A stretch of DNA of 64,000 nucleotides from Flavobacteriales bacterium (GCA_018401695.1 JAGYKD010000002.1:488636-552635), one strand, 5' to 3'; positions 1 to 64,000 are shown, counted from the stretch's first letter. Numbers and translations are program-made. Notes: generated from the sequence alone by a model not told the origin.

Positions 1-1
1 G

Positions 2-715
2 GCAAGTTATGGCATTGGTCAGGCTACGGCTTGGGCTTTTGTTCGGTCAGGTGCCCAAGTTGCGCTGCTGGATTTAGAAGAAAACCAAGGGTTCTTAGAA
101 GAATTGAAGCAACAAAACGCCTCCTTTATATTCACCAAGGGGGATATTCGAGATGTGCAGGTTCAGCAGGGATTTTTTGATTCAATTCAAGCTAGGTTTG
201 GTCGTTTGGATGTTTCTTTTTTAAATGCGGGAATCGAGGGAGTTCCAGGCCCATTTTTAGAATCAACACGTAAAGATTGGACACGCACTCTTGATATAAA
301 TTTAGAGGCCTTGCGCGAAGGGGTTCGCCTGAGTTTAGAAGCCATGTTGCCACAAAAACAGGGTGCCCTTGTGTTAAACGCCTCCATAGCCGGTTTACGT
401 GGCTTTGCTTACTCTTCGGCCTATGTGGCCTCTAAGCATGCCGTGGTAGGCTTAACCAAGTGTTTGGCTATGGAATTTGCAGCTCAGGGCATTCAAATAA
501 ATGCGGTTTGTCCGGGATTGATACAAACCCCTATGATTGACCGTTTTTCGGGTGGGGATATGGAGGCATTGGCGCCCATGATTGCCCGAAAAGCCATAGG
601 ACGTATTGGTCAAGCCGAAGAGGTGGCGCACCTAGTACAGTATTTGTCGTGCCCGGAAAGTGCATTTATTGTAGGGCAAGCCATTGCCATAGATGGAGGG
701 TACACCTTAGGCTGA
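2..715 (+). CDS. Short-chain dehydrogenase/reductase (5' end outside the window)
   Basis: NAD(P)-dependent oxidoreductase of the classical SDR family; the substrate cannot be told. The reading frame is open from the left edge, and the first visible residues, [20 protein letters not shown], are the end of the TGxxxGIG nucleotide-binding motif. The real start therefore lies only a few codons outside the window. The NAG motif (LNAGIEG), the catalytic Ser in NASIAG, and the YxxxK pair in YVASKH follow in the usual order. The C-terminus IDGGYTLG is typical of the family. The last 9 bases overlap the end of the convergent parE gene. A TTG at 104 could be mistaken for a start but lies inside the Rossmann fold. 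Confidence 0.9.
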
Positions 716-2578
716 TTTGGCTACCTCAACCAAGTCGGTATCTAGTTCCACTTTTAAGTTATTGATAATAAATTCCTGCCGTTCAGGGGTGTTTTTGCCC
801 ATATAAAATTGCAAAATCTGCTCCACACTTAAGTCCTTTTTCATCATCACAGGTTCAAGACGGATGTCCGGACCAATAAATTGGCGGAACTCATCGGGCG
901 AAATTTCTCCCAGTCCTTTAAATCGGGTGATTTCACAACCTTTACCAAGCTTTTGGATGGCTTTTGCCCGCTCAGATTCGGAATAGCAATAAATGGTTTC
1001 TTTTTTGTTGCGCACCCTAAAAAGCGGGGTTTGCAGAATGTACAAATGTCCGCGTTTTACCACTTCGGGGAAGAACTGAAGGAAAAAAGTGATGAGCAGC
1101 AAGCGAATATGCATGCCGTCCACGTCCGCGTCGGTTGCAATTACGATTTGGTTGTACCGGAGGTTTTCAATGTCGTTTTCGATATCTAAGGCTGCTTGCA
1201 GTAGGTTAAACTCTTCGTTCTCGTACACGATTTTTTTGCTCAAGCCAAAGGTGTTTAGGGGCTTTCCTTTTAAGCTGAACACGGCTTGGGTACTTACACT
1301 TCTAGCTTTAGTAATGGAACCGGATGCGGAATCCCCTTCCGTTATAAACAAGGTGGTGTTGAGCCGCTCTTCATGCTTTGAATTGCTGTAGTGTACTTTG
1401 CAGTCCCTAAGCTTTTTGTTGTGCAAACTCGCCTTTTTGGCGCGTTCTTTGGCAATCTTTTTAATGCCGGCCAGCGCTTTTCGTTCCTTTTCAGAGGCGA
1501 TAATTTTTTGAAGAAGTGCCTCCGCAACTTCCGGATTTCTATGCAGGTAATTGTCCAACTCCCGCTTCATAAAGTCGTTGACAAAAGTCCGAACCGTTAC
1601 CCCATCAGGTGCCATATGGGTAGAGCCCAGTTTGGTTTTGGTTTGGGATTCAAACACAGGCTCAATAACTTTGATGGCCGCTGCTGCAATGATGGAGGAA
1701 CGAACATCGGAGGCATCAAAATCCTTTTTGTAAAATTCCCTGATGGTTTTTACTACGGCCTCTCTAAAAGCCGCCTGATGGGTGCCTCCTTGTGGGGTAT
1801 ACTGGCCATTAACAAAGGAGTAGTATTCTTCGCCGTACTGATTGCCATGCGTTATGGCCACTTCAATGTCTTCTCCCTTTATATGGACAATGGGATAAAG
1901 GGTTTCTCCACTGATTTCGTTTTGAAGTAAATCTACCAAGCCTTGATCCGACTTGATTTCTTCGCCATTAAAATATAAACTTAGGCCTGTGTTTAGGTAA
2001 GCATAATTCCAAAGCAGCTTTTCTACATATTCTTTCCTGAATCTGTAATTTGGAAAAATCTGATAATCAGGAACGAACTCCACTAAAGTTCCCTGACGCT
2101 CCTTACTTTCACTAATTTCGTGGTCTTGCATCAAAACCCCGCGCTCAAACTCCGCAATTTTCGCCTTTCCTTCGCGGGTACTTTGTACTTTAAAATATTG
2201 GGAAAGGGCATTTACTGCTTTGGTACCAATTCCGTTTAGACCTACCGATTTTTTAAAAACCTCACTATCGTATTTAGCACCGGTATTGGGTTTAGAAACG
2301 CAGTCAATGACCTTTCCCAAGGGGATTCCTCGTCCAAAATCACGGATGCGGACCCGATCTTGCTCTATATCAATCCGAATTTGCTTGCCATTGCCCATAA
2401 CAAACTCATCGATGGAATTGTCTATAACTTCCTTGAGCAAGATGTAAATGCCGTCGTCGCCTGAGGAGCCATCCCCAAGTTTTCCGATATACATGCCCGG
2501 ACGTAGCCGAATATGTTCTTTCCAGTCTAAAGACCGGATGCTGTCTTCGCCGTAATTAGAGGATTGCATTTCTGCCAT
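707..2578 (-). CDS. parE: DNA topoisomerase IV subunit B (type IIA topoisomerase ATPase subunit)
   Basis: ATPase/TOPRIM subunit of the type IIA topoisomerase that decatenates daughter chromosomes together with ParC. The 623-residue product has the GHKL ATPase domain first ([11 protein letters not shown], then the DFGRGIP motif), a transducer domain, and a TOPRIM domain with EGDSASG and [10 protein letters not shown]. The length fits the short ParE form of Bacteroidota rather than GyrB. A partner parC is not adjacent: the downstream neighbour is the convergent SDR gene and the upstream neighbour is divergent. A TATATTTG -7 box (plus-strand 2583-2590) ends only 5 bases before the annotated ATG. 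The transcript may therefore be nearly leaderless, or the start may be the Met at codon 4. Confidence 0.93.
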
Positions 2579-2666
2579 AGCTCAAATATACCAAGCTACG
2601 GGCAAAGACAGGTCCATTGCGGTTGAATGAAGCAAGAATTTCATCTTTTTTTGATGTTTTCATGGT

Positions 2667-2695
2667 TTGGACCTGCATGCTTTGGCGTATTTTTG
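2667..2695 (+). promoter_or_regulatory. Bacteroidota-type promoter for the secreted CHU_C protein
   Basis: TTG at 2667-2669, an 18-bp spacer, then TATTTTTG at 2688-2695 match the Bacteroidota consensus TTG / TAnnTTTG. The start codon of the next gene is only 8 bases downstream, so the 5' leader would be very short. Confidence 0.55.
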
Positions 2696-2702
2696 AGGCG
2701 GT

Positions 2703-4979
2703 ATGCAGCTTGTCTTGCGATTCTTATTGGCTCTTTTCATTTTCCCCTGGACAACACTGCTTGGACAAAACTGCTTTGAAATCGAAGCCATTTTGGTAGA
2801 TGCTTGCGGAAACCCTGAGGGTACCAGTGAAATGGTACGCTTCCGGGTGGGCCCCCAAAATTTGCAAGTCAATCAGCTCTCCGTTTCTTGGCCCAACAAT
2901 GCCTTTTTGGGCATTTGCCAAAACAGCAATACTTCGGCCAAGGTACAGCAAATCAACAATCAGATTACCCAATGCGGCTTTGCAAAAGAACCCGTAAATG
3001 GAGTGCTTCCTGCCGGCGCTTCTGTGTTGTTGATTACCTCTGAAAACGTAAATATCAATGCCAACTCCTTTGCCAATTTGGCCGATACCATCTATGTGAT
3101 TTTTCAATGCGCCGGGAATACAGCAGGCCATTTTGCCAATGCCACAGGAGCCGGACAGCGCACCCTATCCATGTTCTTCTCCTCCCCCAGCCCTTGCAGC
3201 GATTTGGTTACCTATCAATGCGCTCAATTGGTGGATCAAAATGGAATTGCAGGCCCCACCAGTCCTTCCAACCTTAGAGACGGTGCTTTGGTCGATTTTT
3301 CGACCGGGAATGCCGTGTATGCCAATAACGGTTGTCAAATACCGGCCCAACCCCTTTTTTTGAATGTACAAGGCCAAGGAAATCTATGCCCGGGCGATAC
3401 GCTATGGTTGGATGCTTCCCATAGTTCAAGCCTAAGCAATTTCACCTGGACCGGTGGAGCAGGAACTTTTTTAAATCAAGGACTGTCTCAAACTGCTTAT
3501 ATTGTCGGTGCCGCTGACCTAGGTAATGTAACACTACAAGTGAATGCATCTAACTGCAACGGAAACAGCCTGTCAGCTCAGTATTCTTTTCTTGCAGGTA
3601 GTCTGCCAACCATTCAATTAAATCCTGGATCTACCGCACTTTTGTGTCCGGGTGGACAAGTGGCATTGCAAGCCAGCGGTTCCGGCGTGGTACAGTGGCT
3701 GGGTGGCCCTACAAATTCAACGTACACGGTACAGCAGGCCGGCACCTATGTGGTCGAAATCACTAATGCCTGCGGCAGTTCCTTTGACTCCATTTTGGTG
3801 CAGGATGCCCAAGCCCCTGAGGTGGAAATCCTTGATCCGGGACCCGGGCCTTTTTGTGCCAACCAAGCCCTTACTTTGCAAGGCCAAGTTTTGGCAGGGA
3901 ATGTAAATCAAGTGCAATGGCAGGATGGAACTTCCGGGTATCAGCTTACCACCAACACTACCGGCTGGCTTGTATTTTCGGCATTCGGCCCCTGTGGTCA
4001 GGATCAAGACAGTTTGTATTTGGATTTTCTGCCCGCTCCTTTGGCTCAAATTTCATCCTCCAACGGTCAAGACTTTTTATGTCCGGGCGACAGTTTATTG
4101 CTTTTGGCTTCCGGACAGGGGAATCTTCAATGGATTCCGGGAGGTAATGGAGGCAACATCTGGATTAATGCGCCGGGTACCTTTGTTTTAGAAGCCTCCA
4201 ATAGTTGTGGAACGGATTCAGATAGTTTTACTGTAACCGCAGGAAACCCCACCGGCTTAAGTTGGCTAGGTCCAAGCGATACCACCACATGCCCACAGCC
4301 TTTTTTAGATGTAGCGGTCACTGCCAATGCGCCTACCCGATGGAGCAATGGAAAAACAGGTAGTACAAACCGCTTGAATCAAAGCGGTGTTTTTTGGGTA
4401 ATGGCTCAAGGCCAATGCTCCAACGATTCTTTATTTGGACATTGGAACATTTTGGAGGTTGAGGCGGTCGCTTCCTTGTCTCCTTTAACCGGAATGGAGC
4501 CCTTAACCATAGAAGGTCTGGGACAGCTGCTGGCTCCGGCGGTAAGCGGATTTTGGCTTTTTCCTCCCGACAGTATGGTTGTGGATACGGTGCTAAACCA
4601 CACTTTTTTTGAGGCAGGAAACTACACCGTGCAATTTGTTGCGCTAAATGCTTTGGGCTGTCGTGCCGTTGAGTCATTTGAGGTGTTGGTGCGTCCGGAC
4701 CCGTATTATACCCTATTCCTGCCTTTTGCATTTACGCCCAACGGCGATGGCATAAACGATGTTTTGAAGGTGTATGGAAGTCGCTACCGTTTGGTTCAAG
4801 CTTTGGTTTTTAACCGCTGGGGAGAAGAAATTTTCGGCTGGAGCCAAAAAGAAAATGGCTGGGACGGTCGAATCGACGGAAAAGAGGCTCCCTTAGGAAC
4901 CTATGTCCTTAAAGTGCGCATTCTAACCCTTGCCGGCGAGGAAGTAGAACAAGTGCAAGGCTTCCAGCTCTTACGCTAA
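2703..4979 (+). CDS. Secreted multidomain protein with a type IX secretion C-terminal domain
   Basis: The 758-residue extracellular protein begins with a signal peptide (hydrophobic LRFLLALFIFPWTTLLG, cleavage likely near GQN). An N-terminal domain of roughly 190 residues follows, with paired cysteines (ILVDACGNPEGTSEM, FLGICQN). Several Ig/PKD-like modules come next, each opening with an xLCPGDxL-type motif (for example LCPGDTLWLDAS, LCPGGQVALQAS, LCPGDSLLLLAS). The last 85 residues are a gliding-type (CHU_C, type B) sorting domain, with FTPNGDGINDVLKVYG, VFNRWGEEIF and W-DG-DGKEAPLGTYVL. Function is unknown; a surface adhesin or matrix role is inferred from the architecture. The gene ends one base before the convergent glycine-rich protein gene. 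Confidence 0.88.
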   Translation: MQLVLRFLLALFIFPWTTLLGQNCFEIEAILVDACGNPEGTSEMVRFRVGPQNLQVNQLSVSWPNNAFLGICQNSNTSAKVQQINNQITQCGFAKEPVNGVLPAGASVLLITSENVNINANSFANLADTIYVIFQCAGNTAGHFANATGAGQRTLSMFFSSPSPCSDLVTYQCAQLVDQNGIAGPTSPSNLRDGALVDFSTGNAVYANNGCQIPAQPLFLNVQGQGNLCPGDTLWLDASHSSSLSNFTWTGGAGTFLNQGLSQTAYIVGAADLGNVTLQVNASNCNGNSLSAQYSFLAGSLPTIQLNPGSTALLCPGGQVALQASGSGVVQWLGGPTNSTYTVQQAGTYVVEITNACGSSFDSILVQDAQAPEVEILDPGPGPFCANQALTLQGQVLAGNVNQVQWQDGTSGYQLTTNTTGWLVFSAFGPCGQDQDSLYLDFLPAPLAQISSSNGQDFLCPGDSLLLLASGQGNLQWIPGGNGGNIWINAPGTFVLEASNSCGTDSDSFTVTAGNPTGLSWLGPSDTTTCPQPFLDVAVTANAPTRWSNGKTGSTNRLNQSGVFWVMAQGQCSNDSLFGHWNILEVEAVASLSPLTGMEPLTIEGLGQLLAPAVSGFWLFPPDSMVVDTVLNHTFFEAGNYTVQFVALNALGCRAVESFEVLVRPDPYYTLFLPFAFTPNGDGINDVLKVYGSRYRLVQALVFNRWGEEIFGWSQKENGWDGRIDGKEAPLGTYVLKVRILTLAGEEVEQVQGFQLLR

Positions 4980-6521
4980 TTACCAAGAAATAATTACCTG
5001 GCCATGGCCGCTTCGCTGTCCTGATTGATTGGTTTGATTGGTTCCTCCGTTATAGGAACCACCCCCACCGCCGGGCTGATCGTTTTGGTTGGATCCCCCA
5101 CCCCCTCCGGAATAGCCGCCGCCACCTCCACCGCCGTGATGAAAAGCGCCGCCACCACCAAAACCGCCACGATTAAATTGGCTTTGGCCTCCACAATGAT
5201 CCACCCCACCGGCAAAGGTGGGTAAAGACCGTCCACCCTCTACCTGATTTCCGCCACAACTGGAATTTTGGCCATTGCTCAACCAACCGGCGCCTCCTGC
5301 CCCATCGTACCAGTTGTTGTGGCTTCCGCCCCCCTGGCCGTTTTGTCCGCCTTGACCTCCGGGAGAAGCCGCACTACCCCCATTTATTCCGGAAAGGCCC
5401 GGCAAGCCGTTTCCATTTCCCCAGGATTCCGCACCACCGCCACCACCGGCAGCGATGAGGGGTTGGTTGGTTTGTCCGGTAACCCAAACAAAGCTGCCAC
5501 CGCCACCACCGGCTCCACTGCTGCCACAGCAAGTAGTGTTTTCAGGGGGTTGCTCTCCAACCACAATAGATAAGTTGGCTCCGGGCGAAACGGAAAAATC
5601 ACCCTTCATATAGGCTCCCAAACCGCCGGTGTAGCCGTTTCGATTACCGCCTTGCGCACCCCACGCTTCTATGGTTATTTGGCTTACGCAGGCCGGAAGA
5701 CTGAATTGCTGAATGCTTCCCGAAAAGCTAAAGGTCTGACTGCCAGAGGGACAATTGGTAACGGTTACGTTCTGAACTACCGTGTCCACACATCCGGGAT
5801 TGCCGGCAATAAGCTGTACGGCATAACTTCCGGTTTGGTTCCACTGACTTTGAGCCGGGTTTCCTGTGGCGGTAGCCGGACTTCCCGATGCAAAACTCCA
5901 TTGGTAACTTGACAAACCGCTTGGACTTGCCGTAAAGGTCGCCGGTGATGAAATGCTGGGATTGCCCGGCGTTTGAAAACTTAAAGTCAGCACTTGCACC
6001 TGTAAATTAATGCTGTAGGAAGCCGAAACGCCGCAACCGTTTTGAGCCGTCACCTCAAGACCTATTGATGCATTTCCATTGGGGAAATCCACCACAATAT
6101 TGCGGGTGCCGTTACCGCTCACAATTTGCGCTCCTCCCGTAATCTGCCATTGATACGAAGCCGCTCCCGGCACCGAATCGCACTGATAAGCAATGCTTTG
6201 TTGGCCGGGACACAGGCTAAGAGGGCCCGAAATTTGGCTTGGCGCAGCCGGAGCAACCGTACAAGCACACTCCAAGGGCTTCCAGCCCGTAGAAAAATAG
6301 ACTTCGAGACACTCCGTGTCGGTATTGAAAATTTGCAATCCTAGCGCCGGATTCGCAATGCCGTTGCGCTGCGCAGTGCTTAGCCGCGGCACCAACAGGC
6401 CTTTGTCGGTGGCCACCACATCCAAAGCAGCGGATGGATCGGGTTGATTCGTATTTATGCCTACCTGTTGGGCGTAGAGGATTCCAAAACTTAAGAACAA
6501 AGGAGTAAAAAAGGCTTTCAT
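4980..6521 (-). CDS. Secreted protein with a PKD-like middle and a glycine-rich C-terminal domain
   Basis: The 513-residue protein has a short signal peptide (MKAFFTPLFLSFGILYAQ). An N-terminal segment (QVGINTNQPDPSAALDV...GLLVPRLSTAQR) is common at the start of Bacteroidota surface proteins. One or two PKD/Ig-like modules follow. From about residue 265 to the end lies a glycine-rich domain with AWGAQGGNRNGYTGGLGAYM and runs such as GGGGGGYSGGGGG, resembling the glycine-rich region of ALK-type receptors (Pfam Gly_rich). No type IX sorting domain is visible at the C-terminus, so the export route after the inner membrane is unclear. A structural or adhesive surface role is inferred only. Confidence 0.8.
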   Translation of the reverse strand: MKAFFTPLFLSFGILYAQQVGINTNQPDPSAALDVVATDKGLLVPRLSTAQRNGIANPALGLQIFNTDTECLEVYFSTGWKPLECACTVAPAAPSQISGPLSLCPGQQSIAYQCDSVPGAASYQWQITGGAQIVSGNGTRNIVVDFPNGNASIGLEVTAQNGCGVSASYSINLQVQVLTLSFQTPGNPSISSPATFTASPSGLSSYQWSFASGSPATATGNPAQSQWNQTGSYAVQLIAGNPGCVDTVVQNVTVTNCPSGSQTFSFSGSIQQFSLPACVSQITIEAWGAQGGNRNGYTGGLGAYMKGDFSVSPGANLSIVVGEQPPENTTCCGSSGAGGGGGSFVWVTGQTNQPLIAAGGGGGAESWGNGNGLPGLSGINGGSAASPGGQGGQNGQGGGSHNNWYDGAGGAGWLSNGQNSSCGGNQVEGGRSLPTFAGGVDHCGGQSQFNRGGFGGGGAFHHGGGGGGGYSGGGGGSNQNDQPGGGGGSYNGGTNQTNQSGQRSGHGQVIISW

Positions 6522-6932
6522 GAAGTAAACTTACAAAATTCAAGAAACCTATTTCGGAGCGGGATCTCCGCCAGGGATTGCAGCGATAGCCCGCAGCCTC
6601 AAAAGCTTAGGGCTGCAAGAACGGAGGAGGCCCACGAGTATTCGGGGGACCCCGCAAGCGCAGCAGCCCTTGCTTTTGAGGCGAGGACTATAAGCGGAAA
6701 GCCCGTCGGCGGCCAATAAATAACAATTTCTTAGTTTTCGGGGCCAAAATCTCGCGTTGCCATGCAGCGCATCACAAGGGCTTCGGCCTCAAATCCTCGG
6801 TGCAAAACTAAGGCAAGCAAGCGCTGCGGGGGCTTCGAAAAGCCTCCTCGCATGCCTGCTTGCCTAAGCTTTGCCCCTGCGGGTTTTCGTCCTGCGCCCC
6901 AAGACCGGTGAAGCTTTGGAGTTCAGCCGTAC
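6522..6932. repeat. Gene-free GC-rich structured region, two elements
   Basis: No gene is seen. Two GC-rich blocks, about 6555-6715 and 6745-6905, stand out from the AT-richer surroundings. The first, read on the minus strand, contains the pairs CGGGCTTTCCGCT and CGGGCTATCGCTGC, both ending in complementary flanks. The second contains GCAAGCAAGCGCTGC and its near inverse GCATGCCTGCTTGCC. They look like members of the same loose family of GC-rich intergenic elements as the 149-bp blocks near 18.7, 28.3 and 30.5 kb, but strongly diverged. Confidence 0.5.
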
Positions 6933-8030
6933 TTATCTGGACTGGATGTACTTGGTGAGCTCGTCTTTGGAAGAACTGAAGCTAAACACGTTGTTCACCT
7001 TGTAATAGTCGTCCTGGTTGATGCAGTAGGCATAGCTATACTTGGCCATTTCGAGTTTGGAACTCTCAAAGCTGTATACCTCCAAAATCCGCATGATTTG
7101 GTCAACCGTTAAGCACTTTTTGGCGGCAACCACTTGCTTTCCGGTGTTGAGCTTTACGCTGTCGAAGCTGGCGTTCTCAATGGCTTGAATCATACTGCGC
7201 ATATCGTCTTCGGTAACGCGACACACCGGTTGTACAGGCTCGGTGGGTGCGTTGCTTTGCTCCAAAAAGCTTACAAACTCGGTGCGGATGTTGTTAAAGG
7301 TAAACAAGTGCTTGCAAGCCATGTAATTGTCTTTGTCGAACACCCTTGCATAGGCCATTTTTACAAACTCCAAGCGGTTGGTTTGTTGTTGCAACAAGCT
7401 GGCCAGCTTCATGATTTGCTCGGTAGACAAACATTGCGTTTTGGCCATATTGGTAATGTGGTTCAAAGTCACCGATTCGCTGGCATTGTTGGCCAAGCGC
7501 TCAACCTGTTCGGTGAACATACGCGTGGGCAAAGGCTCAGGACAAGAGGTAGCGCCAAGATATTCTTTGGCATTGGGGTATGGCAAGTCGGGCCATTGAA
7601 TACCGGTTTTGGGAGGGCTAGGCGTAACGGGAGGATTAGCCGGAGGTGGCGGAGGCAGCGTAGTGCCGTTGTTGTAATCTTTTACAAAATCGTGCAGACG
7701 AAACACATTAGAGAAATAAGCAAAGCCGTCGTACACATCGTAGAAATTGATTTTGTCTACGGTATTGGCATAGGCCAAACGGCTGAATTTCAGTTTGTCT
7801 TCGTCGTTGGCGAGCAGCATTACCACAGACTTCACTTGAAACGCACTAAGGCATTGTGAAGTAGCCATTTGAGTGGCCATGCTCAGCCTTTCCATGGCGT
7901 TGTTGGTGCTGTTGATTCGGTTGAGCCTTTGTTGAAAAACCGTTTGCGAAAGCGGTGTGGTGCAGTTGTTTTGTGCTTGCAACGGCAATAGCAGAGCAAA
8001 TGCAGCAAAGAGTAAAAAAATACGTTTCAT
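6933..8030 (-). CDS. DUF4476 domain protein, exported
   Basis: The 365-residue protein of unknown function carries a signal peptide (MKRIFLLFAAFALLLPLQAQ). Three similar modules of about 95 residues follow, each with the pattern SL/VxxLNxI..A...CLS/T..Q/IM.I...........K..MAKxAY......D..xxxxxxF, the DUF4476 repeat. A proline-rich linker (PPPPPANPPVTPSPP) sits between modules 1 and 2. A longer open frame reaches 8225, but its first 65 codons lack coding character and overlap the paaY gene. The ATG at 8030 starts directly at the signal peptide and is preferred. A TAATTTTG -7 box lies on the minus strand at 8066-8073. Confidence 0.75.
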   Translation of the reverse strand: MKRIFLLFAAFALLLPLQAQNNCTTPLSQTVFQQRLNRINSTNNAMERLSMATQMATSQCLSAFQVKSVVMLLANDEDKLKFSRLAYANTVDKINFYDVYDGFAYFSNVFRLHDFVKDYNNGTTLPPPPPANPPVTPSPPKTGIQWPDLPYPNAKEYLGATSCPEPLPTRMFTEQVERLANNASESVTLNHITNMAKTQCLSTEQIMKLASLLQQQTNRLEFVKMAYARVFDKDNYMACKHLFTFNNIRTEFVSFLEQSNAPTEPVQPVCRVTEDDMRSMIQAIENASFDSVKLNTGKQVVAAKKCLTVDQIMRILEVYSFESSKLEMAKYSYAYCINQDDYYKVNNVFSFSSSKDELTKYIQSR

Positions 8031-8070
8031 AAGAGCTTTTTGAAAGGGTATTGAAAAAACTGTGCCAAAA

Positions 8071-8679
8071 TTATTGTGACTGGGTGTCGGCCCACAAGGC
8101 ATAGTTGCCGGTAGGTGGCTCCCAATGCGCCGGTTTAGACCGCAAAGGCTGCACCGGATGCATGCTGTTTTGGCACGCTTGGGGTAAGGCCTGGTAAATA
8201 GCCGTGCCCTCGGTTTTCCAGGCAATCATTTGGTCGGAAACGTCCTTTATTATTTTGGCAGGATTGCCTACCACCACCTTACGATCCGGCACTTGAAATT
8301 TAGCAGGTAAAAAGCTCAGCGCCCCCACAATGGATTCTTTTCCTACGCAGACATCGTCCATAAGGACGGCTCCCATACCAATCAGGCTGTTTTCGCCAAT
8401 TTCCGCTCCATGAATAATGGCACCATGTCCAATATGGGCCGAAGGATGTATACGTACCGTTACTCCGGGAAACATATGTATTACGCAATTTTCTTGAATG
8501 TTGGCCCCTTCGCCTACCTCAATTCCCCCAAAATCTCCACGCAGCACAGCTCCGGGACCAACGTACACTTTAGGGCCAATGTACACATGTCCAATGATCA
8601 CTGCTCTTGGATGCACAAAAGCGGAAGGGTCTACCACCGGTTGGTGTCCGTTAAAGGCAAAAAAAGTAGCCGTTTCCAA
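8071..8679 (-). CDS. paaY: PaaY-type hexapeptide-repeat thioesterase (gamma-carbonic-anhydrase fold)
   Basis: Left-handed beta-helix protein of the gamma-carbonic anhydrase/PaaY family; in phenylacetate catabolism PaaY is a thioesterase that relieves dead-end CoA adducts. Hexapeptide repeats run through the protein (PSAFVHPRAVIIGHVYIGPKVYVGPGAVLRGD, then GEGANIQENCVIH and HIGHGAIIHGAEIG), with the three metal-ligand histidines in place. A longer frame starts at 8748 but its first residues overlap the thiolase end and lack similarity. A TTG at 8679, five bases after the paaJ stop, gives 202 residues, close to E. coli PaaY (196), and is the preferred start. It is the last gene of the paa operon. 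Confidence 0.75.
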   Translation of the reverse strand: METATFFAFNGHQPVVDPSAFVHPRAVIIGHVYIGPKVYVGPGAVLRGDFGGIEVGEGANIQENCVIHMFPGVTVRIHPSAHIGHGAIIHGAEIGENSLIGMGAVLMDDVCVGKESIVGALSFLPAKFQVPDRKVVVGNPAKIIKDVSDQMIAWKTEGTAIYQALPQACQNSMHPVQPLRSKPAHWEPPTGNYALWADTQSQ

Positions 8680-8684
8680 GACGA

Positions 8685-9899
8685 TTATATATTTGCATTT
8701 TCCAAAACCACAGCATATCCTTGACCTACCCCGATGCACATAGTGCACAAGGCATAACGCTTGCCGGTGGCTTGCAATTCCAATGCAGCGCTTAGTAAAA
8801 GCCTAGCTCCTGACATTCCCAGTGGGTGTCCCAAAGCAATGGCGCCTCCATTGGGATTAATTCTAGGGTCATCGTCAGCCATACCTAAATCTCGGGTAAC
8901 CGAAAGCACCTGTGCGGCAAAAGCTTCATTGAGTTCAATAATGTCCATTTGGTCCAGACTTAAGCCGGCGCGTTTTAGAGCGAGATGGGTTGCATTTACC
9001 GGCCCAATGCCCATAACACGAGGTTCTACTCCACACACGCCGGAGGCCACCATACGCGCTAAAGGCTGCACATTAAACGTTTTGACTGCTTGTTCTGAGG
9101 CAATATATAAGGCGGCAGCACCATCGTTTAAGCCTGAGGCGTTTCCGGCGGTGACCGAACCGTCCTTTTTAAAGGCGGGCCTTAAACCGGCTAAAGCTTC
9201 TAAGCTTGTATTGGCCTTTATAAATTCGTCGTGATCAAAAATTAATGGCTCTTGTTTTCGCCTTGGAATAGCCACCGGTAAGATTTCTTTAGCCAAGCGT
9301 CCGGAGGTTTGTGCCTGAGCGGCTTTTTGCTGAGACCAAAGGGCGAAACGGTCTTGATCTTCTCGAGAAATGGAACGGTTTTCCAACAAATTTTCGGCCG
9401 TTTGCCCCATGGCGTCGGTACCGTACTTCTTTTCCATTTCCGGATTAACAAACCTCCAACCAAAGGAAGTATCGTGCAGTTCCACATCCCGACCAAAGGG
9501 CATGGAAGCTTTAGACATTACCCAAGGGCCACGTGTCATGTGTTCCATTCCTCCGGAAATAAAAAGGTCGCCCTCCCCCGAACGGATGGCCCGCATGGCA
9601 TGTACAGCGGCAGACATGCCGGAAGCACAAAGCCGGTTTACCGTTTCACCAGGGATTGTTACCGGCAAACCTGCCAACAGCAATGCCATTCTGGCCACAT
9701 TTCGATTGTCTTCCCCGGCTTGGTTGGCACAACCTAGAATCACATCGTCTATGGCCGAGGGGTCCACAGAAGGAAAGGCTTGAACAAGGCCTTGAATTAC
9801 TTGAGCGGCCAAATCATCGGCCCTTAAGGGAGCCAAACTACCCCCGAATTTTCCAATAGCGGATCTTAATCCACCAACAATAAAAGCATCTGTAGACAT
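8685..9899 (-). CDS. paaJ: 3-oxoadipyl-CoA / 3-oxo-5,6-dehydrosuberyl-CoA thiolase
   Basis: Degradative thiolase that in phenylacetate breakdown releases acetyl-CoA from 3-oxoadipyl-CoA and 3-oxo-5,6-dehydrosuberyl-CoA. The 404 residues match the family length (E. coli PaaJ 401). The nucleophilic cysteine is in RLCASGMSA (about residue 89), the catalytic His in GGAIALGHPLGMSGARL, and the second Cys in MCIGVGQGYAVVLE. NEAFAAQ is also present. The position between paaI and paaY supports the PaaJ assignment over a generic acetyl-CoA acetyltransferase. Confidence 0.87.
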   Translation of the reverse strand: MSTDAFIVGGLRSAIGKFGGSLAPLRADDLAAQVIQGLVQAFPSVDPSAIDDVILGCANQAGEDNRNVARMALLLAGLPVTIPGETVNRLCASGMSAAVHAMRAIRSGEGDLFISGGMEHMTRGPWVMSKASMPFGRDVELHDTSFGWRFVNPEMEKKYGTDAMGQTAENLLENRSISREDQDRFALWSQQKAAQAQTSGRLAKEILPVAIPRRKQEPLIFDHDEFIKANTSLEALAGLRPAFKKDGSVTAGNASGLNDGAAALYIASEQAVKTFNVQPLARMVASGVCGVEPRVMGIGPVNATHLALKRAGLSLDQMDIIELNEAFAAQVLSVTRDLGMADDDPRINPNGGAIALGHPLGMSGARLLLSAALELQATGKRYALCTMCIGVGQGYAVVLENANI

Positions 9900-9903
9900 A
9901 AGC

Positions 9904-10323
9904 TTATTCGAACCAAGATTTACCTGAATTGTATACCGTTCCGTGGAATGAGGCGACTACGAGGCCATCTCCCAAACGTTTTACTTCGACCCTATAGCGC
10001 GCCAAACGACCTCCTCTGTCGATTTGGGTGGCACGCGCTTCTAATCGGTCGTTTTCCACTACCCCTCGGGTGTGGCTAATAGAAGTTTCAATGGATAGGG
10101 CTTGTTCGCCGTAGCTGTTGGCAGCAAATGCCAGGCAGGAATCAGCGAGTGCGTAAGTAATGGCACCATGTGCTTTGGCAAAACCATTGAGCATTTCCTT
10201 GCGCACTGTCATTTGTAAAGTGCAGTGCCCCTTCCCTATTTCGATGAGTTCCATACCCATCCATGCGCTGAAAGGGTCTTGCTCCATCATTTTATCTACT
10301 ACACGTTTTGGCAAATCACTCAT
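9904..10323 (-). CDS. paaI: PaaI hotdog-fold acyl-CoA thioesterase
   Basis: Hotdog thioesterase that hydrolyses hydroxyphenylacetyl-CoA-type intermediates and is thought to protect against CoA trapping in the phenylacetate pathway. The 139 residues match the family (E. coli 140). The hallmark segment is GFAKAHGAITYALADSCLAF (about residues 48-67), with the conserved HG and the catalytic Asp. The start codon overlaps the paaH stop by 4 bases (ATGA), indicating translational coupling. Confidence 0.85.
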   Translation of the reverse strand: MSDLPKRVVDKMMEQDPFSAWMGMELIEIGKGHCTLQMTVRKEMLNGFAKAHGAITYALADSCLAFAANSYGEQALSIETSISHTRGVVENDRLEARATQIDRGGRLARYRVEVKRLGDGLVVASFHGTVYNSGKSWFE

Positions 10324-11495
10324 AATTCGTTGTAAAAATTAGTTTGGCTATGAAGCGTGTCGGCAATAAGCGGACTAGGTCTGTATCGGTCTTCGTTGTA
10401 GCGTTGATGGAGCCCAAGCATGAGGTCGTACACCTTTTGAGCGCCCCATTCATCGGCCCATTGCAGCAAACCTTTGGGGTAATTGACGCCTTTGGTCATG
10501 GCTAAGTCCAAATCTTTGGCAGAGGCAATATTCCAAAAACGCGCATCGATGGCCTCGTTCATGAGCATGACCAAAATGCGTTCAAAAATTCTTTGGTCTC
10601 TTTGCGGATTTTCTGTTACTGCCTGATTTTGGGCTTGTCCATCGACATAAGTATAAAAACCTTGACCTGACTTTCTTCCCAAGCGACCGGCTTCTACCAA
10701 TCGTTTTTGGGCAAAGGAAGGCTTGTATCTGGGGTCGTTCCAAAAGGCTGCATATACCGATTCAGTAACCGCAAAATTTACGTCATGGCCAATAAAGTCC
10801 ATAAGTTCAAAAGGTCCCATTTTAAAACCACCCAACGATTTCATGGCGTGGTCGATTTCTTCCGGAGTGGCAATACCTTCCTCAACCATTCGGATGGCTT
10901 CGCCATAAAAAGGTCTGGCCACCCTATTTACAATAAAACCTGGTGTATCCTTGGCCACTACCGGGATTTTGCCCCATGCCCTCATAAGTTCGGACAACTC
11001 ATCGGCAAGGGTGGCTTGGGTAGCTATTCCCGGAACTACTTCGACCAAGGGCATTATAAAAGCGGGATTAAAAAAATGCAAGCCTAAAAAGCGCTGCGGT
11101 TTGGCCAATCCTCCGGCGATTCCTGCAATGCTCAAGGAGGAGGTGTTGCTGGCAAGAATTGTAGTTTCGGGCTGGTGAGCCTCCAGTGTTTGGAAGGTAT
11201 TAACTTTTAGTTCTAGTTTTTCAGGAATGGCCTCAATGATTAAATCGCAAGGAGGAATAGATTCTAGACGGTCAATCCATTGGATGCTGTTTAGAACCTC
11301 CTGAGATTTATTGGAATCCCATTTACCTTTTTCGGCAAGCTTATCTAGGTGCTTGGTTATAGATTTGAACAATTGTTCCTGTGCAGGATTAGGGTCCCAG
11401 ACAAATACTTTGCAACCTGCCTTAGAGGCTACCTCCACAATACCGGAACCCATACTTCCGGCTCCAACCACTGCAATTTTTTCTATCTTAATCAT
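10320..11495 (-). CDS. paaH: 3-hydroxyadipyl-CoA dehydrogenase (3-hydroxyacyl-CoA dehydrogenase)
   Basis: NAD-dependent dehydrogenase that oxidises 3-hydroxyadipyl-CoA in lower phenylacetate catabolism. The Rossmann motif VVGAGSMGSGIVEVASKAG lies at residues 9-27. The catalytic region LGLHFFNPAFIMPLVEVVPG (His-Glu pair) and KDTPGFIVNRVARPFYGEA of the C-terminal helical domain follow. At 391 residues it is shorter than E. coli PaaH (475), with one full C-terminal dimer domain and part of a second. It is the second gene of the operon, one base after paaG. Confidence 0.87.
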   Translation of the reverse strand: MIKIEKIAVVGAGSMGSGIVEVASKAGCKVFVWDPNPAQEQLFKSITKHLDKLAEKGKWDSNKSQEVLNSIQWIDRLESIPPCDLIIEAIPEKLELKVNTFQTLEAHQPETTILASNTSSLSIAGIAGGLAKPQRFLGLHFFNPAFIMPLVEVVPGIATQATLADELSELMRAWGKIPVVAKDTPGFIVNRVARPFYGEAIRMVEEGIATPEEIDHAMKSLGGFKMGPFELMDFIGHDVNFAVTESVYAAFWNDPRYKPSFAQKRLVEAGRLGRKSGQGFYTYVDGQAQNQAVTENPQRDQRIFERILVMLMNEAIDARFWNIASAKDLDLAMTKGVNYPKGLLQWADEWGAQKVYDLMLGLHQRYNEDRYRPSPLIADTLHSQTNFYNEL

Positions 11496-12278
11496 TTAAT
11501 TTCCAGTGAATTTAGGAGTTCTTTTTTCAAGAAACGCTTGAACTCCTTCCTTGTGATCGTTTGACCGAGCGGCTTGGGCTTGCAATAGGGCTTCTGTTTG
11601 AAGCTGCTGATCCAAACTTTGTTCTTGACCAAGCAAAAAGGCCTTTTTGGTAAGTCCTAAGCCAACCATGGGTAATTCGCTAAGCCGAACACATAGCTTT
11701 TGGGCTTTATCTAAAAGTTCTTCCGGTTCGGCGGTATCCCAAATCAAGCCTAAATTTTTGGCTTCTTCTGCCGGTAATTTATCGCCTAACATGGCTAAGG
11801 CGGTAGCCCGCTGCAAGCCTATCAACCTAGGCAAAAACCAAGTGCCTCCCGAATCAGGAATTAAGCCAATATGGGTAAAGGATTGAATAAACTTTGCTTG
11901 GGTTGAGGCTAACGTAATATCACAGGCAAAAGCAATATTGGCACCTGCCCCGGCAGCTACCCCATTCACGGCACAAACTACCGGCTTGGCCAGATTTCTT
12001 ATTCTTTGGATTATGGGATTGTAGGTAGTTTCCACAATGGTTTTGATGTCCGGGCCATTGGGGTCAATAGCCTCAGCCAGATCTTGACCTGCGCAAAAAC
12101 CTCTTCCATTTGCCGTTAATAGTACGACTCGTATGTGAGGGTCATTCGCTGTTCTATCCAGCGCATCCTGCAATTCTGCGGCCATAGGTCCATGAAAGGA
12201 GTTTAAAACATCCGGTCGATTCAATCGAATGGTACAGATTAAGGACTCTACTTCGTATTCAATAAAGACATATTTCAT
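11496..12278 (-). CDS. paaG: 1,2-epoxyphenylacetyl-CoA isomerase (enoyl-CoA hydratase family)
   Basis: Crotonase-fold enzyme that isomerises the ring epoxide of phenylacetyl-CoA to the oxepin and acts on later double bonds. Diagnostic PaaG segments are LNRPDVLNSF, GRGFCAGQDLAEAIDPNGP, AVNGVAAGAGANIAFACD (oxyanion hole) and HIGLIPDSGGTWFLPRLIG with the catalytic Asp. The C-terminus EGVQAFLEKRTPKFTGN is also characteristic. It is the first gene of the paaGHIJY operon. The ring-epoxidising monooxygenase genes (paaABCDE), paaK and paaZ are not in this window. Confidence 0.88.
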   Translation of the reverse strand: MKYVFIEYEVESLICTIRLNRPDVLNSFHGPMAAELQDALDRTANDPHIRVVLLTANGRGFCAGQDLAEAIDPNGPDIKTIVETTYNPIIQRIRNLAKPVVCAVNGVAAGAGANIAFACDITLASTQAKFIQSFTHIGLIPDSGGTWFLPRLIGLQRATALAMLGDKLPAEEAKNLGLIWDTAEPEELLDKAQKLCVRLSELPMVGLGLTKKAFLLGQEQSLDQQLQTEALLQAQAARSNDHKEGVQAFLEKRTPKFTGN

Positions 12279-12295
12279 ATCGAACAGCTGTTTTA

Positions 12296-12325
12296 CAAAG
12301 GTCTAAAATAAGGGTTATCGTGCAA
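12296..12325 (-). promoter_or_regulatory. Candidate promoter of the paa operon
   Basis: On the minus strand, TTG (12323-12325), a 19-bp spacer and GACCTTTG (12296-12303) match the Bacteroidota pattern TTG / TAnnTTTG with one mismatch. The -7 box ends 18 bases before the paaG start. Confidence 0.4.
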
Positions 12326-12391
12326 CCTTTTTTGTTTCATTGGCGTCTATATAATAGATTCTGCAATGGATCGAATTAGGTTAACAGAATT

Positions 12392-12417
12392 CCCGCCGGT
12401 TTCCGGCGGGTTTTTTT
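12392..12417 (+). terminator. Intrinsic-terminator-like hairpin reading on the plus strand
   Basis: A perfect 8-bp stem with a TTT loop (CCCGCCGG/CCGGCGGG) is followed by seven Ts on the plus strand. Both neighbouring genes are on the minus strand. The T-run is therefore on the wrong side for the gene at 12416-12709, whose stop codon lies in the T-run. It would end a rightward transcript from 12280-12390, or act bidirectionally. Confidence 0.6.
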
Positions 12418-12709
12418 ATGGCACAAGGCTCCAAGCCTGGGGTTTAGAAGCAAAATAAGTTTTGGTTTTGGCCCAAGTAAGCCTAAACAAATCGCTGTTT
12501 CGGTATATATCCAAGGCTTCTTGGCTATCCCAATGACTTATAGTATATCGAATTTGGCTATTTTGAGGATCTCTTTTAAGGTCCACTCCCCGGCAACCCG
12601 GAAAGCTCGAGATTTTTTGATGAGTTTCTTCGAAAAGTTCCAAAAATGGCTTTAGGCCATGGTCTGAAAACTCCATGCGCACCACGCGAATTAAAGGGGA
12701 ATGCTCCAT
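12416..12709 (-). CDS. Antibiotic-biosynthesis-monooxygenase (ABM) domain protein, putative
   Basis: Small 97-residue protein of the dimeric alpha/beta-barrel ABM type. The visible pattern is LIRVVRMEF at the N-terminus, an amphipathic helix (LKPFLELFEETHQKISSFPG), the strand GCRGVDLKRDPQNSQIRYTISHWDS, and a helix with QEALDIYRNSDLFRLTWAKTKTYF. This corresponds to the domain's beta-alpha-beta-beta-alpha order. The substrate is unknown, and some members are haem or quinone enzymes while others have no known activity. It is transcribed towards the paa operon, 137 bases upstream of paaG. Confidence 0.65.
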   Translation of the reverse strand: MEHSPLIRVVRMEFSDHGLKPFLELFEETHQKISSFPGCRGVDLKRDPQNSQIRYTISHWDSQEALDIYRNSDLFRLTWAKTKTYFASKPQAWSLVP

Positions 12710-12823
12710 GATGGCAAAAATAGGGAAAGCAGAGTAGCTAGCTGTTTAGCTTAAGGGCAAATTACTTGTTTATGGGATGGATTTTAGCCAGATTTGAGCG
12801 AATAGTCTACCGAATGGAAAAAG

Positions 12824-13660
12824 TCAAGCAGAGGTATTGGCATCCGGGAATTGCCAAATTTGAGCTTTGGTTTGGATGTTAATTTCTGCCGGACGCACCA
12901 CAATGGGAGAGTTAATTTCCAAGCCCATCAGTTCTGCCATATTTCCTAGGTAAATAGCCAATTCCAAATGATCTGAGGAATTGAATACCGCCACCAGTTC
13001 TCCTTCGTTTACTTCTGCATATCGGGCAGAGATGCGGGGAATGCGGTGCCTTTTTCCACGGATTTCGACTTGGAAATTGGAGGAATCCGGGAATGCCGCT
13101 TTTAAATGGCTTCGGGTAATATTGGTAATGGTATTTCCGGTAGAGTCAATATACGTAATCGCTCCCACTACGGAGTCATCGGTTTTGTGGGGTTTCCTTG
13201 GTGTTTTGTCCACAAGTTGGACCTTTGGTGCTTGCCAGTGTTCGACCGGTTTGCCTTCTATCAGATCCTTGCACAAGCGAGGGAAGAGTTCCAAGGAGGG
13301 AAAGGTGCCTTCTCCCCCATTCAGGTGCGATACATCCCAGCCCTGCTCAGTTTGGTTTCCAAAAGCCAAGCGAAATTGTCCACTATCGGTTCCAAAAAAG
13401 AAATGCCCTTGATGCTCTAGAAAAACGTGTGCATATGGGCCGGGTTGAGGAGCCAAGGCACACACATGAATGGTTTCTTTGGGAAGCGTTCTTATGGCTT
13501 GTTGCATCAAAAAACCAGCCGTTTGGATATCTCCTTGAGCGATGGAATGGCTTATATGAACTACCCTAATATCGGGATGTAAAGAAGCAAAGGCTGCTTC
13601 CACCAAACCGGGGTAATGGTCGTGTATGCCAAAATCCGTGTAGAGAGCTACCAGCCGCAT
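12824..13660 (-). CDS. SAM hydroxide adenosyltransferase (DUF62 family)
   Basis: The family cleaves S-adenosylmethionine with water to adenosine and methionine and is related to fluorinase and chlorinase. The N-terminus MRLVALYTDFGIHDHYPGLVEAAF contains the TDFG motif with the conserved Asp. HISHSIAQGDIQTAGFLMQQA and the FFFGTDSGQF segment follow. The C-terminal beta domain includes the ITYIDSTGNTITNI motif. An open frame extends to 13837, but that part runs over the divergent phoH start and lacks family similarity, so the ATG at 13660 (278 residues) is preferred. Confidence 0.82.
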   Translation of the reverse strand: MRLVALYTDFGIHDHYPGLVEAAFASLHPDIRVVHISHSIAQGDIQTAGFLMQQAIRTLPKETIHVCALAPQPGPYAHVFLEHQGHFFFGTDSGQFRLAFGNQTEQGWDVSHLNGGEGTFPSLELFPRLCKDLIEGKPVEHWQAPKVQLVDKTPRKPHKTDDSVVGAITYIDSTGNTITNITRSHLKAAFPDSSNFQVEIRGKRHRIPRISARYAEVNEGELVAVFNSSDHLELAIYLGNMAELMGLEINSPIVVRPAEINIQTKAQIWQFPDANTSA

Positions 13661-13730
13661 AAGTGCAAAGGTACGCAGGGGAAACGCAAAAAAAACCAAC
13701 CGAGAGAGCAAATGCCATGAAAGCCTTTGG

Positions 13731-13738
13731 TATTTTTG
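13731..13738 (+). promoter_or_regulatory. -7 box upstream of phoH
   Basis: TATTTTTG matches TAnnTTTG exactly and lies 21 bases before the proposed phoH start. No clear TTG is seen at the -33 distance. Confidence 0.4.
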
Positions 13739-13759
13739 CACAATCAATCGTGAAAAATT

Positions 13760-14710
13760 TTGACAGAGAAAACCATTTTTGTTGAATCCCTTGATGCCGT
13801 CCGTTTTTTTGGGGTGCATCAGGAGCATTTGAAGCAATTGCAGGATTTATTTCCTAAAATGACCATTGTGGCTCGTGGACAGGAAATTATAGTGAAAGGT
13901 TCGGAAAAAGACCTAGCGCTTTTTGAAGAGCGCTTTTTGAACCTCCTGAATTACTTTGAGAAGTTTGGTCAATTGGATGCCGAAGCTATAAACCAACTCA
14001 TGGGTCTGGGAGACATTAGTCTATTGAAGCAGAAAAAGCCCGAAGCCGAAATCATACTTTACGGCAACGACGGTCAAGCCATTCGTCCCCGCAACCAAAG
14101 CCAACTGAAAATGGTAGAGGCTGTAGCCCAAAACGATTTGGTTTTTGCTACCGGACCGGCAGGAACCGGAAAAACCTATCTTGCGGTAGCTATGGCAGTG
14201 CGCGCACTCAAGAACAAAGAGGTGAAACGCATTATTCTAACTCGACCTGCCGTGGAAGCAGGAGAAAATCTAGGGTTTTTGCCGGGCGACCTAAACGAAA
14301 AACTGGCGCCTTATCTACAGCCGCTTTTTGATGCCCTTAGGGACATGATTCCACCCGAGAAACTAAAACAATACCAAGAAACAGGTATCGTGCAAATAGC
14401 CCCCCTAGCCTACATGCGCGGAAGAACCTTAGATCAAGCCTTTGTTATTTTGGACGAAGCCCAAAATGCCACCACCAATCAAATGAAAATGTTCCTAACC
14501 CGAATGGGTCGAACCGCAAAATTCATTGTCAACGGAGATATTAGCCAAATTGACTTGCCTAGAAACCAACGATCCGGCCTACCTGAAGCCCTGAGAATTT
14601 TAGAAAAGGTAAAAGGAATTGGTTCCATACATTTCAATGAAAAGGACGTGGTAAGGCACGATTTGGTCCGTAAAATATTAAACGCCTATGCGCGTTACGA
14701 CATCTCATGA
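13760..14710 (+). CDS. phoH: PhoH-family ATPase
   Basis: Cytoplasmic P-loop ATPase of the PhoH/YbeZ family, linked to RNA metabolism and ribosome maturation in other bacteria. An N-terminal KH-like region (about 1-110) is followed by Walker A GPAGTGKT, TRPAVEAGENLGFLPGDLNEK, the MRGRT segment, Walker B VILDEAQN and the sensor region NGDISQIDLP. An in-frame stop at 13751-13753 leaves TTG at 13760 as the best start; ATT at 13757 is the only other choice. The gene overlaps purC by 4 bases (ATGA), so the two are probably translated together. Confidence 0.88.
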   Translation: MTEKTIFVESLDAVRFFGVHQEHLKQLQDLFPKMTIVARGQEIIVKGSEKDLALFEERFLNLLNYFEKFGQLDAEAINQLMGLGDISLLKQKKPEAEIILYGNDGQAIRPRNQSQLKMVEAVAQNDLVFATGPAGTGKTYLAVAMAVRALKNKEVKRIILTRPAVEAGENLGFLPGDLNEKLAPYLQPLFDALRDMIPPEKLKQYQETGIVQIAPLAYMRGRTLDQAFVILDEAQNATTNQMKMFLTRMGRTAKFIVNGDISQIDLPRNQRSGLPEALRILEKVKGIGSIHFNEKDVVRHDLVRKILNAYARYDIS

Positions 14711-15630
14711 AAGAAAATAAAGCACCCCTACCTCCCGGAGTTACTTCGGTTTACCGGGGTAAAGTCCGGGATGTTTTCAAATTAGAAAACGGCCAGGTGC
14801 TTATGGTGTGCAGCAACCGGATTTCTGCATTTGACCATATGCTCCCCAAAGAAATTCCCTGCAAAGGAGCCATTTTGAATCAACTTTCCGGAGTCTTTTT
14901 GCAACAAACTGCCTCGGTTTTCCCCAATTGGCTGGAGGATATCCCCCATCCTCAAGTTGCTGTGGGCACCTATTGCACCCCCATTCGCATTGAAATGGTG
15001 GTACGGGGCTACTTATGTGGCCACGCCTGGCGGATATACAGAGACGGTGGCCGGAGCATTTGCGGGGTGCATCTGCCCGAAGGATTACAAGAACATAGTG
15101 CTTTTGATCAACCCATCATAACCCCTGCCCTAAAGCTGGATACTGGCCACGACCAAGACATCTCTTCGGAGGAAATCTTGAATCAAGGATTGGTTACTCC
15201 ACCGGTTTATAAAACCATGGAAGAAGCTTCCTTAAACCTTTACCGGGCAGGACATGCCTATGCCGAAACCCGTGGTTTGGTGCTTTTAGACACCAAATAT
15301 GAATTTGGCATGCATGGAAATCGTTTGTTGCTCATGGATGAGATTCATACCCCGGATAGTTCTCGATATGCCTATATAGATGGCTTTGGCCCGGGCAAGC
15401 CTATTAAGCAGTTGAGCAAGGAGTTTGTACGGCACTGGCTCATAGACCGAGGGTTTCAGGGCTTGGAAGGTCAGCAAATGCCCAACATGGAAGAAAAAGA
15501 CGTATGGCAAATTCGAGAGCGGTATGTGGAGCTTTTTGAGCAATTGACCGGCAATAAGCCTGCCTGCCGAGAGCCCATCAGTGCCGGAGAATTGTTAGAT
15601 TTGATAGCAGCATGTCTGGAAACCAAATAA
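14707..15630 (+). CDS. purC: Phosphoribosylaminoimidazole-succinocarboxamide (SAICAR) synthase
   Basis: Condenses CAIR with aspartate using ATP in de novo purine synthesis. Family signatures are SVYRGKVRDVFKLENGQVLMV (nucleotide-binding start), SNRISAFDHMLPKEIPCKGAILNQLS, and the central RIEMVVRGYLCGHAWRIY. LLMDEIHTPDSSRY near residue 205 is the SAICAR signature. The 307 residues correspond to the longer, eukaryote-like form common in Bacteroidota. It sits between phoH (ATGA overlap) and a DUF58 gene that begins inside its last 19 bases. Confidence 0.92.
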   Translation: MKENKAPLPPGVTSVYRGKVRDVFKLENGQVLMVCSNRISAFDHMLPKEIPCKGAILNQLSGVFLQQTASVFPNWLEDIPHPQVAVGTYCTPIRIEMVVRGYLCGHAWRIYRDGGRSICGVHLPEGLQEHSAFDQPIITPALKLDTGHDQDISSEEILNQGLVTPPVYKTMEEASLNLYRAGHAYAETRGLVLLDTKYEFGMHGNRLLLMDEIHTPDSSRYAYIDGFGPGKPIKQLSKEFVRHWLIDRGFQGLEGQQMPNMEEKDVWQIRERYVELFEQLTGNKPACREPISAGELLDLIAACLETK

Positions 15631-16559
15631 GAAATATACAAAGAGAGGATCTTCAGCGCTTCAGTAATTTGGAGCTCCTGGCAAGGCAAGTGGTGGAAGG
15701 GTTCATTACCGGTAGGCATAGGTCTCCTTTTCACGGTTTTTCTGTTGAATTTGCTGAACACAGGCATTACCGGACCGGCGAAAGCACCCGTTTTATTGAT
15801 TGGAAACTCTTTGCCCGAAGCGATAAGCTCTATGTTAAGCGCTACGAAGAAGAAACCAATCTTCGCTGCCATTTGGTACTGGATGTATCGGCTTCCATGC
15901 GCTACCCTACCGACAAAGGGGGCAAAGCGGGGCAAAGATCCAAGCTGTTTTTCAGCATCATGGCCGCTGCGGCCCTTATTGAGCTAATGCAAAAACAGCG
16001 CGATGCGGCCAGTTTAACCCTGTTCAGTGACAAACTGGAAGCGTCTACCGAAGCCAAGATGAGTAAAAGCCACCAACGTCTGCTGTATAAGATGCTGGAA
16101 GAAGCTTTGGAAGCCCAAAACAAACATGCGGCGGTCGATCCGGCCAAAGTGCTGCATGAATTGGCGGAACGTTTGCCCAAAAGAGGCCTTGTGGTGGTTT
16201 TTAGCGACTTTACCCAACCCGACCAATCGCTAGAGGCACAACAGGCCGCCTTTGACGATGCTTTGGGGCATATAAAGCACAAAGGGCACGAAGTGGTCTT
16301 ATTTCATGTAGTGAGCAAAAAAGAGGAGCTGGAATTGAATTTAGGCGATGCACCGCTTCGGCTGATTGACTTGGAAACAGGGAAAGAAGTAAAAGCACGC
16401 CCCGAGCAAATCCAAGAGAAGTACCGAATCAAAATGCGACAGCATGTAGAGGCAATGCGCTATATAGCCATGAAATACGGCATGGACTGGCATGAAGCCG
16501 ATGCCGATGCCGGCTTTGATGAAGTTTTGTGGAAATATTTGGTTCGAAGAAAAAAATAA
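15612..16559 (+). CDS. DUF58 domain protein with vWA-like fold
   Basis: DUF58 proteins usually work with a MoxR-type AAA ATPase and membrane VWA proteins (BatA/BatB), with a proposed role in envelope or metalloprotein maturation. The N-terminus contains HRSPFHGFSVEFAEHRHYRTGE and IDWKLFARSDKLYVKRYEEE, the core DUF58 signature. A MIDAS-like DVSASM follows (about residue 90). No membrane segment is present, so it is probably cytoplasmic. It overlaps purC by 19 bases. A possible partner, the BatA-like protein at 61938-63953, lies far away; no MoxR gene is seen in the window. Confidence 0.83.
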   Translation: MSGNQIRNIQREDLQRFSNLELLARQVVEGFITGRHRSPFHGFSVEFAEHRHYRTGESTRFIDWKLFARSDKLYVKRYEEETNLRCHLVLDVSASMRYPTDKGGKAGQRSKLFFSIMAAAALIELMQKQRDAASLTLFSDKLEASTEAKMSKSHQRLLYKMLEEALEAQNKHAAVDPAKVLHELAERLPKRGLVVVFSDFTQPDQSLEAQQAAFDDALGHIKHKGHEVVLFHVVSKKEELELNLGDAPLRLIDLETGKEVKARPEQIQEKYRIKMRQHVEAMRYIAMKYGMDWHEADADAGFDEVLWKYLVRRKK

Positions 16560-16616
16560 ATGTCTCTTATTCAAAATTTTAAGTGCAAATTTTCAAATTA
16601 CATGCATACATTTTTA

Positions 16617-16644
16617 TTGGATAAAGGAAAATATTTTACATTTG
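16617..16644 (+). promoter_or_regulatory. Promoter of tRNA-Asp
   Basis: TTG (16617-16619), a 17-bp spacer and TACATTTG (16637-16644) match the Bacteroidota consensus closely. The box ends 28 bases before the mature tRNA start. Confidence 0.7.
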
Positions 16645-16672
16645 CATCCCGCTAGGGAGAAAGTTCTCAATA

Positions 16673-16746
16673 GGTCCGGTAGTTCAGTTGGTTAGAATAC
16701 ATGCCTGTCACGCATGGGGTCGCGAGTTCGAGTCTCGTCCGGACCG
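16673..16746 (+). tRNA. tRNA-Asp (anticodon GTC)
   Basis: Complete cloverleaf. The acceptor stem is GGTCCGG/CCGGACC with discriminator G. The D-arm contains AGTTCAGTTGGTT, the anticodon loop CTGTCAC gives GTC, and the T-arm is CGAG-TTCGAGT-CTCG. CCA is not encoded. Its 3' end, from the T-loop TTCGAG onwards (16727), is repeated at the start of every unit of the array that follows. Confidence 0.95.
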
Positions 16747-16756
16747 CTGTCTTTAA

Positions 16757-16790
16757 ACCCTACTCAAGTTAAACTTGGGTAGGGTTTTTT
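16757..16790 (+). terminator. Intrinsic terminator of tRNA-Asp (first of five copies)
   Basis: The stem ACCCTAC-TCAAG / CTTGG-GTAGGGT encloses a TTAAA loop and is followed by a run of six Ts. Identical or one-base-variant copies lie at 17161-17194, 17565-17598, 17969-18002 and 18563-18596, one per array unit. Confidence 0.8.
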
Positions 16791-16801
16791 GTTTTTACGG
16801 T

Positions 16802-17104
16802 ATGGAGTATTGGGTGTATATTATTTATTCTGAAAGTTTAGTGGGCTTTTACAAAGGCCAAACGCACCATGTTCAACAAAGACTTCAAAGGCATAATTCG
16901 GGTCTTGAAAAGTCCACACAAAAAGGCAGGCCTTGGTTGTTGATTTGGAGCACCAAAAAGAGTTCGAGAGCAGAAGCAATCGCGCTTGAATCTAAGCTTA
17001 AGCATCTAAGCCAAAAGCGTACTATTCGGTTCATTAAAAAGTATGAGGATGGGATCGCGGGTCCCGACGCATTGCGCCTTCTGGCGCAATGGTCGGGATA
17101 CTGA
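16802..17104 (+). CDS. Small GIY-YIG nuclease, array copy 1
   Basis: The 100-residue single-domain GIY-YIG protein has the motif pair Trp-Val-Tyr6-Ile and Tyr17-Lys-Gly19, Arg27 and His31 in RLQRHNSG, and the catalytic Glu63 in AIALESKLKHL, so the active site appears complete. This resembles the UPF0213-like small nucleases rather than UvrC. A frame continues upstream to a TTG inside the terminator hairpin (16775), but the ATG at 16802, right after the terminator T-run, is the sensible start. The last 13 codons (PDALRLLAQWSGY) are encoded by a 35-bp hairpin at 17063-17097. No promoter is seen, so read-through from tRNA-Asp is the obvious route of expression. Confidence 0.85.
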   Translation: MEYWVYIIYSESLVGFYKGQTHHVQQRLQRHNSGLEKSTQKGRPWLLIWSTKKSSRAEAIALESKLKHLSQKRTIRFIKKYEDGIAGPDALRLLAQWSGY

Positions 17105-17205
17105 CCAGCGGGTTTCCCGCTGCGTCAGTATTCGAGTCTCGTCCGGACCGCTGTCTTTAAACCCTACTCAAGTTAAACTTGGGTAGGGTTTTTTGTTTTT
17201 ACGGT

Positions 17206-17508
17206 ATGGAGTATTGGGTGTATATTATTTATTCTGAAAGTTTAGTGGGCTTTTACAAAGGCCAAACGCACCATGTTCAACAAAGACTTCAAAGGCATAA
17301 TTCGGGTCTTGAAAAGTCCACACAAAAAGGCAGGCCTTGGTTGTTGATTTGGAGCACCAAAAAGAGTTCGAGAGCAGAAGCAATCGCGCTTGAATCTAAG
17401 CTTAAGCATCTAAGCCAAAAGCGTACTATTCGGTTCATTAAAAAGTATGAGGATGGGATCGCGGGTCCCGACGCATTGCGCCTTCTGGCGCAATGGTCGG
17501 GATACTGA
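17206..17508 (+). CDS. Small GIY-YIG nuclease, array copy 2
   Basis: The protein is identical to copy 1, and the surrounding 404 bp also appear identical. A tRNA-Asp 3' fragment (17131-17149) and a terminator copy precede it. The intact active-site residues (Tyr6, Tyr17, Arg27, His31, Glu63) and the lack of any decay suggest very recent duplication or continuing homogenisation. Confidence 0.83.
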   Translation: MEYWVYIIYSESLVGFYKGQTHHVQQRLQRHNSGLEKSTQKGRPWLLIWSTKKSSRAEAIALESKLKHLSQKRTIRFIKKYEDGIAGPDALRLLAQWSGY

Positions 17509-17609
17509 CCAGCGGGTTTCCCGCTGCGTCAGTATTCGAGTCTCGTCCGGACCGCTGTCTTTAAACCCTACTCAAGTTAAACTTGGGTAGGGTTTTTTGT
17601 TTTTACGGT

Positions 17610-17912
17610 ATGGAGTATTGGGTGTATATTATTTATTCTGAAAGTTTAGTGGGCTTTTACAAAGGCCAAACGCACCATGTTCAACAAAGACTTCAAAGGC
17701 ATAATTCGGGTCTTGAAAAGTCCACACAAAAAGGCAGGCCTTGGTTGTTGATTTGGAGCACCAAAAAGAGTTCAAGAGCAGAAGCAATCGCGCTTGAATC
17801 TAAGCTTAAGCATCTAAGCCAAAAGCGTACTATTCGGTTCATTAAAAAGTATGAGGATGGGATCGCGGGTCCCGACGCATTGCGCCTTCTGGCGCAATGG
17901 TCGGGATACTGA
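17610..17912 (+). CDS. Small GIY-YIG nuclease, array copy 3
   Basis: The protein is identical to copies 1 and 2. One silent G-to-A change (17774, a Ser codon) distinguishes the DNA. It is flanked by tRNA fragments at 17535-17553 and 17939-17957. Confidence 0.83.
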   Translation: MEYWVYIIYSESLVGFYKGQTHHVQQRLQRHNSGLEKSTQKGRPWLLIWSTKKSSRAEAIALESKLKHLSQKRTIRFIKKYEDGIAGPDALRLLAQWSGY

Positions 17913-18013
17913 CCAGCGGGTTTCCCGCTGCGTCAGTATTCGAGTCTCGTCCGGACCGCTGTCTTTAAACCCTACTCAAGTTAAATTTGGGTAGGGTTTT
18001 TTGTTTTTACGGT

Positions 18014-18316
18014 ATGGAGTATTGGGTGTATATTATTTATTCTGAAAGTTTAGAGGGCTTTTACAAAGGCCAAACGCACCATGTTCAACAAAGACTTCAA
18101 AGGCATAATTCGGGTCTTGAAAAGTCCACACAAAAAGGTAGGCCTTGGTTGTTGATTTGGAGCGCCAAAAAGAGTTCGAGAGCAGAAGCAATCGCGCTTG
18201 AATCTAAGCTTAAGCATCTAAGCCAAAAGCGTACTATTCGGTTCATTAAAAAGTATGAGGATGGGATCGCGGGTCCCGACGCATTGCGCCTTCTGGCGCA
18301 ATGGTCGGGATACTGA
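18014..18316 (+). CDS. Small GIY-YIG nuclease, array copy 4
   Basis: It differs from copy 1 by Val14 to Glu and Thr51 to Ala, plus one silent change. A further change lies in its terminator copy (TTAAATTTGGG). Catalytic residues are unaffected. Its 3' hairpin region is followed by two additional 95-bp sub-repeats before the next tRNA fragment. Confidence 0.82.
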   Translation: MEYWVYIIYSESLEGFYKGQTHHVQQRLQRHNSGLEKSTQKGRPWLLIWSAKKSSRAEAIALESKLKHLSQKRTIRFIKKYEDGIAGPDALRLLAQWSGY

Positions 18317-18532
18317 CCAGCGGGTTTGGAGACAATTGACTATTTATCAAGGATTCAGATGCGTCAGTACCCGACGCATTGCGCCTTCTGGCGCAATGGT
18401 CGGGATACTGACCAGCGGGTTTGGAGACAATTGACTATTTATCAAGGATTCAGATGCGTCAGTACCCGACGCATTGCGCCTTTTGGCGCAATGGTCGGGA
18501 TACTGACCAGCGGGTTTCCCGCTGCGTCAGTA
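18276..18532 (+). repeat. 95-bp sub-repeat expansion at the 3' end of unit 4
   Basis: Copies start at 18276, 18371 and 18466, always at CCGACGCATTGCGCC, the left arm of hairpin 1. In the first two copies the right arm of hairpin 2 is replaced by about 30 bp (GGAGACAATTGACT...TTCAGAT) before GCGTCAGTA. The third copy returns to the normal hairpin 2. The joint is always TCAGTA followed either by a tRNA fragment or by CCCGAC. Confidence 0.85.
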
Positions 18533-18607
18533 TTCGAGTCTCGTCCGGACCGCTGTCTTTAAACCCTACTCAAGTTAAACTTGGGTAGGGTTTTTTGTTT
18601 TTACGGT

Positions 18608-18676
18608 ATGGAGTATTGGGTGTATATTCTTTATTCTGTAAACGCCACAATTGTAGCAACCTTGCTACAATTGTAG
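18608..18676 (+). pseudogene. Truncated fifth GIY-YIG copy
   Basis: The fifth unit keeps the tRNA fragment (18533-18551), the terminator and the first 10 codons (MEYWVYILYS). It then runs into unrelated sequence and stops at TAG (18674-18676). The break lies about 25 bp before the palindrome CTACAATTGTAG, which begins the next repeat. Confidence 0.8.
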
Positions 18677-18859
18677 CGCTATTTTCCTTTTTTGACTCCA
18701 TTTGGTGTTTTGGGCGGCCGGGCGCGCCCTTACTGCAAGTCCTCAGCGGTCAAGCACCATGGGCTAAGGCGTTCGGGGTCTCCCTCAAAGATAAGGAGCC
18801 TCCGCCGCCTAAGCCCACGGGCTTTCCCGCTTCCGGGCTTTCCGTGCGGTCGCTGCCGC
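18664..18859 (+). repeat. GC-rich cassette-boundary repeat, copy A
   Basis: The core at 18711-18859 (149 bp) begins TGGGCGGCCGGGCGCGCCC and ends GTCGCTGCCGC. Two other 149-bp copies are at 28273-28421 and 30532-30680. Copies A and B also share the left extension GCTACAATTGTAGCGCT...TTTTTTGACTCCATT. Inside the core, GGGCTAAGGCG and CGCCTAAGCCC form a near-perfect stem around a GC-rich interior. It lies only 26 bp from the hsdR stop codon. Confidence 0.85.
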
Positions 18860-18885
18860 AGGGTATCGCTCATGGGCAGAACCCC

Positions 18886-21800
18886 TCAAGCCGCCAAGGC
18901 ATTGGCATTTATTTGCTCTACAATCCTAAGTAATCTATGCGCTTCGGCATCATCAAATACGCCCAAAAGGCCTTGATCGTTGATATCTGTAAAGGGTGGC
19001 TCAAACAACATGCTTGGTTCTATCATGCCGTTTTTCTCCAAAAACATAATAATATTGTCAATAAAGGTCATTTGATTGGCGCTAAGCTTACCTACTTGTA
19101 TGAATTCTGCAAATGCTTCTTTGGCTGCTTTTATATCCAGGCCTACAATGCTTCGGATAAATACTCCTATCGGTTGCTCCCCATAGACATCGACATAGTC
19201 TTGTTTTGTCCCTAGCTCTTCCACAAAAAGCATGCGTTCCAATGCCAATAAGTCCATTGAGTTTATTGGTTGATTGCTTCGGAGCTTTTGAATGGTTTCG
19301 TGGTGCTTATTCTTCCGGATATAAGCTTCAACTCTGTCTCGGTAGGGCCGCGCCGTCATGGCCACTTCGAGCAGGGAATGTTCTTTTATCCCTGCCTCAT
19401 CTATCTCATCTTCTAAATTAGTATATACTTCCGTTCTACTTTCTTTGTCAAGAAACTTCATCAGCTCCCTGAGGGCCAACCGGACTTCTTCCAACTGGCT
19501 TACATGGGTGTTTTTCCAAAAATCCTCTGTCTGAAGGGCATGTATTATTTGGATTTGGGCCGCCACCGCTGGAATGTTGGATTTTTTGGCTAAAGAATTA
19601 GCAATGGATCCAACTTTAAAAATGTATTTTGAAACTTCCCCTCCGGTGACCATCGCAAGCTTTAAGGTCAATAATAAAATATCAAAACGCCTCGATAATT
19701 CATGGTCATCTTTGTCGGGTAGGCTTAATCCTGCAAGGTGGGTTTTAATGTCTAAAACATCACTTTTGCTTAAATTTTCCCATCTACTTTTGTTGCTGTA
19801 TTCAATTACGTAGCGCAGCTTGACTTTTACCATAAAGCGCTCCGTGTCTAAATCCTTAACCAAGCCGCAAAGGGCATCGGCATACTGCTCGGCAAGTGCA
19901 CGTTCAATATCTGTTGCATGATCTGCATCTCGAATGGCGACCACTAGGTCTAACTTAAGCTCAAAAATGCGCCTTGTTAAGCTTTTAACTTTATGCCCCC
20001 CTACTCCTTCAGGGTTTTCTTGGAAGAACTCCAAGTTTCCACAAAGGTCAAAAATTAAAAAGTGTTCTTTGTCCAATTCGGGGCCGAATAAATCTGGACA
20101 CAACCGGGTGCCCCTGCCTATCATTTGCCAAAATTTGGTATAGGATTTAACGGCCTTAAAAAACACCAAATTCACCACCCTGGGAGCATCTACCCCGGTA
20201 TCCATCATATCCACGGATACGGCGATTTGTGGATCCATCTCTTCATGTTCATCGCAAAACCTCTCCAATAAATCTTGTGCCTTTGTCTCATGGTTGTCAA
20301 TAACGCGTAAAAAATCTCCTTTGTGTTCAGGAAACATGACGTTGAAGCGTTTTTCTATGAATAGGGCATGCTGGTGGTTCTTAGCGAAAATGATGGTCTT
20401 CCCTATTTTATCACCTCCCTGAACCTTGATGCCTTGCTCCATTAAATACTCAAGTGCTCTGTCAACCGTGCCGGTATTAAACAGCCAAGAATTGAGGGCT
20501 TCACTACCTATTTCGTCGGGTACCTCCCCGGTGCTGGGGTCCCCAAACTTTTCTTCATACTCTTGCTTTTCTCTTTCCGTAAGCTCGTGGTACTTTATGC
20601 CTTCTCTCGGAAATTTAATGGGAACGTTAAAAGCCTTGGGAGGTACTAAGTAATCGTCATTCACCGCTTGATCCAACTCATACGCAAAGCTTGGGTTGTC
20701 GTCTTCAATTTCAAATAATTCGTAGGTATTGCGGTCAATTTCTTTTTTGGGGGTAGCGGTGAGACCAATGAGCAAAGAATCGAAATACTCAAAAATGGCC
20801 CCATATTTCTGATACACCGAGCGGTGCGCCTCATCAATGATGATAAGGTCAAAATGTCCCGGACCATAAAAACGATGGTCTGCTGCTTTGACCGAATCGA
20901 TTTTATTCATGATGGTTGGATAGGTACTGAACACAATTCTGGTACCAACATCCCCCTTCTCTTTGGTTAGGTCTATGGAGGACAAATTTGGAAGGAACTC
21001 GCTAAAACGGCGTTTGGCTTGACTTACTAAGGCATTTCGGTCGGCAAGAAATAAGACCCGCTTTACCCAATAGCATTTGGTTAGCATATCTACAATGGAA
21101 ATGGCTACCCGAGTTTTTCCTGACCCTGTGGCCATTACCAATAAAGCTTTTCTTGCTCCTCCTGAAAGACGCCCCCTACTGTCTTGTCGGCAAAAGGTTT
21201 CGGCTACGCGCTTTACGGCTTCCAATTGATAATAGCGCCCGGCAATGTTTGAATTGACCCTAAAGGCTTTTAGGTCTAACCGGTCTTTGCGCCGATCCAC
21301 GGCCAATTGAAGCTCGTTTTTGGTGTAAAAACCGGAGACCTCTCTTTCCGGGTAGAATTGATCATCCCACAAATAGGTTTCAAAACCATTGGTGTAGAAG
21401 ATCAGAGGACGCTGACCGTACATTTGTTCCAGGCAGTCTGCATACAACTTGGCTTGCTGTTTTCCTTTGCGTGGATCTGCCATGGTCTTCTTGGCTTCAA
21501 CAACCGCCAATGGTTTACCGTCATCACCCCAAAGCACATAATCCACATAGCCAATACCAGAGGGGTTGGTAGAATCGGGCATACCTTTCACTTCATACTC
21601 CAGTTCATAGCCCTCACGGAGTTTATCCCAACCAGACTCTTTCAACGATTGGTCAATGTAGAGCTTTCTAGTAAGTGCTTCTGAGACAAGGAGAGGGATG
21701 TCTTTTTCTACCTTATGACCCTTGGCTCTTTCTTCTTTCCGGGTTTTAACCTGTTCTTCTTTGGCAATCAGTTGCGCCTTGAGGGTTTCAATTTCTTTAG

Positions 21801-22323
21801 CTTGTTCTTCCAGCTTCTCACGTTCCTGTCTGGCAGCTTCATTCTGCTTTTCCAGTTTCTTTTCAAGCTGCTTTAGTTCTACAAGTTTCAGGTCATCTTC
21901 TTTTCCTGTTGGAATAATGCTTTCATCAAATGGTCTTATCTGAGGCTCTTCTTCCGCATAGTAGATGGCAAGGAAACTCAAAAATCTATACAAATTCTTG
22001 TTGGCGACCAATGACTCTTCGGAACTAATAGACTTGCCATGTGCGGCATTGTTTCCAAACTTTCGGATAAGATGTATCTCCCTAAACATGGAAGGTTTGA
22101 GGATGTCTTTGAAGCACTGTTCATGCATCAGAGCTGACAACCGTGTGTCGTATGGCTCTTGTAGATCAGGGTCATTGGCATACAACCAAAGTACCGACTT
22201 TTCCAAGGCACTTCTACAAATAATGGCACAGGCCTTTGGGGAGATTAAGGTCAAAGACTCTGCCTCTTGGGCTTCCCTATAAATGTCAGGCCATGTACTT
22301 TGGAGGAACTGGAAGTTGCTCAT
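18886..22323 (-). CDS. hsdR: Type I restriction endonuclease subunit R
   Basis: Motor and nuclease subunit of a type I restriction-modification complex. The 1145 residues comprise a DUF4145 N-terminal domain (about 1-125) and a coiled coil (about 150-210, LEKKLEKQNEAARQEREKLEE). The HSDR_N PD-(D/E)XK nuclease follows (YVDYVLWGDDGKPLAVVEAKK). The SF2 helicase has Walker A ATGSGKTRVAIS, IIDEAHRS, GLTATP and QMIGRGTRL, and the rest is an EcoEI-like C-terminal domain. Its start overlaps the stop of a tiny upstream frame by ATGA. It is the last gene of a nine-kilobase minus-strand operon headed by hsdM. Confidence 0.93.
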   Translation of the reverse strand: MSNFQFLQSTWPDIYREAQEAESLTLISPKACAIICRSALEKSVLWLYANDPDLQEPYDTRLSALMHEQCFKDILKPSMFREIHLIRKFGNNAAHGKSISSEESLVANKNLYRFLSFLAIYYAEEEPQIRPFDESIIPTGKEDDLKLVELKQLEKKLEKQNEAARQEREKLEEQAKEIETLKAQLIAKEEQVKTRKEERAKGHKVEKDIPLLVSEALTRKLYIDQSLKESGWDKLREGYELEYEVKGMPDSTNPSGIGYVDYVLWGDDGKPLAVVEAKKTMADPRKGKQQAKLYADCLEQMYGQRPLIFYTNGFETYLWDDQFYPEREVSGFYTKNELQLAVDRRKDRLDLKAFRVNSNIAGRYYQLEAVKRVAETFCRQDSRGRLSGGARKALLVMATGSGKTRVAISIVDMLTKCYWVKRVLFLADRNALVSQAKRRFSEFLPNLSSIDLTKEKGDVGTRIVFSTYPTIMNKIDSVKAADHRFYGPGHFDLIIIDEAHRSVYQKYGAIFEYFDSLLIGLTATPKKEIDRNTYELFEIEDDNPSFAYELDQAVNDDYLVPPKAFNVPIKFPREGIKYHELTEREKQEYEEKFGDPSTGEVPDEIGSEALNSWLFNTGTVDRALEYLMEQGIKVQGGDKIGKTIIFAKNHQHALFIEKRFNVMFPEHKGDFLRVIDNHETKAQDLLERFCDEHEEMDPQIAVSVDMMDTGVDAPRVVNLVFFKAVKSYTKFWQMIGRGTRLCPDLFGPELDKEHFLIFDLCGNLEFFQENPEGVGGHKVKSLTRRIFELKLDLVVAIRDADHATDIERALAEQYADALCGLVKDLDTERFMVKVKLRYVIEYSNKSRWENLSKSDVLDIKTHLAGLSLPDKDDHELSRRFDILLLTLKLAMVTGGEVSKYIFKVGSIANSLAKKSNIPAVAAQIQIIHALQTEDFWKNTHVSQLEEVRLALRELMKFLDKESRTEVYTNLEDEIDEAGIKEHSLLEVAMTARPYRDRVEAYIRKNKHHETIQKLRSNQPINSMDLLALERMLFVEELGTKQDYVDVYGEQPIGVFIRSIVGLDIKAAKEAFAEFIQVGKLSANQMTFIDNIIMFLEKNGMIEPSMLFEPPFTDINDQGLLGVFDDAEAHRLLRIVEQINANALAA

Positions 22324-22412
22324 TTCAGTAGTTTTTCCAACTTAGTTGCAGGAGGCATGTGGTCTTTAACGTTTTGCATGATTTCATCTTCATTGATTCC
22401 GATGGACTTCAC
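22320..22412 (-). CDS. Possible tiny gene, or tail of a broken gene, coupled to hsdR
   Basis: A GTG-started 30-codon frame (VKSIGINEDEIMQNVKDHMPP...KLLK) ends in TGA overlapping the hsdR ATG (ATGA). It lies in the same frame as the 82-codon frame just upstream, separated by one TAA. Either the two are remnants of one gene with an in-frame stop, or this is a short leader that couples translation to hsdR. No family is recognised. Confidence 0.3.
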   Translation of the reverse strand: MKSIGINEDEIMQNVKDHMPPATKLEKLLK

Positions 22413-22418
22413 TATTAT

Positions 22419-22667
22419 TTATAGTGCTTTGCAAATAATTTTATCTGCTTTCCAGAAAATTCCCTTTAATTCGTTCTCCATCGGCGAACCAATTGAAACA
22501 GTTAATTCGTTCGAAAGCGTCGAAGCTTTTTCCACCATCCAATTATTATGAGGGCCAGTCAACTCTTCTAGCAATAGACAGAAACCCTGCTTATCCGGGA
22601 AAGTTTCATAGAACAACTTCATTTCTTTGGATTTTTTATCGATTAACAAGGCAAAATTTAAGTTCAA
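22419..22667 (-). CDS. Small unrecognised protein upstream of hsdR
   Basis: The 82-residue frame starts MNLNFALLIDKKSKEMKLFYETFPDKQG and has mixed charged and hydrophobic composition consistent with a real protein, but no recognised family. The TAA at its end is followed in the same frame by 33 more sense codons up to the hsdR start. The gene may therefore be a pseudogene of about 115 codons with one nonsense mutation. It sits between the GIY-YIG gene and hsdR of the type I operon. Confidence 0.4.
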   Translation of the reverse strand: MNLNFALLIDKKSKEMKLFYETFPDKQGFCLLLEELTGPHNNWMVEKASTLSNELTVSIGSPMENELKGIFWKADKIICKAL

Positions 22668-22829
22668 TATTTCCTGAATTTGCTTCCTTTCCCTTGGGAG
22701 CTTGTTCGCCGCAAGACAAAATATGAAAGAAAAATGGTCAATAGGGTAAGCTTACAGCAAGAAATACTTAAGGTAGCGCAATACATGTTCGATATCTAGG
22801 TTATGGCTCAATTGGTAATTATTAGTATC

Positions 22830-23378
22830 CTAATGTGTTTTAAACGAATTCCATTTGGTTTTTAACAATGCGGCCACTGCTGCTTCAAAAAAATACATTT
22901 TCCAAGGATCGAATAGTGGCCAAACCGCAACGGTCATCTCTTGAACTCTTTGTTGGTATTTTCGCAATAACTCAAGGTCTATTTCATTTCTAGGGCCCTG
23001 GTGTTTTTCCTCATGCTTTGCCATTAGGTAGGCAAAGGAAGATTGATTATGCCCTGTCCCCCAGCCATGTTGTTTCATTCTTCGAGCAATGGTATTAGAA
23101 ATCCCAACATAAGCCGGATTAAAGGTTTTTGGCTCTGCAAAAAGATAGAGACCACTAAACTCATTGTTCTTTTTTCGGCTTTTGCTCTTGTAATTTGGGG
23201 CAGTTTTTAATTGCTCAAAGAAATCAGATTTCTTGTATATCCTTTTCTCGCGTTGAAAAAAGAGCTCCTTTAGTTTTGGACCCTTACGAACGCCTTCCTT
23301 AAGGTATTGAGAAGCTTCATCCGCTTCTTTTAACTCTTCAATTAGATTACTCGGATACCTTTCATTCCAAACATTCAT
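22830..23378 (-). CDS. GIY-YIG domain protein inside the type I RM operon
   Basis: The 182-residue protein has a GIY-YIG-like core in its second half: GLYLFAEP (GIY position), AYVGIS (YIG position), and NTIARRMKQHGWG supplying the Arg and His. A Glu in FFEAAVAALLKTKWN near the C-terminus is a possible catalytic acid. The N-terminal 70 residues are charged and helical (LIEELKEADEASQYLKEG...). It is larger and of a different subtype from the array copies at 16.8-18.3 kb. An extra nuclease or DNA-processing role in the restriction system is inferred from position only. Confidence 0.6.
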   Translation of the reverse strand: MNVWNERYPSNLIEELKEADEASQYLKEGVRKGPKLKELFFQREKRIYKKSDFFEQLKTAPNYKSKSRKKNNEFSGLYLFAEPKTFNPAYVGISNTIARRMKQHGWGTGHNQSSFAYLMAKHEEKHQGPRNEIDLELLRKYQQRVQEMTVAVWPLFDPWKMYFFEAAVAALLKTKWNSFKTH

Positions 23379-23476
23379 TGCAACTCTTTTTTAATCATCA
23401 AGAAAATTAGAGAACCTAATGTTAAATTCTTTCAATACTATCCATTTGCAAATGGTTGTATGCGATAAGCTTACTG

Positions 23477-24022
23477 TTACTGTATCTTCAACCATGGATT
23501 TTGCTTTTGCCTTTTTGAAATTTCGTCCTCTAGATTTGTCTTTCTTTCTTTGAGGCACTTTATCTCTTCCCAGATATGAATATTGTTTTTTCTTAAATAG
23601 TTAATGGAGCTGGTTTTCATAGATTTAGTGAAATTCCCCATACTCCCATACAGAATGTATGCAGAAAAACTATATAACAATAAGGCGGCATAATTATAAT
23701 TCAATTGGTTTCCAAGGTTAAAACTGCGTTTGTCAAAAAGCCACCAACAAATAAAATTTCCGACAACCAATAAGCAACCTACAGAAATACGCACCCCAAG
23801 AAATAACTTCCTTTCCCTTAATTCCAAACGTTCTTTTTGAGGTTCAAGATTTCTTATTTCTCCATTCACTTTGGAAAGCTCATCCTTTAAATCATCTAAT
23901 TGGTTTTGTTTAGTTTCTCTGTCTTTAGATTTCGAAAATATCAACCCTTGGGACAGGTAAATCAATAAGATTGCAAAAATTGCAAGGAATACAATGCATA
24001 ATTCTTTTTCCTTGTTTTTCAT
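23477..24022 (-). CDS. Membrane protein with coiled coil, in the type I RM operon
   Basis: The 181-residue protein is of unknown function. TM1 is near the N-terminus (LCIVFLAIFAILLIYLSQGLIF). A coiled coil follows (about 35-72, QNQLDDLKDELSKVNGEIRNLEPQKERLELRERK). Two more hydrophobic segments come next (ISVGCLLVVGNFICWWLF and YAALLLYSFSAYILYG), then a second charged helix near the C-terminus. The start overlaps the hsdS stop by ATGA, so it belongs to the operon. A membrane component is unusual for a type I system. Anchoring or an abortive effector role can only be guessed. Confidence 0.6.
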   Translation of the reverse strand: MKNKEKELCIVFLAIFAILLIYLSQGLIFSKSKDRETKQNQLDDLKDELSKVNGEIRNLEPQKERLELRERKLFLGVRISVGCLLVVGNFICWWLFDKRSFNLGNQLNYNYAALLLYSFSAYILYGSMGNFTKSMKTSSINYLRKNNIHIWEEIKCLKERKTNLEDEISKRQKQNPWLKIQ

Positions 24023-25173
24023 ACCAACTCCCCCCTAAACGCCCTCTGCAAAAGGCTGTTGAACAATTCTTCCGATTGAGATAACCCTGTAATCACAGAC
24101 TCACGCTGTTCTTGGATCAACTCAATCCTTGATGAAAACTCATTTTGCAATTCAGTTGGTGGACTTATTACATCCAGATTCCTCAAGATTTTCAAGTTGA
24201 TGTTCTTCTGTGCAGATTCCGGAGCATTCTCCTCAATTACCTTTTGGAGGAAGCTCATCCAAGACTGCACATACTCATTGTTGGTGTATTGATTTGGAAT
24301 AAATCCGACTACACTATCAGGAAAGCACGCGTCAAAGGTGAGGATACCTGTTTTTGCAATATTCGCTGCGATTGTGATACAAAGAGTTCCTGATGGCCAC
24401 ATTCGACTCTGTGCTAGTCCAATCTCAGAATATGTTGATTTGTAATCTGTTATGTAACCTGAACTATTAGCCACATCACCTGTTTGAATCAATGGGTATG
24501 GCCCACCTAGTAATTCTGGCGCATTTCTCGGCCTGTGTTTTGATTTACCTCTGTCAAGTTTACCAAGGTCTCCCAACTTCTTAATATCCCAGTTCTTGGT
24601 GTTGAGCACCGGATCCCCAAACATCTCCAAAAACAGGCTTTGCGCCAGCTCATCATACTTGTCTATGAGGGCTTTGGTCTTTTGGCGGTATTCATCTGTC
24701 GTGTCCAGTATGGCTGCAATCTTGCGCTGGGTTTCTAGCGGGGGGAGGGGTAGCTTTGCTCTTTTCAGAGTTTTATTGTTGAGAATTGGGACTACTGCAT
24801 TATTAGACAATGACCTCAAGTATTCTTGATTTCCTCTAACCCAGTAATAGAAATAATGAGGGTCACAATCCTCAGATGTAGTAACTCCTGTCAATTGCTG
24901 ATTGCTGGAACAGACCACATTTGCCATTCCAACTTTACCTATATCACCAATGCACCCTATCAGAACAGTGTTTGGTTCAAAGATGGTAGCTTTGTTCTCC
25001 TCAATTGCCAACTGAGTTATGGTTCTTTGGGATTTTGAAAGAGTTTTAGTCTCGGTGAGGTCACCCGGAGTATACCAGTTAATTGAGCCTTCAAAGTATT
25101 CTTTTACTTTGGTTGGAGGCGTCTTCCCGGTTCTCAGAACTTTTGCTATTTCCTCTATTTTGACAATTCTCAT
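24019..25173 (-). CDS. hsdS: Type I restriction-modification specificity subunit S
   Basis: DNA-recognition subunit with two target-recognition domains. TRD1 spans about 1-150 (LRTGKTPPTKVKEYFEGSINWYTPGDLTE) and ends in the conserved LPLPPLETQRKIAAILDTTDEYRQKTKALIDKYDELAQSLFLEMFGDP spacer helix. TRD2 follows from about residue 195 and ends in a second helix (NEFSSRIELIQEQRESVITGLSQSEELFNSLLQRAFRGEL). The 384 residues match normal HsdS. It overlaps both neighbours by ATGA. Confidence 0.9.
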   Translation of the reverse strand: MRIVKIEEIAKVLRTGKTPPTKVKEYFEGSINWYTPGDLTETKTLSKSQRTITQLAIEENKATIFEPNTVLIGCIGDIGKVGMANVVCSSNQQLTGVTTSEDCDPHYFYYWVRGNQEYLRSLSNNAVVPILNNKTLKRAKLPLPPLETQRKIAAILDTTDEYRQKTKALIDKYDELAQSLFLEMFGDPVLNTKNWDIKKLGDLGKLDRGKSKHRPRNAPELLGGPYPLIQTGDVANSSGYITDYKSTYSEIGLAQSRMWPSGTLCITIAANIAKTGILTFDACFPDSVVGFIPNQYTNNEYVQSWMSFLQKVIEENAPESAQKNINLKILRNLDVISPPTELQNEFSSRIELIQEQRESVITGLSQSEELFNSLLQRAFRGELV

Positions 25174-25421
25174 AGCAATTCTTCCAACTTTTGAAGCAGC
25201 GCATTTCTATTCTGATCAATTTGCTTGATTGAATTAATAATATTTGCAGGAGCTTCATACTCCACTTCTTCATACTCCACCTCCTTGTAGCGGTTTACAC
25301 TCATATCCCAATCATTGGCTTTGATCTCCTCAAACAGCACCATAAAATGCTGGTTGCTGCCTGCTGTTTCAATGCCGGGTAGTGCTGCATGGTTGGTATA
25401 GGTGGGTGTGTATGGCATCAT
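25170..25421 (-). CDS. Stand-alone copy of the HsdM C-terminus
   Basis: This is an 83-residue protein whose residues 27-83 (FMVLFEEIKANDWDMSVNRYK...YEEVEYEAP...LLQKLEELL) duplicate the last 60 residues of the HsdM encoded at 26541-28022. Clear similarity also exists at the DNA level. The first 26 residues (MMPYTPTYTNHAALPGIETAGSNQH) are unrelated to HsdM. Start and stop both overlap neighbours by ATGA, so it is translated as part of the operon and is not obvious debris. In HsdM this tail contacts HsdS, so the small protein might modulate complex assembly; that is inference. Confidence 0.65.
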   Translation of the reverse strand: MMPYTPTYTNHAALPGIETAGSNQHFMVLFEEIKANDWDMSVNRYKEVEYEEVEYEAPANIINSIKQIDQNRNALLQKLEELL

Positions 25422-26554
25422 GCTACGGTTCTTTTAATTTCTTTTAACACAAATTCCTCTAGTTTTTTCTTGTCCGGCAATTGCAGCATATAGGTAGAAA
25501 TAAATAGCTGGTTGTCCATGCCGGCGGTGGCATATTCAACCAGTTTTTGGCCTTTTTGGGTGCATAGTAAAATACCCACGGCAGGATTATCGTCGGTTAG
25601 TTTTACTTGATCGTTGTAATAGGCTACATAGGTATTGAGTTGCGCCAAATGTTCGTGTTTAAAGGCATCTACTTTCAGCTCCACAATAACATGGCATTTG
25701 AGAATACGGTGGTAAAAAACCAGGTCGGCAAAGTAGTATTCCCCATCTATTAGGATTCTTTTTTGACGGTGCTCAAAACAAAAACCATGACCTAACTCAA
25801 GTATGAACGCTTGCAGGGCGTTAAGCAGGGCTGTTTCAAGTTGTTCTTCGCTTAACACACCTGAAGGTATTCCTAAAAACTCTAATGTATATACTGATTT
25901 TATGGCATCCGATGGAACCCTTGGCTGTGTTAACAGCTGAGTGTAGGTGGAATTTTCTTTTGGATTTTGACTAAGCCCTGTGCGTTCAAAGTAGAGGGTA
26001 TGAATTTGCCGCTTTAATTCTCTGACGCTCCAGGCTCCTTTTATGGCTTCAATTTCGTAAAAACTTCGTTTAAGTGCTTCCTCTATTTTGATAAGCTCCA
26101 CAAAATGACTGTAAGAAAGGGTTTCTAATAGCTTCTTTGGTGGAACTAAAAAGCTTTTTTCTGGACTGTTTTCCATTTCTTGCGACACTGTCCCAAGAAT
26201 GTTTTTTAGGTCGCTTGTCAATTCTTGGGACGCTGTCCCAAAAATTTTAAAAGATGTAACAAAATCCACACTTAGCACTTCTTTTCTCAAATGCGGATAG
26301 ACCTGATAAAACTGCCGGCATCGCGACAATTCGGGAGCGGAAAGACCTTTAATTTTTATTGCTGCTGCAATACTTTCCAATAAACCTTCTCCATAAGCTG
26401 CTCGGTCCTCTCCACTTTGCTCAAACTCTACAATATAGTAGCCTACCAGCCAGTTGCGAAGCGTGAGCAGCCTGTTCACTGCCTTTATCGCCTTTTCTTG
26501 TAGAATAAGGTGAGTTTGCGAAATGGTATTTATCAGCGCATTAAACTTCACCAA
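25418..26554 (-). CDS. DUF1016 (YhcG) PD-(D/E)XK nuclease family protein
   Basis: The 378-residue protein has a winged-helix N-terminal DUF1016 domain (LRNWLVGYYIVEFEQSGEDRAAYGEGLLESIA, LSRCRQFYQVYP). A PD-(D/E)XK-like C-terminal domain follows (YYFADLVFYHRILKCHVIVELKVDAFKHEHLAQLNTYV, with Asp and Glu-x-Lys). The linker contains a repeated FGTASQEL/LGTVSQEM segment. Family members often lie inside type I RM operons; a structure-related nuclease role is proposed but not proven. It overlaps hsdM by 14 bases and the HsdM-tail gene by 4. Confidence 0.85.
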   Translation of the reverse strand: MVKFNALINTISQTHLILQEKAIKAVNRLLTLRNWLVGYYIVEFEQSGEDRAAYGEGLLESIAAAIKIKGLSAPELSRCRQFYQVYPHLRKEVLSVDFVTSFKIFGTASQELTSDLKNILGTVSQEMENSPEKSFLVPPKKLLETLSYSHFVELIKIEEALKRSFYEIEAIKGAWSVRELKRQIHTLYFERTGLSQNPKENSTYTQLLTQPRVPSDAIKSVYTLEFLGIPSGVLSEEQLETALLNALQAFILELGHGFCFEHRQKRILIDGEYYFADLVFYHRILKCHVIVELKVDAFKHEHLAQLNTYVAYYNDQVKLTDDNPAVGILLCTQKGQKLVEYATAGMDNQLFISTYMLQLPDKKKLEEFVLKEIKRTVA

Positions 26555-28022
26555 GCATGTCTTTTAAGGTTTGTAATGCCGCAATGCGCTCCTCGTCTAA
26601 GGCCTCAATCGCCGCAATAATCTCCATTGGGGAGGCATACTCCACCTCCTCATACGCCACCTCTTTGTACCGGTTAACACTCAAATCCCAGTCATTGGCC
26701 TTAATCTCATCAAACGGCACCATAAAACTCTGGTCGGTGCGGGCTCTGTCCAATTCATTTTTCAAATCAGACCAACGAGAAAGGATATCGGGAATGTCAT
26801 TTTCCTTAATCTCATTCCGCTTGTCATCCAAACTATGACCGTCATTTTGCATGTCATAGAACCATACATGGTCGGTTCCACCAGAATTGGTCTTAGTAAA
26901 GATTAGAATGGCGGTACTCACCCCGGCATAAGGCTTGAAGACCCCGCTTGGCATGGAAATCACCGCATCCAGCTTTTGTTTTTCTACCAACTCCCTGCGG
27001 ATGACTTTGTGGGCAGTGGAAGACCCAAACTGCACCCCTTGCGGCACAATAACCGCAGCACGTCCACCGGTTTTGAGCATGCGGAGCATCAAACCCAAAA
27101 ACAACAATTCGGTTTTCTTGGTCTTTACGGTCTTAAGTATGGAACTTTCTACCGCATCATAATCCAAGCTGCCTGTAAAAGGAGGATTGGCGAGAATAAG
27201 CGAAAACCGATCCCTCATGTCGGCATTGCTTTCGCTTAAGGCGTCTTTGGGCACCAACTGCGGATTCTTTATGCCGTGCAATTGCAGGTTCATGGCACCA
27301 ATACGTATCATGGTGCTGTCGAACTCTACCCCGGTAAACATGCTCCTGTTGTAATGCGCTCGAAACGCTTTTTCCGCTAACCAGTCTTTGTGGTGCTGAT
27401 AGATGTACTCTCCGGCGGCTACCAAAAAGCCGGCGGTACCGCATGATGGATCGCAAATGGTTTCGTCTTTTTTTGGGGCCATCATTTCCACCATCATTTG
27501 AATGATGTGGCGGGGCGTCCGAAATTGTCCGTTCTCTCCGGCCGAAGCGATTTTGCTCAGCATGTATTCATACAAGTCGCCTTTGGTGTCGCGATCGTGC
27601 ATCTCAATCGCATCCATCATTTGCACCACTTGATCCAACAACCTCGGAGTTCCTATCATAAAGGTGGCACCTTTCATGAACTCGCCAAACACGCCCCCTT
27701 CTTCTCCTAAGGTTTTCATGTGGTCAAACACCGTCATTCCTTCAATCGAGGGTCTGGTAAATAGCTCAAACATGCGCTCAGGTTCCAGATGCTTAAAACG
27801 GTTCCACCTAAAGGGATAAAATTTCTCTTCATAAATCGGTTCCTTAATGGGCAGTTTGGTTATGCTGGCTTGCTTCTCCTTCAGTTGCTGGGTTTCATCC
27901 AATCGGCGGATAAACAAAAGGAAAGTAAACTGCTCAATAACGGTCAATGGATTGCTTATTCCTCCCGTCCAAAAGGTATTCCAAATCTTGTCTACCTGCG
28001 CCTTCAGTTCTCCTGTAATCAT
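26541..28022 (-). CDS. hsdM: Type I restriction-modification methyltransferase subunit M
   Basis: N6-adenine methyltransferase of the type I complex. An N-terminal helical HsdM_N domain (about 1-140, MITGELKAQVDKIWNTFWTGG) is followed by the methylase domain. Its motifs are GQFRTPRHIIQMMVEM, motif I DPSCGTAGFLVAAGEY and the catalytic motif IV LANPPFTGSLDYD. The C-terminal tail (FMVPFDEIKANDWDLSVNRYK) is duplicated in the small gene at 25170-25421. It is the first gene of the operon. A TATATTTG box lies at 28118-28125 on the minus strand, about 95 bases upstream. Confidence 0.93.
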   Translation of the reverse strand: MITGELKAQVDKIWNTFWTGGISNPLTVIEQFTFLLFIRRLDETQQLKEKQASITKLPIKEPIYEEKFYPFRWNRFKHLEPERMFELFTRPSIEGMTVFDHMKTLGEEGGVFGEFMKGATFMIGTPRLLDQVVQMMDAIEMHDRDTKGDLYEYMLSKIASAGENGQFRTPRHIIQMMVEMMAPKKDETICDPSCGTAGFLVAAGEYIYQHHKDWLAEKAFRAHYNRSMFTGVEFDSTMIRIGAMNLQLHGIKNPQLVPKDALSESNADMRDRFSLILANPPFTGSLDYDAVESSILKTVKTKKTELLFLGLMLRMLKTGGRAAVIVPQGVQFGSSTAHKVIRRELVEKQKLDAVISMPSGVFKPYAGVSTAILIFTKTNSGGTDHVWFYDMQNDGHSLDDKRNEIKENDIPDILSRWSDLKNELDRARTDQSFMVPFDEIKANDWDLSVNRYKEVAYEEVEYASPMEIIAAIEALDEERIAALQTLKDMLGEV

Positions 28023-28223
28023 GGCTGTTCTATTTTACTTGGCCTTTGGGATTTGTCTCGCATTGGCTCTTTGCATTAAATGGTTGATTGGTATGGTGTC
28101 TTATTGTCAATTTCAATCAAATATAGTCAGTTTGAATTTTCATAGTTTAATTTGATTCAAGAATTCGGCAATATCCCCAAAAGAGGGGCAAAAATTGGCC
28201 ACACCAGGTACAGAAACCCTGCC

Positions 28224-28537
28224 GCTACAATTGTAGCGCTCCCCCCCCCTTTTTTGACTCCATTCCGTTTTTTGGGCGGCCGGGCGCGCCCTTACTGCAA
28301 GTCCTCAGCGGGAAAGCACCGTGGGCTAAGGCGTTCGGGGTCTCCCTCAAAGATAAGGAGCCTCCGCCGCCTAAGCCCACGGGCTTTCCCGCCTCCGGGC
28401 TTTCCGTGCGGTCGCTGCCGCGGGGATTCTTAATACAAGGAGAAGGTCTTTTGAAACCTGGTTCAGCGTTTTTAATGGAGCATCCGTACTTTTCTTGATT
28501 CTAGTTGGGGAGGGGCCGGTTTTGGGGGAAGCTAACA
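28224..28537 (+). repeat. GC-rich cassette-boundary repeat, copy B
   Basis: The most complete copy has three parts: the left extension shared with copy A (from 28224, GCTACAATTGTAGCGCT), the 149-bp core 28273-28421, and a 116-bp right extension 28422-28537. The right extension (ending TTTTGGGGGAAGCTAACA) is shared with copy C. It lies between the type I RM operon and hipBA. The rest of the 28023-28687 gap shows no gene. Confidence 0.87.
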
Positions 28538-28687
28538 GACTTAGCCGGACACACAATCCCACCCACGTAGCTTATATGGTATTCGGTTTGCCTGCACCCC
28601 AATCAAAAAAGCATATTTGCAAGGATGTTTAAACTCCCTCCGGGCGCCCTTTTCTAGCCTCTCCAAGAAATACCTTGACCAAATCCT

Positions 28688-29968
28688 TTATTCTTCCGCC
28701 CTCCAGAATGCCATAGATTTCAATTCCTGTTCTGCATTTGAAATTCCATACTTGGTTGCTACATTTCTCCAGTTCCGAACAGCCGATTTGACTTCTTCAA
28801 TAATTTCATTCGCCAGATTTTCTTTTAACCGGAAGTAAGAGCAAACTTCTAAAGCAAGGTCAAGGTCCAAGGCATTATTATCCTCCGAAATATTCAGTTT
28901 AAGACCAGTACCGGTTTCAACCGGATTGATATCATATGCAGGTGAAAGTATCCAGCCCCCCTTAGTCAGAATAAATCCATGATTCCGCAAATGATCATCT
29001 GTATTTGCAACACAAATACTAAATACCATGCGTCTCCAAAGTTGCTCTAGGTCTTTATTTACATTGGCTCCTCGGGTCACGATAAATTCCACCAGTTCAA
29101 GGTAACTAACACCTTCACCATAATCTTCACCATCCACATGTCCCAACAAGGTCATTGCTGAAGCAAAATGGATGCGTTCTCCTTTTTCTGTTCGATCAAA
29201 TCGTTTAGTCAAAAACGTATGATGGTCGGTTGTAAATTTTTTCGCCTGGGCTTCGGCCATATGTACACCGGCAGCCATAGCCAGTTCGTGTGTAACCATC
29301 TCCCAGCCTCCCATATCCGATGCATCGTTCTTACTTGGAAACTTTGCTATCCATGGATGTCCTTTAGGATCTAGAACGCTTGCCTTGGGACGTGCACCAC
29401 CTAAAGAAGAGCCGGGAGCTATCAGGATATTTAACCATTTCAGATATTCCGGATCATGGATTGCATCGTCCGCTTCCAATCGCAAGCTGATATGTTCTAA
29501 TGTACGGATAGATGTCCATGGTGGGCTAGCCATGGCTTTATTATCGTTCCAAAACGGTCCATCCGCATCCAACTTAAAGCGCAATCCTCCCATTCGATGC
29601 CCATCATAAACCCCTAAGAGGTAATCCGTCTCCAACAAATTGTGTGGCCGCCGATTTTCCTCTTTTGCCAGAGCGGCTTCCCGTCGCCGCATCAGCAATC
29701 GACCCCATCGGTCGGGTGGGGAATCAAGAAATATTCCAAAATTAGGTTTGTCCAAATCATTTAAGTATTGCAATCCTTCGTAAAGTTGTAAGTCCGGATC
29801 GAGCCATTGAGCATAGCCTGATTGCAACCAGTCCTTGTGGTATTCAAATGAAAAAACCTCCTTAGCCCTTAAGTATGAGGCATGGATAACTCCCATAAGT
29901 TTAGGACCATTTAATCCCTGCCAATCTGCATAGACATATACTTCTCTATTTCTATTTGGCCTTACCAT
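28688..29968 (-). CDS. hipA: HipA-type Ser/Thr kinase toxin
   Basis: HipA-family kinase; in other bacteria these phosphorylate aminoacyl-tRNA synthetases and induce dormancy. The 426 residues contain the regulatory loop GSSLGGARPKASVLD (about residue 180), WIAKFPSKND with the nucleotide-binding Lys, the catalytic loop ANTDDHLRNHGF and the metal-binding ILSPAYDINP. It is encoded 3 bases downstream of hipB in the usual antitoxin-toxin order. All kinase motifs are intact, so it is probably active. It lies between repeats B and C. Confidence 0.9.
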   Translation of the reverse strand: MVRPNRNREVYVYADWQGLNGPKLMGVIHASYLRAKEVFSFEYHKDWLQSGYAQWLDPDLQLYEGLQYLNDLDKPNFGIFLDSPPDRWGRLLMRRREAALAKEENRRPHNLLETDYLLGVYDGHRMGGLRFKLDADGPFWNDNKAMASPPWTSIRTLEHISLRLEADDAIHDPEYLKWLNILIAPGSSLGGARPKASVLDPKGHPWIAKFPSKNDASDMGGWEMVTHELAMAAGVHMAEAQAKKFTTDHHTFLTKRFDRTEKGERIHFASAMTLLGHVDGEDYGEGVSYLELVEFIVTRGANVNKDLEQLWRRMVFSICVANTDDHLRNHGFILTKGGWILSPAYDINPVETGTGLKLNISEDNNALDLDLALEVCSYFRLKENLANEIIEEVKSAVRNWRNVATKYGISNAEQELKSMAFWRAEE

Positions 29969-29971
29969 GAT

Positions 29972-30286
29972 TTACTTTCTTTTTGGTGCTCGTTTCCCGG
30001 GGGTCAATTGAGCGTCCTGGATTTTTCTGCCCAATACATCATCTTTGGCCACCAATAACAGGTCTTTTTCCAAGCCCAACACCGCAAGCACTTGCAGGTA
30101 CAAGCCTATACTTACACTTTCTGATCCTTTCTCAATAGACACGAGGGTTGGTCGGCTAATATTTGCCCGCTCGGACACCTGGGTGGTGCTGAATTTCCTT
30201 CTTAACCGGGCCAGCTTGATGTTCTCCCCCAATTCTTTTAAAAGTTTCTGATGTTTTGGTAGTAAAACCGGCTTTTCCCGACCCAT
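29972..30286 (-). CDS. hipB: HipB-type Xre-family antitoxin/repressor
   Basis: The 104-residue helix-turn-helix protein has the Xre motif LGENIKLARLRRKFSTTQVSERANISRPTLVSIEKG at about 20-54. The C-terminal tail is positively charged (TPGKRAPKRK). As the hipA partner it should bind both the toxin and its own promoter; a matching inverted repeat overlaps the promoter directly upstream. Confidence 0.87.
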   Translation of the reverse strand: MGREKPVLLPKHQKLLKELGENIKLARLRRKFSTTQVSERANISRPTLVSIEKGSESVSIGLYLQVLAVLGLEKDLLLVAKDDVLGRKIQDAQLTPGKRAPKRK

Positions 30287-30300
30287 AAAGACAATTACTT

Positions 30301-30325
30301 TTTACAAATATACCGTTTTTGTAAA
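30301..30325 (-). promoter_or_regulatory. hipBA operator overlapping the -7 box
   Basis: Perfect 8-bp arms TTTACAAA and TTTGTAAA are separated by 9 bp, 15 bp upstream of the hipB start. On the minus strand the -7 box TATATTTG (30305-30312) is embedded in it, which fits autorepression by HipB. Confidence 0.65.
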
Positions 30326-30531
30326 TTATATTTATCATAATATAATTAAATCGAACCACTCAAGCAACACCAAACGCAGCCCTTGAATCACCGCATTAAA
30401 CCTTCTTATAACCGGCTCTCTTCAACAAAGAACTAGTTTCTTATCCAATTTAAATTTTAGCGGTCAAGGACAAGCCCATCCAATCTTTTGCTCCTGTTAT
30501 GCGTTTTTCTTGGATTGTTTCGATTAGTTTT

Positions 30532-30796
30532 TGGGCGGCCGGGCGCGCCCTTACTGCAAGTCCTCAGCGGTCAAGCACCGTGGGCTAAGGCGTTCGGGGT
30601 CTCCCTCAAAGATAAGGAGCCTCCGCCGCCTAAGCCCACGGGCTTTCCCGCTTCCGGGCTTTCCGTGCGGTCGCTGCCGCAAAGATTCTTAATGCTATGA
30701 GAAGGTTTTTTCAAACCTGGTTCAGCGTTTTTAATGGAGCATCCGTACTTTTCTTGATTCTAGTTTGGGAGGGTCCGGTTTTGGGGGAAGCTAACA
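30532..30796 (+). repeat. GC-rich cassette-boundary repeat, copy C
   Basis: The 149-bp core 30532-30680 and the 116-bp right extension 30681-30796 (ending GGGGGAAGCTAACA) align without length change to copy B. The left extension of A and B is absent. Repeat D1 starts one base later. No gene is seen in 30326-30954. Confidence 0.87.
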
Positions 30797-30797
30797 A

Positions 30798-30892
30798 GTG
30801 GAGTGGTCGGCCAACACCATTAAACAGAAAAGTCCTGAAAGATACAGCGTCTTTCAAGGCTTTTTGGCAGGGTTTTTCAGCTACTTGGCTAA
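30798..30892 (+). repeat. 95-bp repeat D, copy 1
   Basis: It starts GTGGAGTGGTCGGCCAACACC and contains a terminator-like hairpin (TGAAAGA/TCTTTCA) followed by GGCTTTTTGG. The second copy is at 32340-32434 in the same orientation. The two flank a two-gene minus-strand operon. Confidence 0.75.
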
Positions 30893-30954
30893 ATGTTTTG
30901 CCTTCGCCCTTCTTTATCTTGTGTACATTTTATCCCTAACCTTTTGATGAATTT

Positions 30955-31743
30955 CTAAGCAACGAGTTTCAGTTTTTTAATGTTTTCAGATGAGTGTCTT
31001 TGGCTCCAAAGAATGTGCTGTGCTCCTTTGCTGTCAAGTGCGGACAAGTATTCCTCGCTCAAATCACGGTCAATGTCGTTAATTACAGCTAAGCCGATTA
31101 TTTCCTTTTGGGTTTGCTGCTCACGCACTTTTTTGATGTCATCCCAAGTAAACAGGAAATGAGGCAGGTTCATTTTATTTACCGAGTTGAAAGATTTTAT
31201 CACAATTTCTGTATTGCGGTAGGCAATCTGAAAATCAAACGTGAATTCAAGTCCTGTGCTTCCTTTGGAAATGAAGTAAGGAGTATAGATCAGTTCTTGT
31301 TCGTCTAAATAGGCTTTTACATCTTCTCTGAAAACAGAGGCCACGGTATGTCTAGCCAAGTAGTACATATCGGCTGTTTCTGAAATCGCAGAAATCAGGT
31401 TGAGTTTCTTTTGAGGGAAATCGCGTTCGGTTGCTTCGGTGGTAAGTTCATCATTGTTGATGCGCACACCGTAATTTATAAGAATACGGTCTAGTAGTTC
31501 CTTACGCTTAGGTGAACGGGAAATTTCAAGACCACTCAGCTCCAAATCTCTGAGGGTATTGCCATCATCCGAAAGAATGATTTTATGACCTTGTTTTTTA
31601 GCGTAGATGTCTACAGTGTCGTTGAACAAGCCAATAAATGGAGTACTAATTTCCACCCAATCCGTCGAATCATTAGCTGACACCAAAGTTTTTTCCTTCA
31701 GAAAAGCGTAGTAATCGTTCATTAAACTATTTACCCAATTCAT
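30955..31743 (-). CDS. DUF1828/DUF1829-type protein
   Basis: The 262-residue protein has the N-terminal DUF1828-like pattern (WVEISTPFIGLFNDTVDIYAKKQGHKIILSDDGNTLRDLELSG) and a C-terminal DUF1829-like part (FISKGSTGLEFTFDFQIAYRNTEIVIKSFNSVNKMNLPHFLFTWDD). Function is unknown; such genes are common in prophages and defence islands. A longer frame reaches 31884 but runs into the upstream gene. The ATG at 31743 overlaps the upstream stop by ATGA and is preferred. Confidence 0.65.
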   Translation of the reverse strand: MNWVNSLMNDYYAFLKEKTLVSANDSTDWVEISTPFIGLFNDTVDIYAKKQGHKIILSDDGNTLRDLELSGLEISRSPKRKELLDRILINYGVRINNDELTTEATERDFPQKKLNLISAISETADMYYLARHTVASVFREDVKAYLDEQELIYTPYFISKGSTGLEFTFDFQIAYRNTEIVIKSFNSVNKMNLPHFLFTWDDIKKVREQQTQKEIIGLAVINDIDRDLSEEYLSALDSKGAQHILWSQRHSSENIKKLKLVA

Positions 31744-32261
31744 AATATTTTCAATTGATTGTTGTATCGAATGGCAGTTTTCAGGTTTATTTTCTGAAAG
31801 AACGCATTTAAAGTTTGTCCGTAATCCTCCCTGCCCTTCAATTCTTTCACTGGAAAATCGTCCAACTCCAATGGAATTGCCCAAGCCAAAGGCTTGTACC
31901 CATCTACTACATAATGAATATGTCCTGAATAATTATTCAGCCACTGCCCTGCAAAAGGTTTGAACTTTTCTGGAACGGTATCTAAAATATCAACAGGATT
32001 CAGATGTCTTGAGTAATAATCGACCCTGAGCAATCCGTTTTGAGTGCTATTGTCTTGTTGATGCAAACTTATCTTTAGCGATTTCTTTTCGCTCTCTTTG
32101 ATGTCCAACAACAAACTTTGGTCTAAATCATCAGGTGCCGAAAGGTTAAGGCGAAAACTCATTGGATAATGGATGTCCAAGAAATAGCTTTCTGCAGTGT
32201 TGCCATTTTGCACTATATACTTATCAAGTCCAAGCAAATATTCAGCCAATTCTGCGGTCAT
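31740..32261 (-). CDS. Unrecognised partner of the DUF1828/DUF1829-type gene
   Basis: The 173-residue soluble protein (MTAELAEYLLGLDKYIVQNGNTAESYFLDIHYPMSFRLNL) has a mixed alpha/beta composition and no signal peptide or membrane segment. It may belong to the uncharacterised family that often precedes DUF1828 proteins, but I cannot name it with confidence. It is translationally coupled to the next gene (ATGA). A TACTTTTG -7 box lies at 32286-32293 on the minus strand. Confidence 0.6.
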   Translation of the reverse strand: MTAELAEYLLGLDKYIVQNGNTAESYFLDIHYPMSFRLNLSAPDDLDQSLLLDIKESEKKSLKISLHQQDNSTQNGLLRVDYYSRHLNPVDILDTVPEKFKPFAGQWLNNYSGHIHYVVDGYKPLAWAIPLELDDFPVKELKGREDYGQTLNAFFQKINLKTAIRYNNQLKIL

Positions 32262-32339
32262 CTTTTTATACTATAATTCTCTTTTCAAAAGTACATTTTT
32301 CTATGGGTATATTGATTATCGCGCTGATTTTAAGGGTGT

Positions 32340-32434
32340 GTGGAGTGGTCGGCCAACACCGTTAAAAAGAATAGCCCTGAAAGGCACGGCGGCAAGCAGG
32401 GCTTTTTGGCAGGGCTTTTCTGCTACTCGGCTAA
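32340..32434 (+). repeat. 95-bp repeat D, copy 2
   Basis: Same length and orientation as D1 (30798-30892), with scattered substitutions. Shared parts include GGAGTGGTCGGCCAACACC and GGCTTTTTGGCAGGG. The D1-D2 pair encloses the DUF1828/DUF1829-type operon. Confidence 0.75.
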
Positions 32435-32476
32435 TTCTTGGGCAATCGTACTTTTTTTTCTGTCCGTGCGTTGGCT

Positions 32477-32567
32477 CAGACACACTCTTTGACAAGCTTT
32501 GGCTCGTGCGGCTGGTTTGAGCGGCTTGGCAATGTGTGTGGCTGTGAAGCGTTGGCATTTCTGTCGG
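32477..32567. repeat. Imperfect palindrome plus short shared motif, left of the GmrSD cassette
   Basis: Arms 32477-32498 and 32523-32544 (22 nt each) pair at 17 positions, with mismatches spaced along the stem. Next to it lies AGCGTTGGCATTTCTGTCGG (32548-32567). A related sequence, AGCGTTGGCACTGCGTGTCGG, sits in the loop of the palindrome at 39669-39728 on the other side of the three-gene cassette. Confidence 0.6.
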
Positions 32568-32569
32568 TT

Positions 32570-35077
32570 TTATTTTAGGTTTTTAATAAATGGTCTGAAA
32601 GCTTTTTCAAACTTTGGTAAATACTCAACGAAAAACTGGTTCATTCTCTCCCAATGGTTGTCGTTAAATAGGTTTACGTCTTGCAACTCAAATTTTACTC
32701 GACTCATTTTATTGTCTGCTAATTCTTCCCAATCTAAAGGGTTACCAAATACCGGTTCTATAGCTTCTTTGCTCTTCATTAATTTTTTGAAGTAGGCTTT
32801 GTTCTTGTCCTTACTCGATGTAGAAATGCCTAATTCAATTCGGATATGTGATTTTGTTATTATTAAAGTATAGGCTAAACCGCCTATTCCTGCTCCTGTA
32901 CTTAGCCAATGGTCTTTTGAAGGACTAACATTGTCAAACAGATTTGTATCACCTAAAAGCGGTAAAAGTTGTTGCCAATACTTTTTTCTAACGCTAAATC
33001 GGTTGGGTTCTGTTTTACTTTCTCCATTCGAAGAATACTTAATCAAAAGTTCATCTTCCAATTCAAACAAAACAAGTAGCTTTTTCAGAATTACAAATTT
33101 GGAGTTGCTGTCAATATTTGATTCGATATACCAACCATTCACAACTTCTTGTGCTGCTCTGAAATCCTTTGTTTCTCTGGTTATTTTGAAAACATCCTGA
33201 TTGCTGATAAGTAATTGTGTATTTTTCTCATAGAGCTTACGAATCACGTAAAAATACATTTGGGCAATCGTGTCTTCTTCGATTTTGGTGTTTTCAAAAA
33301 TGAAATACTCTAATTTTTTATATGTCGGGCTTTCAGCGTCAAAAATATTTTGCTCTTCCGATTCATCCGCATCAACTATTTCAATATCGGGTATCTCCCA
33401 AATCTTTAAGAAACGCTCATAAATTATATTCAGTCTTTCTTCATACTCGGCAACTGACCACTTATCTAATGACTTTAGGTAGGAATTGAGCCAAAGTCTG
33501 CTGTAATTATAGCCTTGCTCGTTTCCGTCAACATTCATTTCCTTTTTCTCCGTAAAGGATTTGTTGCTTAATGCTCCGTTATTGCCTGATAGTGTCAAGT
33601 TGGCAATAGTGTTTAGGTATTTCTCTTTGAACTGGAAATAATCATCAGGTGAAATATCGGTGTTCCAATTAACACTTGGATTTTTTGGAAAAATATGTTC
33701 AATCGTTATATGCTCATTATTGGTGTTTACATATTCCCGATTGTTGTAATTCTCCAACATCTCAAACAAATAGTTTCTGTTTTTGGGTTGAGTATTGTAA
33801 ATGTCTTTGTCTTTCAGGGCTGTTTTTAAATCTTCGTTGCTCGGAAACTTCGCACTTCCTTTTTTCTTTAATAATGCTTTTGCAATGCTTTCGTAATACT
33901 CTTCTGTATCAACTTCTGAGTAAAGTGTCATAAAGATTTTATTCAAAGCATTGGTTGGAAGCCCCACAATAAACCTTCTCCAAGCGTAGCTTTGAACCAA
34001 TTTTAAAACTTTCAATAAATCTTCTTTGCTCAATAAGCCGTTTTCTGCATCTTCAAATACCTGCAATAAAAAAGGATAGGCAACATTAATTTCCAAACGA
34101 TTGATGTATTCAAGCTCTTTCCGTATGCTTAAATCGGCAACAGTTGATGGATTTACGAACTTCTTGTAATGAATGGAAAGTGATTTTATATTTTCTAATT
34201 CCTGATGATACGCTTCATCTTTCTTGTTGGTATAAATGCTTTTAAACTCTGCGTAAACTTTGTTTTTGTTCGGAATTTTCTTATTTCTAAGTGTCAAGTA
34301 ATCACGAATAAATTCAGAAACCAAGGAGCTTTGCTTTACATAATCCCTGGCATTTTCTTCAATGGGACTCCAAATGGTTTCAAAAATTCGGTTTTGGTCT
34401 TTGGGTGGTAAGTCCATCAAAATGTAATTCCGAATCAGGTCTGATTGCGATAAGTCTAAACCTGTTGAATTTAAACTTTCAAAAATCCGTTGTGGGTCGT
34501 CTTTGTCACGCTCTAATGAAATTTCAACGAATATCAGGCGATTTAAACCCCTGAGGATGGTTTCAAAATTTTCTTCGGTGATGATGCTTCTGAAAAAGTT
34601 ATAGTTCTCGGTTACATTGGAGTAGGGCAATGAACTATTATCTGTCCCCAACAAAATAGCTTTGAACGCTACAGAATTGGCATCCGTTTGTTTCAGTTTT
34701 AATTTGCTCGATTCATTTTTTACATATTGGTTGGTCAAAAACATATTGTAAAGCCGTTCTGCATCCTGTGCATTTCCGCTATCTTTTGCAAAGCGATATA
34801 AGGCAACATACAAAATATTGATGGTTGTAAGTCGCTGTTGACCGTCTATGATCACCAACTCTTTTACTTCGCTGGTGCTATAGGTGCCTTCGTGAATAAA
34901 AACAATACTGCCAATAAAATGAGTGCCCCTGTTATCGGTTTCTACCGAAATGATGTCGTTCAAGAGTTCTTTGCACTCTGTATTTGTCCAATCATAATTT
35001 CGTTGGTAAACAGGTATGACAAACTGCACATTGGGAGCTTGCAAAAAATTATTTATTTGTAGTTCGTTGGCTTTCAT
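32570..35077 (-). CDS. DUF262/DUF1524/DUF4268 protein (GmrSD-like restriction nuclease)
   Basis: GmrSD-type enzymes are modification-dependent restriction nucleases. The DUF262 domain (ParB/sulfiredoxin-like NTPase) shows PVYQRNYDWTNTECKELLND and the IDGQQRLTT motif. The DUF1524 HNH nuclease shows ITIEHIFPKNPSVNW near residue 460. The C-terminal 140 residues match DUF4268 (DHWLSTGAGIGGLAYTLIITKSHIRIELGI). At 835 residues it is a fused S/D form. It ends the operon that starts with the type IIG-like enzyme; its start touches the stop of the BRO-N gene at 35077. Confidence 0.85.
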   Translation of the reverse strand: MKANELQINNFLQAPNVQFVIPVYQRNYDWTNTECKELLNDIISVETDNRGTHFIGSIVFIHEGTYSTSEVKELVIIDGQQRLTTINILYVALYRFAKDSGNAQDAERLYNMFLTNQYVKNESSKLKLKQTDANSVAFKAILLGTDNSSLPYSNVTENYNFFRSIITEENFETILRGLNRLIFVEISLERDKDDPQRIFESLNSTGLDLSQSDLIRNYILMDLPPKDQNRIFETIWSPIEENARDYVKQSSLVSEFIRDYLTLRNKKIPNKNKVYAEFKSIYTNKKDEAYHQELENIKSLSIHYKKFVNPSTVADLSIRKELEYINRLEINVAYPFLLQVFEDAENGLLSKEDLLKVLKLVQSYAWRRFIVGLPTNALNKIFMTLYSEVDTEEYYESIAKALLKKKGSAKFPSNEDLKTALKDKDIYNTQPKNRNYLFEMLENYNNREYVNTNNEHITIEHIFPKNPSVNWNTDISPDDYFQFKEKYLNTIANLTLSGNNGALSNKSFTEKKEMNVDGNEQGYNYSRLWLNSYLKSLDKWSVAEYEERLNIIYERFLKIWEIPDIEIVDADESEEQNIFDAESPTYKKLEYFIFENTKIEEDTIAQMYFYVIRKLYEKNTQLLISNQDVFKITRETKDFRAAQEVVNGWYIESNIDSNSKFVILKKLLVLFELEDELLIKYSSNGESKTEPNRFSVRKKYWQQLLPLLGDTNLFDNVSPSKDHWLSTGAGIGGLAYTLIITKSHIRIELGISTSSKDKNKAYFKKLMKSKEAIEPVFGNPLDWEELADNKMSRVKFELQDVNLFNDNHWERMNQFFVEYLPKFEKAFRPFIKNLK

Positions 35078-35937
35078 TATTTGTTCTTTCTCTTTTTGCT
35101 AGAGGGACTGCTATCAGGTAATACTTTCAAAGCATCTTTAGCATTTAGCGATGTTACAACCTTTTTACCCGTTTTCGCCTCCAGTTCCAGCCTTGCTACC
35201 TTGGCAACATTACCACCTTGTTTGGCTACTTTTTTACTCTCTTCAAAATCTTTGGGGTTGGTTGCGGCTGATATATCCTTGGTAGATGCTTCTGCAAGCA
35301 TATTCAAAATCAACTCGGTATTGGTCATATTATCCCGAAGATTTTCTTTTTTCAATCCCTTCAACACTTTGTATTCTTTGGTGGATTTTTCGCTCCAGGC
35401 TTTTGTGATAATATCTGTAAGCGTGGCAAATTGGACGCCTTCTTTCAGTCCTCGCTTCTTCCACTCGTCAGTAAGCTCTTTGCGTATTTCAATACTCTTC
35501 AGCCGTTGGTTGATCCAATTTTCTGAATACCCTAGTTTCAGGTATTGCTCCAATGCCCGATCGATACTCAATTCAGGATCCTGCATTTCGTCCAACCGTT
35601 CAGCAGCTACTTGTGCCAGCCATAGTTTAAAGGGTTCTGCTTTGGGTGATGGAATGGATTGAATTAAGCGAAAAAGTTGTTCGGTATCAGCAACATCGGT
35701 CATTCGCATTTTGCCATCAGCAGCCAACATTTTCAAACCGTGACAATTCGTCACGGTTTCGTTTCCTTCCGCTTTTAGCCGTTGTTTCAGCTTTCGCCAA
35801 TAGGCATTAGGGTCAACACTTTCGGTAAGGATACTAACCACATCAATAATGGAAATAAACCATTTCTCTTGCTCGGCATCCCAAACGGTGCGCACTTGCT
35901 TTTCTTCGAATAATTTGATGGCGGTTTCTTTGGTCAT
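35077..35937 (-). CDS. BRO-N domain protein (phage antirepressor-like)
   Basis: The 286-residue protein begins with a BRO-N domain (TVWDAEQEKWFISIIDVVSILTESVDPNAYWRKLKQRL) and continues with a helical region found in chromosomal BRO-N proteins (PELSIDRALEQYLKLGYSENWINQRLKSIEIRKELTDEWKKRG). The C-terminus is basic (SSKKRKNK). In phages BRO-N proteins act as DNA-binding antirepressors. Between a restriction enzyme and a GmrSD-like nuclease it may regulate or sense, but this is not shown. Confidence 0.8.
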   Translation of the reverse strand: MTKETAIKLFEEKQVRTVWDAEQEKWFISIIDVVSILTESVDPNAYWRKLKQRLKAEGNETVTNCHGLKMLAADGKMRMTDVADTEQLFRLIQSIPSPKAEPFKLWLAQVAAERLDEMQDPELSIDRALEQYLKLGYSENWINQRLKSIEIRKELTDEWKKRGLKEGVQFATLTDIITKAWSEKSTKEYKVLKGLKKENLRDNMTNTELILNMLAEASTKDISAATNPKDFEESKKVAKQGGNVAKVARLELEAKTGKKVVTSLNAKDALKVLPDSSPSSKKRKNK

Positions 35938-35948
35938 TGGCTATGATG

Positions 35949-38900
35949 TTATGCGTTTTCAATGATTTTAATTTCTTCTTCCGTCAACTCGTAAAGTTGG
36001 TAAACCAATTGGTCGATTTGGTATTCTAAGTTTACTGTGTCTGCTGTCGGGTCTTGTTTTTTGACTTCAATTATATTAGTTATGGATTGAATTAAATTTT
36101 CATCTTCAATCAGAATTGGATTGAAAGGCAATTTAAGCAAATGAATGATTTTAGTTTCAACAAATGTATTTCCGATTGAAGGGGCAATGATTTTTCGAAT
36201 ATAGTAATTTGCAAATTTTGAGTTAAGCAACCCTAATATTGGTAATAGACTAACATAACTATTGTGACTATAATCTTTGAATTGAATAGAGAAAAAATTG
36301 TTTGAAGCATAATTTGCTTCATCAATAAAAGCTTTAAATGGATTGCCTGTTCTAGTTAAATAGATTTTCGGTTGATTAAAGATGTTTTCATCTCTCAAAG
36401 AGGCGTACTCTCCATTTGATTTATCAATTATACTTTCTCTGTAATCAACAAACCACCCCGACCTTTGAGAAATATAATTCTCAATTTTATCACCACCTCT
36501 ACCTCCAAGAAACATAGGTTTTTCATTTCCTGAGACTTTTTCTTTTTTGAATAGCTTTTCCCTAATATTACCTGAGTGGATACCTTCATGGCATTGGAGA
36601 AATTCATTTAAAGTATTAAAAGACCTTAGCTTATTAAGGATAGCTATATGACTTGAGCTCAAAAGTATATTGTAAGTATAATCATATTCTTTTAGAATAA
36701 AATTTTCTTTTTTTATAGATTCTTTATTTTCAATTACTTTTGAGTTTCTGTAGAATCTTGTATAAATATTGGCAACTTCAGTATTAGACGTTTTATCAAT
36801 AAATAAAGTACAGACATCATGCTCTACATCTAAAAAAGGTCTAACAATATCAGGTATTGCGGTATTTTGATACCAAGACAAATTATAAAGACTTTTAGAA
36901 CAGAGTGTTCTTGTTTTTTCGAAGTCTTTAACTAAAATACTATCAGGCAAAATCTGTGTAATTAATGAGTGCCCAATTTGAAAAGAAAGACCTATAAAAT
37001 ATGCATATGTATTTGGTGTTGAACTATCAATTTTATCATACTTTACCTTAAAGTACTTTTTTTGCTCTTTTGTTAATGAAGCACCCCAAGGCGGATTCCC
37101 AATCACCACATCAAATCCAACAAAATCGCCTTCATCATTCAGGACTTCAGGAAACTCAAAACGCCATTCAAAAGCATTTTCAAAAATTTTGTTGGCTTTT
37201 ATTTCTTCTATTTCAGCTTCTAACTTTTTGGTGTCTTTGGTCAGCTTTGCCACTCTTTTGTTCCAAGCGGCTTTTTCCTTTTTGCTCATTTCAAAAAGCT
37301 GCTGTTGTTGGGTCATCTGAAAAAGTTCGCCCGAGAGTTTGCGAAGCCTTTTCACTTTTGGGTCGTTCAACGATATTTCACTTCTGAAATCCGATTTAAT
37401 GTCGGCAATCAGCCGTTCCATTTCTCTTTTCTGTTCCTTGCTTTCCGCATTTCGGTAGGTGTCAACGGCTATTCGGTAGCTGTCAATCGTCCACTTGCTT
37501 TTTTTCAAGGCTTGTTTAAGGTCGGCATCAATGTCAAAACGGCTCACCAAAGAGTTTCCGCATTTTATATTGATATCAATGTTTGGAAGTGTTTCGAGTT
37601 CGGTGGCGTTTTTGTAATAGGCATTTTTCAATAGCTCAATCCATAAACGCAAACGACAAATTTTAACAGAGTTCGGATTGATATCCACACCGAAAAGGCA
37701 ACTTTCAATGATGGTTTGTTTCTCGTGAAAGAGAGTTTCCTGAATACGTTGACTTTCCTTGCTCTTGGGATTGTAGTCAAAAAGTTCTCCTTCTTCGTCT
37801 GTTACAATGAGTTCATCATTTACCACTTCCACCTGATATTCTTTCAGGCGTTTGCCGTCTCGGTCTTGCAGAATTTTCAAGTCATTTTTAACCGCAATCA
37901 TTTCATTGAGGGCAGAAACTAAAAAGTGTCCTGAACCAACGGCAGGGTCGCAGATTTTCAGACTGTTTACAATCTCGTTGGCTTCTTTGGCGTCTTCAAT
38001 TTTGTTGTAAAGTTCATCAAGGTCTTTGCATTTCCAATTCTTGGTTTCATTGAATTTCTGAACAACCGCTTTGCGAATGGTTTCACGGCACATATACATT
38101 GTGATGAAACCCGGAGTGAAAAACGAACCGTCTTTGTAGCCGTTGATTTTCTCGAATATTAACCCAAGTACAGAAGCATTGATGAGTGATTTATTTTCTT
38201 CCTGAATTTCTTCCGAGCCTTCACTGCTGAAATCGTAAGCATTGAGAAATTCAAACAGGTATTGGAGCGTGGTTAAACTTCCTGTTCTCTTCTTTCCTTG
38301 CTCATTTTTCAGCACGGTTGAAGAAATGATAGGAATGGTTTTATCATCTCTCAGGTTACTGATAAAAATAGTGTTCTGTTCAATTTCGGTAGGCTCAAAA
38401 AGTGAAGAATTGAGATAGGGAACTTTTTCAAAGACTTTGATTACGTCTTCATTTCGCTCGTCATATTTTCGTGCCAATACCTGAAAAAATAAACTATTCA
38501 GGTCGTCATAGTTTTTAATCTTGTCAAGATTTAGAAACGAATACGATTTATCGCCTTTGTGATAGGTGATAAGTTGGGCTTCCATCAATTTCAAAAACAG
38601 GATTCTGTTAATCCAAGTGATGGAGAGTTCAAGACCTACATTGAAAAGTCTTTCTTGTTGAGTGCTTCCATAGTGGCTTGGTCGGTCTAAGCGCCTGATT
38701 TTATCTAAACTGTCAAGTTGAATTATGGCATCTTCTAAAATGCTTCCTGTATTTCGTTCACCTTCTTTATTCCTTTCAATAAGTTTTTTGCTACCTTCTT
38801 TGGTTTCCGTCAAACCGATAATGTGCAACAACTCGCTATAAAAGCGTTTGTCAAGACTGTTGCTATCGTTGGTAAAAGGAAGTTTTAAAAGATGTTCGGG

Positions 38901-39593
38901 AGAAAGTAACTTGAAAAGAGCTATTAGTTTATTGTCGTCCGCTTTATCATCATTCCGAAGTGGCTTTTGATAATCCTGTAAATTGAAGTAGGTAAATTCA
39001 ATTTCAGTTTTAATGTCTGCGATAAATGGCTCGGCAATTTGCTTGTAGAAAAAATCCGTTTTGGTGTCCGCTAATCTTCCGCCTTCAAAGTCATTGAATT
39101 GTTTTACAAGCTTTTTGTTTTGGGCAAAAAGTCTGTCGAAAGTAGTTGCATCAAAAATGAACCATTCATTGATGTTTGTAATAATCAGATGTTTGGTTTC
39201 AAGGTTGTTGTGCGTGATTCTCTCTCGTAAGTAGTAAAGCACCAATTCCTGAAAAGCTTTTGCGTTCAGCTTGTCAGTCGAAACCATTTCACTTTTGTTG
39301 GTCGGTTTCTTTGCTTCTATGATTACTCCAACCGTACTTTTTGCTTTGTCTCCATTATGAATTACAAGGTCGTTTCTTCCTTTGGTGTTAATAAAATGGT
39401 TTGGGTCGTAATAGGTCTTTTTCAGAAAGTCAATGACAAGGTTTTTATGAAACTCTTCGGATTCGGTGTCATTTGTTCTGTCGAGTAGTTGGATGAGATT
39501 GGTCTTGAAACCTTCGATTTCTGTCCTGTTTGGTTTTACTTTCAAAAAGGCTTTGTTCAGTGCCTTTCTAGGTTTCAGTCTATTTATCTCCAT
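35949..39593 (-). CDS. Type IIG-like restriction-modification enzyme (Eco57I family)
   Basis: Single-chain enzyme of 1214 residues with a nuclease region near the N-terminus (NDLVIHNGDKAKSTVGVIIEAKKP, fitting PD-(D/E)XK with Asp and Glu-Ala-Lys). A helical linker follows. The gamma-class N6-adenine methylase has motif I CDPAVGSGHFLVSAL and motif IV VVIGNPPWGASL. The C-terminal 300 residues should be the target-recognition domain. It is the first gene of a three-gene unit with BRO-N and GmrSD-like proteins, a combination expected to cover unmodified and modified foreign DNA. Confidence 0.87.
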   Translation of the reverse strand: MEINRLKPRKALNKAFLKVKPNRTEIEGFKTNLIQLLDRTNDTESEEFHKNLVIDFLKKTYYDPNHFINTKGRNDLVIHNGDKAKSTVGVIIEAKKPTNKSEMVSTDKLNAKAFQELVLYYLRERITHNNLETKHLIITNINEWFIFDATTFDRLFAQNKKLVKQFNDFEGGRLADTKTDFFYKQIAEPFIADIKTEIEFTYFNLQDYQKPLRNDDKADDNKLIALFKLLSPEHLLKLPFTNDSNSLDKRFYSELLHIIGLTETKEGSKKLIERNKEGERNTGSILEDAIIQLDSLDKIRRLDRPSHYGSTQQERLFNVGLELSITWINRILFLKLMEAQLITYHKGDKSYSFLNLDKIKNYDDLNSLFFQVLARKYDERNEDVIKVFEKVPYLNSSLFEPTEIEQNTIFISNLRDDKTIPIISSTVLKNEQGKKRTGSLTTLQYLFEFLNAYDFSSEGSEEIQEENKSLINASVLGLIFEKINGYKDGSFFTPGFITMYMCRETIRKAVVQKFNETKNWKCKDLDELYNKIEDAKEANEIVNSLKICDPAVGSGHFLVSALNEMIAVKNDLKILQDRDGKRLKEYQVEVVNDELIVTDEEGELFDYNPKSKESQRIQETLFHEKQTIIESCLFGVDINPNSVKICRLRLWIELLKNAYYKNATELETLPNIDINIKCGNSLVSRFDIDADLKQALKKSKWTIDSYRIAVDTYRNAESKEQKREMERLIADIKSDFRSEISLNDPKVKRLRKLSGELFQMTQQQQLFEMSKKEKAAWNKRVAKLTKDTKKLEAEIEEIKANKIFENAFEWRFEFPEVLNDEGDFVGFDVVIGNPPWGASLTKEQKKYFKVKYDKIDSSTPNTYAYFIGLSFQIGHSLITQILPDSILVKDFEKTRTLCSKSLYNLSWYQNTAIPDIVRPFLDVEHDVCTLFIDKTSNTEVANIYTRFYRNSKVIENKESIKKENFILKEYDYTYNILLSSSHIAILNKLRSFNTLNEFLQCHEGIHSGNIREKLFKKEKVSGNEKPMFLGGRGGDKIENYISQRSGWFVDYRESIIDKSNGEYASLRDENIFNQPKIYLTRTGNPFKAFIDEANYASNNFFSIQFKDYSHNSYVSLLPILGLLNSKFANYYIRKIIAPSIGNTFVETKIIHLLKLPFNPILIEDENLIQSITNIIEVKKQDPTADTVNLEYQIDQLVYQLYELTEEEIKIIENA

Positions 39594-39668
39594 TTACTCT
39601 ATGTCTTTCTTTTTTCTCGGTTAATTTACCTTTTTCTGTTCGTTATTCCGTCCGAGCGATGGCAAAAA

Positions 39669-39728
39669 ACAGGCTCTTTTGGTTTTTCAGCGTTGGCACT
39701 GCGTGTCGGCAAAACCAAATGTGCCTGT
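39669..39728. repeat. Long palindrome upstream of the type IIG-like gene
   Basis: The arms ACAGGC-TCT-TTTGGTTTT (39669-39686) and AAAACCAAA-TGT-GCCTGT (39711-39728) pair in 15 positions with one 3-nt internal loop. The 24-nt loop holds AGCGTTGGCACTGCGTGTCGG, related to the motif at 32548-32567. No integron-type R boxes are recognised at consistent distances. Confidence 0.65.
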
Positions 39729-39860
39729 TTGTGCGGTGGGCTTTTTATATGTTGCCCAACTTACTTATAGACGTACCAAATGGCACTCCATCCCACAAAC
39801 GCTTGTATGGATAGGTAACCTTTATGCTCATTATTCATTACACTAAAATAGCCAAATTCG

Positions 39861-40018
39861 CTACAAATCATAGAATGGACTCCGAATTTGTTCCAGCGCA
39901 CGTCTGCTGAGGTGGGTGTAGATCTCAGTGGCACGTGAACTCTTGTGTCCTAGCAATTCCTGAATGTACCGTAAATCGGTGCGTGCCTCAAGCAAGTAGG
40001 TTGCGTAGCCGCGTCTCC
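39861..40018 (-). pseudogene. Tyrosine recombinase (integrase) C-terminal remnant
   Basis: Read on the minus strand, about 50 codons translate to RGYATYLLEARTDLRYIQELLGHK, then SSRATEIYTHLSRRALEQI and a stop (TAG, 39861-39863). This is the end of a phage-type integrase, with the LLGHKSS box and the nucleophilic Tyr in EIYTHLS. The sequence upstream of about 40018 loses similarity abruptly, so the rest of the gene is gone. It marks the right side of the island that begins at tRNA-Asp. Confidence 0.75.
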
Positions 40019-40029
40019 CCGAAAGAGGC

Positions 40030-40280
40030 GCTGCTTTGTAGTTGATTGATGCTTAGCCTGCTGTATCATCGCAGGCTACCCGCAGTTGAAACCCTGCTCC
40101 CGGAATTCCCACACGGAGCTTAAGCGCCCCGGCGCAGGCCAATTAGCCTGCCGATGTGGGCTGCTCAGCCGCTGCGGGGGCAAGAGCGACCAGAGGAAGC
40201 TCCTTGCCTCCGCTTAGCGGCGTAGCTGGCCCACAAGGCAGCTAATGGCCGGAGACGGATAAGGCGCCCAAAAAAAACTT
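40030..40280. repeat. GC-rich structured intergenic element
   Basis: No gene is seen. The stretch is strongly GC-rich compared with the preceding defence genes. It contains several inverted pairs (AGCCTGC/GCAGGCT, GCTTAGCGGC/GCCGCT) and ends GGCGCCCAAAAAAAA, the mirror of the TTTTGGGCG start seen in the 149-bp repeats. It appears to be a diverged or different member of the same element class. Confidence 0.45.
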
Positions 40281-40356
40281 TATAATCGTCGGAGGCTAAG
40301 GTTGGCGCGGGGGGTGCTTTTTTGAATTACCCCCCCATCAAAGGGGGGGAGGGGGG

Positions 40357-40729
40357 CTTTCCGGCCAATGCACGCACAAAAAAGTAGATATCGAGGGTCT
40401 TTCCAGGCAATGCACTGGCCAAAAAGAGGAAATCGAGGAGCTTTTCGGACAATACACTGGCAAAAAAGAGGAAATCGAGGAGCTTTTCGGACAATACACT
40501 GGCAAAAAAGAGGAAATTGAGGGGCTTTTCGGACAATACACGGGCAAAAAGGAGGAAATCGAGGCACATTTCGGGCAATGCACTGGCAAAAAAGAGGAAA
40601 TCGAGAGGCTTTTCGGACAATACACTGGCAAAAAAGAGGAAATCAAGGCACATTTCGGGCAATGCACTAGCCAAAAAGAGGAAATCGAGGGGCTTTTCGG
40701 ACAATGCGCCGGCAAAAAAGAGGTTTTAG
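40357..40729. repeat. 42-bp minisatellite, nine units
   Basis: Unit starts are at 40357, 40399, 40441, 40483, 40525, 40567, 40609, 40651 and 40693, strictly 42 bp apart. Two subtypes alternate in part: CTTTTCGGACAATACACTGG and CATTTCGGGCAATGCACTGG, both followed by CAAAAAAGAGGAAATCGAGG. Since 42 is a multiple of 3, reading frames on both strands stay open. On the plus strand one frame reads LFGQYTGKKEEIEE repeats but has no start codon. No spacers are present, so this is not CRISPR. Confidence 0.93.
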
Positions 40730-40747
40730 TTTATCTTTTAAGGCGGT

Positions 40748-40895
40748 GTGCCGGGATTTGAAGGAAGGCATTTGCCTTTTTTTGCAAGTAAATTGTGTTT
40801 TGGAGGGCTTTAGTTGTGCTTATAAGCGAATGCGTTGTGTAATGGAGGGCGTGATTTGTTTCTTTTGTGCATTGCCTTGTGTTTCAGAGTGGGCA
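40748..40895. repeat. Degenerate second repeat series, about 42-45 bp period
   Basis: Directly after the minisatellite, GTGTGCCGGGATTTGAAGG, TTGTGTTTTGGAGGGC, GCGTTGTGTAATGGAGGGC and CTTGTGTTTCAGAG recur at 42-45 bp intervals. The translated frame places a Cys every 14-15 residues. The similarity between units is weak, and the shared period with the neighbouring minisatellite is the main reason to note it. Confidence 0.4.
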
Positions 40896-41067
40896 ATTTG
40901 AGACCGTTGAGGGCAGGCTATGCCGGCGGTGAAGCGTCAGGAGGTCCTCATTTACCATCCCGTTTTTCGGGAAAGCCACCACAGGCCGCCACGAAACGCC
41001 GGGTGCAAGGGAGGCCACAGGCCAATGCCGGATAAATTCCATGCACACTCCTTGGAACCGGCCCCCC

Positions 41068-41093
41068 AAAAAAAAGCCACCCGAAGGTGGCTT
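41068..41093 (-). terminator. Intrinsic terminator of the pyrimidine-degradation operon
   Basis: On the minus strand the stem AAGCCACC/GGTGGCTT with a TTCG tetraloop is followed by a run of eight Ts. It begins 6 bases after the preA stop codon. Confidence 0.85.
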
Positions 41094-41098
41094 GCCAT

Positions 41099-42463
41099 TT
41101 ATTTGTTGCGGATTCCGGAGCGGTCTCTCCGCTTGGTTTTGAGCGCATCTGCGGGCGGAGGAACAAAGTGTCCTACCCCACCGCCGCGTTGATCGTTGAA
41201 ACTGCTGGGAGTATTTCCGGCTAAGGTGCGCTCTTCCCAGGATTCGAACCGGCTGCCGTCGTCGCGGCGCTCCATGGTTATGCAATCTTCTACCGGACAA
41301 ACCAAAGAGCATAGGTTGCATCCTACGCAATTCTCCTCAATAATTTCAGGTATTCTGGATCCGTTTTCAGGCAAAGCAATGGCCTGGTGCGCTCCATCGT
41401 CACAGGCAATATGGCAAAGGTCACAGCCTATGCACTTGTCTGCGTTGATGCTGGCCACCACTTTGTAATGTAGGTTTAGGTTTTTCCATTCCAATACATT
41501 GGGCACGGCTTTTCCGGCAAAGTCATAAATGGTCTCGTATCCTTTGTCGGACATGAATTGCCTTAGGCCGGCTTCCATTTCGCGGACGATGCCAAATCCA
41601 TAATGCATAACGGCCGTACACACCTGCACGGAAGTGGCACCTAATAGAATAAACTCTACTACATCGCGCCAGGTTTCAATGCCACCAATGCCCGAAATGG
41701 GTGTTTTCTGGATGTCGGGATGCCCCGCCAATTCTTTGAGCATGTGCAGGGCTATGGGCTTTACCGCCGGTCCGCAATAGCCGCCATTGGTGCCTTTTCC
41801 ATCCACCACCGGATAGGGTGCATAGGTATCCAAATCGATACCCACAATGCTTTTGATGGTATTGATGAGCGATAAGGCGTCGGTTCCGGCGGAAACCGCG
41901 GCCAATGCCGGCTCCCGAATGTCGGATATGTTTGGCGTTAGCTTGGTAATCACCGGAATATTGGAAGCTTCCATTACCCATTGCACGATGGTATTTAGTA
42001 CTTCGGGTTCTTGTCCCACAGCAGAGCCCATTCCCCGTTCGCACATGCCATGGGGGCAACCAAAATTCAGTTCAATGCCATCGGCTCCGGCGTTTTCTAC
42101 ATCTTTAATGATTTGTTGCCATTCGGCTTTGGATTCCACCATTAAAGAAGCAATCACGGCATGATCGGGGAAATATTTTTTGACTTCCTCAATCTCCTTT
42201 AGGTTGTCGGCCAATGGGCGATCGGTGATAAGCTCAATGTTATTTAGTCCGGCCATTCGCGTATCGCGGTAATTGGTGGACCCATAGCGGCTGGAGACAT
42301 TCACGACAGGCACGCCGAGGGTTTTCCAAACGGCGCCTCCCCATCCGGCATCGAAGGCTTTCATGACCTGATATCCGGAGTTGGTGGGCGGAGCTGAAGC
42401 CAACCAAAACGGATTGGGCGACTTAATTCCTGCAAAATTTATGGATAGATCTGTTTTATTCAT
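41099..42463 (-). CDS. preA: NAD-dependent dihydropyrimidine dehydrogenase subunit PreA
   Basis: FMN-dependent catalytic subunit that reduces uracil and thymine to the 5,6-dihydro forms. The dihydroorotate-dehydrogenase-like barrel (about 1-320) contains ELNFGCPHGMCERGMG with the active-site Cys and ISGIGGIETWRDVVEFILLGA for FMN. The C-terminus carries two 4Fe-4S motifs (CIGCDLCHIACDD and CVGCNLCSLVCPVEDC). The 454 residues include a C-terminal tail of about 45 residues. It overlaps preT by 4 bases and is the last gene of the seven-gene operon. Confidence 0.92.
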   Translation of the reverse strand: MNKTDLSINFAGIKSPNPFWLASAPPTNSGYQVMKAFDAGWGGAVWKTLGVPVVNVSSRYGSTNYRDTRMAGLNNIELITDRPLADNLKEIEEVKKYFPDHAVIASLMVESKAEWQQIIKDVENAGADGIELNFGCPHGMCERGMGSAVGQEPEVLNTIVQWVMEASNIPVITKLTPNISDIREPALAAVSAGTDALSLINTIKSIVGIDLDTYAPYPVVDGKGTNGGYCGPAVKPIALHMLKELAGHPDIQKTPISGIGGIETWRDVVEFILLGATSVQVCTAVMHYGFGIVREMEAGLRQFMSDKGYETIYDFAGKAVPNVLEWKNLNLHYKVVASINADKCIGCDLCHIACDDGAHQAIALPENGSRIPEIIEENCVGCNLCSLVCPVEDCITMERRDDGSRFESWEERTLAGNTPSSFNDQRGGGVGHFVPPPADALKTKRRDRSGIRNK

Positions 42464-43761
42464 ACCGTTTTAGATTGGATAAATTCGTGGATACCCAAGG
42501 CGGCATTTTTGCCTTCGTAGGCGGCATTGACTACTTCGGCGCCTCCGTTTACGGCATCCCCACCTGCAAAGAAATTTGGGGCTGAGGTTTGGTACCTCTC
42601 GTTCACTTCAATTCTGCCTTTGGCATCGAGCTTGATGTTGGGCAGCATTTCCATGAATTTGCCTTGTTTTGCTTGTCCGGTGGCTTTAATTACCAAATCG
42701 CATTCGATGTCAAAGGTGCTGCCGTCGGTTTTTTTGAATTGCACTGCGGTGGCTTTTTCTTTGCCTAAAATGGCTAATGGCGAAGCTTCGAACACACCTT
42801 TGACTCCGGCGGCCAAGGCCGTAGCATATTCGAAATCGTAGGCTCCCATATTTTGTTTGGAACGCCTGTAGACCAAATACACTTGCTCGGCACCCATTCT
42901 GGCGCTTTCTGAAGCGGCATCCATGGCTGTGTTGCCACCGCCAATCACCACTACTCTATCGGGAATCCTCAGGGCATGTTTGGTCATGCGAAGCTCTTCT
43001 ACAAATTCAACCGCCCCTACTACCCCGGGAAGGTCCTCTCCGGGAATCCCAAGCCAAGCAGTAGCTCCTAAACCAAGGCCGAGGAAAACAGCTTCATAGT
43101 TGTCGGTAATCTCCTTGAGTTTTTCCGGAGTATTGATGGGAGAGCGAAAATGGATTTTAAAACCCAGTTGATTTTGGAGGTAGTCCATTTCGCGCAAGGC
43201 CTCTTCGTTGGTGATTTTGTACGGCGCCGTTCCATAAACGGTAAGCCCTGAAGGCTTGTCTTTGGCTTCAAAAATATGGACATCGTATCCTAAGACCCGA
43301 AGTTCGCAGGCGGTAGCAATCCCTGCGGGTCCGGCGCCAATAATGGCTATTTTATGGCCATTGTCGGGTCCCGGAGAAAACAAGGGCTTATTGCTTTGCA
43401 TAACGGCTTCGGTAGCATAGTTTTGCAACCTTCCTATATCGATAGGCTTGATGTCTTGGTGGTTGTACACACAGGCACCTTCGCAAAGTTCTTGGGTTGG
43501 ACATACCTTCCCACAGGCATTGCCAAACCAATTGGCTTCGTAAATGGTGCGTGCTGCTCCCTCTACATTTCCGGTATGGATTTGCTTAATAAACAAGGGG
43601 ATATCGATGTGTGTTGGACACGCGTCCATGCAAGGTGCGTCGTAGCAATACAGACAGCGAGAGCTTTCGTAAAAAGCCTCTGATTTATTCATGAGCGGCT
43701 TTTTAGCCGGGAAGTTTTCGTGGAAGTCGCTTTCGGACTCCGGACGTTTAAATTCAGCCAT
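42460..43761 (-). CDS. preT: NAD-dependent dihydropyrimidine dehydrogenase subunit PreT
   Basis: Flavin and Fe-S subunit that delivers electrons from NAD(P)H to PreA. The N-terminal Fer4_20-type domain has the cysteine clusters CLYCYDAPCMDACP and CGKVCPTQELCEGAC. The FAD-binding IIGAGPAGIATACELRVLG lies at about 140, and a second dinucleotide site VVIGGGNTAMDAASESARMGA at about 270. GGDAVNGGAEVVNAAYEGKNAA near the end is the second FAD motif. Its stop overlaps the preA start (ATGA). Confidence 0.92.
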   Translation of the reverse strand: MAEFKRPESESDFHENFPAKKPLMNKSEAFYESSRCLYCYDAPCMDACPTHIDIPLFIKQIHTGNVEGAARTIYEANWFGNACGKVCPTQELCEGACVYNHQDIKPIDIGRLQNYATEAVMQSNKPLFSPGPDNGHKIAIIGAGPAGIATACELRVLGYDVHIFEAKDKPSGLTVYGTAPYKITNEEALREMDYLQNQLGFKIHFRSPINTPEKLKEITDNYEAVFLGLGLGATAWLGIPGEDLPGVVGAVEFVEELRMTKHALRIPDRVVVIGGGNTAMDAASESARMGAEQVYLVYRRSKQNMGAYDFEYATALAAGVKGVFEASPLAILGKEKATAVQFKKTDGSTFDIECDLVIKATGQAKQGKFMEMLPNIKLDAKGRIEVNERYQTSAPNFFAGGDAVNGGAEVVNAAYEGKNAALGIHEFIQSKTV

Positions 43762-43769
43762 AGTGGAAA

Positions 43770-44636
43770 TTAAAGTTCGGTGAGTTTGTCGTAGGTCTCC
43801 GGGCGTCTATCCCTAAAGAACTGCCAAGTAGAGCGGACCTCATCGATCATATCCAAATCAAACTCAGCTACGAGCAACTCATCGTTGTCTTCAGAAGCTT
43901 CTGCAAAAATTTGTCCTCTGGGATCTACAAAATAGCTGGTGCCATAAAACTTACCCAAGTTCCAGGGCTTTTCGGTACCTACCCTATTGATGCATCCCAT
44001 AAAGTATCCATTGGCAGCAGCATGGGCGGGTTGTTCCAGTTTCCATAAGTACTGAGATAGTCCGGCAACGGTTGCGCTTGGGTTGTACACGATTTCGGCT
44101 CCATTAAGCCCCAGAATACGTGCTCCGTCAGGAAAATGGCGATCGTAGCAAATGTAGACACCTACTTTAGCATACTTGGTTTGGAAAACGGGATAGCCCA
44201 GGTTTCCGGGCTTAAAGAAGAATTTTTCCCAAAAGCCGGTGGTATGCGGGATATGATTTTTGCGGTATTTCCCCAGATAGGTACCGTCGGCATCAATAAC
44301 AGCAGCTGTATTATAAAATACCCCGGGCATGGCCTTTTCGTAAATGGGAGCAATAATGACCATATCGTATTGCTTGGCAAACGCTTGAAGTTTGGCCACG
44401 GTTGGTCCCGGAACAGGCTCTGCCGATTCGTACCATTTTTTGTCTTGCCCCGGACAGAAGTAAGGGGTGTTAAAAATCTCTTGAAAGCAAAGGATTTGCA
44501 CTCCTTGTTTTCCGGCTTCGTGAATGTAAGGCACATGCTTTTCGTACATGGCTTCGCAAATTTGTTCTATGGTGCCTTCACCTTCGGTCATGGGCAAAGA
44601 CAACTGAATAAGACCGCTTTTTACTTTTCTAGGCAT
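43770..44636 (-). CDS. Beta-ureidopropionase (N-carbamoyl-beta-alanine amidohydrolase)
   Basis: Nitrilase-superfamily enzyme that hydrolyses N-carbamoyl-beta-alanine to beta-alanine, CO2 and ammonia. The catalytic triad is visible: Glu in ILCFQEIFNTPYFCP, Lys in GKYRKNHIPH and Cys in GVYICYDRHFPDGARILG. The 288 residues are typical of bacterial members. The position between dihydropyrimidinase and preT fixes the substrate class. Confidence 0.9.
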   Translation of the reverse strand: MPRKVKSGLIQLSLPMTEGEGTIEQICEAMYEKHVPYIHEAGKQGVQILCFQEIFNTPYFCPGQDKKWYESAEPVPGPTVAKLQAFAKQYDMVIIAPIYEKAMPGVFYNTAAVIDADGTYLGKYRKNHIPHTTGFWEKFFFKPGNLGYPVFQTKYAKVGVYICYDRHFPDGARILGLNGAEIVYNPSATVAGLSQYLWKLEQPAHAAANGYFMGCINRVGTEKPWNLGKFYGTSYFVDPRGQIFAEASEDNDELLVAEFDLDMIDEVRSTWQFFRDRRPETYDKLTEL

Positions 44637-44660
44637 TTTAAAAAAATTAATGATGAATAA

Positions 44661-46046
44661 TTAGCCCAAGAACTGCGTTGGACCTCGTTTAATAAACTTT
44701 CCTGTTCCCGGTTTTAGGAGACATTCGTTGTTATGAATGGCTTTTTGACCGCGTAAGAACACGGTTTCTGTTTTTCCGGTAACTTCTACACCTTCATAGG
44801 CCGAATAGTCGCAATGCATATGGTGCGTTTTGGCCGAAATTTTGTGCTTGGTAGTTGGATTGAATATAACCACATCGGCATCCGTTCCCACCGCTAAAGT
44901 TCCCTTTTGGGGATACATGCCAAAAATTTGAGCCGCTCGTGTAGAGGTTGCTTCTACAAATTTGCTCAGGGTGATTTTGTTTTTGGCCACCCCTTCGGAG
45001 AAGAGGAGCTCTACCCGATGTTCGATGGCCGGGTGCCCATTGGGTATTTTGGAAAAATCGTCCTTTCCAAGTTCTTTTTGATTCCACATGAAGGGACAAT
45101 GGTCGGTACCCACCACTTGAATAAGTCCTTGATTTAAACCGGCCCACAAGGCGGTTTGGTCCTTTTTCTCCCGTAAAGGCGGACTCATAACCCATTTGGC
45201 CGATTCAAAACCCTTATCGTACAAAGAGGCATCGAGCATTAAATACTGGATGCAAGTCTCCACCATAACACGTTGGTTGCGGAGCGTGGCGCGCCTTACG
45301 GCATTTAGAGCGCCTTCGCAGGTCATGTGTACAATGTAGCCGGGGCAACCGGTGTAGTGCAGCAAATCAGAAAAACGAGCAGAGGCTTCCGCTTCGGTAA
45401 CTTCGGGTTGCGAGAGGTAATGGTATAAAGGAGATGTCTTGCCGTCCTGTAGGAACTTGGCTACCAGAGCATCAATCATATCGCCATTGGTGGCATGTAC
45501 GGTAACCAATCCACCATGTTCCTTAACCACCTTCATAAGTCCCACCATTTGCCCATCATCAATCATGAGGGCTCCTTTATAAGCCATAAAGGTTTTGAAA
45601 GAGGTAATTCCTTCTTTTTGAATCATTTCTTTTACCTCTTCGGCTACTTGATCGTTAAAATCAGTAACCGCCATGTGGTAACTATAGTCTCCTATGGCCT
45701 TATCTTTAGATTTTGCCTGCCAAGTAGTGAGTGCATTTCTTAGGGTATCGCCTTGCTTTTGAAGTATAAAATCAATAACCATAGTGGTACCGCCATGCAT
45801 TGCAGCACGGGTACCGGTGGTGTAATCATCGCTGGAAAAGGTGCCCATAAAAGGCATGTCCAAATGGACATGAGGATCAATTCCCCCGGGAATAACCAAT
45901 TTATTGGTGGCATCGAGTACCTCATCTATCCCTTCGGTAGACAAATTATGCCCAATGGCAGCTATTTTATCGTCTTCGATGAGCAGGTCAGCCCCGAAGG
46001 AAGCCTCCGCGGTAGCCAAGGTACCATTCTTGATTAATGTTTTCAT
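44661..46046 (-). CDS. hydA: Dihydropyrimidinase (D-hydantoinase)
   Basis: Zinc amidohydrolase that opens dihydrouracil to N-carbamoyl-beta-alanine. Metal ligands are the HxH of GGIDPHVHLDMPFMG, the carboxylated Lys in TSFKTFMAYKGAL, the His in VTVHATNGD and YIVHMTCEGAL, and the Asp in VGTDHCPFMW. The 461 residues match the family. It follows the transporter gene by 5 bases. Confidence 0.92.
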   Translation of the reverse strand: MKTLIKNGTLATAEASFGADLLIEDDKIAAIGHNLSTEGIDEVLDATNKLVIPGGIDPHVHLDMPFMGTFSSDDYTTGTRAAMHGGTTMVIDFILQKQGDTLRNALTTWQAKSKDKAIGDYSYHMAVTDFNDQVAEEVKEMIQKEGITSFKTFMAYKGALMIDDGQMVGLMKVVKEHGGLVTVHATNGDMIDALVAKFLQDGKTSPLYHYLSQPEVTEAEASARFSDLLHYTGCPGYIVHMTCEGALNAVRRATLRNQRVMVETCIQYLMLDASLYDKGFESAKWVMSPPLREKKDQTALWAGLNQGLIQVVGTDHCPFMWNQKELGKDDFSKIPNGHPAIEHRVELLFSEGVAKNKITLSKFVEATSTRAAQIFGMYPQKGTLAVGTDADVVIFNPTTKHKISAKTHHMHCDYSAYEGVEVTGKTETVFLRGQKAIHNNECLLKPGTGKFIKRGPTQFLG

Positions 46047-46051
46047 AGATT

Positions 46052-47776
46052 TTATGGTTTAGAAGTGGTTGGTTTCATTAAAAGTGCATAAGAAAAGAAC
46101 GCTACAAAAAAGCCGGTGAACCAGGCCAATTTGTAAAGGATTTCAAGGCTTGGTATCCACAGACCTAATAGGGCCAAAAAAATGCCGAGTCCCACCGCAA
46201 AGAAGGCTTTGAGGTTTAGACCATGGGTGTAGGAGTACTTGCCCTGAAGCAAAAACAAATCCTTAACCGACAGTTGCCCCTTTCGAACCCAAAAGAAGTC
46301 GGCCAAAAGCACGCCAAGCACAGGACCTAAGAAAGCACTAACCAATACAAGTATGGCCGAAATTTCATCGAGCAACCACCATGGGCAGATTAAAATCCCC
46401 AAAATACCGGTAATTAATCCTCCGGTTTTAAAAGAAACCTTTTTAGGGAACATATTGGAAAAGGCGGTAGCGGGAGCGATCAAATTTGCTGCCAAATTGG
46501 TGCTTAAGGTGGCAATCATTAAAATGATTTGAGTGCCAACAATAACCAAAGGCTGGTCAAAATGAGCCAAAAGAGAGGCCGGGTCCCAGGGGGCATCTTC
46601 TTGAATAAGAATGTCATCAAAAGCTACAATTGCCGCACTGGTTACAAAGAGACCTACAAAAGAAAAAAGCATCATGGTGGCCGGTAACCCCATAAACTGA
46701 CCCGCCACCTGGTCTTTTTGAGATTTAGCAAATCTGGTAATATCGCTAATGCTAATGGCCATGGTTGCCCAAAAACCCACCATGGCGGTAAACCAAAGCA
46801 AATAATCCAACCATTTACTCCCTTTAGGGCTGAGCGAAGGAGGCGAAAGCAATACCCAAGAGGACTGTTGAATAGCAGCTCCCTCAGGATTTGTGGCTAA
46901 AAACCGCACCAAGACCTCGGTTTTTTCCAAATCGTAAATGGCCCCTTGTTTGGGAGCTAAGGATGCCAATGGGGTTTTTGACTCTAATTCCTCCAAGGGT
47001 TTCACAAAAACTTGAGAACTGTCTTGGCCCTGAACAAACTGCCACTGCAAATGACTGGCTTTGAAGGTTCCATCCGGATGCCTTAAAGGATTCAGGTGAA
47101 GCATTGAAGTGCCCTCCTCTAGCGATCGACTAATCGAGGAAGTTTTGAGTTGTTCCGACTGCTGAAGCACCACTGAAAAGCCACCACCGGCATAGCTCCC
47201 CCAAACAATAAGTGCGATGCCAATGGCCAACAAAACCGGCGCTGCATATTCCTCGAGCCATTTGATGCCTTCGAATCCCTTGAAAACAAAAAACATGGAA
47301 ATTGCCCAAAACACTCCGAAGCCAATAAAATTGCTCGGATTCAATCCTGAAGTATAGGGTGTTCCAGTAACCGCATGCCAAATCGCACTTACGGCCAAAC
47401 CTCCAATCCAGGTTTGTACGCCAAACCAGCCACAGGCCACCAATCCCCTCAAAAGTGAGGCCAAATGCACTCCATGCACTCCAAAGGCGGCTCGCCCAAT
47501 TACCGGAAAACTCAGGCCGTACCGCACCCCGGGAAAGCCATTCAATACCATAGGTAGCGTAATAACCAAATTTCCCAAACCTATGATTATCAAGGCCTCT
47601 ATCCAATTGAGGCCTGCCTTAAGCATGTAAGAGGCCAGCACCCAGGTGGGAATGCAAACGGCCATTCCCACCCATAGGGCGGCCAAATGCCATTTGCTCC
47701 AAGTACGTTTTTCCTTTGGAACAGGAGCAAGCTCCTGGCTATAGAGCGGTGAATCTTTTAGGTTTAGGTCATCCAT
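46052..47776 (-). CDS. NCS1-family nucleobase transporter with an internal hydrophilic insert
   Basis: Cation symporter of the NCS1 family, probably importing uracil, thymine or a dihydropyrimidine for the operon. About 12 membrane segments are visible. Family signatures are GLSFPVIGRAAFGVHG, GWFGVQTWIGG and, after the insert, FTAMVGFWATMAISISDITRFAKSQKDQ. The 574 residues exceed the usual length of about 480. The excess is a soluble stretch of about 110 residues (205-318) between two membrane helices, with sequence such as RHPDGTFKASHLQWQFVQG that looks like a small beta domain. Confidence 0.87.
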   Translation of the reverse strand: MDDLNLKDSPLYSQELAPVPKEKRTWSKWHLAALWVGMAVCIPTWVLASYMLKAGLNWIEALIIIGLGNLVITLPMVLNGFPGVRYGLSFPVIGRAAFGVHGVHLASLLRGLVACGWFGVQTWIGGLAVSAIWHAVTGTPYTSGLNPSNFIGFGVFWAISMFFVFKGFEGIKWLEEYAAPVLLAIGIALIVWGSYAGGGFSVVLQQSEQLKTSSISRSLEEGTSMLHLNPLRHPDGTFKASHLQWQFVQGQDSSQVFVKPLEELESKTPLASLAPKQGAIYDLEKTEVLVRFLATNPEGAAIQQSSWVLLSPPSLSPKGSKWLDYLLWFTAMVGFWATMAISISDITRFAKSQKDQVAGQFMGLPATMMLFSFVGLFVTSAAIVAFDDILIQEDAPWDPASLLAHFDQPLVIVGTQIILMIATLSTNLAANLIAPATAFSNMFPKKVSFKTGGLITGILGILICPWWLLDEISAILVLVSAFLGPVLGVLLADFFWVRKGQLSVKDLFLLQGKYSYTHGLNLKAFFAVGLGIFLALLGLWIPSLEILYKLAWFTGFFVAFFSYALLMKPTTSKP

Positions 47777-47787
47777 AGGCCGGTTAA

Positions 47788-49128
47788 TCAGGTAGTGCAG
47801 TATTCATCGGCGATATCCAAGGCTTTTTCTATAATTCCTAAGCCTTCATCTATTTGATCTTTGGTTATGCATAAAGGCGGCGCCATAAAAATCCAATTCC
47901 ACCGCACAAAGGTGAACATGCCGGCCTTTCTAAGGGCGGCGGCCATTCTATTGGTGGGTTCAGCATCCTTGGCGGCAGCATTCCAGGGAACGGTCGGCTC
48001 CTTGGTTTTCCTATTTTTCACCAACTCTATACAACCCAATAAGCCGGTATTGCGCACGTCACCAATGGAGGGGTGACGGTCGCTAAGCAAGGCCACCCTT
48101 TGCTCCAAATAAGCGCCCATTTGCGCTGCGTTTTGAATCATGGATTCCTCTTCCATAATGGCAAGGTTTTCCAGGGCAGCCGCACAAGCCACCGGGTGGG
48201 CGGAGTATGTTAGACCGGCCACCAATGGATGTTCCTCAAAAAACGCGGCAATCGGTTCGCTAACCATGGTACATCCTAACGGAACATAACCGGAGGTAAG
48301 GCCTTTGGCCATGCACATAATATCGGGAGTAACGCCATGGTGATCAATACCAAACCATTTGCCGGTACGACCAAAACCGCTCATTACTTCGTCACAAATA
48401 ATAAGTATTCCATACTTATCCGCAATTTCTCGAACCTTTTTCCAATAGCCCGGCGGGTATTTAATGCAACCCGAACTGCCGCTTTCGCCTTCCATAAGGA
48501 TGGCCGCAATGGAATTCGGATTTTGATACAAAATGGTTTGCTCCAAATTCCTGGCCGCCATTTCAGCACATGCTTCGGGACTGTTGGTGCCCCAGGGGCA
48601 GCGATAGCTGTAGGGGTTTTCTACATGCACCACATTGGGCATGGCTTGACTGTCCATGGCATGCCTTCTTGGGTCGCCGCCTGCCGATGCTGCACCGTAG
48701 GTAGCTCCATGATAGGAACGGTACTGGGCAATGATTTTATGCCGCCCCGTGTACATACGCGCAATTTTTATGGCATTTTCTATGGCATCGGCTCCACCTA
48801 GCGTAAAAAAGGCTTTAGTGAGGTTTCCGGGGGTAATGGCTGCCAATTTTTTGCCCAAATCGGCGCGGGCTTGGGTTACCATTCCGGGATACACGTAGCT
48901 CACCTTTTCCATTTGCCGCGCTACCGCTTGTGTAATGCGCTGTTGGCCATGTCCTACGTTTACGTTCATAAGCTGAGACGAAAAATCGATGATTCGATTT
49001 CCTTGATTGTCCCATAAATACACACCTTCTGCCTTTTGAATTTCAATAGGAAGAAGCCCGCTCTGTTTCGACCACGAAAAGAGGGTATAGTCCAAGGCGT
49101 CTTGAACCGTTGTCGATGCAATACTCAT
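47788..49128 (-). CDS. Class III aminotransferase, probably beta-alanine:pyruvate or 2-oxoglutarate transaminase
   Basis: PLP enzyme of the class III omega-aminotransferase family. Motifs are FFTLGGADAIENAIKIARMYTG, YRSYHGATYGAASAGGDPRR, the PLP-ring Asp in LIICDEVMSGFGRTGKWFG and the Schiff-base Lys in CMAKGLTSGYVPLG. The 446 residues are normal. In this operon it should convert beta-alanine to malonic semialdehyde (from uracil) or 3-aminoisobutyrate to methylmalonic semialdehyde (from thymine). The amino acceptor cannot be read from the sequence. Confidence 0.85.
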   Translation of the reverse strand: MSIASTTVQDALDYTLFSWSKQSGLLPIEIQKAEGVYLWDNQGNRIIDFSSQLMNVNVGHGQQRITQAVARQMEKVSYVYPGMVTQARADLGKKLAAITPGNLTKAFFTLGGADAIENAIKIARMYTGRHKIIAQYRSYHGATYGAASAGGDPRRHAMDSQAMPNVVHVENPYSYRCPWGTNSPEACAEMAARNLEQTILYQNPNSIAAILMEGESGSSGCIKYPPGYWKKVREIADKYGILIICDEVMSGFGRTGKWFGIDHHGVTPDIMCMAKGLTSGYVPLGCTMVSEPIAAFFEEHPLVAGLTYSAHPVACAAALENLAIMEEESMIQNAAQMGAYLEQRVALLSDRHPSIGDVRNTGLLGCIELVKNRKTKEPTVPWNAAAKDAEPTNRMAAALRKAGMFTFVRWNWIFMAPPLCITKDQIDEGLGIIEKALDIADEYCTT

Positions 49129-49132
49129 AAAT

Positions 49133-50605
49133 TTAGCTCATCCAGTTGGTACGGGCTTCGGGATTCCATTTGGTAGAAGTCTTTTTGTTCTGAGTCCAGA
49201 ATTCAATAGAAGACTTTCCGGTAATATCGGCCACCCCGAATTTCGATTCATTCCATCCTCCAAAAGCAAAGGGTTCCCTGGGTACGGGCACACCGATGTT
49301 CACCCCTATCATTCCGGCAGAAGCCTTTTCCATAACTACCTTTGCCAGGGCTCCACTTTGGGTAAAAACCGCCGCGGCATTCCCATAATTGGAGCTATTT
49401 TCAATGGCAATGGCTTCGTCCAGGGTTTTGGTACGAATAATGGAAATTACCGGTCCAAAGATTTCTTCTTTGGCTACCGACATATCGGGCGTTACGTAAT
49501 CTATAATGGTAGGGCCTACATAAAAGCCGCCTTCTTTTCCGGGAACGGTAGCTCCTCTGCCATCCACCAGAATTTTGGCACCGGCAGCTTCGGCTTCGGA
49601 AATATATTTTTCGATACGTTCTTTGGCAGCAGCGCTTATGACCGATCCTAGGTTTTCACCCGGAACTATGGTTTTGGCATCTTCTACCATTTTATCAATG
49701 ATATGTTGCACTTGGTCTACCCCAACCATTACAGAGGCTGCCATGCAGCGCTGACCTGCACAACCGCTCATGGAGGCCACCACATTTGATGCCGTCATTT
49801 CCAAGTGTGCGTCGGGAAGGACCAACAGGTGGTTTTTAGCCCCGCCAAGGGCTACGCAGCGCTTTAAGTTGGAGCTAGCACGGATGTATACCAATTTCGC
49901 AACGGCTGTAGAGCCTACGAAGGAAACCGCTTCAATATGGGTATGGTCGCAAATGGCTTCTACCACTTCTTTGCCGCCGTGTACAATATTAAAGCATCCA
50001 TTGGGCAAACCGGCTTCCTTTAAAAGTTCTGCCATACGCATAGCACTTAAAGGCACCAATTCAGAAGGCTTCAATACTACGGTATTGCCTAGTACTAGCG
50101 CATTGGGCACGGTCCAGTGAGGAACCATATTGGGAAAATTAAAAGGAGAAATACATGCCACCACGCCCAATGGCTTGCGTTCGATGCGGCACTCTACCCC
50201 ACGGCTTACTTCTTGCACTTCATTGACCACAATTTGTGGCATAGAAACGGCAAATTCGCACAACTCTATGCTTTTTTCGATTTCGGCTTTGGCTTCGTCC
50301 CAGGTTTTACCATTTTCTATGTGCACTAATTCGGTGAGCTCGTCCATATGTTTCTCGAGCAAGGCCCGGTAACGAAAAAACACCTGAACTCTTTCTTTTA
50401 GCGTTTTGGAAGACCAATTCGGAAAAGCCTCTTTTGCGGCTTTAACAGCGGCGTCTACTTCCGGCTTGCCGCTCATGGGAACTTCGGACAAGCGTGCACC
50501 GTCGAGCGGGCTAATCACCTCCATGGTAGTTCCCTGAAAATCTGCTACCTGCCCGTTTATATGGTTTTTTGCTTCGGGCCATTTGATTTGTGTGGGTGTA
50601 ATCAT
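49133..50605 (-). CDS. mmsA: CoA-acylating (methyl)malonate-semialdehyde dehydrogenase
   Basis: Aldehyde dehydrogenase that converts malonic or methylmalonic semialdehyde with CoA and NAD to acetyl-CoA or propionyl-CoA and CO2. The 490 residues contain VVACISPFNFPNMVPHWTVPNAL, SFVGSTAVAKLVY, and the catalytic Cys in MSGCAGQRCMAASV, the signature that separates this CoA-dependent family from other aldehyde dehydrogenases. FGGWNESKFGVADITGK is near the end. It is the first gene of the operon, so expression of the whole pathway depends on its promoter. Confidence 0.9.
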   Translation of the reverse strand: MITPTQIKWPEAKNHINGQVADFQGTTMEVISPLDGARLSEVPMSGKPEVDAAVKAAKEAFPNWSSKTLKERVQVFFRYRALLEKHMDELTELVHIENGKTWDEAKAEIEKSIELCEFAVSMPQIVVNEVQEVSRGVECRIERKPLGVVACISPFNFPNMVPHWTVPNALVLGNTVVLKPSELVPLSAMRMAELLKEAGLPNGCFNIVHGGKEVVEAICDHTHIEAVSFVGSTAVAKLVYIRASSNLKRCVALGGAKNHLLVLPDAHLEMTASNVVASMSGCAGQRCMAASVMVGVDQVQHIIDKMVEDAKTIVPGENLGSVISAAAKERIEKYISEAEAAGAKILVDGRGATVPGKEGGFYVGPTIIDYVTPDMSVAKEEIFGPVISIIRTKTLDEAIAIENSSNYGNAAAVFTQSGALAKVVMEKASAGMIGVNIGVPVPREPFAFGGWNESKFGVADITGKSSIEFWTQNKKTSTKWNPEARTNWMS

Positions 50606-51915
50606 ACGTTTTTGCGACTTTATTTATGCGTCGAATTTTGGTTATCTTTTGTTAACGTACAAGCAATTTATTGATAATACACCAAGCAAGAAGCCCCAAA
50701 AAGCCGTAGCCAAGGATAATTTCACCGGAATAAAGATATCTGCTTTAATATCAGAACTTTGTATCCCTATCAAAAAAATGGGTTTATCTTACGTCAAAGC
50801 AAACAGCCAAAAAAATGACTAAATGAGGCCAAGCAAGAGGCCCTTAACTCATAGAGAGAATAAACACCTCAACTTTTCGCCTTGTCTTAGCGCTGATATT
50901 GTGGAGGTAGTTATCCCTAATTCGGCTTCCGGCTTCTAGGCCCAAGGGTTTCCCAAAAATATTTGATTCTGTAGAAGTTGGGGTCAAAATTTAGAGCGTT
51001 TGGCCCTATCTGAGACCGATAATACCATAAGTTTTCAGGACCTAGCTTCTGGCCGAATCGGGAGGAAAGAAATGGCAACAGCGCATAATCAAAGGTGTGA
51101 AAGACACCTAAAGGCTTGAGCATACTCATGGAAACCGGGGATGCGTCACTATTCTTGTGGCGATCCTGCCCTGACGCTTCGATCAGGATTCAAGAACCCT
51201 TGCTGGAAGCTAAGGGACTGTGTTGTGGCCAACCCAAAAAATCGGGACAGGTCCCGAAGCTTCGGGGCAATGTCCTCATTTACCATTAATAGACTCCGCC
51301 CGGATTTGTCCGTGCTAAGCCCTCTGAGGCTATGGTTAGGATTTTCATCTTGAAACCCCAAGGCGTTAAGCGTCACTAACGATAAATAAGCACTTTGAGA
51401 ATAAACTACCCGACAGCCCAAGAAAGATGAGAGAGGTAAGCTAATTTCCCCAAGAAAGCATCGCATCAAGGGTAATCTTAAACGAATAAAAGCCATAACC
51501 AGGTTCATGGCTTGGTGGTTGTGGCCACATTTTAGTTTTTGCACGATAATGACCTTGTCTGTAAGGCTTAGAGTCCAAATATTCCAAAGAATGGCCCCCC
51601 GGCTTGAGCGGAAGGCCCCGGCGCATGCGAGGCCGGAATGCCGCAAGAAGCCGCGTGAAACTTTGTGAAACGCCGGCTGAATGGTTGGCAGTCCGTGCCT
51701 TGCAGGCGGTGAGACTGGAGCGGAAGCCCAAACGGAGCTTAATCCCTCCATGAAAAAAGGGCCAAAAAACCCTTATGCCAAAACAAAACCGAATATTTAC
51801 CATGGCAGCGGCAGGGAAGATTAGCAAAACAATTTTCAGAATCTTAATGGGATAGATGACCGAGCAAAACCACCTTGGCCATAGTCCCATTCTTAGTTTA
51901 AGCCAAGGGGTGCTT
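50606..51915. other. Gene-poor decayed stretch between mmsA and gpsA
   Basis: No gene could be supported. Open frames up to 200 codons exist (for example minus 51149-51751), but they contain low-complexity or repeat-derived sequence and no family. A GC-rich structured block occupies about 51590-51745, of the same general type as the other GC-rich elements. GTCCTCATTTACCAT at 51272-51286 is identical to 40944-40958, each next to a small hairpin. The upstream region of the pyrimidine operon (50606-50760) contains GTTAAC and other small dyads but no clear TTG/TAnnTTTG promoter. Confidence 0.5.
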
Positions 51916-52917
51916 TTACACGAAATCTACGTCCGTACTTAGGGGCAGTTTCATTAACCTTTGGAGGGCGGTTTCCACCGGTAAGTCTTCATAAAGCACT
52001 TTGTACACCATTTTGGTGATGGGAGCTTTCCACCCCCTTTCTTCGGCAAGTTGGTATACCCTTTGGGTGGTGGCAATGCCTTCGGCGGTTTCTTCCATGA
52101 GGCGACCAATATCTGCCATGGTTTTTCCTTGGGCAAGAAAGGCTCCTACCGTAAAATTGCGGCTGCTGGGGCTGCTGCAGGTGGCTATTAAATCACCCAG
52201 CCCTGCCACTCCCAAAAATCCGGGAAGTTTTCCACCCAAATGCAAACCTAAATGCACCATTTCTACCATGGCTCTGTTGATGAGCAAGGCTTTGGCATTT
52301 TCGCCCAATTCCAGTTGATGCAATGCCCCGGCTGCAATGGCCATAATGTTTTTGAGCACGCCACAGAGTTCTATTCCTCTAAGGTCATGTCCCAATAATA
52401 CCTGAAACCTGGAACTTTTGAGCAAGGGAGGGATTTCATGTAAAACCCGGTCATCCAAAGAGGCAACCACCGTGGCTGCGGGCTTTCCAAGGGCAATTTC
52501 TCTGGCCAGATTGGGACCGGCCAGGCAACCCATATGTTTCCAAGCGCTCTTGACCTGAATGGCTTCGCTAACCGTTACAAAACCAAAAGGACTATCGGCT
52601 AAAGGATACAGGCCTTTGATGCCATGGACCAATACTTTGTCCTCTCCCGAAACGGCCTGCATGATGGGCCACACCTCGTCTAAAGCTTGGGAAGGCACCA
52701 TTAAAAACCAGTAGGTACAATCGTGCAAATCTTCCGGATGTGCGCAAGGGCTAACCTTTGGGTGCAAGGCTTGACCGGCGCTCCTGCGGCTTTGCTGAGC
52801 TGCTAAATAGGCTTCCGGGTTACGAATGTATAAACGCACCGGCAAGTTTTCGGCCAACAAATTAGCTATTGCGGTGCCAAAACTACCGCCTCCTATAACT
52901 CCGGCTGTTGGGCTCAT
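51916..52917 (-). CDS. gpsA: Glycerol-3-phosphate dehydrogenase [NAD(P)+]
   Basis: Cytoplasmic enzyme that reduces dihydroxyacetone phosphate to sn-glycerol-3-phosphate for phospholipid synthesis. Motifs are VIGGGSFGTAIANLLAE at the N-terminus, LAGPNLAREIALGKPAATVVA, the catalytic Lys in GVLKNIMAIAAG and GVAGLGDLIATCSSPSSRNFTVG. The 333 residues are standard. It is divergent from the amidohydrolase gene, with a 73-bp space between them. Confidence 0.93.
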   Translation of the reverse strand: MSPTAGVIGGGSFGTAIANLLAENLPVRLYIRNPEAYLAAQQSRRSAGQALHPKVSPCAHPEDLHDCTYWFLMVPSQALDEVWPIMQAVSGEDKVLVHGIKGLYPLADSPFGFVTVSEAIQVKSAWKHMGCLAGPNLAREIALGKPAATVVASLDDRVLHEIPPLLKSSRFQVLLGHDLRGIELCGVLKNIMAIAAGALHQLELGENAKALLINRAMVEMVHLGLHLGGKLPGFLGVAGLGDLIATCSSPSSRNFTVGAFLAQGKTMADIGRLMEETAEGIATTQRVYQLAEERGWKAPITKMVYKVLYEDLPVETALQRLMKLPLSTDVDFV

Positions 52918-52990
52918 AGCGCAATGATACGCAAAGTAGGCGAAAGCAGAAGGAAATGGAAGCCTCGAAACCGCTGTGTATCTTTAGGCC

Positions 52991-54673
52991 ATGCGTAGAT
53001 TTTGTGTAGTGCTTGCTTTGTGCAGCTTGGGAGCTTTAATGCAGGCGCAGCTTCCTGCCGATTTTGTTTTATACAACGCCACCGTTTACGATGGCTTAGG
53101 CAAATCTTGCAAAGGTTGTGGGGTGGCCATAAAGGATGGAAAAATCCAACAAACAGGGCCGGATAAATCCCTAAAAAAGCAAATACAAAGCAGCTTTTGG
53201 GTAAACCTTCAGGGTTCGGTAATCAGCCCGGGAATCATTGATCCGCATGCGCATTTTACACAAGCCGCAGCATTGTTTTTAGAGCTTGATTTGCGCGGAA
53301 TTGCCTCCGAAGAAGCCATGCTGGACAGTTTAAAAGCCTTTGCCGCCAAAAATCCCGAAGCCAAGGCCTTAGTGGGAAGAGGCTGGGACCAGCATCTTTG
53401 GCCCAATGCAAAAGCACCGGACAACAAGGCCCTTAATGATGCATTTCCGGAGGTTCCGGTTTGGTTGGTTCGGGTTGATGGGCATGCCGGACTTGCCAAT
53501 GCCAAAGCATTAGAACTGGCTGGGATAAATGAAGATTCAGAAATTCCCGGAGGAAAAATTGAACGGATAGGAGCAAAACCGTCAGGAATTTTGGTCGATA
53601 ATGCCATGGAACCCATTCAGGCCATTTTACCCAAACCAAACGAAGAGCTGCTGCAAAAGGCTATGATTCGTTTGGAAAATCAGCTGTGCGCTCAGGGATT
53701 AACCGGTGTGTCTGACTTGGGACTGGAAGCCAAAGACTTGGAAAGACTTGAAGCTATGTATGCCCAAAAAATCCTGAGCATTAGAATGTATGCTGTAGCC
53801 AAGCCAAGTCTTGAGAACCTGGTGCACTGGATAAACCGAGGCCCTCTGGTGCAGGACCGTTTGCACATCCGTAGCTTTAAATTTTATTGGGATGGGGCTT
53901 TGGGAAGTTATGGAGCACATTTGAAAAATCCCTATTCGGACGCACCCCATCTTCGTGGCCTGGCCTTATTGGACCCCGACAGCATTTGGCCGGTTCAAAA
54001 AGAACTAAGCAGGGCCGGGTTTCAGTTGATTAGCCATTGCATTGGCGATGCCGCCTTAGACGCTTGCCTTTTCGCTTATAGTCGCGCTTTAGAAGATGTT
54101 CAAGACCATAGAGCCCGCATAGAACACCTGCAAGTCGCCACTTCCTTGGACCAAATGGCGGCACTGGGCGTTTGGGCAAGCATTCAACCGCGACATGCCG
54201 TTTCTGATGCAAGCTGGGCCGTTCACCGGTTGGGAGCCGAAAGATTGCCAAGGGCCTATCCTCTTAAAAGTTTGAAAAACAAGGGAATACCGGTATGCTT
54301 GGGCACAGACTTTCCGGTTGAAGCTAGCAATCCTATTGCAACCTTATCCTCGGCTAGTCAAAGAAAGCTTCCGGGTGACAAAAGTTTGGCGGAGGAATGG
54401 CTAAAGAAAGAAGCCATTACAGCCCAAGAAGCCTTAGAAGCCATGACGTATGGAGCTGCCAAAGCCCAATTTTGGGAAGACTTTACCGGAAGCCTCCAAG
54501 CAGGTTTGGCTGCCGATTTGGTGGTGTGGAACAAAGACTGGGTGCTGGGAGCCGATGCCCACGCATGGATTACCCTATTGGAGGGCCAAGTAGTATTTAT
54601 GCATCCGCAATTGGAAAAAATCAAACCCGAATTGGCGGATTTGTGCAAGTCAATAAACAGGGGTGTTTTTTGA
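52991..54673 (+). CDS. Exported amidohydrolase of the YtcJ/Amidohydro_3 type
   Basis: Metal-dependent hydrolase with an N-terminal signal sequence (MRRFCVVLALCSLGALMQAQ), so probably periplasmic or lipid-free secreted. The amidohydrolase motifs are present: HxH in IDPHAHFTQA, the long active-site loop with DGHAGLANAKALEL, DGALGSYGAHLKNPY, SHCIGDAALDACLFAY, RIEHLQVA and the final metal-ligand Asp in LGTDFPVEASNPIATLSSA. The 560 residues match the family. The substrate is unknown. Confidence 0.85.
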   Translation: MRRFCVVLALCSLGALMQAQLPADFVLYNATVYDGLGKSCKGCGVAIKDGKIQQTGPDKSLKKQIQSSFWVNLQGSVISPGIIDPHAHFTQAAALFLELDLRGIASEEAMLDSLKAFAAKNPEAKALVGRGWDQHLWPNAKAPDNKALNDAFPEVPVWLVRVDGHAGLANAKALELAGINEDSEIPGGKIERIGAKPSGILVDNAMEPIQAILPKPNEELLQKAMIRLENQLCAQGLTGVSDLGLEAKDLERLEAMYAQKILSIRMYAVAKPSLENLVHWINRGPLVQDRLHIRSFKFYWDGALGSYGAHLKNPYSDAPHLRGLALLDPDSIWPVQKELSRAGFQLISHCIGDAALDACLFAYSRALEDVQDHRARIEHLQVATSLDQMAALGVWASIQPRHAVSDASWAVHRLGAERLPRAYPLKSLKNKGIPVCLGTDFPVEASNPIATLSSASQRKLPGDKSLAEEWLKKEAITAQEALEAMTYGAAKAQFWEDFTGSLQAGLAADLVVWNKDWVLGADAHAWITLLEGQVVFMHPQLEKIKPELADLCKSINRGVF

Positions 54674-54747
54674 AATTCATATTAAATTTTTGAATAGGGT
54701 CCCAAAATATCAAGGGCAAATTCAATAAAGAACTATTATTCCCCTAA

Positions 54748-54773
54748 TTTTACCCAAAATAATAAGGGTAAAA
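54748..54773 (+). promoter_or_regulatory. Inverted repeat at the start of the glutamine synthetase gene
   Basis: Perfect arms TTTTACCC (54748-54755) and GGGTAAAA (54766-54773) are separated by 10 AT-rich bases. The last base of the right arm is the A of the start codon. It could be an operator or a small hairpin over the translation start. Confidence 0.4.
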
Positions 54774-56947
54774 TGGCAAAACAACGATTTCATGCCTTAG
54801 CCATGCTAAGTCAGCATCAATTGGCTCCATTCAAAAGACCTGATGCTCCCATCTCATCGTATTTTGGTTCCTTGGTCTTTGATAAAAAAAACATGCGCCA
54901 ATGGATGGCGGCCGACGACGCTGGTCAATTGGAGTCCATTATGGAACGCGGTGGAAAAATGGACCATACCCTGGCAGACGCAGTGGCTCAGGCACTTAAA
55001 TCATGGGCCTTATCTTATGGAGTTACGCATTACACCCACTGGTTTCATCCTTTGCGAGGAACTACGGCAGAAAAACACGACACCTTTTTTGAACTAAAGC
55101 AAGGACAAGCCATTGAACAATTTAAGGGAAGTGCCTTGGTGCAACAAGAACCCGATGCCAGCTCCTTTCCTAGTGGAGGTCTCAGAAGTACCTTTGAAGC
55201 CAGAGGATACACCGCCTGGGATCCTACAAGCCCGGCTTTTATTTACGAAACTGCCCTTGCCAAAACCCTGTGCATTCCCACCGTATTTGTAGCCTACACC
55301 GGCGAAGCATTAGACCACAAAGCGCCCTTGCTCAAGGCTTTAGATACTATTAACCGCGCCGCTACCCGGGTTTGCCAAATTTTTGACAAACAAGTAAAAT
55401 ACGTTACCGCCAGCTTGGGCGTAGAACAAGAATATTTTTTGGTGGACCGGAACCTGTATTTGGCAAGACCGGATTTGGTGATGTGCGGTCGAACCGTTTT
55501 TGGCCACAGTCCGGCTAGAGGACAGCAACTCTCCGACCATTATTTTGGAAGCATTCCAAGACGGGTGAGCAACTTTATGGTGGAATTTGAAACCGAAGCT
55601 CAACGTTTAGGGATTCCTGTGCGCACCCGCCATAACGAAGTAGCTCCGGGCCAATTTGAAGTTGCCCCTCAGTTTGAGGAAGCTAATTTGGCAGTAGACC
55701 ACAACATGCTGCTCATGGATGTCATGGAGCGCATTGCCGAAAAACACCAATTCAAGATACTTTTCCATGAAAAACCCTTTAAAGGAATCAATGGAAGCGG
55801 CAAACACAACAACTGGTCGCTCATAACCGATGGCGGCAAAAACCTCTTGTCCCCTTCCGGAAAACCCAAAGACAACCTGGTATTTCTCACTTTTTTGGTA
55901 AGCACCATTAAAGCCGTATATGCCTACTCCGATTTACTGCGCGCCAGTATTGCTTCCGCAGCCAATGACCTGCGCCTTGGAGCCCATGAAGCACCTCCGG
56001 CCATTATTTCGGTTTTCCTGGGGCAGCAACTCACTCGATTTATAGAAGCACTGGAGAACAGCAAGAGCCTGAATCTAGAAAAAGGAGATAATGTGTACCT
56101 CAAGTTGGGGATTTCTAAACTCCCCGAAATACTTTTGGACAATACCGATCGCAACCGGACCTCGCCCTTTGCTTTTACCGGCAACAAGTTTGAATTTAGG
56201 GCCGTGGGCTCCACCGGCATTTGCTCTTCCCCCATGACCGTTTTAAATGTGGCCGTTGCGGACGTACTAGACCAATTGGCCAATGAGGTAGAGGCCAAAT
56301 TGGCACAAGGCGTAAAAAGAGAGGTGGCGGTTATTGAGGCCTTGCGTCGTATGTTGAAAGAAAGCAAATCCATATTATTCGAAGGCGACAATTACGGTGA
56401 GGCCTGGCTTAAAGAAGCCCAAAAAAGAGGGCTTTCTAATGTACAAACCACACCGGAAGCCCTGAAACAAATGAACAGCGCAAAAGCCAAAGACCTGTTT
56501 GAGCGCCATGGCATTTTTAGTAGGGCAGAGTTGGAGGCCAGAACCCAAATATTGGTAGAAGAATACGTCCTAAAAGTCCAAATCGAAGCCCGTATTGCCG
56601 GAGATTTGGCCCAAAACCATGTAATTCCAACCGCCATAAAGTACCAACACCAGTTGGTACAGCACCTTAAAGGTTTAAAGGAACTGGAACTCGACGACGA
56701 AACCACCTTCGAAGCTGCCAGAAATCTGGGAGAACACATTCAAGCTTGCCAACGCAAGAACAAGGCTATGCTCCAAGCCCGAAAGGAGGCCAATCAATTG
56801 GAAGACCCGCTCGAAAAGGCCAAAGCATACGAAGGCATCCGGTCTATGATCGAAGATATTCGCTACCACGTAGATAAATTAGAACTACTGGTAGATGACG
56901 AAGATTGGCCACTGCCCAAATACCGGGAATTGCTCTTTTTGCGTTAA
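54773..56947 (+). CDS. glnN: Type III glutamine synthetase
   Basis: ATP-dependent ammonium assimilation enzyme of the long GSIII class. The 724 residues are the expected size (GSI about 470). Visible segments include THWFHPLRGTTAEKHDTFF, SFPSGGLRSTFEARGYTAWD (GSIII-specific), VEQEYFLVD with the metal-binding Glu, RHNEVAPGQFEVAPQFEEAN, HEKPFKGINGSGKHNNWSL (His and substrate loop) and RTSPFAFTGNKFEFRAVGS. The C-terminal 250 residues are helical. It overlaps the convergent lycopene cyclase gene by 4 bases. Confidence 0.95.
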   Translation: MAKQRFHALAMLSQHQLAPFKRPDAPISSYFGSLVFDKKNMRQWMAADDAGQLESIMERGGKMDHTLADAVAQALKSWALSYGVTHYTHWFHPLRGTTAEKHDTFFELKQGQAIEQFKGSALVQQEPDASSFPSGGLRSTFEARGYTAWDPTSPAFIYETALAKTLCIPTVFVAYTGEALDHKAPLLKALDTINRAATRVCQIFDKQVKYVTASLGVEQEYFLVDRNLYLARPDLVMCGRTVFGHSPARGQQLSDHYFGSIPRRVSNFMVEFETEAQRLGIPVRTRHNEVAPGQFEVAPQFEEANLAVDHNMLLMDVMERIAEKHQFKILFHEKPFKGINGSGKHNNWSLITDGGKNLLSPSGKPKDNLVFLTFLVSTIKAVYAYSDLLRASIASAANDLRLGAHEAPPAIISVFLGQQLTRFIEALENSKSLNLEKGDNVYLKLGISKLPEILLDNTDRNRTSPFAFTGNKFEFRAVGSTGICSSPMTVLNVAVADVLDQLANEVEAKLAQGVKREVAVIEALRRMLKESKSILFEGDNYGEAWLKEAQKRGLSNVQTTPEALKQMNSAKAKDLFERHGIFSRAELEARTQILVEEYVLKVQIEARIAGDLAQNHVIPTAIKYQHQLVQHLKGLKELELDDETTFEAARNLGEHIQACQRKNKAMLQARKEANQLEDPLEKAKAYEGIRSMIEDIRYHVDKLELLVDDEDWPLPKYRELLFLR

Positions 56948-57630
56948 GTTTTTGCCTTGCTTTTTTCCTTTAAATATTCCATAACACTTACCACAATCAA
57001 CAAGAGCAAGAAGGAGTAAAAGGAATCCTCAAAGGGAACGGTGCCAATCCGTATGCCCAAATTCTCAAAGTCATTGTACCGCACCACAGGTTCCGAGGTG
57101 AGCACTCCATTGATTAGAAACAAAGGCACCAGGTGAACCAGCCACATAAAGGTGATTTTGCCCATAAGACGCGTACCAAAAACGTAATAATGCCATCCCA
57201 TGGCAAAAGGTATGAGCCCAAAAGTTACCAAAGGGTAAGTTCGGTGGTACCACCCCGAAACCAACACCGCCGATAACACGGCCATGCCAACAAAAAACCA
57301 AGGACCCAGTTTTTGGAGCGGATCTCCTAAATAGGCATTAAGGCAGGCATAAATAAACACACAGGCATAGGGAACTACAATAAAAAAGAGCCACTCTTCT
57401 AAGGGCAAAGAGCCTATATGAATTCCCGTCAGATACTCCGGATTAAAGGACCAAATACCCGCCCTGGTAAACCATTCGTCCCAAGGAATAAAGACCAGCA
57501 TCCCGGCCAAAATACCCGGAAATAAATACCTCCAATCTTTGTAAAAAGCTACTTTTTTATCGAAAGAAAGCAACAAAGGGAACAATAAGCTACCCAAGTC
57601 CAATACCAAATATGTCCAGTGTCCAAACAC
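56944..57630 (-). CDS. Lycopene cyclase domain protein (CrtYcd type)
   Basis: Integral membrane carotenoid cyclase of the heterodimer-derived type, here fused into one 228-residue chain with two similar halves. Each half ends in a membrane helix with acidic residues: GSLPLEEWLFFIVVPYACVFIY in the first, GTVPFEDSFYSFLLLLIVVSVM in the second. The Glu/Asp residues correspond to the catalytic PxE(E/D) motif. It is the last gene of the crt operon, directly after crtB. Confidence 0.87.
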   Translation of the reverse strand: MFGHWTYLVLDLGSLLFPLLLSFDKKVAFYKDWRYLFPGILAGMLVFIPWDEWFTRAGIWSFNPEYLTGIHIGSLPLEEWLFFIVVPYACVFIYACLNAYLGDPLQKLGPWFFVGMAVLSAVLVSGWYHRTYPLVTFGLIPFAMGWHYYVFGTRLMGKITFMWLVHLVPLFLINGVLTSEPVVRYNDFENLGIRIGTVPFEDSFYSFLLLLIVVSVMEYLKEKSKAKT

Positions 57631-58470
57631 TTAGAGCATATTGATGGTATGCCGAGCAAAGGACCGAATAAGTATACTCATTTTGCGCGCATTATTGATC
57701 CGAACGCGCTCATGCATAATGATTTCAGCTTGCATGCGGCAAATTTTCCTAAATAGTTTGGTGTAATACCGATAGGCCAAATACACCCCTATCCTACTCC
57801 CTTTGGGCAATCGACGAATTCCTTCTAGGGCATGCTTAAAATCTCCGGCTATGTCGGCTTCAATCTCTGCCTTAACGTCGCCCCCAAATTGCAAAAAATT
57901 GACTCCGGGGAAATACACCCTTCCTCGGGTTTCAAAGTCATCGCCCATGTCTCTTAAAAAATTCACCTTTTGAAAGGCCGCTCCCAAGCTTCGCGCGTGA
58001 GGTACCAAACTCTCGTACAGAGATTTGTTTCCCTCGCAAAATACTTGCAAGCACATGAGTCCTACCACTTCTGCCGAGCCATATATGTATTCTTCGTATC
58101 CTGCCTTATCGTACTTTGTATGGTCCAAATCCATTTCCATGCTATGCAAAAAGGCCTCAATCAAGGAGCGATCAATGGAGTATTTGTGCACGGTTTCTTG
58201 AAAGGCATGCAACACTGGATTGGTACTGATTCCCCGATCCAAGGCCTTCCAGGTATCTTCTTTAAACTCCTCAAACAGGGTTTCCTTATCAAAACCATGG
58301 AAAGTATCTACGATTTCATCTGCAAAACGGACAAATCCATAAATGGCATAGACAGGGCCTCTTAAATGGGCACCAAGCATACGTATGCCCAACGAAAAAG
58401 AGGTGCTGTAGCGCTTGGTAATTAAACGGCTACAAGCTTGGTTGGTTGTATTATACAAGCTGATGCTCAT
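57631..58470 (-). CDS. crtB: Phytoene synthase
   Basis: Joins two geranylgeranyl diphosphates to phytoene (squalene/phytoene synthase family). The first Asp-rich motif is in VRFADEIVDTFHG (DEIVD), the second in LRDMGDDFETRGRVYFP (DMGDD). YIYGSAEVVGLMC is also typical. The 279 residues are normal. The start overlaps crtI by 20 bases. Confidence 0.92.
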   Translation of the reverse strand: MSISLYNTTNQACSRLITKRYSTSFSLGIRMLGAHLRGPVYAIYGFVRFADEIVDTFHGFDKETLFEEFKEDTWKALDRGISTNPVLHAFQETVHKYSIDRSLIEAFLHSMEMDLDHTKYDKAGYEEYIYGSAEVVGLMCLQVFCEGNKSLYESLVPHARSLGAAFQKVNFLRDMGDDFETRGRVYFPGVNFLQFGGDVKAEIEADIAGDFKHALEGIRRLPKGSRIGVYLAYRYYTKLFRKICRMQAEIIMHERVRINNARKMSILIRSFARHTINML

Positions 58471-59932
58471 GGCAAATGCGTTCGGTTACTAATTTAGAAC
58501 TGATAACAACAATGGGTAAGCCTGTTCCGGGTATGGTACTGGCTCCCACGTAATAAAGGTTATTCAAAGATTCATCTTTATTTGCCGGCCTAAAGGCGCC
58601 AATTTGATTTAAGCCATGCGCTAAACCTAAGCCGCTGCCCCGATACAAGTTAAAGGTATCTCTCCACTCATCGGGAGGCATTACTTTGCGCACCATCGTA
58701 TTTCCCGCCAAATCGAATCCGGTGCGCTCACTTAAATCGGCAATTATATTATCTGCTAAGGTCTCCGCATCCTGCCAGTGGGTCTTGTAGCGCATGTCGG
58801 GTACCGGACAAAGGATAAATATGTTTTCGCAGCCTTCCGGCGCACAGGCAGGATTCGATTTGCTCGAAACGTTTACATAATAATAGGGCTTCTCAGGGTT
58901 TACGCTAAGCTTAAAGATTTTGTCGGCGTACTCCTTAAAGTTATTCCCCAAAAAATAATTGTGGTGGTGCAGTCCCTCTACCTTGCCCTTTACTCCCAGG
59001 TAAATGGTAAAAGGAGATAAAGTCCAGTCCATGGCATCTAGTTTGGGCTCGGAATATTTTTCGCGCCCCAATACTTGCCCTCTAAAGGCCGCAGCATCGG
59101 CATTAATCACATACAAATCGGCTTTCCAGACGTGGCCATTTTGATCTTCAAGACCGCTCACTTCCTTGCCTATCCGGTGCACTTTTTTGATTTCGGTACC
59201 GTATTCAAACTCCACACCGCGCTTTTCGAGCTCCGCAACTATGGTTTCTACGATGCGGTACATGCCTCCTTCTACGCTCCAATAGCCATCGTGCTCCAGT
59301 TCGGTATAATTCAAAAGCTTGTATACCGCAGGCGTATCGAATGGCGTAGCCCCCAAGAAAAAGGCCACCAAGCTAAAAATCACTTTAACCTCATGGGACT
59401 CAAAATGTCGATCTAACTCGGTCCACATGGACCGAAACATGGCTGGAGCATGCTTCCAAGGCACGCCGGCCATGGAAAGCAGGTAATCGAACTTGCCGTT
59501 GAAGTTTTTCTTTACAATGCGGTACTCCGTATCGTGAAAGATAGTTTTAGCTCCGGCTAAATATTTTCGGCATTTGGCTTCAAAGTCTGGCTCAATGTCC
59601 TTAAACTCTTCTGCCAACTTTTTTAAGTCTCTAAAAATCTGAAAATTCCGATCACTCCCTGCAAAATTCACAGTATACAAAGGAGCCAATTGCTGATATT
59701 TCAGGGGATTCTCCATGCCACAGCTATGAAAGAGCTCGTCAAACTCATAGCTCATGGAAAAAAAGGATGGGCCTAAATCAAAGGTAAATCCCTGCTCCTT
59801 ATAGCTGTTGAGTCTTCCTCCCGGTTGGTGGTACTTTTCTAATACCTTTACTTTATACCCCTTGCTGGTTAACCTTAGAGCCGTTGCCAGGCCTCCAAGA
59901 CCTGCGCCGGTAATAATTACTTGTTCTGCCAT
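58451..59932 (-). CDS. crtI: Phytoene desaturase
   Basis: FAD-dependent CrtI desaturase that converts phytoene to lycopene. The N-terminal dinucleotide motif is VIITGAGLGGLATALRLTSKGYKVKVLEK, followed by PGGRLNSYKEQGFTFDLGPSFF. The C-terminal CrtI signature appears as NLYYVGASTIPGTGLPIVVISSKLVTERI. The 493 residues match. Two bases separate it from crtZ. Confidence 0.93.
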   Translation of the reverse strand: MAEQVIITGAGLGGLATALRLTSKGYKVKVLEKYHQPGGRLNSYKEQGFTFDLGPSFFSMSYEFDELFHSCGMENPLKYQQLAPLYTVNFAGSDRNFQIFRDLKKLAEEFKDIEPDFEAKCRKYLAGAKTIFHDTEYRIVKKNFNGKFDYLLSMAGVPWKHAPAMFRSMWTELDRHFESHEVKVIFSLVAFFLGATPFDTPAVYKLLNYTELEHDGYWSVEGGMYRIVETIVAELEKRGVEFEYGTEIKKVHRIGKEVSGLEDQNGHVWKADLYVINADAAAFRGQVLGREKYSEPKLDAMDWTLSPFTIYLGVKGKVEGLHHHNYFLGNNFKEYADKIFKLSVNPEKPYYYVNVSSKSNPACAPEGCENIFILCPVPDMRYKTHWQDAETLADNIIADLSERTGFDLAGNTMVRKVMPPDEWRDTFNLYRGSGLGLAHGLNQIGAFRPANKDESLNNLYYVGASTIPGTGLPIVVISSKLVTERICHEHQLV

Positions 59933-59934
59933 GC

Positions 59935-60393
59935 TTATGCATTAGTTTTTTTAGGCCAATATTTTCTATGTACAAACAAAAAGCCGAAGGCCTCGCCGTC
60001 TTCTTTTCCCAATTTTTTATGGTGAATTTTATGGGCCTTTCTCAAAGCCATTAAATAGCGGTTGTTGGTACGCGTGAACCACTTTACCCGCTGATGCACA
60101 AATATGTCGTGCACAAAAAAATAGGCGGCGCCATAAGCTGCAATGCCCAACCCACTCCAAAACCTCCAGTCCCAAGCCTCGGCACCCATCACAATCAACA
60201 GCACCGATAAAGCAGCAAACACCACTCCAAACAAATCGTTCTTTTCAAAACGTTTGTAGCCCGGCTCATGGTGGTCTTTATGCCAGCTCCACAAAAATCC
60301 ATGCATTATATACTTATGGGTGAACCAAGCGACACCTTCCCACAAAAGAAAAAAGCCAACAAAACAAATGGCGTTAATTATCCAGATTGGCAT
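59935..60393 (-). CDS. crtZ: Beta-carotene hydroxylase
   Basis: Membrane di-iron hydroxylase that makes zeaxanthin from beta-carotene. All four His motifs are visible: HKYIMH, HKDHH, HDIFVHQR and HKIHH. The 152 residues include about four membrane helices. It is the first gene of crtZ-crtI-crtB-cyclase, so the predicted end product of the operon is zeaxanthin, assuming geranylgeranyl diphosphate comes from genes elsewhere. Confidence 0.92.
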   Translation of the reverse strand: MPIWIINAICFVGFFLLWEGVAWFTHKYIMHGFLWSWHKDHHEPGYKRFEKNDLFGVVFAALSVLLIVMGAEAWDWRFWSGLGIAAYGAAYFFVHDIFVHQRVKWFTRTNNRYLMALRKAHKIHHKKLGKEDGEAFGFLFVHRKYWPKKTNA

Positions 60394-60403
60394 ATACAGG
60401 ATT

Positions 60404-60417
60404 TGTTTAGGTAAACA
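60404..60417 (-). promoter_or_regulatory. Perfect dyad upstream of the carotenoid operon
   Basis: TGTTTA-CC-TAAACA on the minus strand lies 10 bases before the crtZ start. Carotenoid operons are often controlled by MerR-family light-responsive regulators (CarA/CarH/LitR), and a dyad of this type would suit one. No regulator gene is in the window, so this is inferred. Confidence 0.5.
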
Positions 60418-60427
60418 CCCTTTTATG

Positions 60428-60670
60428 GGAAATGTTTGTTTTGGGCGCCTTGCTGCCGCAACTTTTATTTTTTTCTTGCATTTCCTTGCTGCATAGGGTT
60501 AAGTGGGCTTTTTAGCGCTTTGTTTTAAGCGGCAGCCCGTCCTCCGCTGCTAGTTGCCGCCCCAAAGGCCTCTTGTCCCATCAGGCTCCGGTAGTTCCCT
60601 CTGTCCACTTCCTCGCCTTGTGGCACAAGGGCCTTTAGGGCAGCAAGCTATCCGCTCAGGCCGGGGCGCT
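60428..60670. repeat. GC-rich intergenic element between crtZ and the dihydroorotase-like gene
   Basis: No gene is seen. The stretch starts TTTTGGGCGCCTTGCTGCCGC and ends CAGGCCGGGGCGC, with internal inverted pairs such as AAGGGCC/GGCCTCTT and GCTGC/GCAGC. Start and end resemble the borders of the 149-bp repeats, but the interior differs. Confidence 0.45.
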
Positions 60671-60690
60671 TGGAGATTTGTTAAAAAGAA

Positions 60691-61959
60691 CTAAGAATTG
60701 GCTTCCGTTTCATGTTTGCTGCGCATTGGTCCTTTGTCCGGGAAAAATACGCCCTCCACTTTGCCCTGCAAATCCATTCCCAACCAAGGACTTAGGGGCT
60801 CACTTACTCGACTTTTACCCTCCGGATTCCAAAGGGTAAAGAAGGCCTTTTCTCCTACTTCTATTTTAGAAGTTTGTTTTTGCATGGCCTCTAAGGGGCC
60901 TTTGTGCAGCAAACGAACAAAGGCCCCGGCATCCATGTGCTCTTTTAGCATGGTCCAGGCGCCTAAACTAAAACCGGCCAGTTGAGAAGCCCCAAAGGCA
61001 GATGCAGGAAACTCCAGGTCTTTTTCGTCCGGGTGCCACGGTCTATGGTTGCTGCAAATAAAGCTAATGTCCCCCGCAACACAAGCTTTCAGCAATGCTT
61101 GCCGACCTTCTGCACTGCGCAAAACGGGCCATTGCTTGTACCTTGTGTCAAACCCCACAAGGGATTCCTCGTCAAAAGCCAAATGCACGGCGCTGGTTCC
61201 TAAGACCAAATTGGGAGTCCTTACATGCTCTATGGGCACACTAAGCACCGGAACCACCAAGCGGCCTCCACTTGCCTCCACCAGTGCAATAGCATACCGC
61301 AAGGCTTGCTCCTCTTCCCAAGCAGGGCTGCCTTTTAAGCCCAATTCCAAATGAATCTGCCCTTCGTGCACCGGTTTTTGGGCCATTGGTTTTTGAAGGA
61401 GAGTCCAAACCGCCTTTGCCTGTACGCTCAAATAGCTTAGGGCTACCTCCAATCGTTCCGGCCTAACTACATGATTTGGTCCATCGCTAAATCCGCAGGC
61501 TCCGGCCTCTGCCAAGCTCAATAAATCGCTCAAATCTTGTCCGCTATGATCTCGACTCAAGGAGGCCAAAGGAATGCAAAGCACCGGGCCACGTGCATAA
61601 TGGTTCCTTAGGCCTTCCCAGGCGCTCACTTCATGGGCAGGATTGTGATCGGGTGGACTCACCTGAACCAGTCCAAGTCCGGCAGCTAAAGCATCCCGGT
61701 GCCAGTCGGCAATGCTTTGGCGCTGTTCTTCTTTTGGGGCAGCTCCATGATTCCAGGCATCCACCCAAACAGGCGAAATACAAGTGGCCTCTATGGTTTC
61801 GAAGGGTTCAGAGGGCTTAATATGGGAGCCTATGGCTTCTATTTGGCCGTCTTTAACCCATATATCCACCTCTTTACCATTAAAAGAACTTTCGGCATCG
61901 GTAATCCGCACGGACTTAAAAAGGAAATGCTTTGTTGTCATGGCCATAATTTCATCCAT
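60691..61959 (-). CDS. Dihydroorotase homologue lacking metal ligands
   Basis: The 422-residue protein has the amidohydrolase fold of type I dihydroorotase. The normal DxHxH is replaced by VDAWNHGAAP, and the region that normally carries the catalytic Asp (TDHAPH-type) reads SNHRPWHPDEKDLEFPASAFGASQL. It is therefore probably not a catalyst; inactive dihydroorotase homologues act as structural partners of aspartate transcarbamoylase elsewhere. The start could be any of three Met codons (61959, 61947, 61941). The first overlaps the preceding BatA-like gene by 22 bases. Confidence 0.75.
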   Translation of the reverse strand: MDEIMAMTTKHFLFKSVRITDAESSFNGKEVDIWVKDGQIEAIGSHIKPSEPFETIEATCISPVWVDAWNHGAAPKEEQRQSIADWHRDALAAGLGLVQVSPPDHNPAHEVSAWEGLRNHYARGPVLCIPLASLSRDHSGQDLSDLLSLAEAGACGFSDGPNHVVRPERLEVALSYLSVQAKAVWTLLQKPMAQKPVHEGQIHLELGLKGSPAWEEEQALRYAIALVEASGGRLVVPVLSVPIEHVRTPNLVLGTSAVHLAFDEESLVGFDTRYKQWPVLRSAEGRQALLKACVAGDISFICSNHRPWHPDEKDLEFPASAFGASQLAGFSLGAWTMLKEHMDAGAFVRLLHKGPLEAMQKQTSKIEVGEKAFFTLWNPEGKSRVSEPLSPWLGMDLQGKVEGVFFPDKGPMRSKHETEANS

Positions 61960-63953
61960 AAAATCTCAAGCGCCAAAGCCACCAAGGCCAAAAGTACGAG
62001 CCATCGCCACCATTTTGGATCAGCAGCTGAGGTAATCAAAGCTCCACCACTTTGCATGTCGGTTGCTTGAATCAGAGAAATTTTTTCTTGAAGGGCTAAA
62101 GCCTGAATTTCTTTTTCAAAGTCGGTCAAATCCCAGAGTTCGGGATTAGATTCCCTGCGGTTGTAATTCACCCCCAATCTTAGCACCTCTTCTTCTCCGC
62201 GCAAAAAGCGGTAAAACCCGGCACGTGGTTCTACTCGGGCCATGCGCACCTGGTCTTTCCCGGCCACCGATTGCCGCAAAGCAATCCAAGATTCGCCTTC
62301 GAATCGCCAAGGCGCAATACGATACACCGGGTCTTGAAGGGAAGGGTCTTTGGCAAAAGCATAGGGCATATCCTCGCCCACTACTTTGGTTTGTATGGAG
62401 GCAGGAGCCGCACTTAAAGCGATATTGAGCATGACAGGCACAAACAAGGCATGCTTGGAAAAATCGCTAAGGGGGCAAGCCATAAGCCATACTTTCCCGG
62501 GAAAATCTCCTTGGTGTCCTGCCAACATCGGGCTACCATTCACCCAAGAAATCGGCACTTGCTGCAAACCCTCACCGGCTCGTTGCAGCTCGTAAGCCGG
62601 GCCTATCTCCGGCAAGTCCATATCGGGGTCTACTCTATCAAAAACGTCTTTAAAAAAGGGATTATTGAGCTGCGGAAGTGCCATACGGGAAGCTTGGGCA
62701 AAAGGTGCTCCATAGCGCCAACCCAAATTTCGCCAAGCATTTAACTCCACTAAGCTTTCAGGACTACCCGGCACCACCAATACGCTCCCTCCGGCTTGCA
62801 AATGTCGGTCTAATGCCTGCTTCAATCCTCCCGGAAGTCCGGTCAATGCATGCAGCACCACCAAATCAGATGCACCCAGGGCATCTACCTCCAAACTTCG
62901 CTCAGGACTTCTTTGGAATTGAAATAAGGAGTCCTTGCCAAATAGTTTCTGCAAAGAGCTTTGGGCTTGGGAGCCATAAACTTCTAAGATTCGAATGCTT
63001 TTGGCTACTTCAAAGGCTAGGAAGTAATTGTTGTCAAAGGGCATTTGTCGGTCTTGAATATAGACCTCGGCATCGTGCCAGCCGGCTTCGGGCAATAAAA
63101 AACTGAAATGGACCGTACCCTTTGCCATGGGATCTATACTAAGGGTTACCGGAGGCTTTGGCTCCCCATCCAAGCGCAGATACACCGGTAAATCAATGCG
63201 CTGTTCCGCACTATGGTTGGTCATTTGAACACTAAGGGAAGCGGTTTGCCCGGCAAGCAATGCGGGCCGATCAAACCATACCGAATCGATGGACAAATTG
63301 GCCGCTAGTCCACTTTGAAAAGGCCAAATGCGCAACTTCGGAAAAGCTTCCGGCCATTGGGACGGAAAGGCAAAAGCCGATTTTTGCAAATCGGTAAGCC
63401 ACAACACCTCCGCAGGAGTCTCTGTTTGAGCTTGTCGTTGCAACAAAGCCTCCATGGAAGGGCTCTGCCCCCCAGAAAAACCTTGGGTCAACCGTTCTCT
63501 GGCTTCCGGCAAACTGCGCATCCGTTGATCTTCCGGCAGAAGCTCATTGGTAATCAACTGCACCTTATCGGTTTCTTTAAGTTGCCCTAAGAGCATCCGC
63601 AAGGCCTGTATGGCTTGGTCGCCAAGCAAGCCTTCGGAGCCTTCGGCCTCCATACTAAAGGACTGATCGAGGTAAATGAGCCAAGACCTTCCTGCCCCAC
63701 CGGTCTGAGTTTCATTATTGGGCGTTGGCTGAGCAAAAAGCAGAATCAAAGCCACTAAGAAAAGCATGCGACTAGCCAACATGAGCCATTGGCGCAGTCG
63801 GTTTTTTACCCGTTCTTCTTCACGGATAGACTCAATTACTTGAACATTAGGAAAAAGGACCTTGCGGTACCTCCGAAAATGAATCAAATGCAAAATGAGC
63901 GGCAGCAGGGCCATCGGCAAAAACCACAACCATTCGGGGTGAACAAAGGCCAT
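61938..63953 (-). CDS. BatA-type VWA membrane protein
   Basis: The 671-residue inner-membrane protein starts with the BatA/aerotolerance N-terminal domain (FVHPEWLWFLPMALLPLILHLIHFRRYRKVLFPNV) and a second membrane helix (MLASRMLFLVALILLFAQP). A VWA domain follows with the MIDAS motif YLDQSFSM (DxSxS). A large periplasmic part comes next, and the protein ends in a membrane helix (WWRWLVLLALVALALEILWM). Function in Bacteroidota is not settled. The DUF58 protein at 15612-16559 belongs to the same functional group but is far away here. Confidence 0.83.
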   Translation of the reverse strand: MAFVHPEWLWFLPMALLPLILHLIHFRRYRKVLFPNVQVIESIREEERVKNRLRQWLMLASRMLFLVALILLFAQPTPNNETQTGGAGRSWLIYLDQSFSMEAEGSEGLLGDQAIQALRMLLGQLKETDKVQLITNELLPEDQRMRSLPEARERLTQGFSGGQSPSMEALLQRQAQTETPAEVLWLTDLQKSAFAFPSQWPEAFPKLRIWPFQSGLAANLSIDSVWFDRPALLAGQTASLSVQMTNHSAEQRIDLPVYLRLDGEPKPPVTLSIDPMAKGTVHFSFLLPEAGWHDAEVYIQDRQMPFDNNYFLAFEVAKSIRILEVYGSQAQSSLQKLFGKDSLFQFQRSPERSLEVDALGASDLVVLHALTGLPGGLKQALDRHLQAGGSVLVVPGSPESLVELNAWRNLGWRYGAPFAQASRMALPQLNNPFFKDVFDRVDPDMDLPEIGPAYELQRAGEGLQQVPISWVNGSPMLAGHQGDFPGKVWLMACPLSDFSKHALFVPVMLNIALSAAPASIQTKVVGEDMPYAFAKDPSLQDPVYRIAPWRFEGESWIALRQSVAGKDQVRMARVEPRAGFYRFLRGEEEVLRLGVNYNRRESNPELWDLTDFEKEIQALALQEKISLIQATDMQSGGALITSAADPKWWRWLVLLALVALALEILWMKLWP

Positions 63954-64000
63954 AGGACAAAAATACCAAAATAAAGAGACTGTTTAAGCCTTAAAAGTCC

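Follow-up and report, generated by a model that had tools for sequence, protein, structure and literature searches.

The window analysed here, a stretch of 64,000 nucleotides from a Flavobacteriales bacterium, carries a tRNA-Asp(GTC) gene that is the single copy in the genome according to a genome-wide pattern search, and 3' of it four full repeat units and a decayed fifth (Table 1). The direct repeats start at 16727, 17131, 17535 and 17939, with periods of 404, 404, 404 and 594 bp, and an earlier note on this DNA was right that the first three periods are exactly 404 bp. Upstream of the tRNA, TACATTTG and a TTG together form a putative tRNA-Asp promoter. As the note had also described, every unit opens at the T-loop of tRNA-Asp (TTCGAG) and carries the tRNA 3' end and a terminator (inverted repeat and T-run); the tRNA piece, given there as 19 nt, reads TTCGAGTCTCGTCCGGACCGC and is 21 nt long (tRNA positions 55-75). 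A GIY-YIG nuclease gene follows in four units rather than in all five as had been counted, the fifth being a remnant with about 38 gene bases. The expected integrity of the active site holds for all four gene copies, in which the family-conserved residues Y17, G19, R27, H31 and E63 are present.

Table 1. Features of the tRNA-Asp array, numbered from the first letter of the window.
Feature	Position	Strand	Basis
TACATTTG, Bacteroidota-type -7 promoter motif upstream of tRNA-Asp; TTG at 16617-16619	16637-16644	+	Sequence reading
Functional tRNA-Asp(GTC)	16673-16747	+	ARAGORN; Rfam 67 bits
Unit 1, 404 bp: tRNA 55-75, terminator, GIY-YIG gene, tRNA 42-54 copy, two hairpins	16727-17130	+	
Terminator-like inverted repeat and T-run, recurring in each unit	16755-16787	+	
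GIY-YIG gene copy 1, 100 aa	16802-17104	+	PF01541, E 6.5e-13
Left piece of split half-tRNA, ATGGGATCGCGGGT, copy of tRNA-Asp 42-54, overlapping gene 3' end	17049-17062	+	Sequence
Two adjacent hairpins (17062-17098 and 17098-17131), T-loop inserts	17062-17131	+	Fold z -7.4 vs shuffles
Unit 2, 404 bp, no difference from unit 1	17131-17534	+	
GIY-YIG gene copy 2	17206-17508	+	
Unit 3, 404 bp, one substitution	17535-17938	+	
GIY-YIG gene copy 3	17610-17912	+	
Unit 4, 594 bp; two extra 95-bp hairpin repeats at 18275-18369 and 18370-18464	17939-18532	+	
GIY-YIG gene copy 4; V14E and one T-to-A change	18014-18316	+	
Decayed fifth unit: tRNA 55-75, terminator, first ~38 gene bases	18533-18640	+	

The terminal hairpin of the earlier description is present as a hairpin tail, but it consists of two adjacent hairpins, and the copy of tRNA 42-54 that precedes them had been overlooked. 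This 14-mer, ATGGGATCGCGGGT, matches tRNA-Asp 42-54 at 12 of 14 bases; its counterpart in G002, a sister species, is ATGGGGTCGCGGGT and is identical to the tRNA-Asp of array-free relatives. The final codons of the GIY-YIG gene run through the tRNA 42-54 piece, and the next TTCGAG stands directly after the two-hairpin segment. Because ATGGGATCGCGGGT copies tRNA 42-54, the end of every full unit is a 3' half-tRNA with two hairpins in its T-loop. The fourth period is longer because the 95-bp hairpin repeat is present two extra times.

Unit 2 shows no substitution against unit 1, unit 3 shows one, and unit 4 has four within its first 330 bases together with the expanded hairpin region; divergence increases outward from tRNA-Asp, from the identical copies 1 and 2 to the remnant of copy 5. 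In G002, a second species of this genus, the array recurs with the same neighbours on either side and a longer remnant of the fifth unit; in four others, tRNA-Asp is plain and its surroundings differ. An assembly artefact is unlikely and was rejected, as the copies differ, the contig spans 596 kb and the same array occurs in G002. Genome searches found no second occurrence of the array's GIY-YIG protein in the window's genome, and its hairpin in the array only. An HsdR-type restriction gene adjoins the array in the window.

The array protein has a GIY-YIG domain with conserved catalytic residues (Pfam PF01541, E 6.5e-13). Proteins of this family are ~75-100 aa long and match the GIY-YIG domain only; no DNA-binding region was found beyond the nuclease domain. 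The extra DNA-binding domain of typical homing nucleases is thus missing, which counts against a homing-type reading. The best matches among solved structures are UPF0213 (1ywl, 1zg2), then SLX1, with I-TevI marginal. A bare nuclease domain with this likeness to UPF0213 and SLX1 could recognize extruded hairpins instead of sequence. Pairs of nuclease genes have dN values of 0.15-0.38 with dS mostly saturated, showing that the nuclease evolves under purifying selection. No match above cut-off was obtained in NCBIfam and none among the PADLOC models of anti-phage defence, and a search of phages and plasmids returned just distant YazA-like matches.

A profile of the nuclease matches 191 of 296 Bacteroidota genomes at E ≤ 1e-8. 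A single genome has as many as 19 copies, which often form tandems; the count is one of protein matches, and linkage to tRNA genes was assessed in defined sets of loci. In the first set, 98 homologous Bacteroidota loci picked on protein score and nothing else, a complete tRNA gene lies no more than 250 bp away at 73 loci. It is upstream of the nuclease at 55 of them and downstream at 18, and tRNA and nuclease are co-directional at all 73; by rough arithmetic (about 50 tRNA genes, 250-bp margins), chance adjacency would be ~1%. The tRNAs include Asp, Ala, Val, Asn, Ser, Pro, Phe, Met, Arg, Gly, Thr, Leu and Cys, so the variation in tRNA species that the note had proposed looking for in other Bacteroidota does exist, and half-tRNAs lie beside the gene in most genomes. 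In a second set of 80 loci with a Ser-type nuclease from named genomes, 67 lie within 300 bp of a tRNA, mostly tRNA-Ser, and all of these are co-directional. This set includes Balneolaceae, Fulvivirga, Roseivirga, Rhodohalobacter, Litoribacter ruber, Stygiobacter, Melioribacter, Calditrichaeota, Marinimicrobia, Patescibacteria and others, the matches outside Bacteroidota being mostly metagenome bins in which misbinned contigs are possible. None of 22 relatives on viral contigs and none of the UPF0213-like relatives in the 98-locus set is next to a tRNA.

Mapped onto the protein tree, tRNA species changes 31 times, compared with a mean of 54.8 and a minimum of 48 after shuffling; the tree is short, weakly supported and poorly resolved, and the signal lies well outside the shuffles. 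On this measure, nuclease lineages track tRNA species. Old vertical inheritance could explain part of the similarity of nucleases at the same tRNA across genomes.

The gene is usually accompanied by an incomplete copy of its cognate tRNA, with a palindrome interrupting one arm or loop or taking its place. The position of the split is fixed for each tRNA species and falls mostly in the D, anticodon or T arm: in the T-arm between 51 and 60 (or 50 and 59) for Asp (8 loci, with TCCCG..CGGGA hairpins of varying inner sequence), in the anticodon arm at about 27 to 45 for Ala, Pro and Val, in the D-arm between 22 and 23 for Arg, between 21 and 22, 36 and 37 or 70 and 71 for Ser, between 57 and 61 for Asn, and between 38 and 57 for Cys. 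Perfect terminal stems of at least 5 bp occur in 38 of 57 inserts; across 300 shuffled sets, the number never exceeds 6. Side-by-side double hairpins are found in many Ser inserts and in the Asp inserts of the window; the locus of the window protein's closest homologue (L005, 50% identical) has the same double hairpin, followed by TTCGAATC. The loci come in two mirror-image layouts, one with full tRNA, nuclease and split 3' half (A), the other with split 5' half, nuclease and full tRNA (B). Gene-less hairpin units are also stacked in arrays (L186, L211, L350, L015, L074, L011). A dispersed REP-like family was considered and rejected: TCCCGA..TCGGGA palindromes are modestly enriched genome-wide (13 matches versus 3 for the control in the window's genome, 32 versus 0 in G347), and the window hairpin is confined to the array.

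Sequences at the two ends of homologous loci bear on which half of the tRNA is native. At loci of type A, DISPLACEMENT of the native half is seen as unit sequence after the functional tRNA and the inner copies, with a different, presumably native, sequence at the outermost copy, both in multi-unit loci (L096, L101, L084) and in single-unit loci (L075, L072, L085, L123). At loci of type B, the outermost 5' fragment has a promoter-like sequence ahead of it, and the functional tRNA comes after the nuclease gene's end (L082, L092, L110, L089, L070, L006, L010). Other type A loci have alike sequences after both copies, so the displacement signature is not universal. Read most simply, these sequences show one half of the working tRNA coming from the element and the native half pushed outward; in type B, an essential tRNA would be transcribed through the element.

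Presence of the units varies among close relatives. At tRNA-Pro(tgg) in one genus of 17 genomes, G240 has four units, G029 has one nuclease copy in an array that a contig end truncates, and G363 has a remnant; 12 other genomes lack the array. The 250 bp upstream of tRNA-Pro are ~94% identical among G240, G029 and G363, whereas the nucleases are merely 42-53% identical, which points to separate acquisitions at the same site. Two related genomes (L210 and L211) differ by one nuclease unit at one tRNA-Asp locus. No clean empty-site pair fixing the base of insertion was found among the tRNA loci, the downstream flanks of G240 being unaligned with G353 and G349 right after the array.

The targets extend beyond tRNA genes. 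In three genomes of one genus, the nuclease ORF lies within the single-copy RNase P RNA gene (rnpB), where the insert replaces one stem-loop near the 5' end, probably P3, and an inverted repeat of roughly 18-24 bp encloses the ORF as its loop; at this place, a plain stem-loop is present in five further genomes of the genus. At L107, in an rmlB-like gene (named from its translation), a displaced 5' fragment is followed by the nuclease and then by a new 5' end that has diverged. At L127, a nuclease gene with terminal inverted repeats of 14 bp interrupts a tyrosine-recombinase-like gene, separating GHKNV from KTTMIYTHV; at L029 and L077, such repeats are 13 bp long. The T-loop, the site of cutting in the earlier note's proposal, is hence not supported as a universal target, as D arms, anticodon arms, RNase P RNA and protein genes are used as well. 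The rnpB, L107 and L127 cases make a DNA target likelier than an RNA target. A group I intron with a GIY-YIG ORF was rejected, since Rfam scans matched tRNA and RNase P RNA only and no group I intron core.

By its sequence, a unit brings together a tRNA end that serves as replacement, the GIY-YIG gene and a spare half-tRNA with a hairpin-interrupted target loop. On the simplest reading of the homologous loci, the functional tRNA is a native half joined to the half of the adjacent unit, and the other native half lies at the outer end together with the terminator or promoter that belongs to it. We consider that each unit in the window is probably a minimal mobile element of the homing-endonuclease type, specialized on tRNA-Asp. 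This reading draws on the tRNA linkage, the co-direction, the hairpin-split halves, their displacement, the presence/absence polymorphism, the target-tracking lineages, the rnpB insertion, the purifying selection and the outward divergence. The note's proposal of a small element that enters a tRNA loop, restores the tRNA and stacks in place is supported in outline by the displaced native halves, the polymorphism and the many tRNA species. Against a mobile element counts the persistence of an intact tRNA target beside an apparently functional nuclease. Recoding of the tRNA to resist cutting found no support: within the genus, carriers have a CGAG/CTCG T-stem and non-carriers CGGG/CCCG, and among 68 sampled tRNA-Asp loci the variant follows lineage, the carrier type occurring at 27 loci without and 8 with a nuclease (one locus counted twice).

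In such an element, the nuclease would cut the tRNA gene, or an arm extruded from it, at the target loop, and the element would enter by recombination via its two short tRNA segments. The tRNA would remain functional because the element provides the missing half, and the hairpins may protect the left-over site from cutting or re-use. New copies would join next to the functional tRNA, through further insertion or unequal recombination, and with tRNA-proximal addition the age of the copies would rise with distance from the tRNA. Expression of the gene is probably driven by the tRNA promoter, in the downstream form by read-through or within the tRNA precursor and in the mirror-image form from its position between promoter and tRNA; the element would thereby become part of an essential transcription unit.

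A bolder reading, which we offer tentatively as a possibility, is that these units belong to a new class of mobile elements whose insertion is guided by nucleic-acid structure and not by sequence. A small SLX1-like nuclease would cut the base or loop of an RNA-gene hairpin arm extruded in DNA, and the target arm would be swapped for the element's own palindrome. A cut on the 3' side would lead to the downstream form with a new 3' half, and one on the 5' side to the upstream form with a new 5' half. Structure-guided insertion would account for hairpin positions that are conserved more than sequence, for tRNA and RNase P RNA as targets, and for gene-less units stacking in arrays.

Several explanations without this kind of mobility have to be weighed against a homing-type element. 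The nuclease might break the tRNA region so that homologous recombination between short repeats amplifies the tRNA piece and the nuclease, with arrays arising as by-products or raising dosage. The perfect tandem register in the window and elsewhere fits this, and there is a precedent in SegB, a free-standing, tRNA-linked GIY-YIG homing endonuclease of T-even phages that is reported to drive tandem repeats of tRNA-Tyr and segB by recombination through microhomology (PMC13096335, citing Brok-Volchanskaya 2008). We nevertheless regard amplification as unlikely, given that each array has one working tRNA and its other copies are split by hairpins, so that dosage is not raised, and given presence and absence at the same tRNA with divergent nucleases and the occurrence of insertions in rnpB and in protein genes. 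A host tRNA-nuclease locus that has simply been duplicated in tandem, with neither mobility nor special function, would suit the nearly identical window units in perfect register; it is improbable in view of the link to more than ten tRNA species, which recurs in many genomes, is always co-directional and comes with hairpin-split halves, and of presence/absence within one genus.

It is also quite improbable that the nuclease acts on RNA, cleaving the loop of the cognate tRNA as a toxin or regulator while the hairpin-split half-tRNAs serve as resistant decoys or sponges. The interruptions do fall in tRNA loops and arms, where many tRNA nucleases act, and terminators follow the half-tRNAs in many loci. 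However, it is the native DNA halves that are displaced, the nuclease is also located inside RNase P RNA, relatives with terminal inverted repeats split a recombinase gene, and SLX1 and I-TevI, the characterized GIY-YIG enzymes closest by sequence, both cut DNA. The earlier note's alternative, a decoy array whose extra tRNA attachment sites divert integrating elements while the nuclease cuts the invader, draws on the fact that tRNA 3' ends are common integration sites and on the HsdR-type neighbour in the window, but we find it most improbable, because hairpins interrupt the spare sites, a native half is displaced, and rnpB and protein genes also serve as targets, none of which an integrase-site decoy predicts; 5' halves and the D and anticodon arms are used as well, and PADLOC gave no match.

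The closest parallels to a homing-type element of this kind are found outside bacterial chromosomes. In fungal mitochondria, mORFs make gene hybrids (Allomyces atp6; Glomus atp6, atp9, cox2 and nad3): an endonuclease gene, GIY-YIG in the case of atp9, sits in an essential gene with a replacement 3' end, and the native 3' end is displaced downstream (PMC3630166). The present elements likewise combine a nuclease ORF with a replacement host-gene end, including the protein gene at L107, and displace the native gene end past the ORF (L096, L101, L082, L092). They differ from mORFs in residing in bacterial chromosomes, in targeting tRNA and RNase P RNA, in replacing the 3' or the 5' half, in the palindromic hairpins that mark the left-over site, in forming tandem arrays and units without a gene, and in nucleases of only ~75-100 aa. 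As to a foreign origin of the replacement end, a trait of mORF hybrids, unit terminators differ from native ones and the 5' ends at L107 diverge; the tRNA halves are too short for placing their origin. With SegB, the elements share a GIY-YIG nuclease adjoining its inferred target, a tRNA gene, and tandem repeats. Spread into element-free alleles, which marks homing endonucleases of the SegB type, would be compatible with the presence/absence polymorphism. Unlike that phage system, they are chromosomal and carry a replacement half and a hairpin-split half-tRNA, neither of which is described in the accessible text of the SegB paper; their nuclease lineages are isotype-specific, and the same text gives no tRNA isotype preference for SegB. 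Hairpin-split half-tRNAs, RNase P RNA insertion and bacterial chromosomal arrays do not appear in the available parts of the mORF and SegB papers (PMC3630166, PMC13096335).

Other comparisons concern single traits. The UPF0213/YazA-like proteins and SLX1 have the same GIY-YIG domain; SLX1 is a larger structure-specific endonuclease working in a complex, and the UPF0213-like relatives in our sample are not tRNA-linked. As in REPIN/RAYT systems, small palindromes are tied to one nuclease gene and gene-less units are included; RAYTs, however, are HUH (Y1) enzymes and REPINs are dispersed between genes, whereas here the enzyme is GIY-YIG and the palindromes lie in RNA-gene arms and are not dispersed at high copy number. 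Genomic islands and prophages that integrate at tRNAs also restore the tRNA end and leave a partial tRNA at the far side. They differ from the units described here, in which ~300-400 bp hold a GIY-YIG gene only and no integrase, 5' halves and internal loops are used, and the left-over site is hairpinned. The note's author knew of no described system with this layout, in agreement with our search, in which no bacterial tRNA version of such an element, and no bacterial tRNA-GIY-YIG system, was found in the searchable literature, preprints and most subscription journals lying outside it. From their sequences, the elements look like undescribed miniature mobile elements related to the homing-endonuclease kind.

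If this is true, they would be among the smallest autonomous-looking mobile elements (about 300-400 bp), widespread in Bacteroidota and allied phyla, and would live by breaking and rebuilding essential RNA genes, as a natural analogue of cleave-and-rescue gene drives. They would also be a source of naturally target-specific mini-nucleases, and would account for half-tRNA arrays at which assemblies break and tRNA annotation becomes confused. The genes of the family are annotated merely as GIY-YIG family proteins.

A long HsdR-like ORF, by resemblance a type I restriction subunit, lies directly downstream of the nuclease array both in the window's genome (G000) and in the second species of its genus (G002). 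The GC-rich repeat GGCCGGGCGCGCCCTTACTGCAAG, of which the window holds three copies, is a portion of a longer element and is also present behind the array in G002 (L007).

Elsewhere in G000, an mnmE-like gene is followed immediately at its 3' end by three direct repeats of 79 bp that contain the hairpin TCCCGAGTGTAACCTCGGGA (L347). There is no tRNA gene near these repeats, which may represent gene-less units belonging to a related element. At L350, gene-less repeats of ~67 bp stand in a row upstream of tRNA-Asn, every one of them composed of a 5' piece of tRNA-Asn and the hairpin TCCCGATACATCGGGA.

Location of features
Feature	Sequence	Position	Strand
HsdR-like ORF	window	18886-22323	-
GC-rich repeat	window	18716, 28278, 30537	
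79-bp repeats (L347)	G000:C13	~447600	
~67-bp repeats (L350)	G186:C1	~329400	

In the genus whose RNase P RNA genes (rnpB) can hold the nuclease, the rnpB genes at L131, L132, L134, L136 and L137 carry an additional ~125-nt insertion, in an arm other than that occupied by the nuclease. At the position of this insertion in its relatives, the rnpB of L135 has the hairpin CTCGGCACATAACCTATGTGCCGAG, which shares GCACATAAC with the ends of the L135 nuclease element.

Within one genus, tRNA-Pro(tgg) occurs as two sequence types (L220-L225). These types are ~86% identical whereas their upstream flanks are ~94% identical, a pattern that would fit a replacement of tRNA segments.
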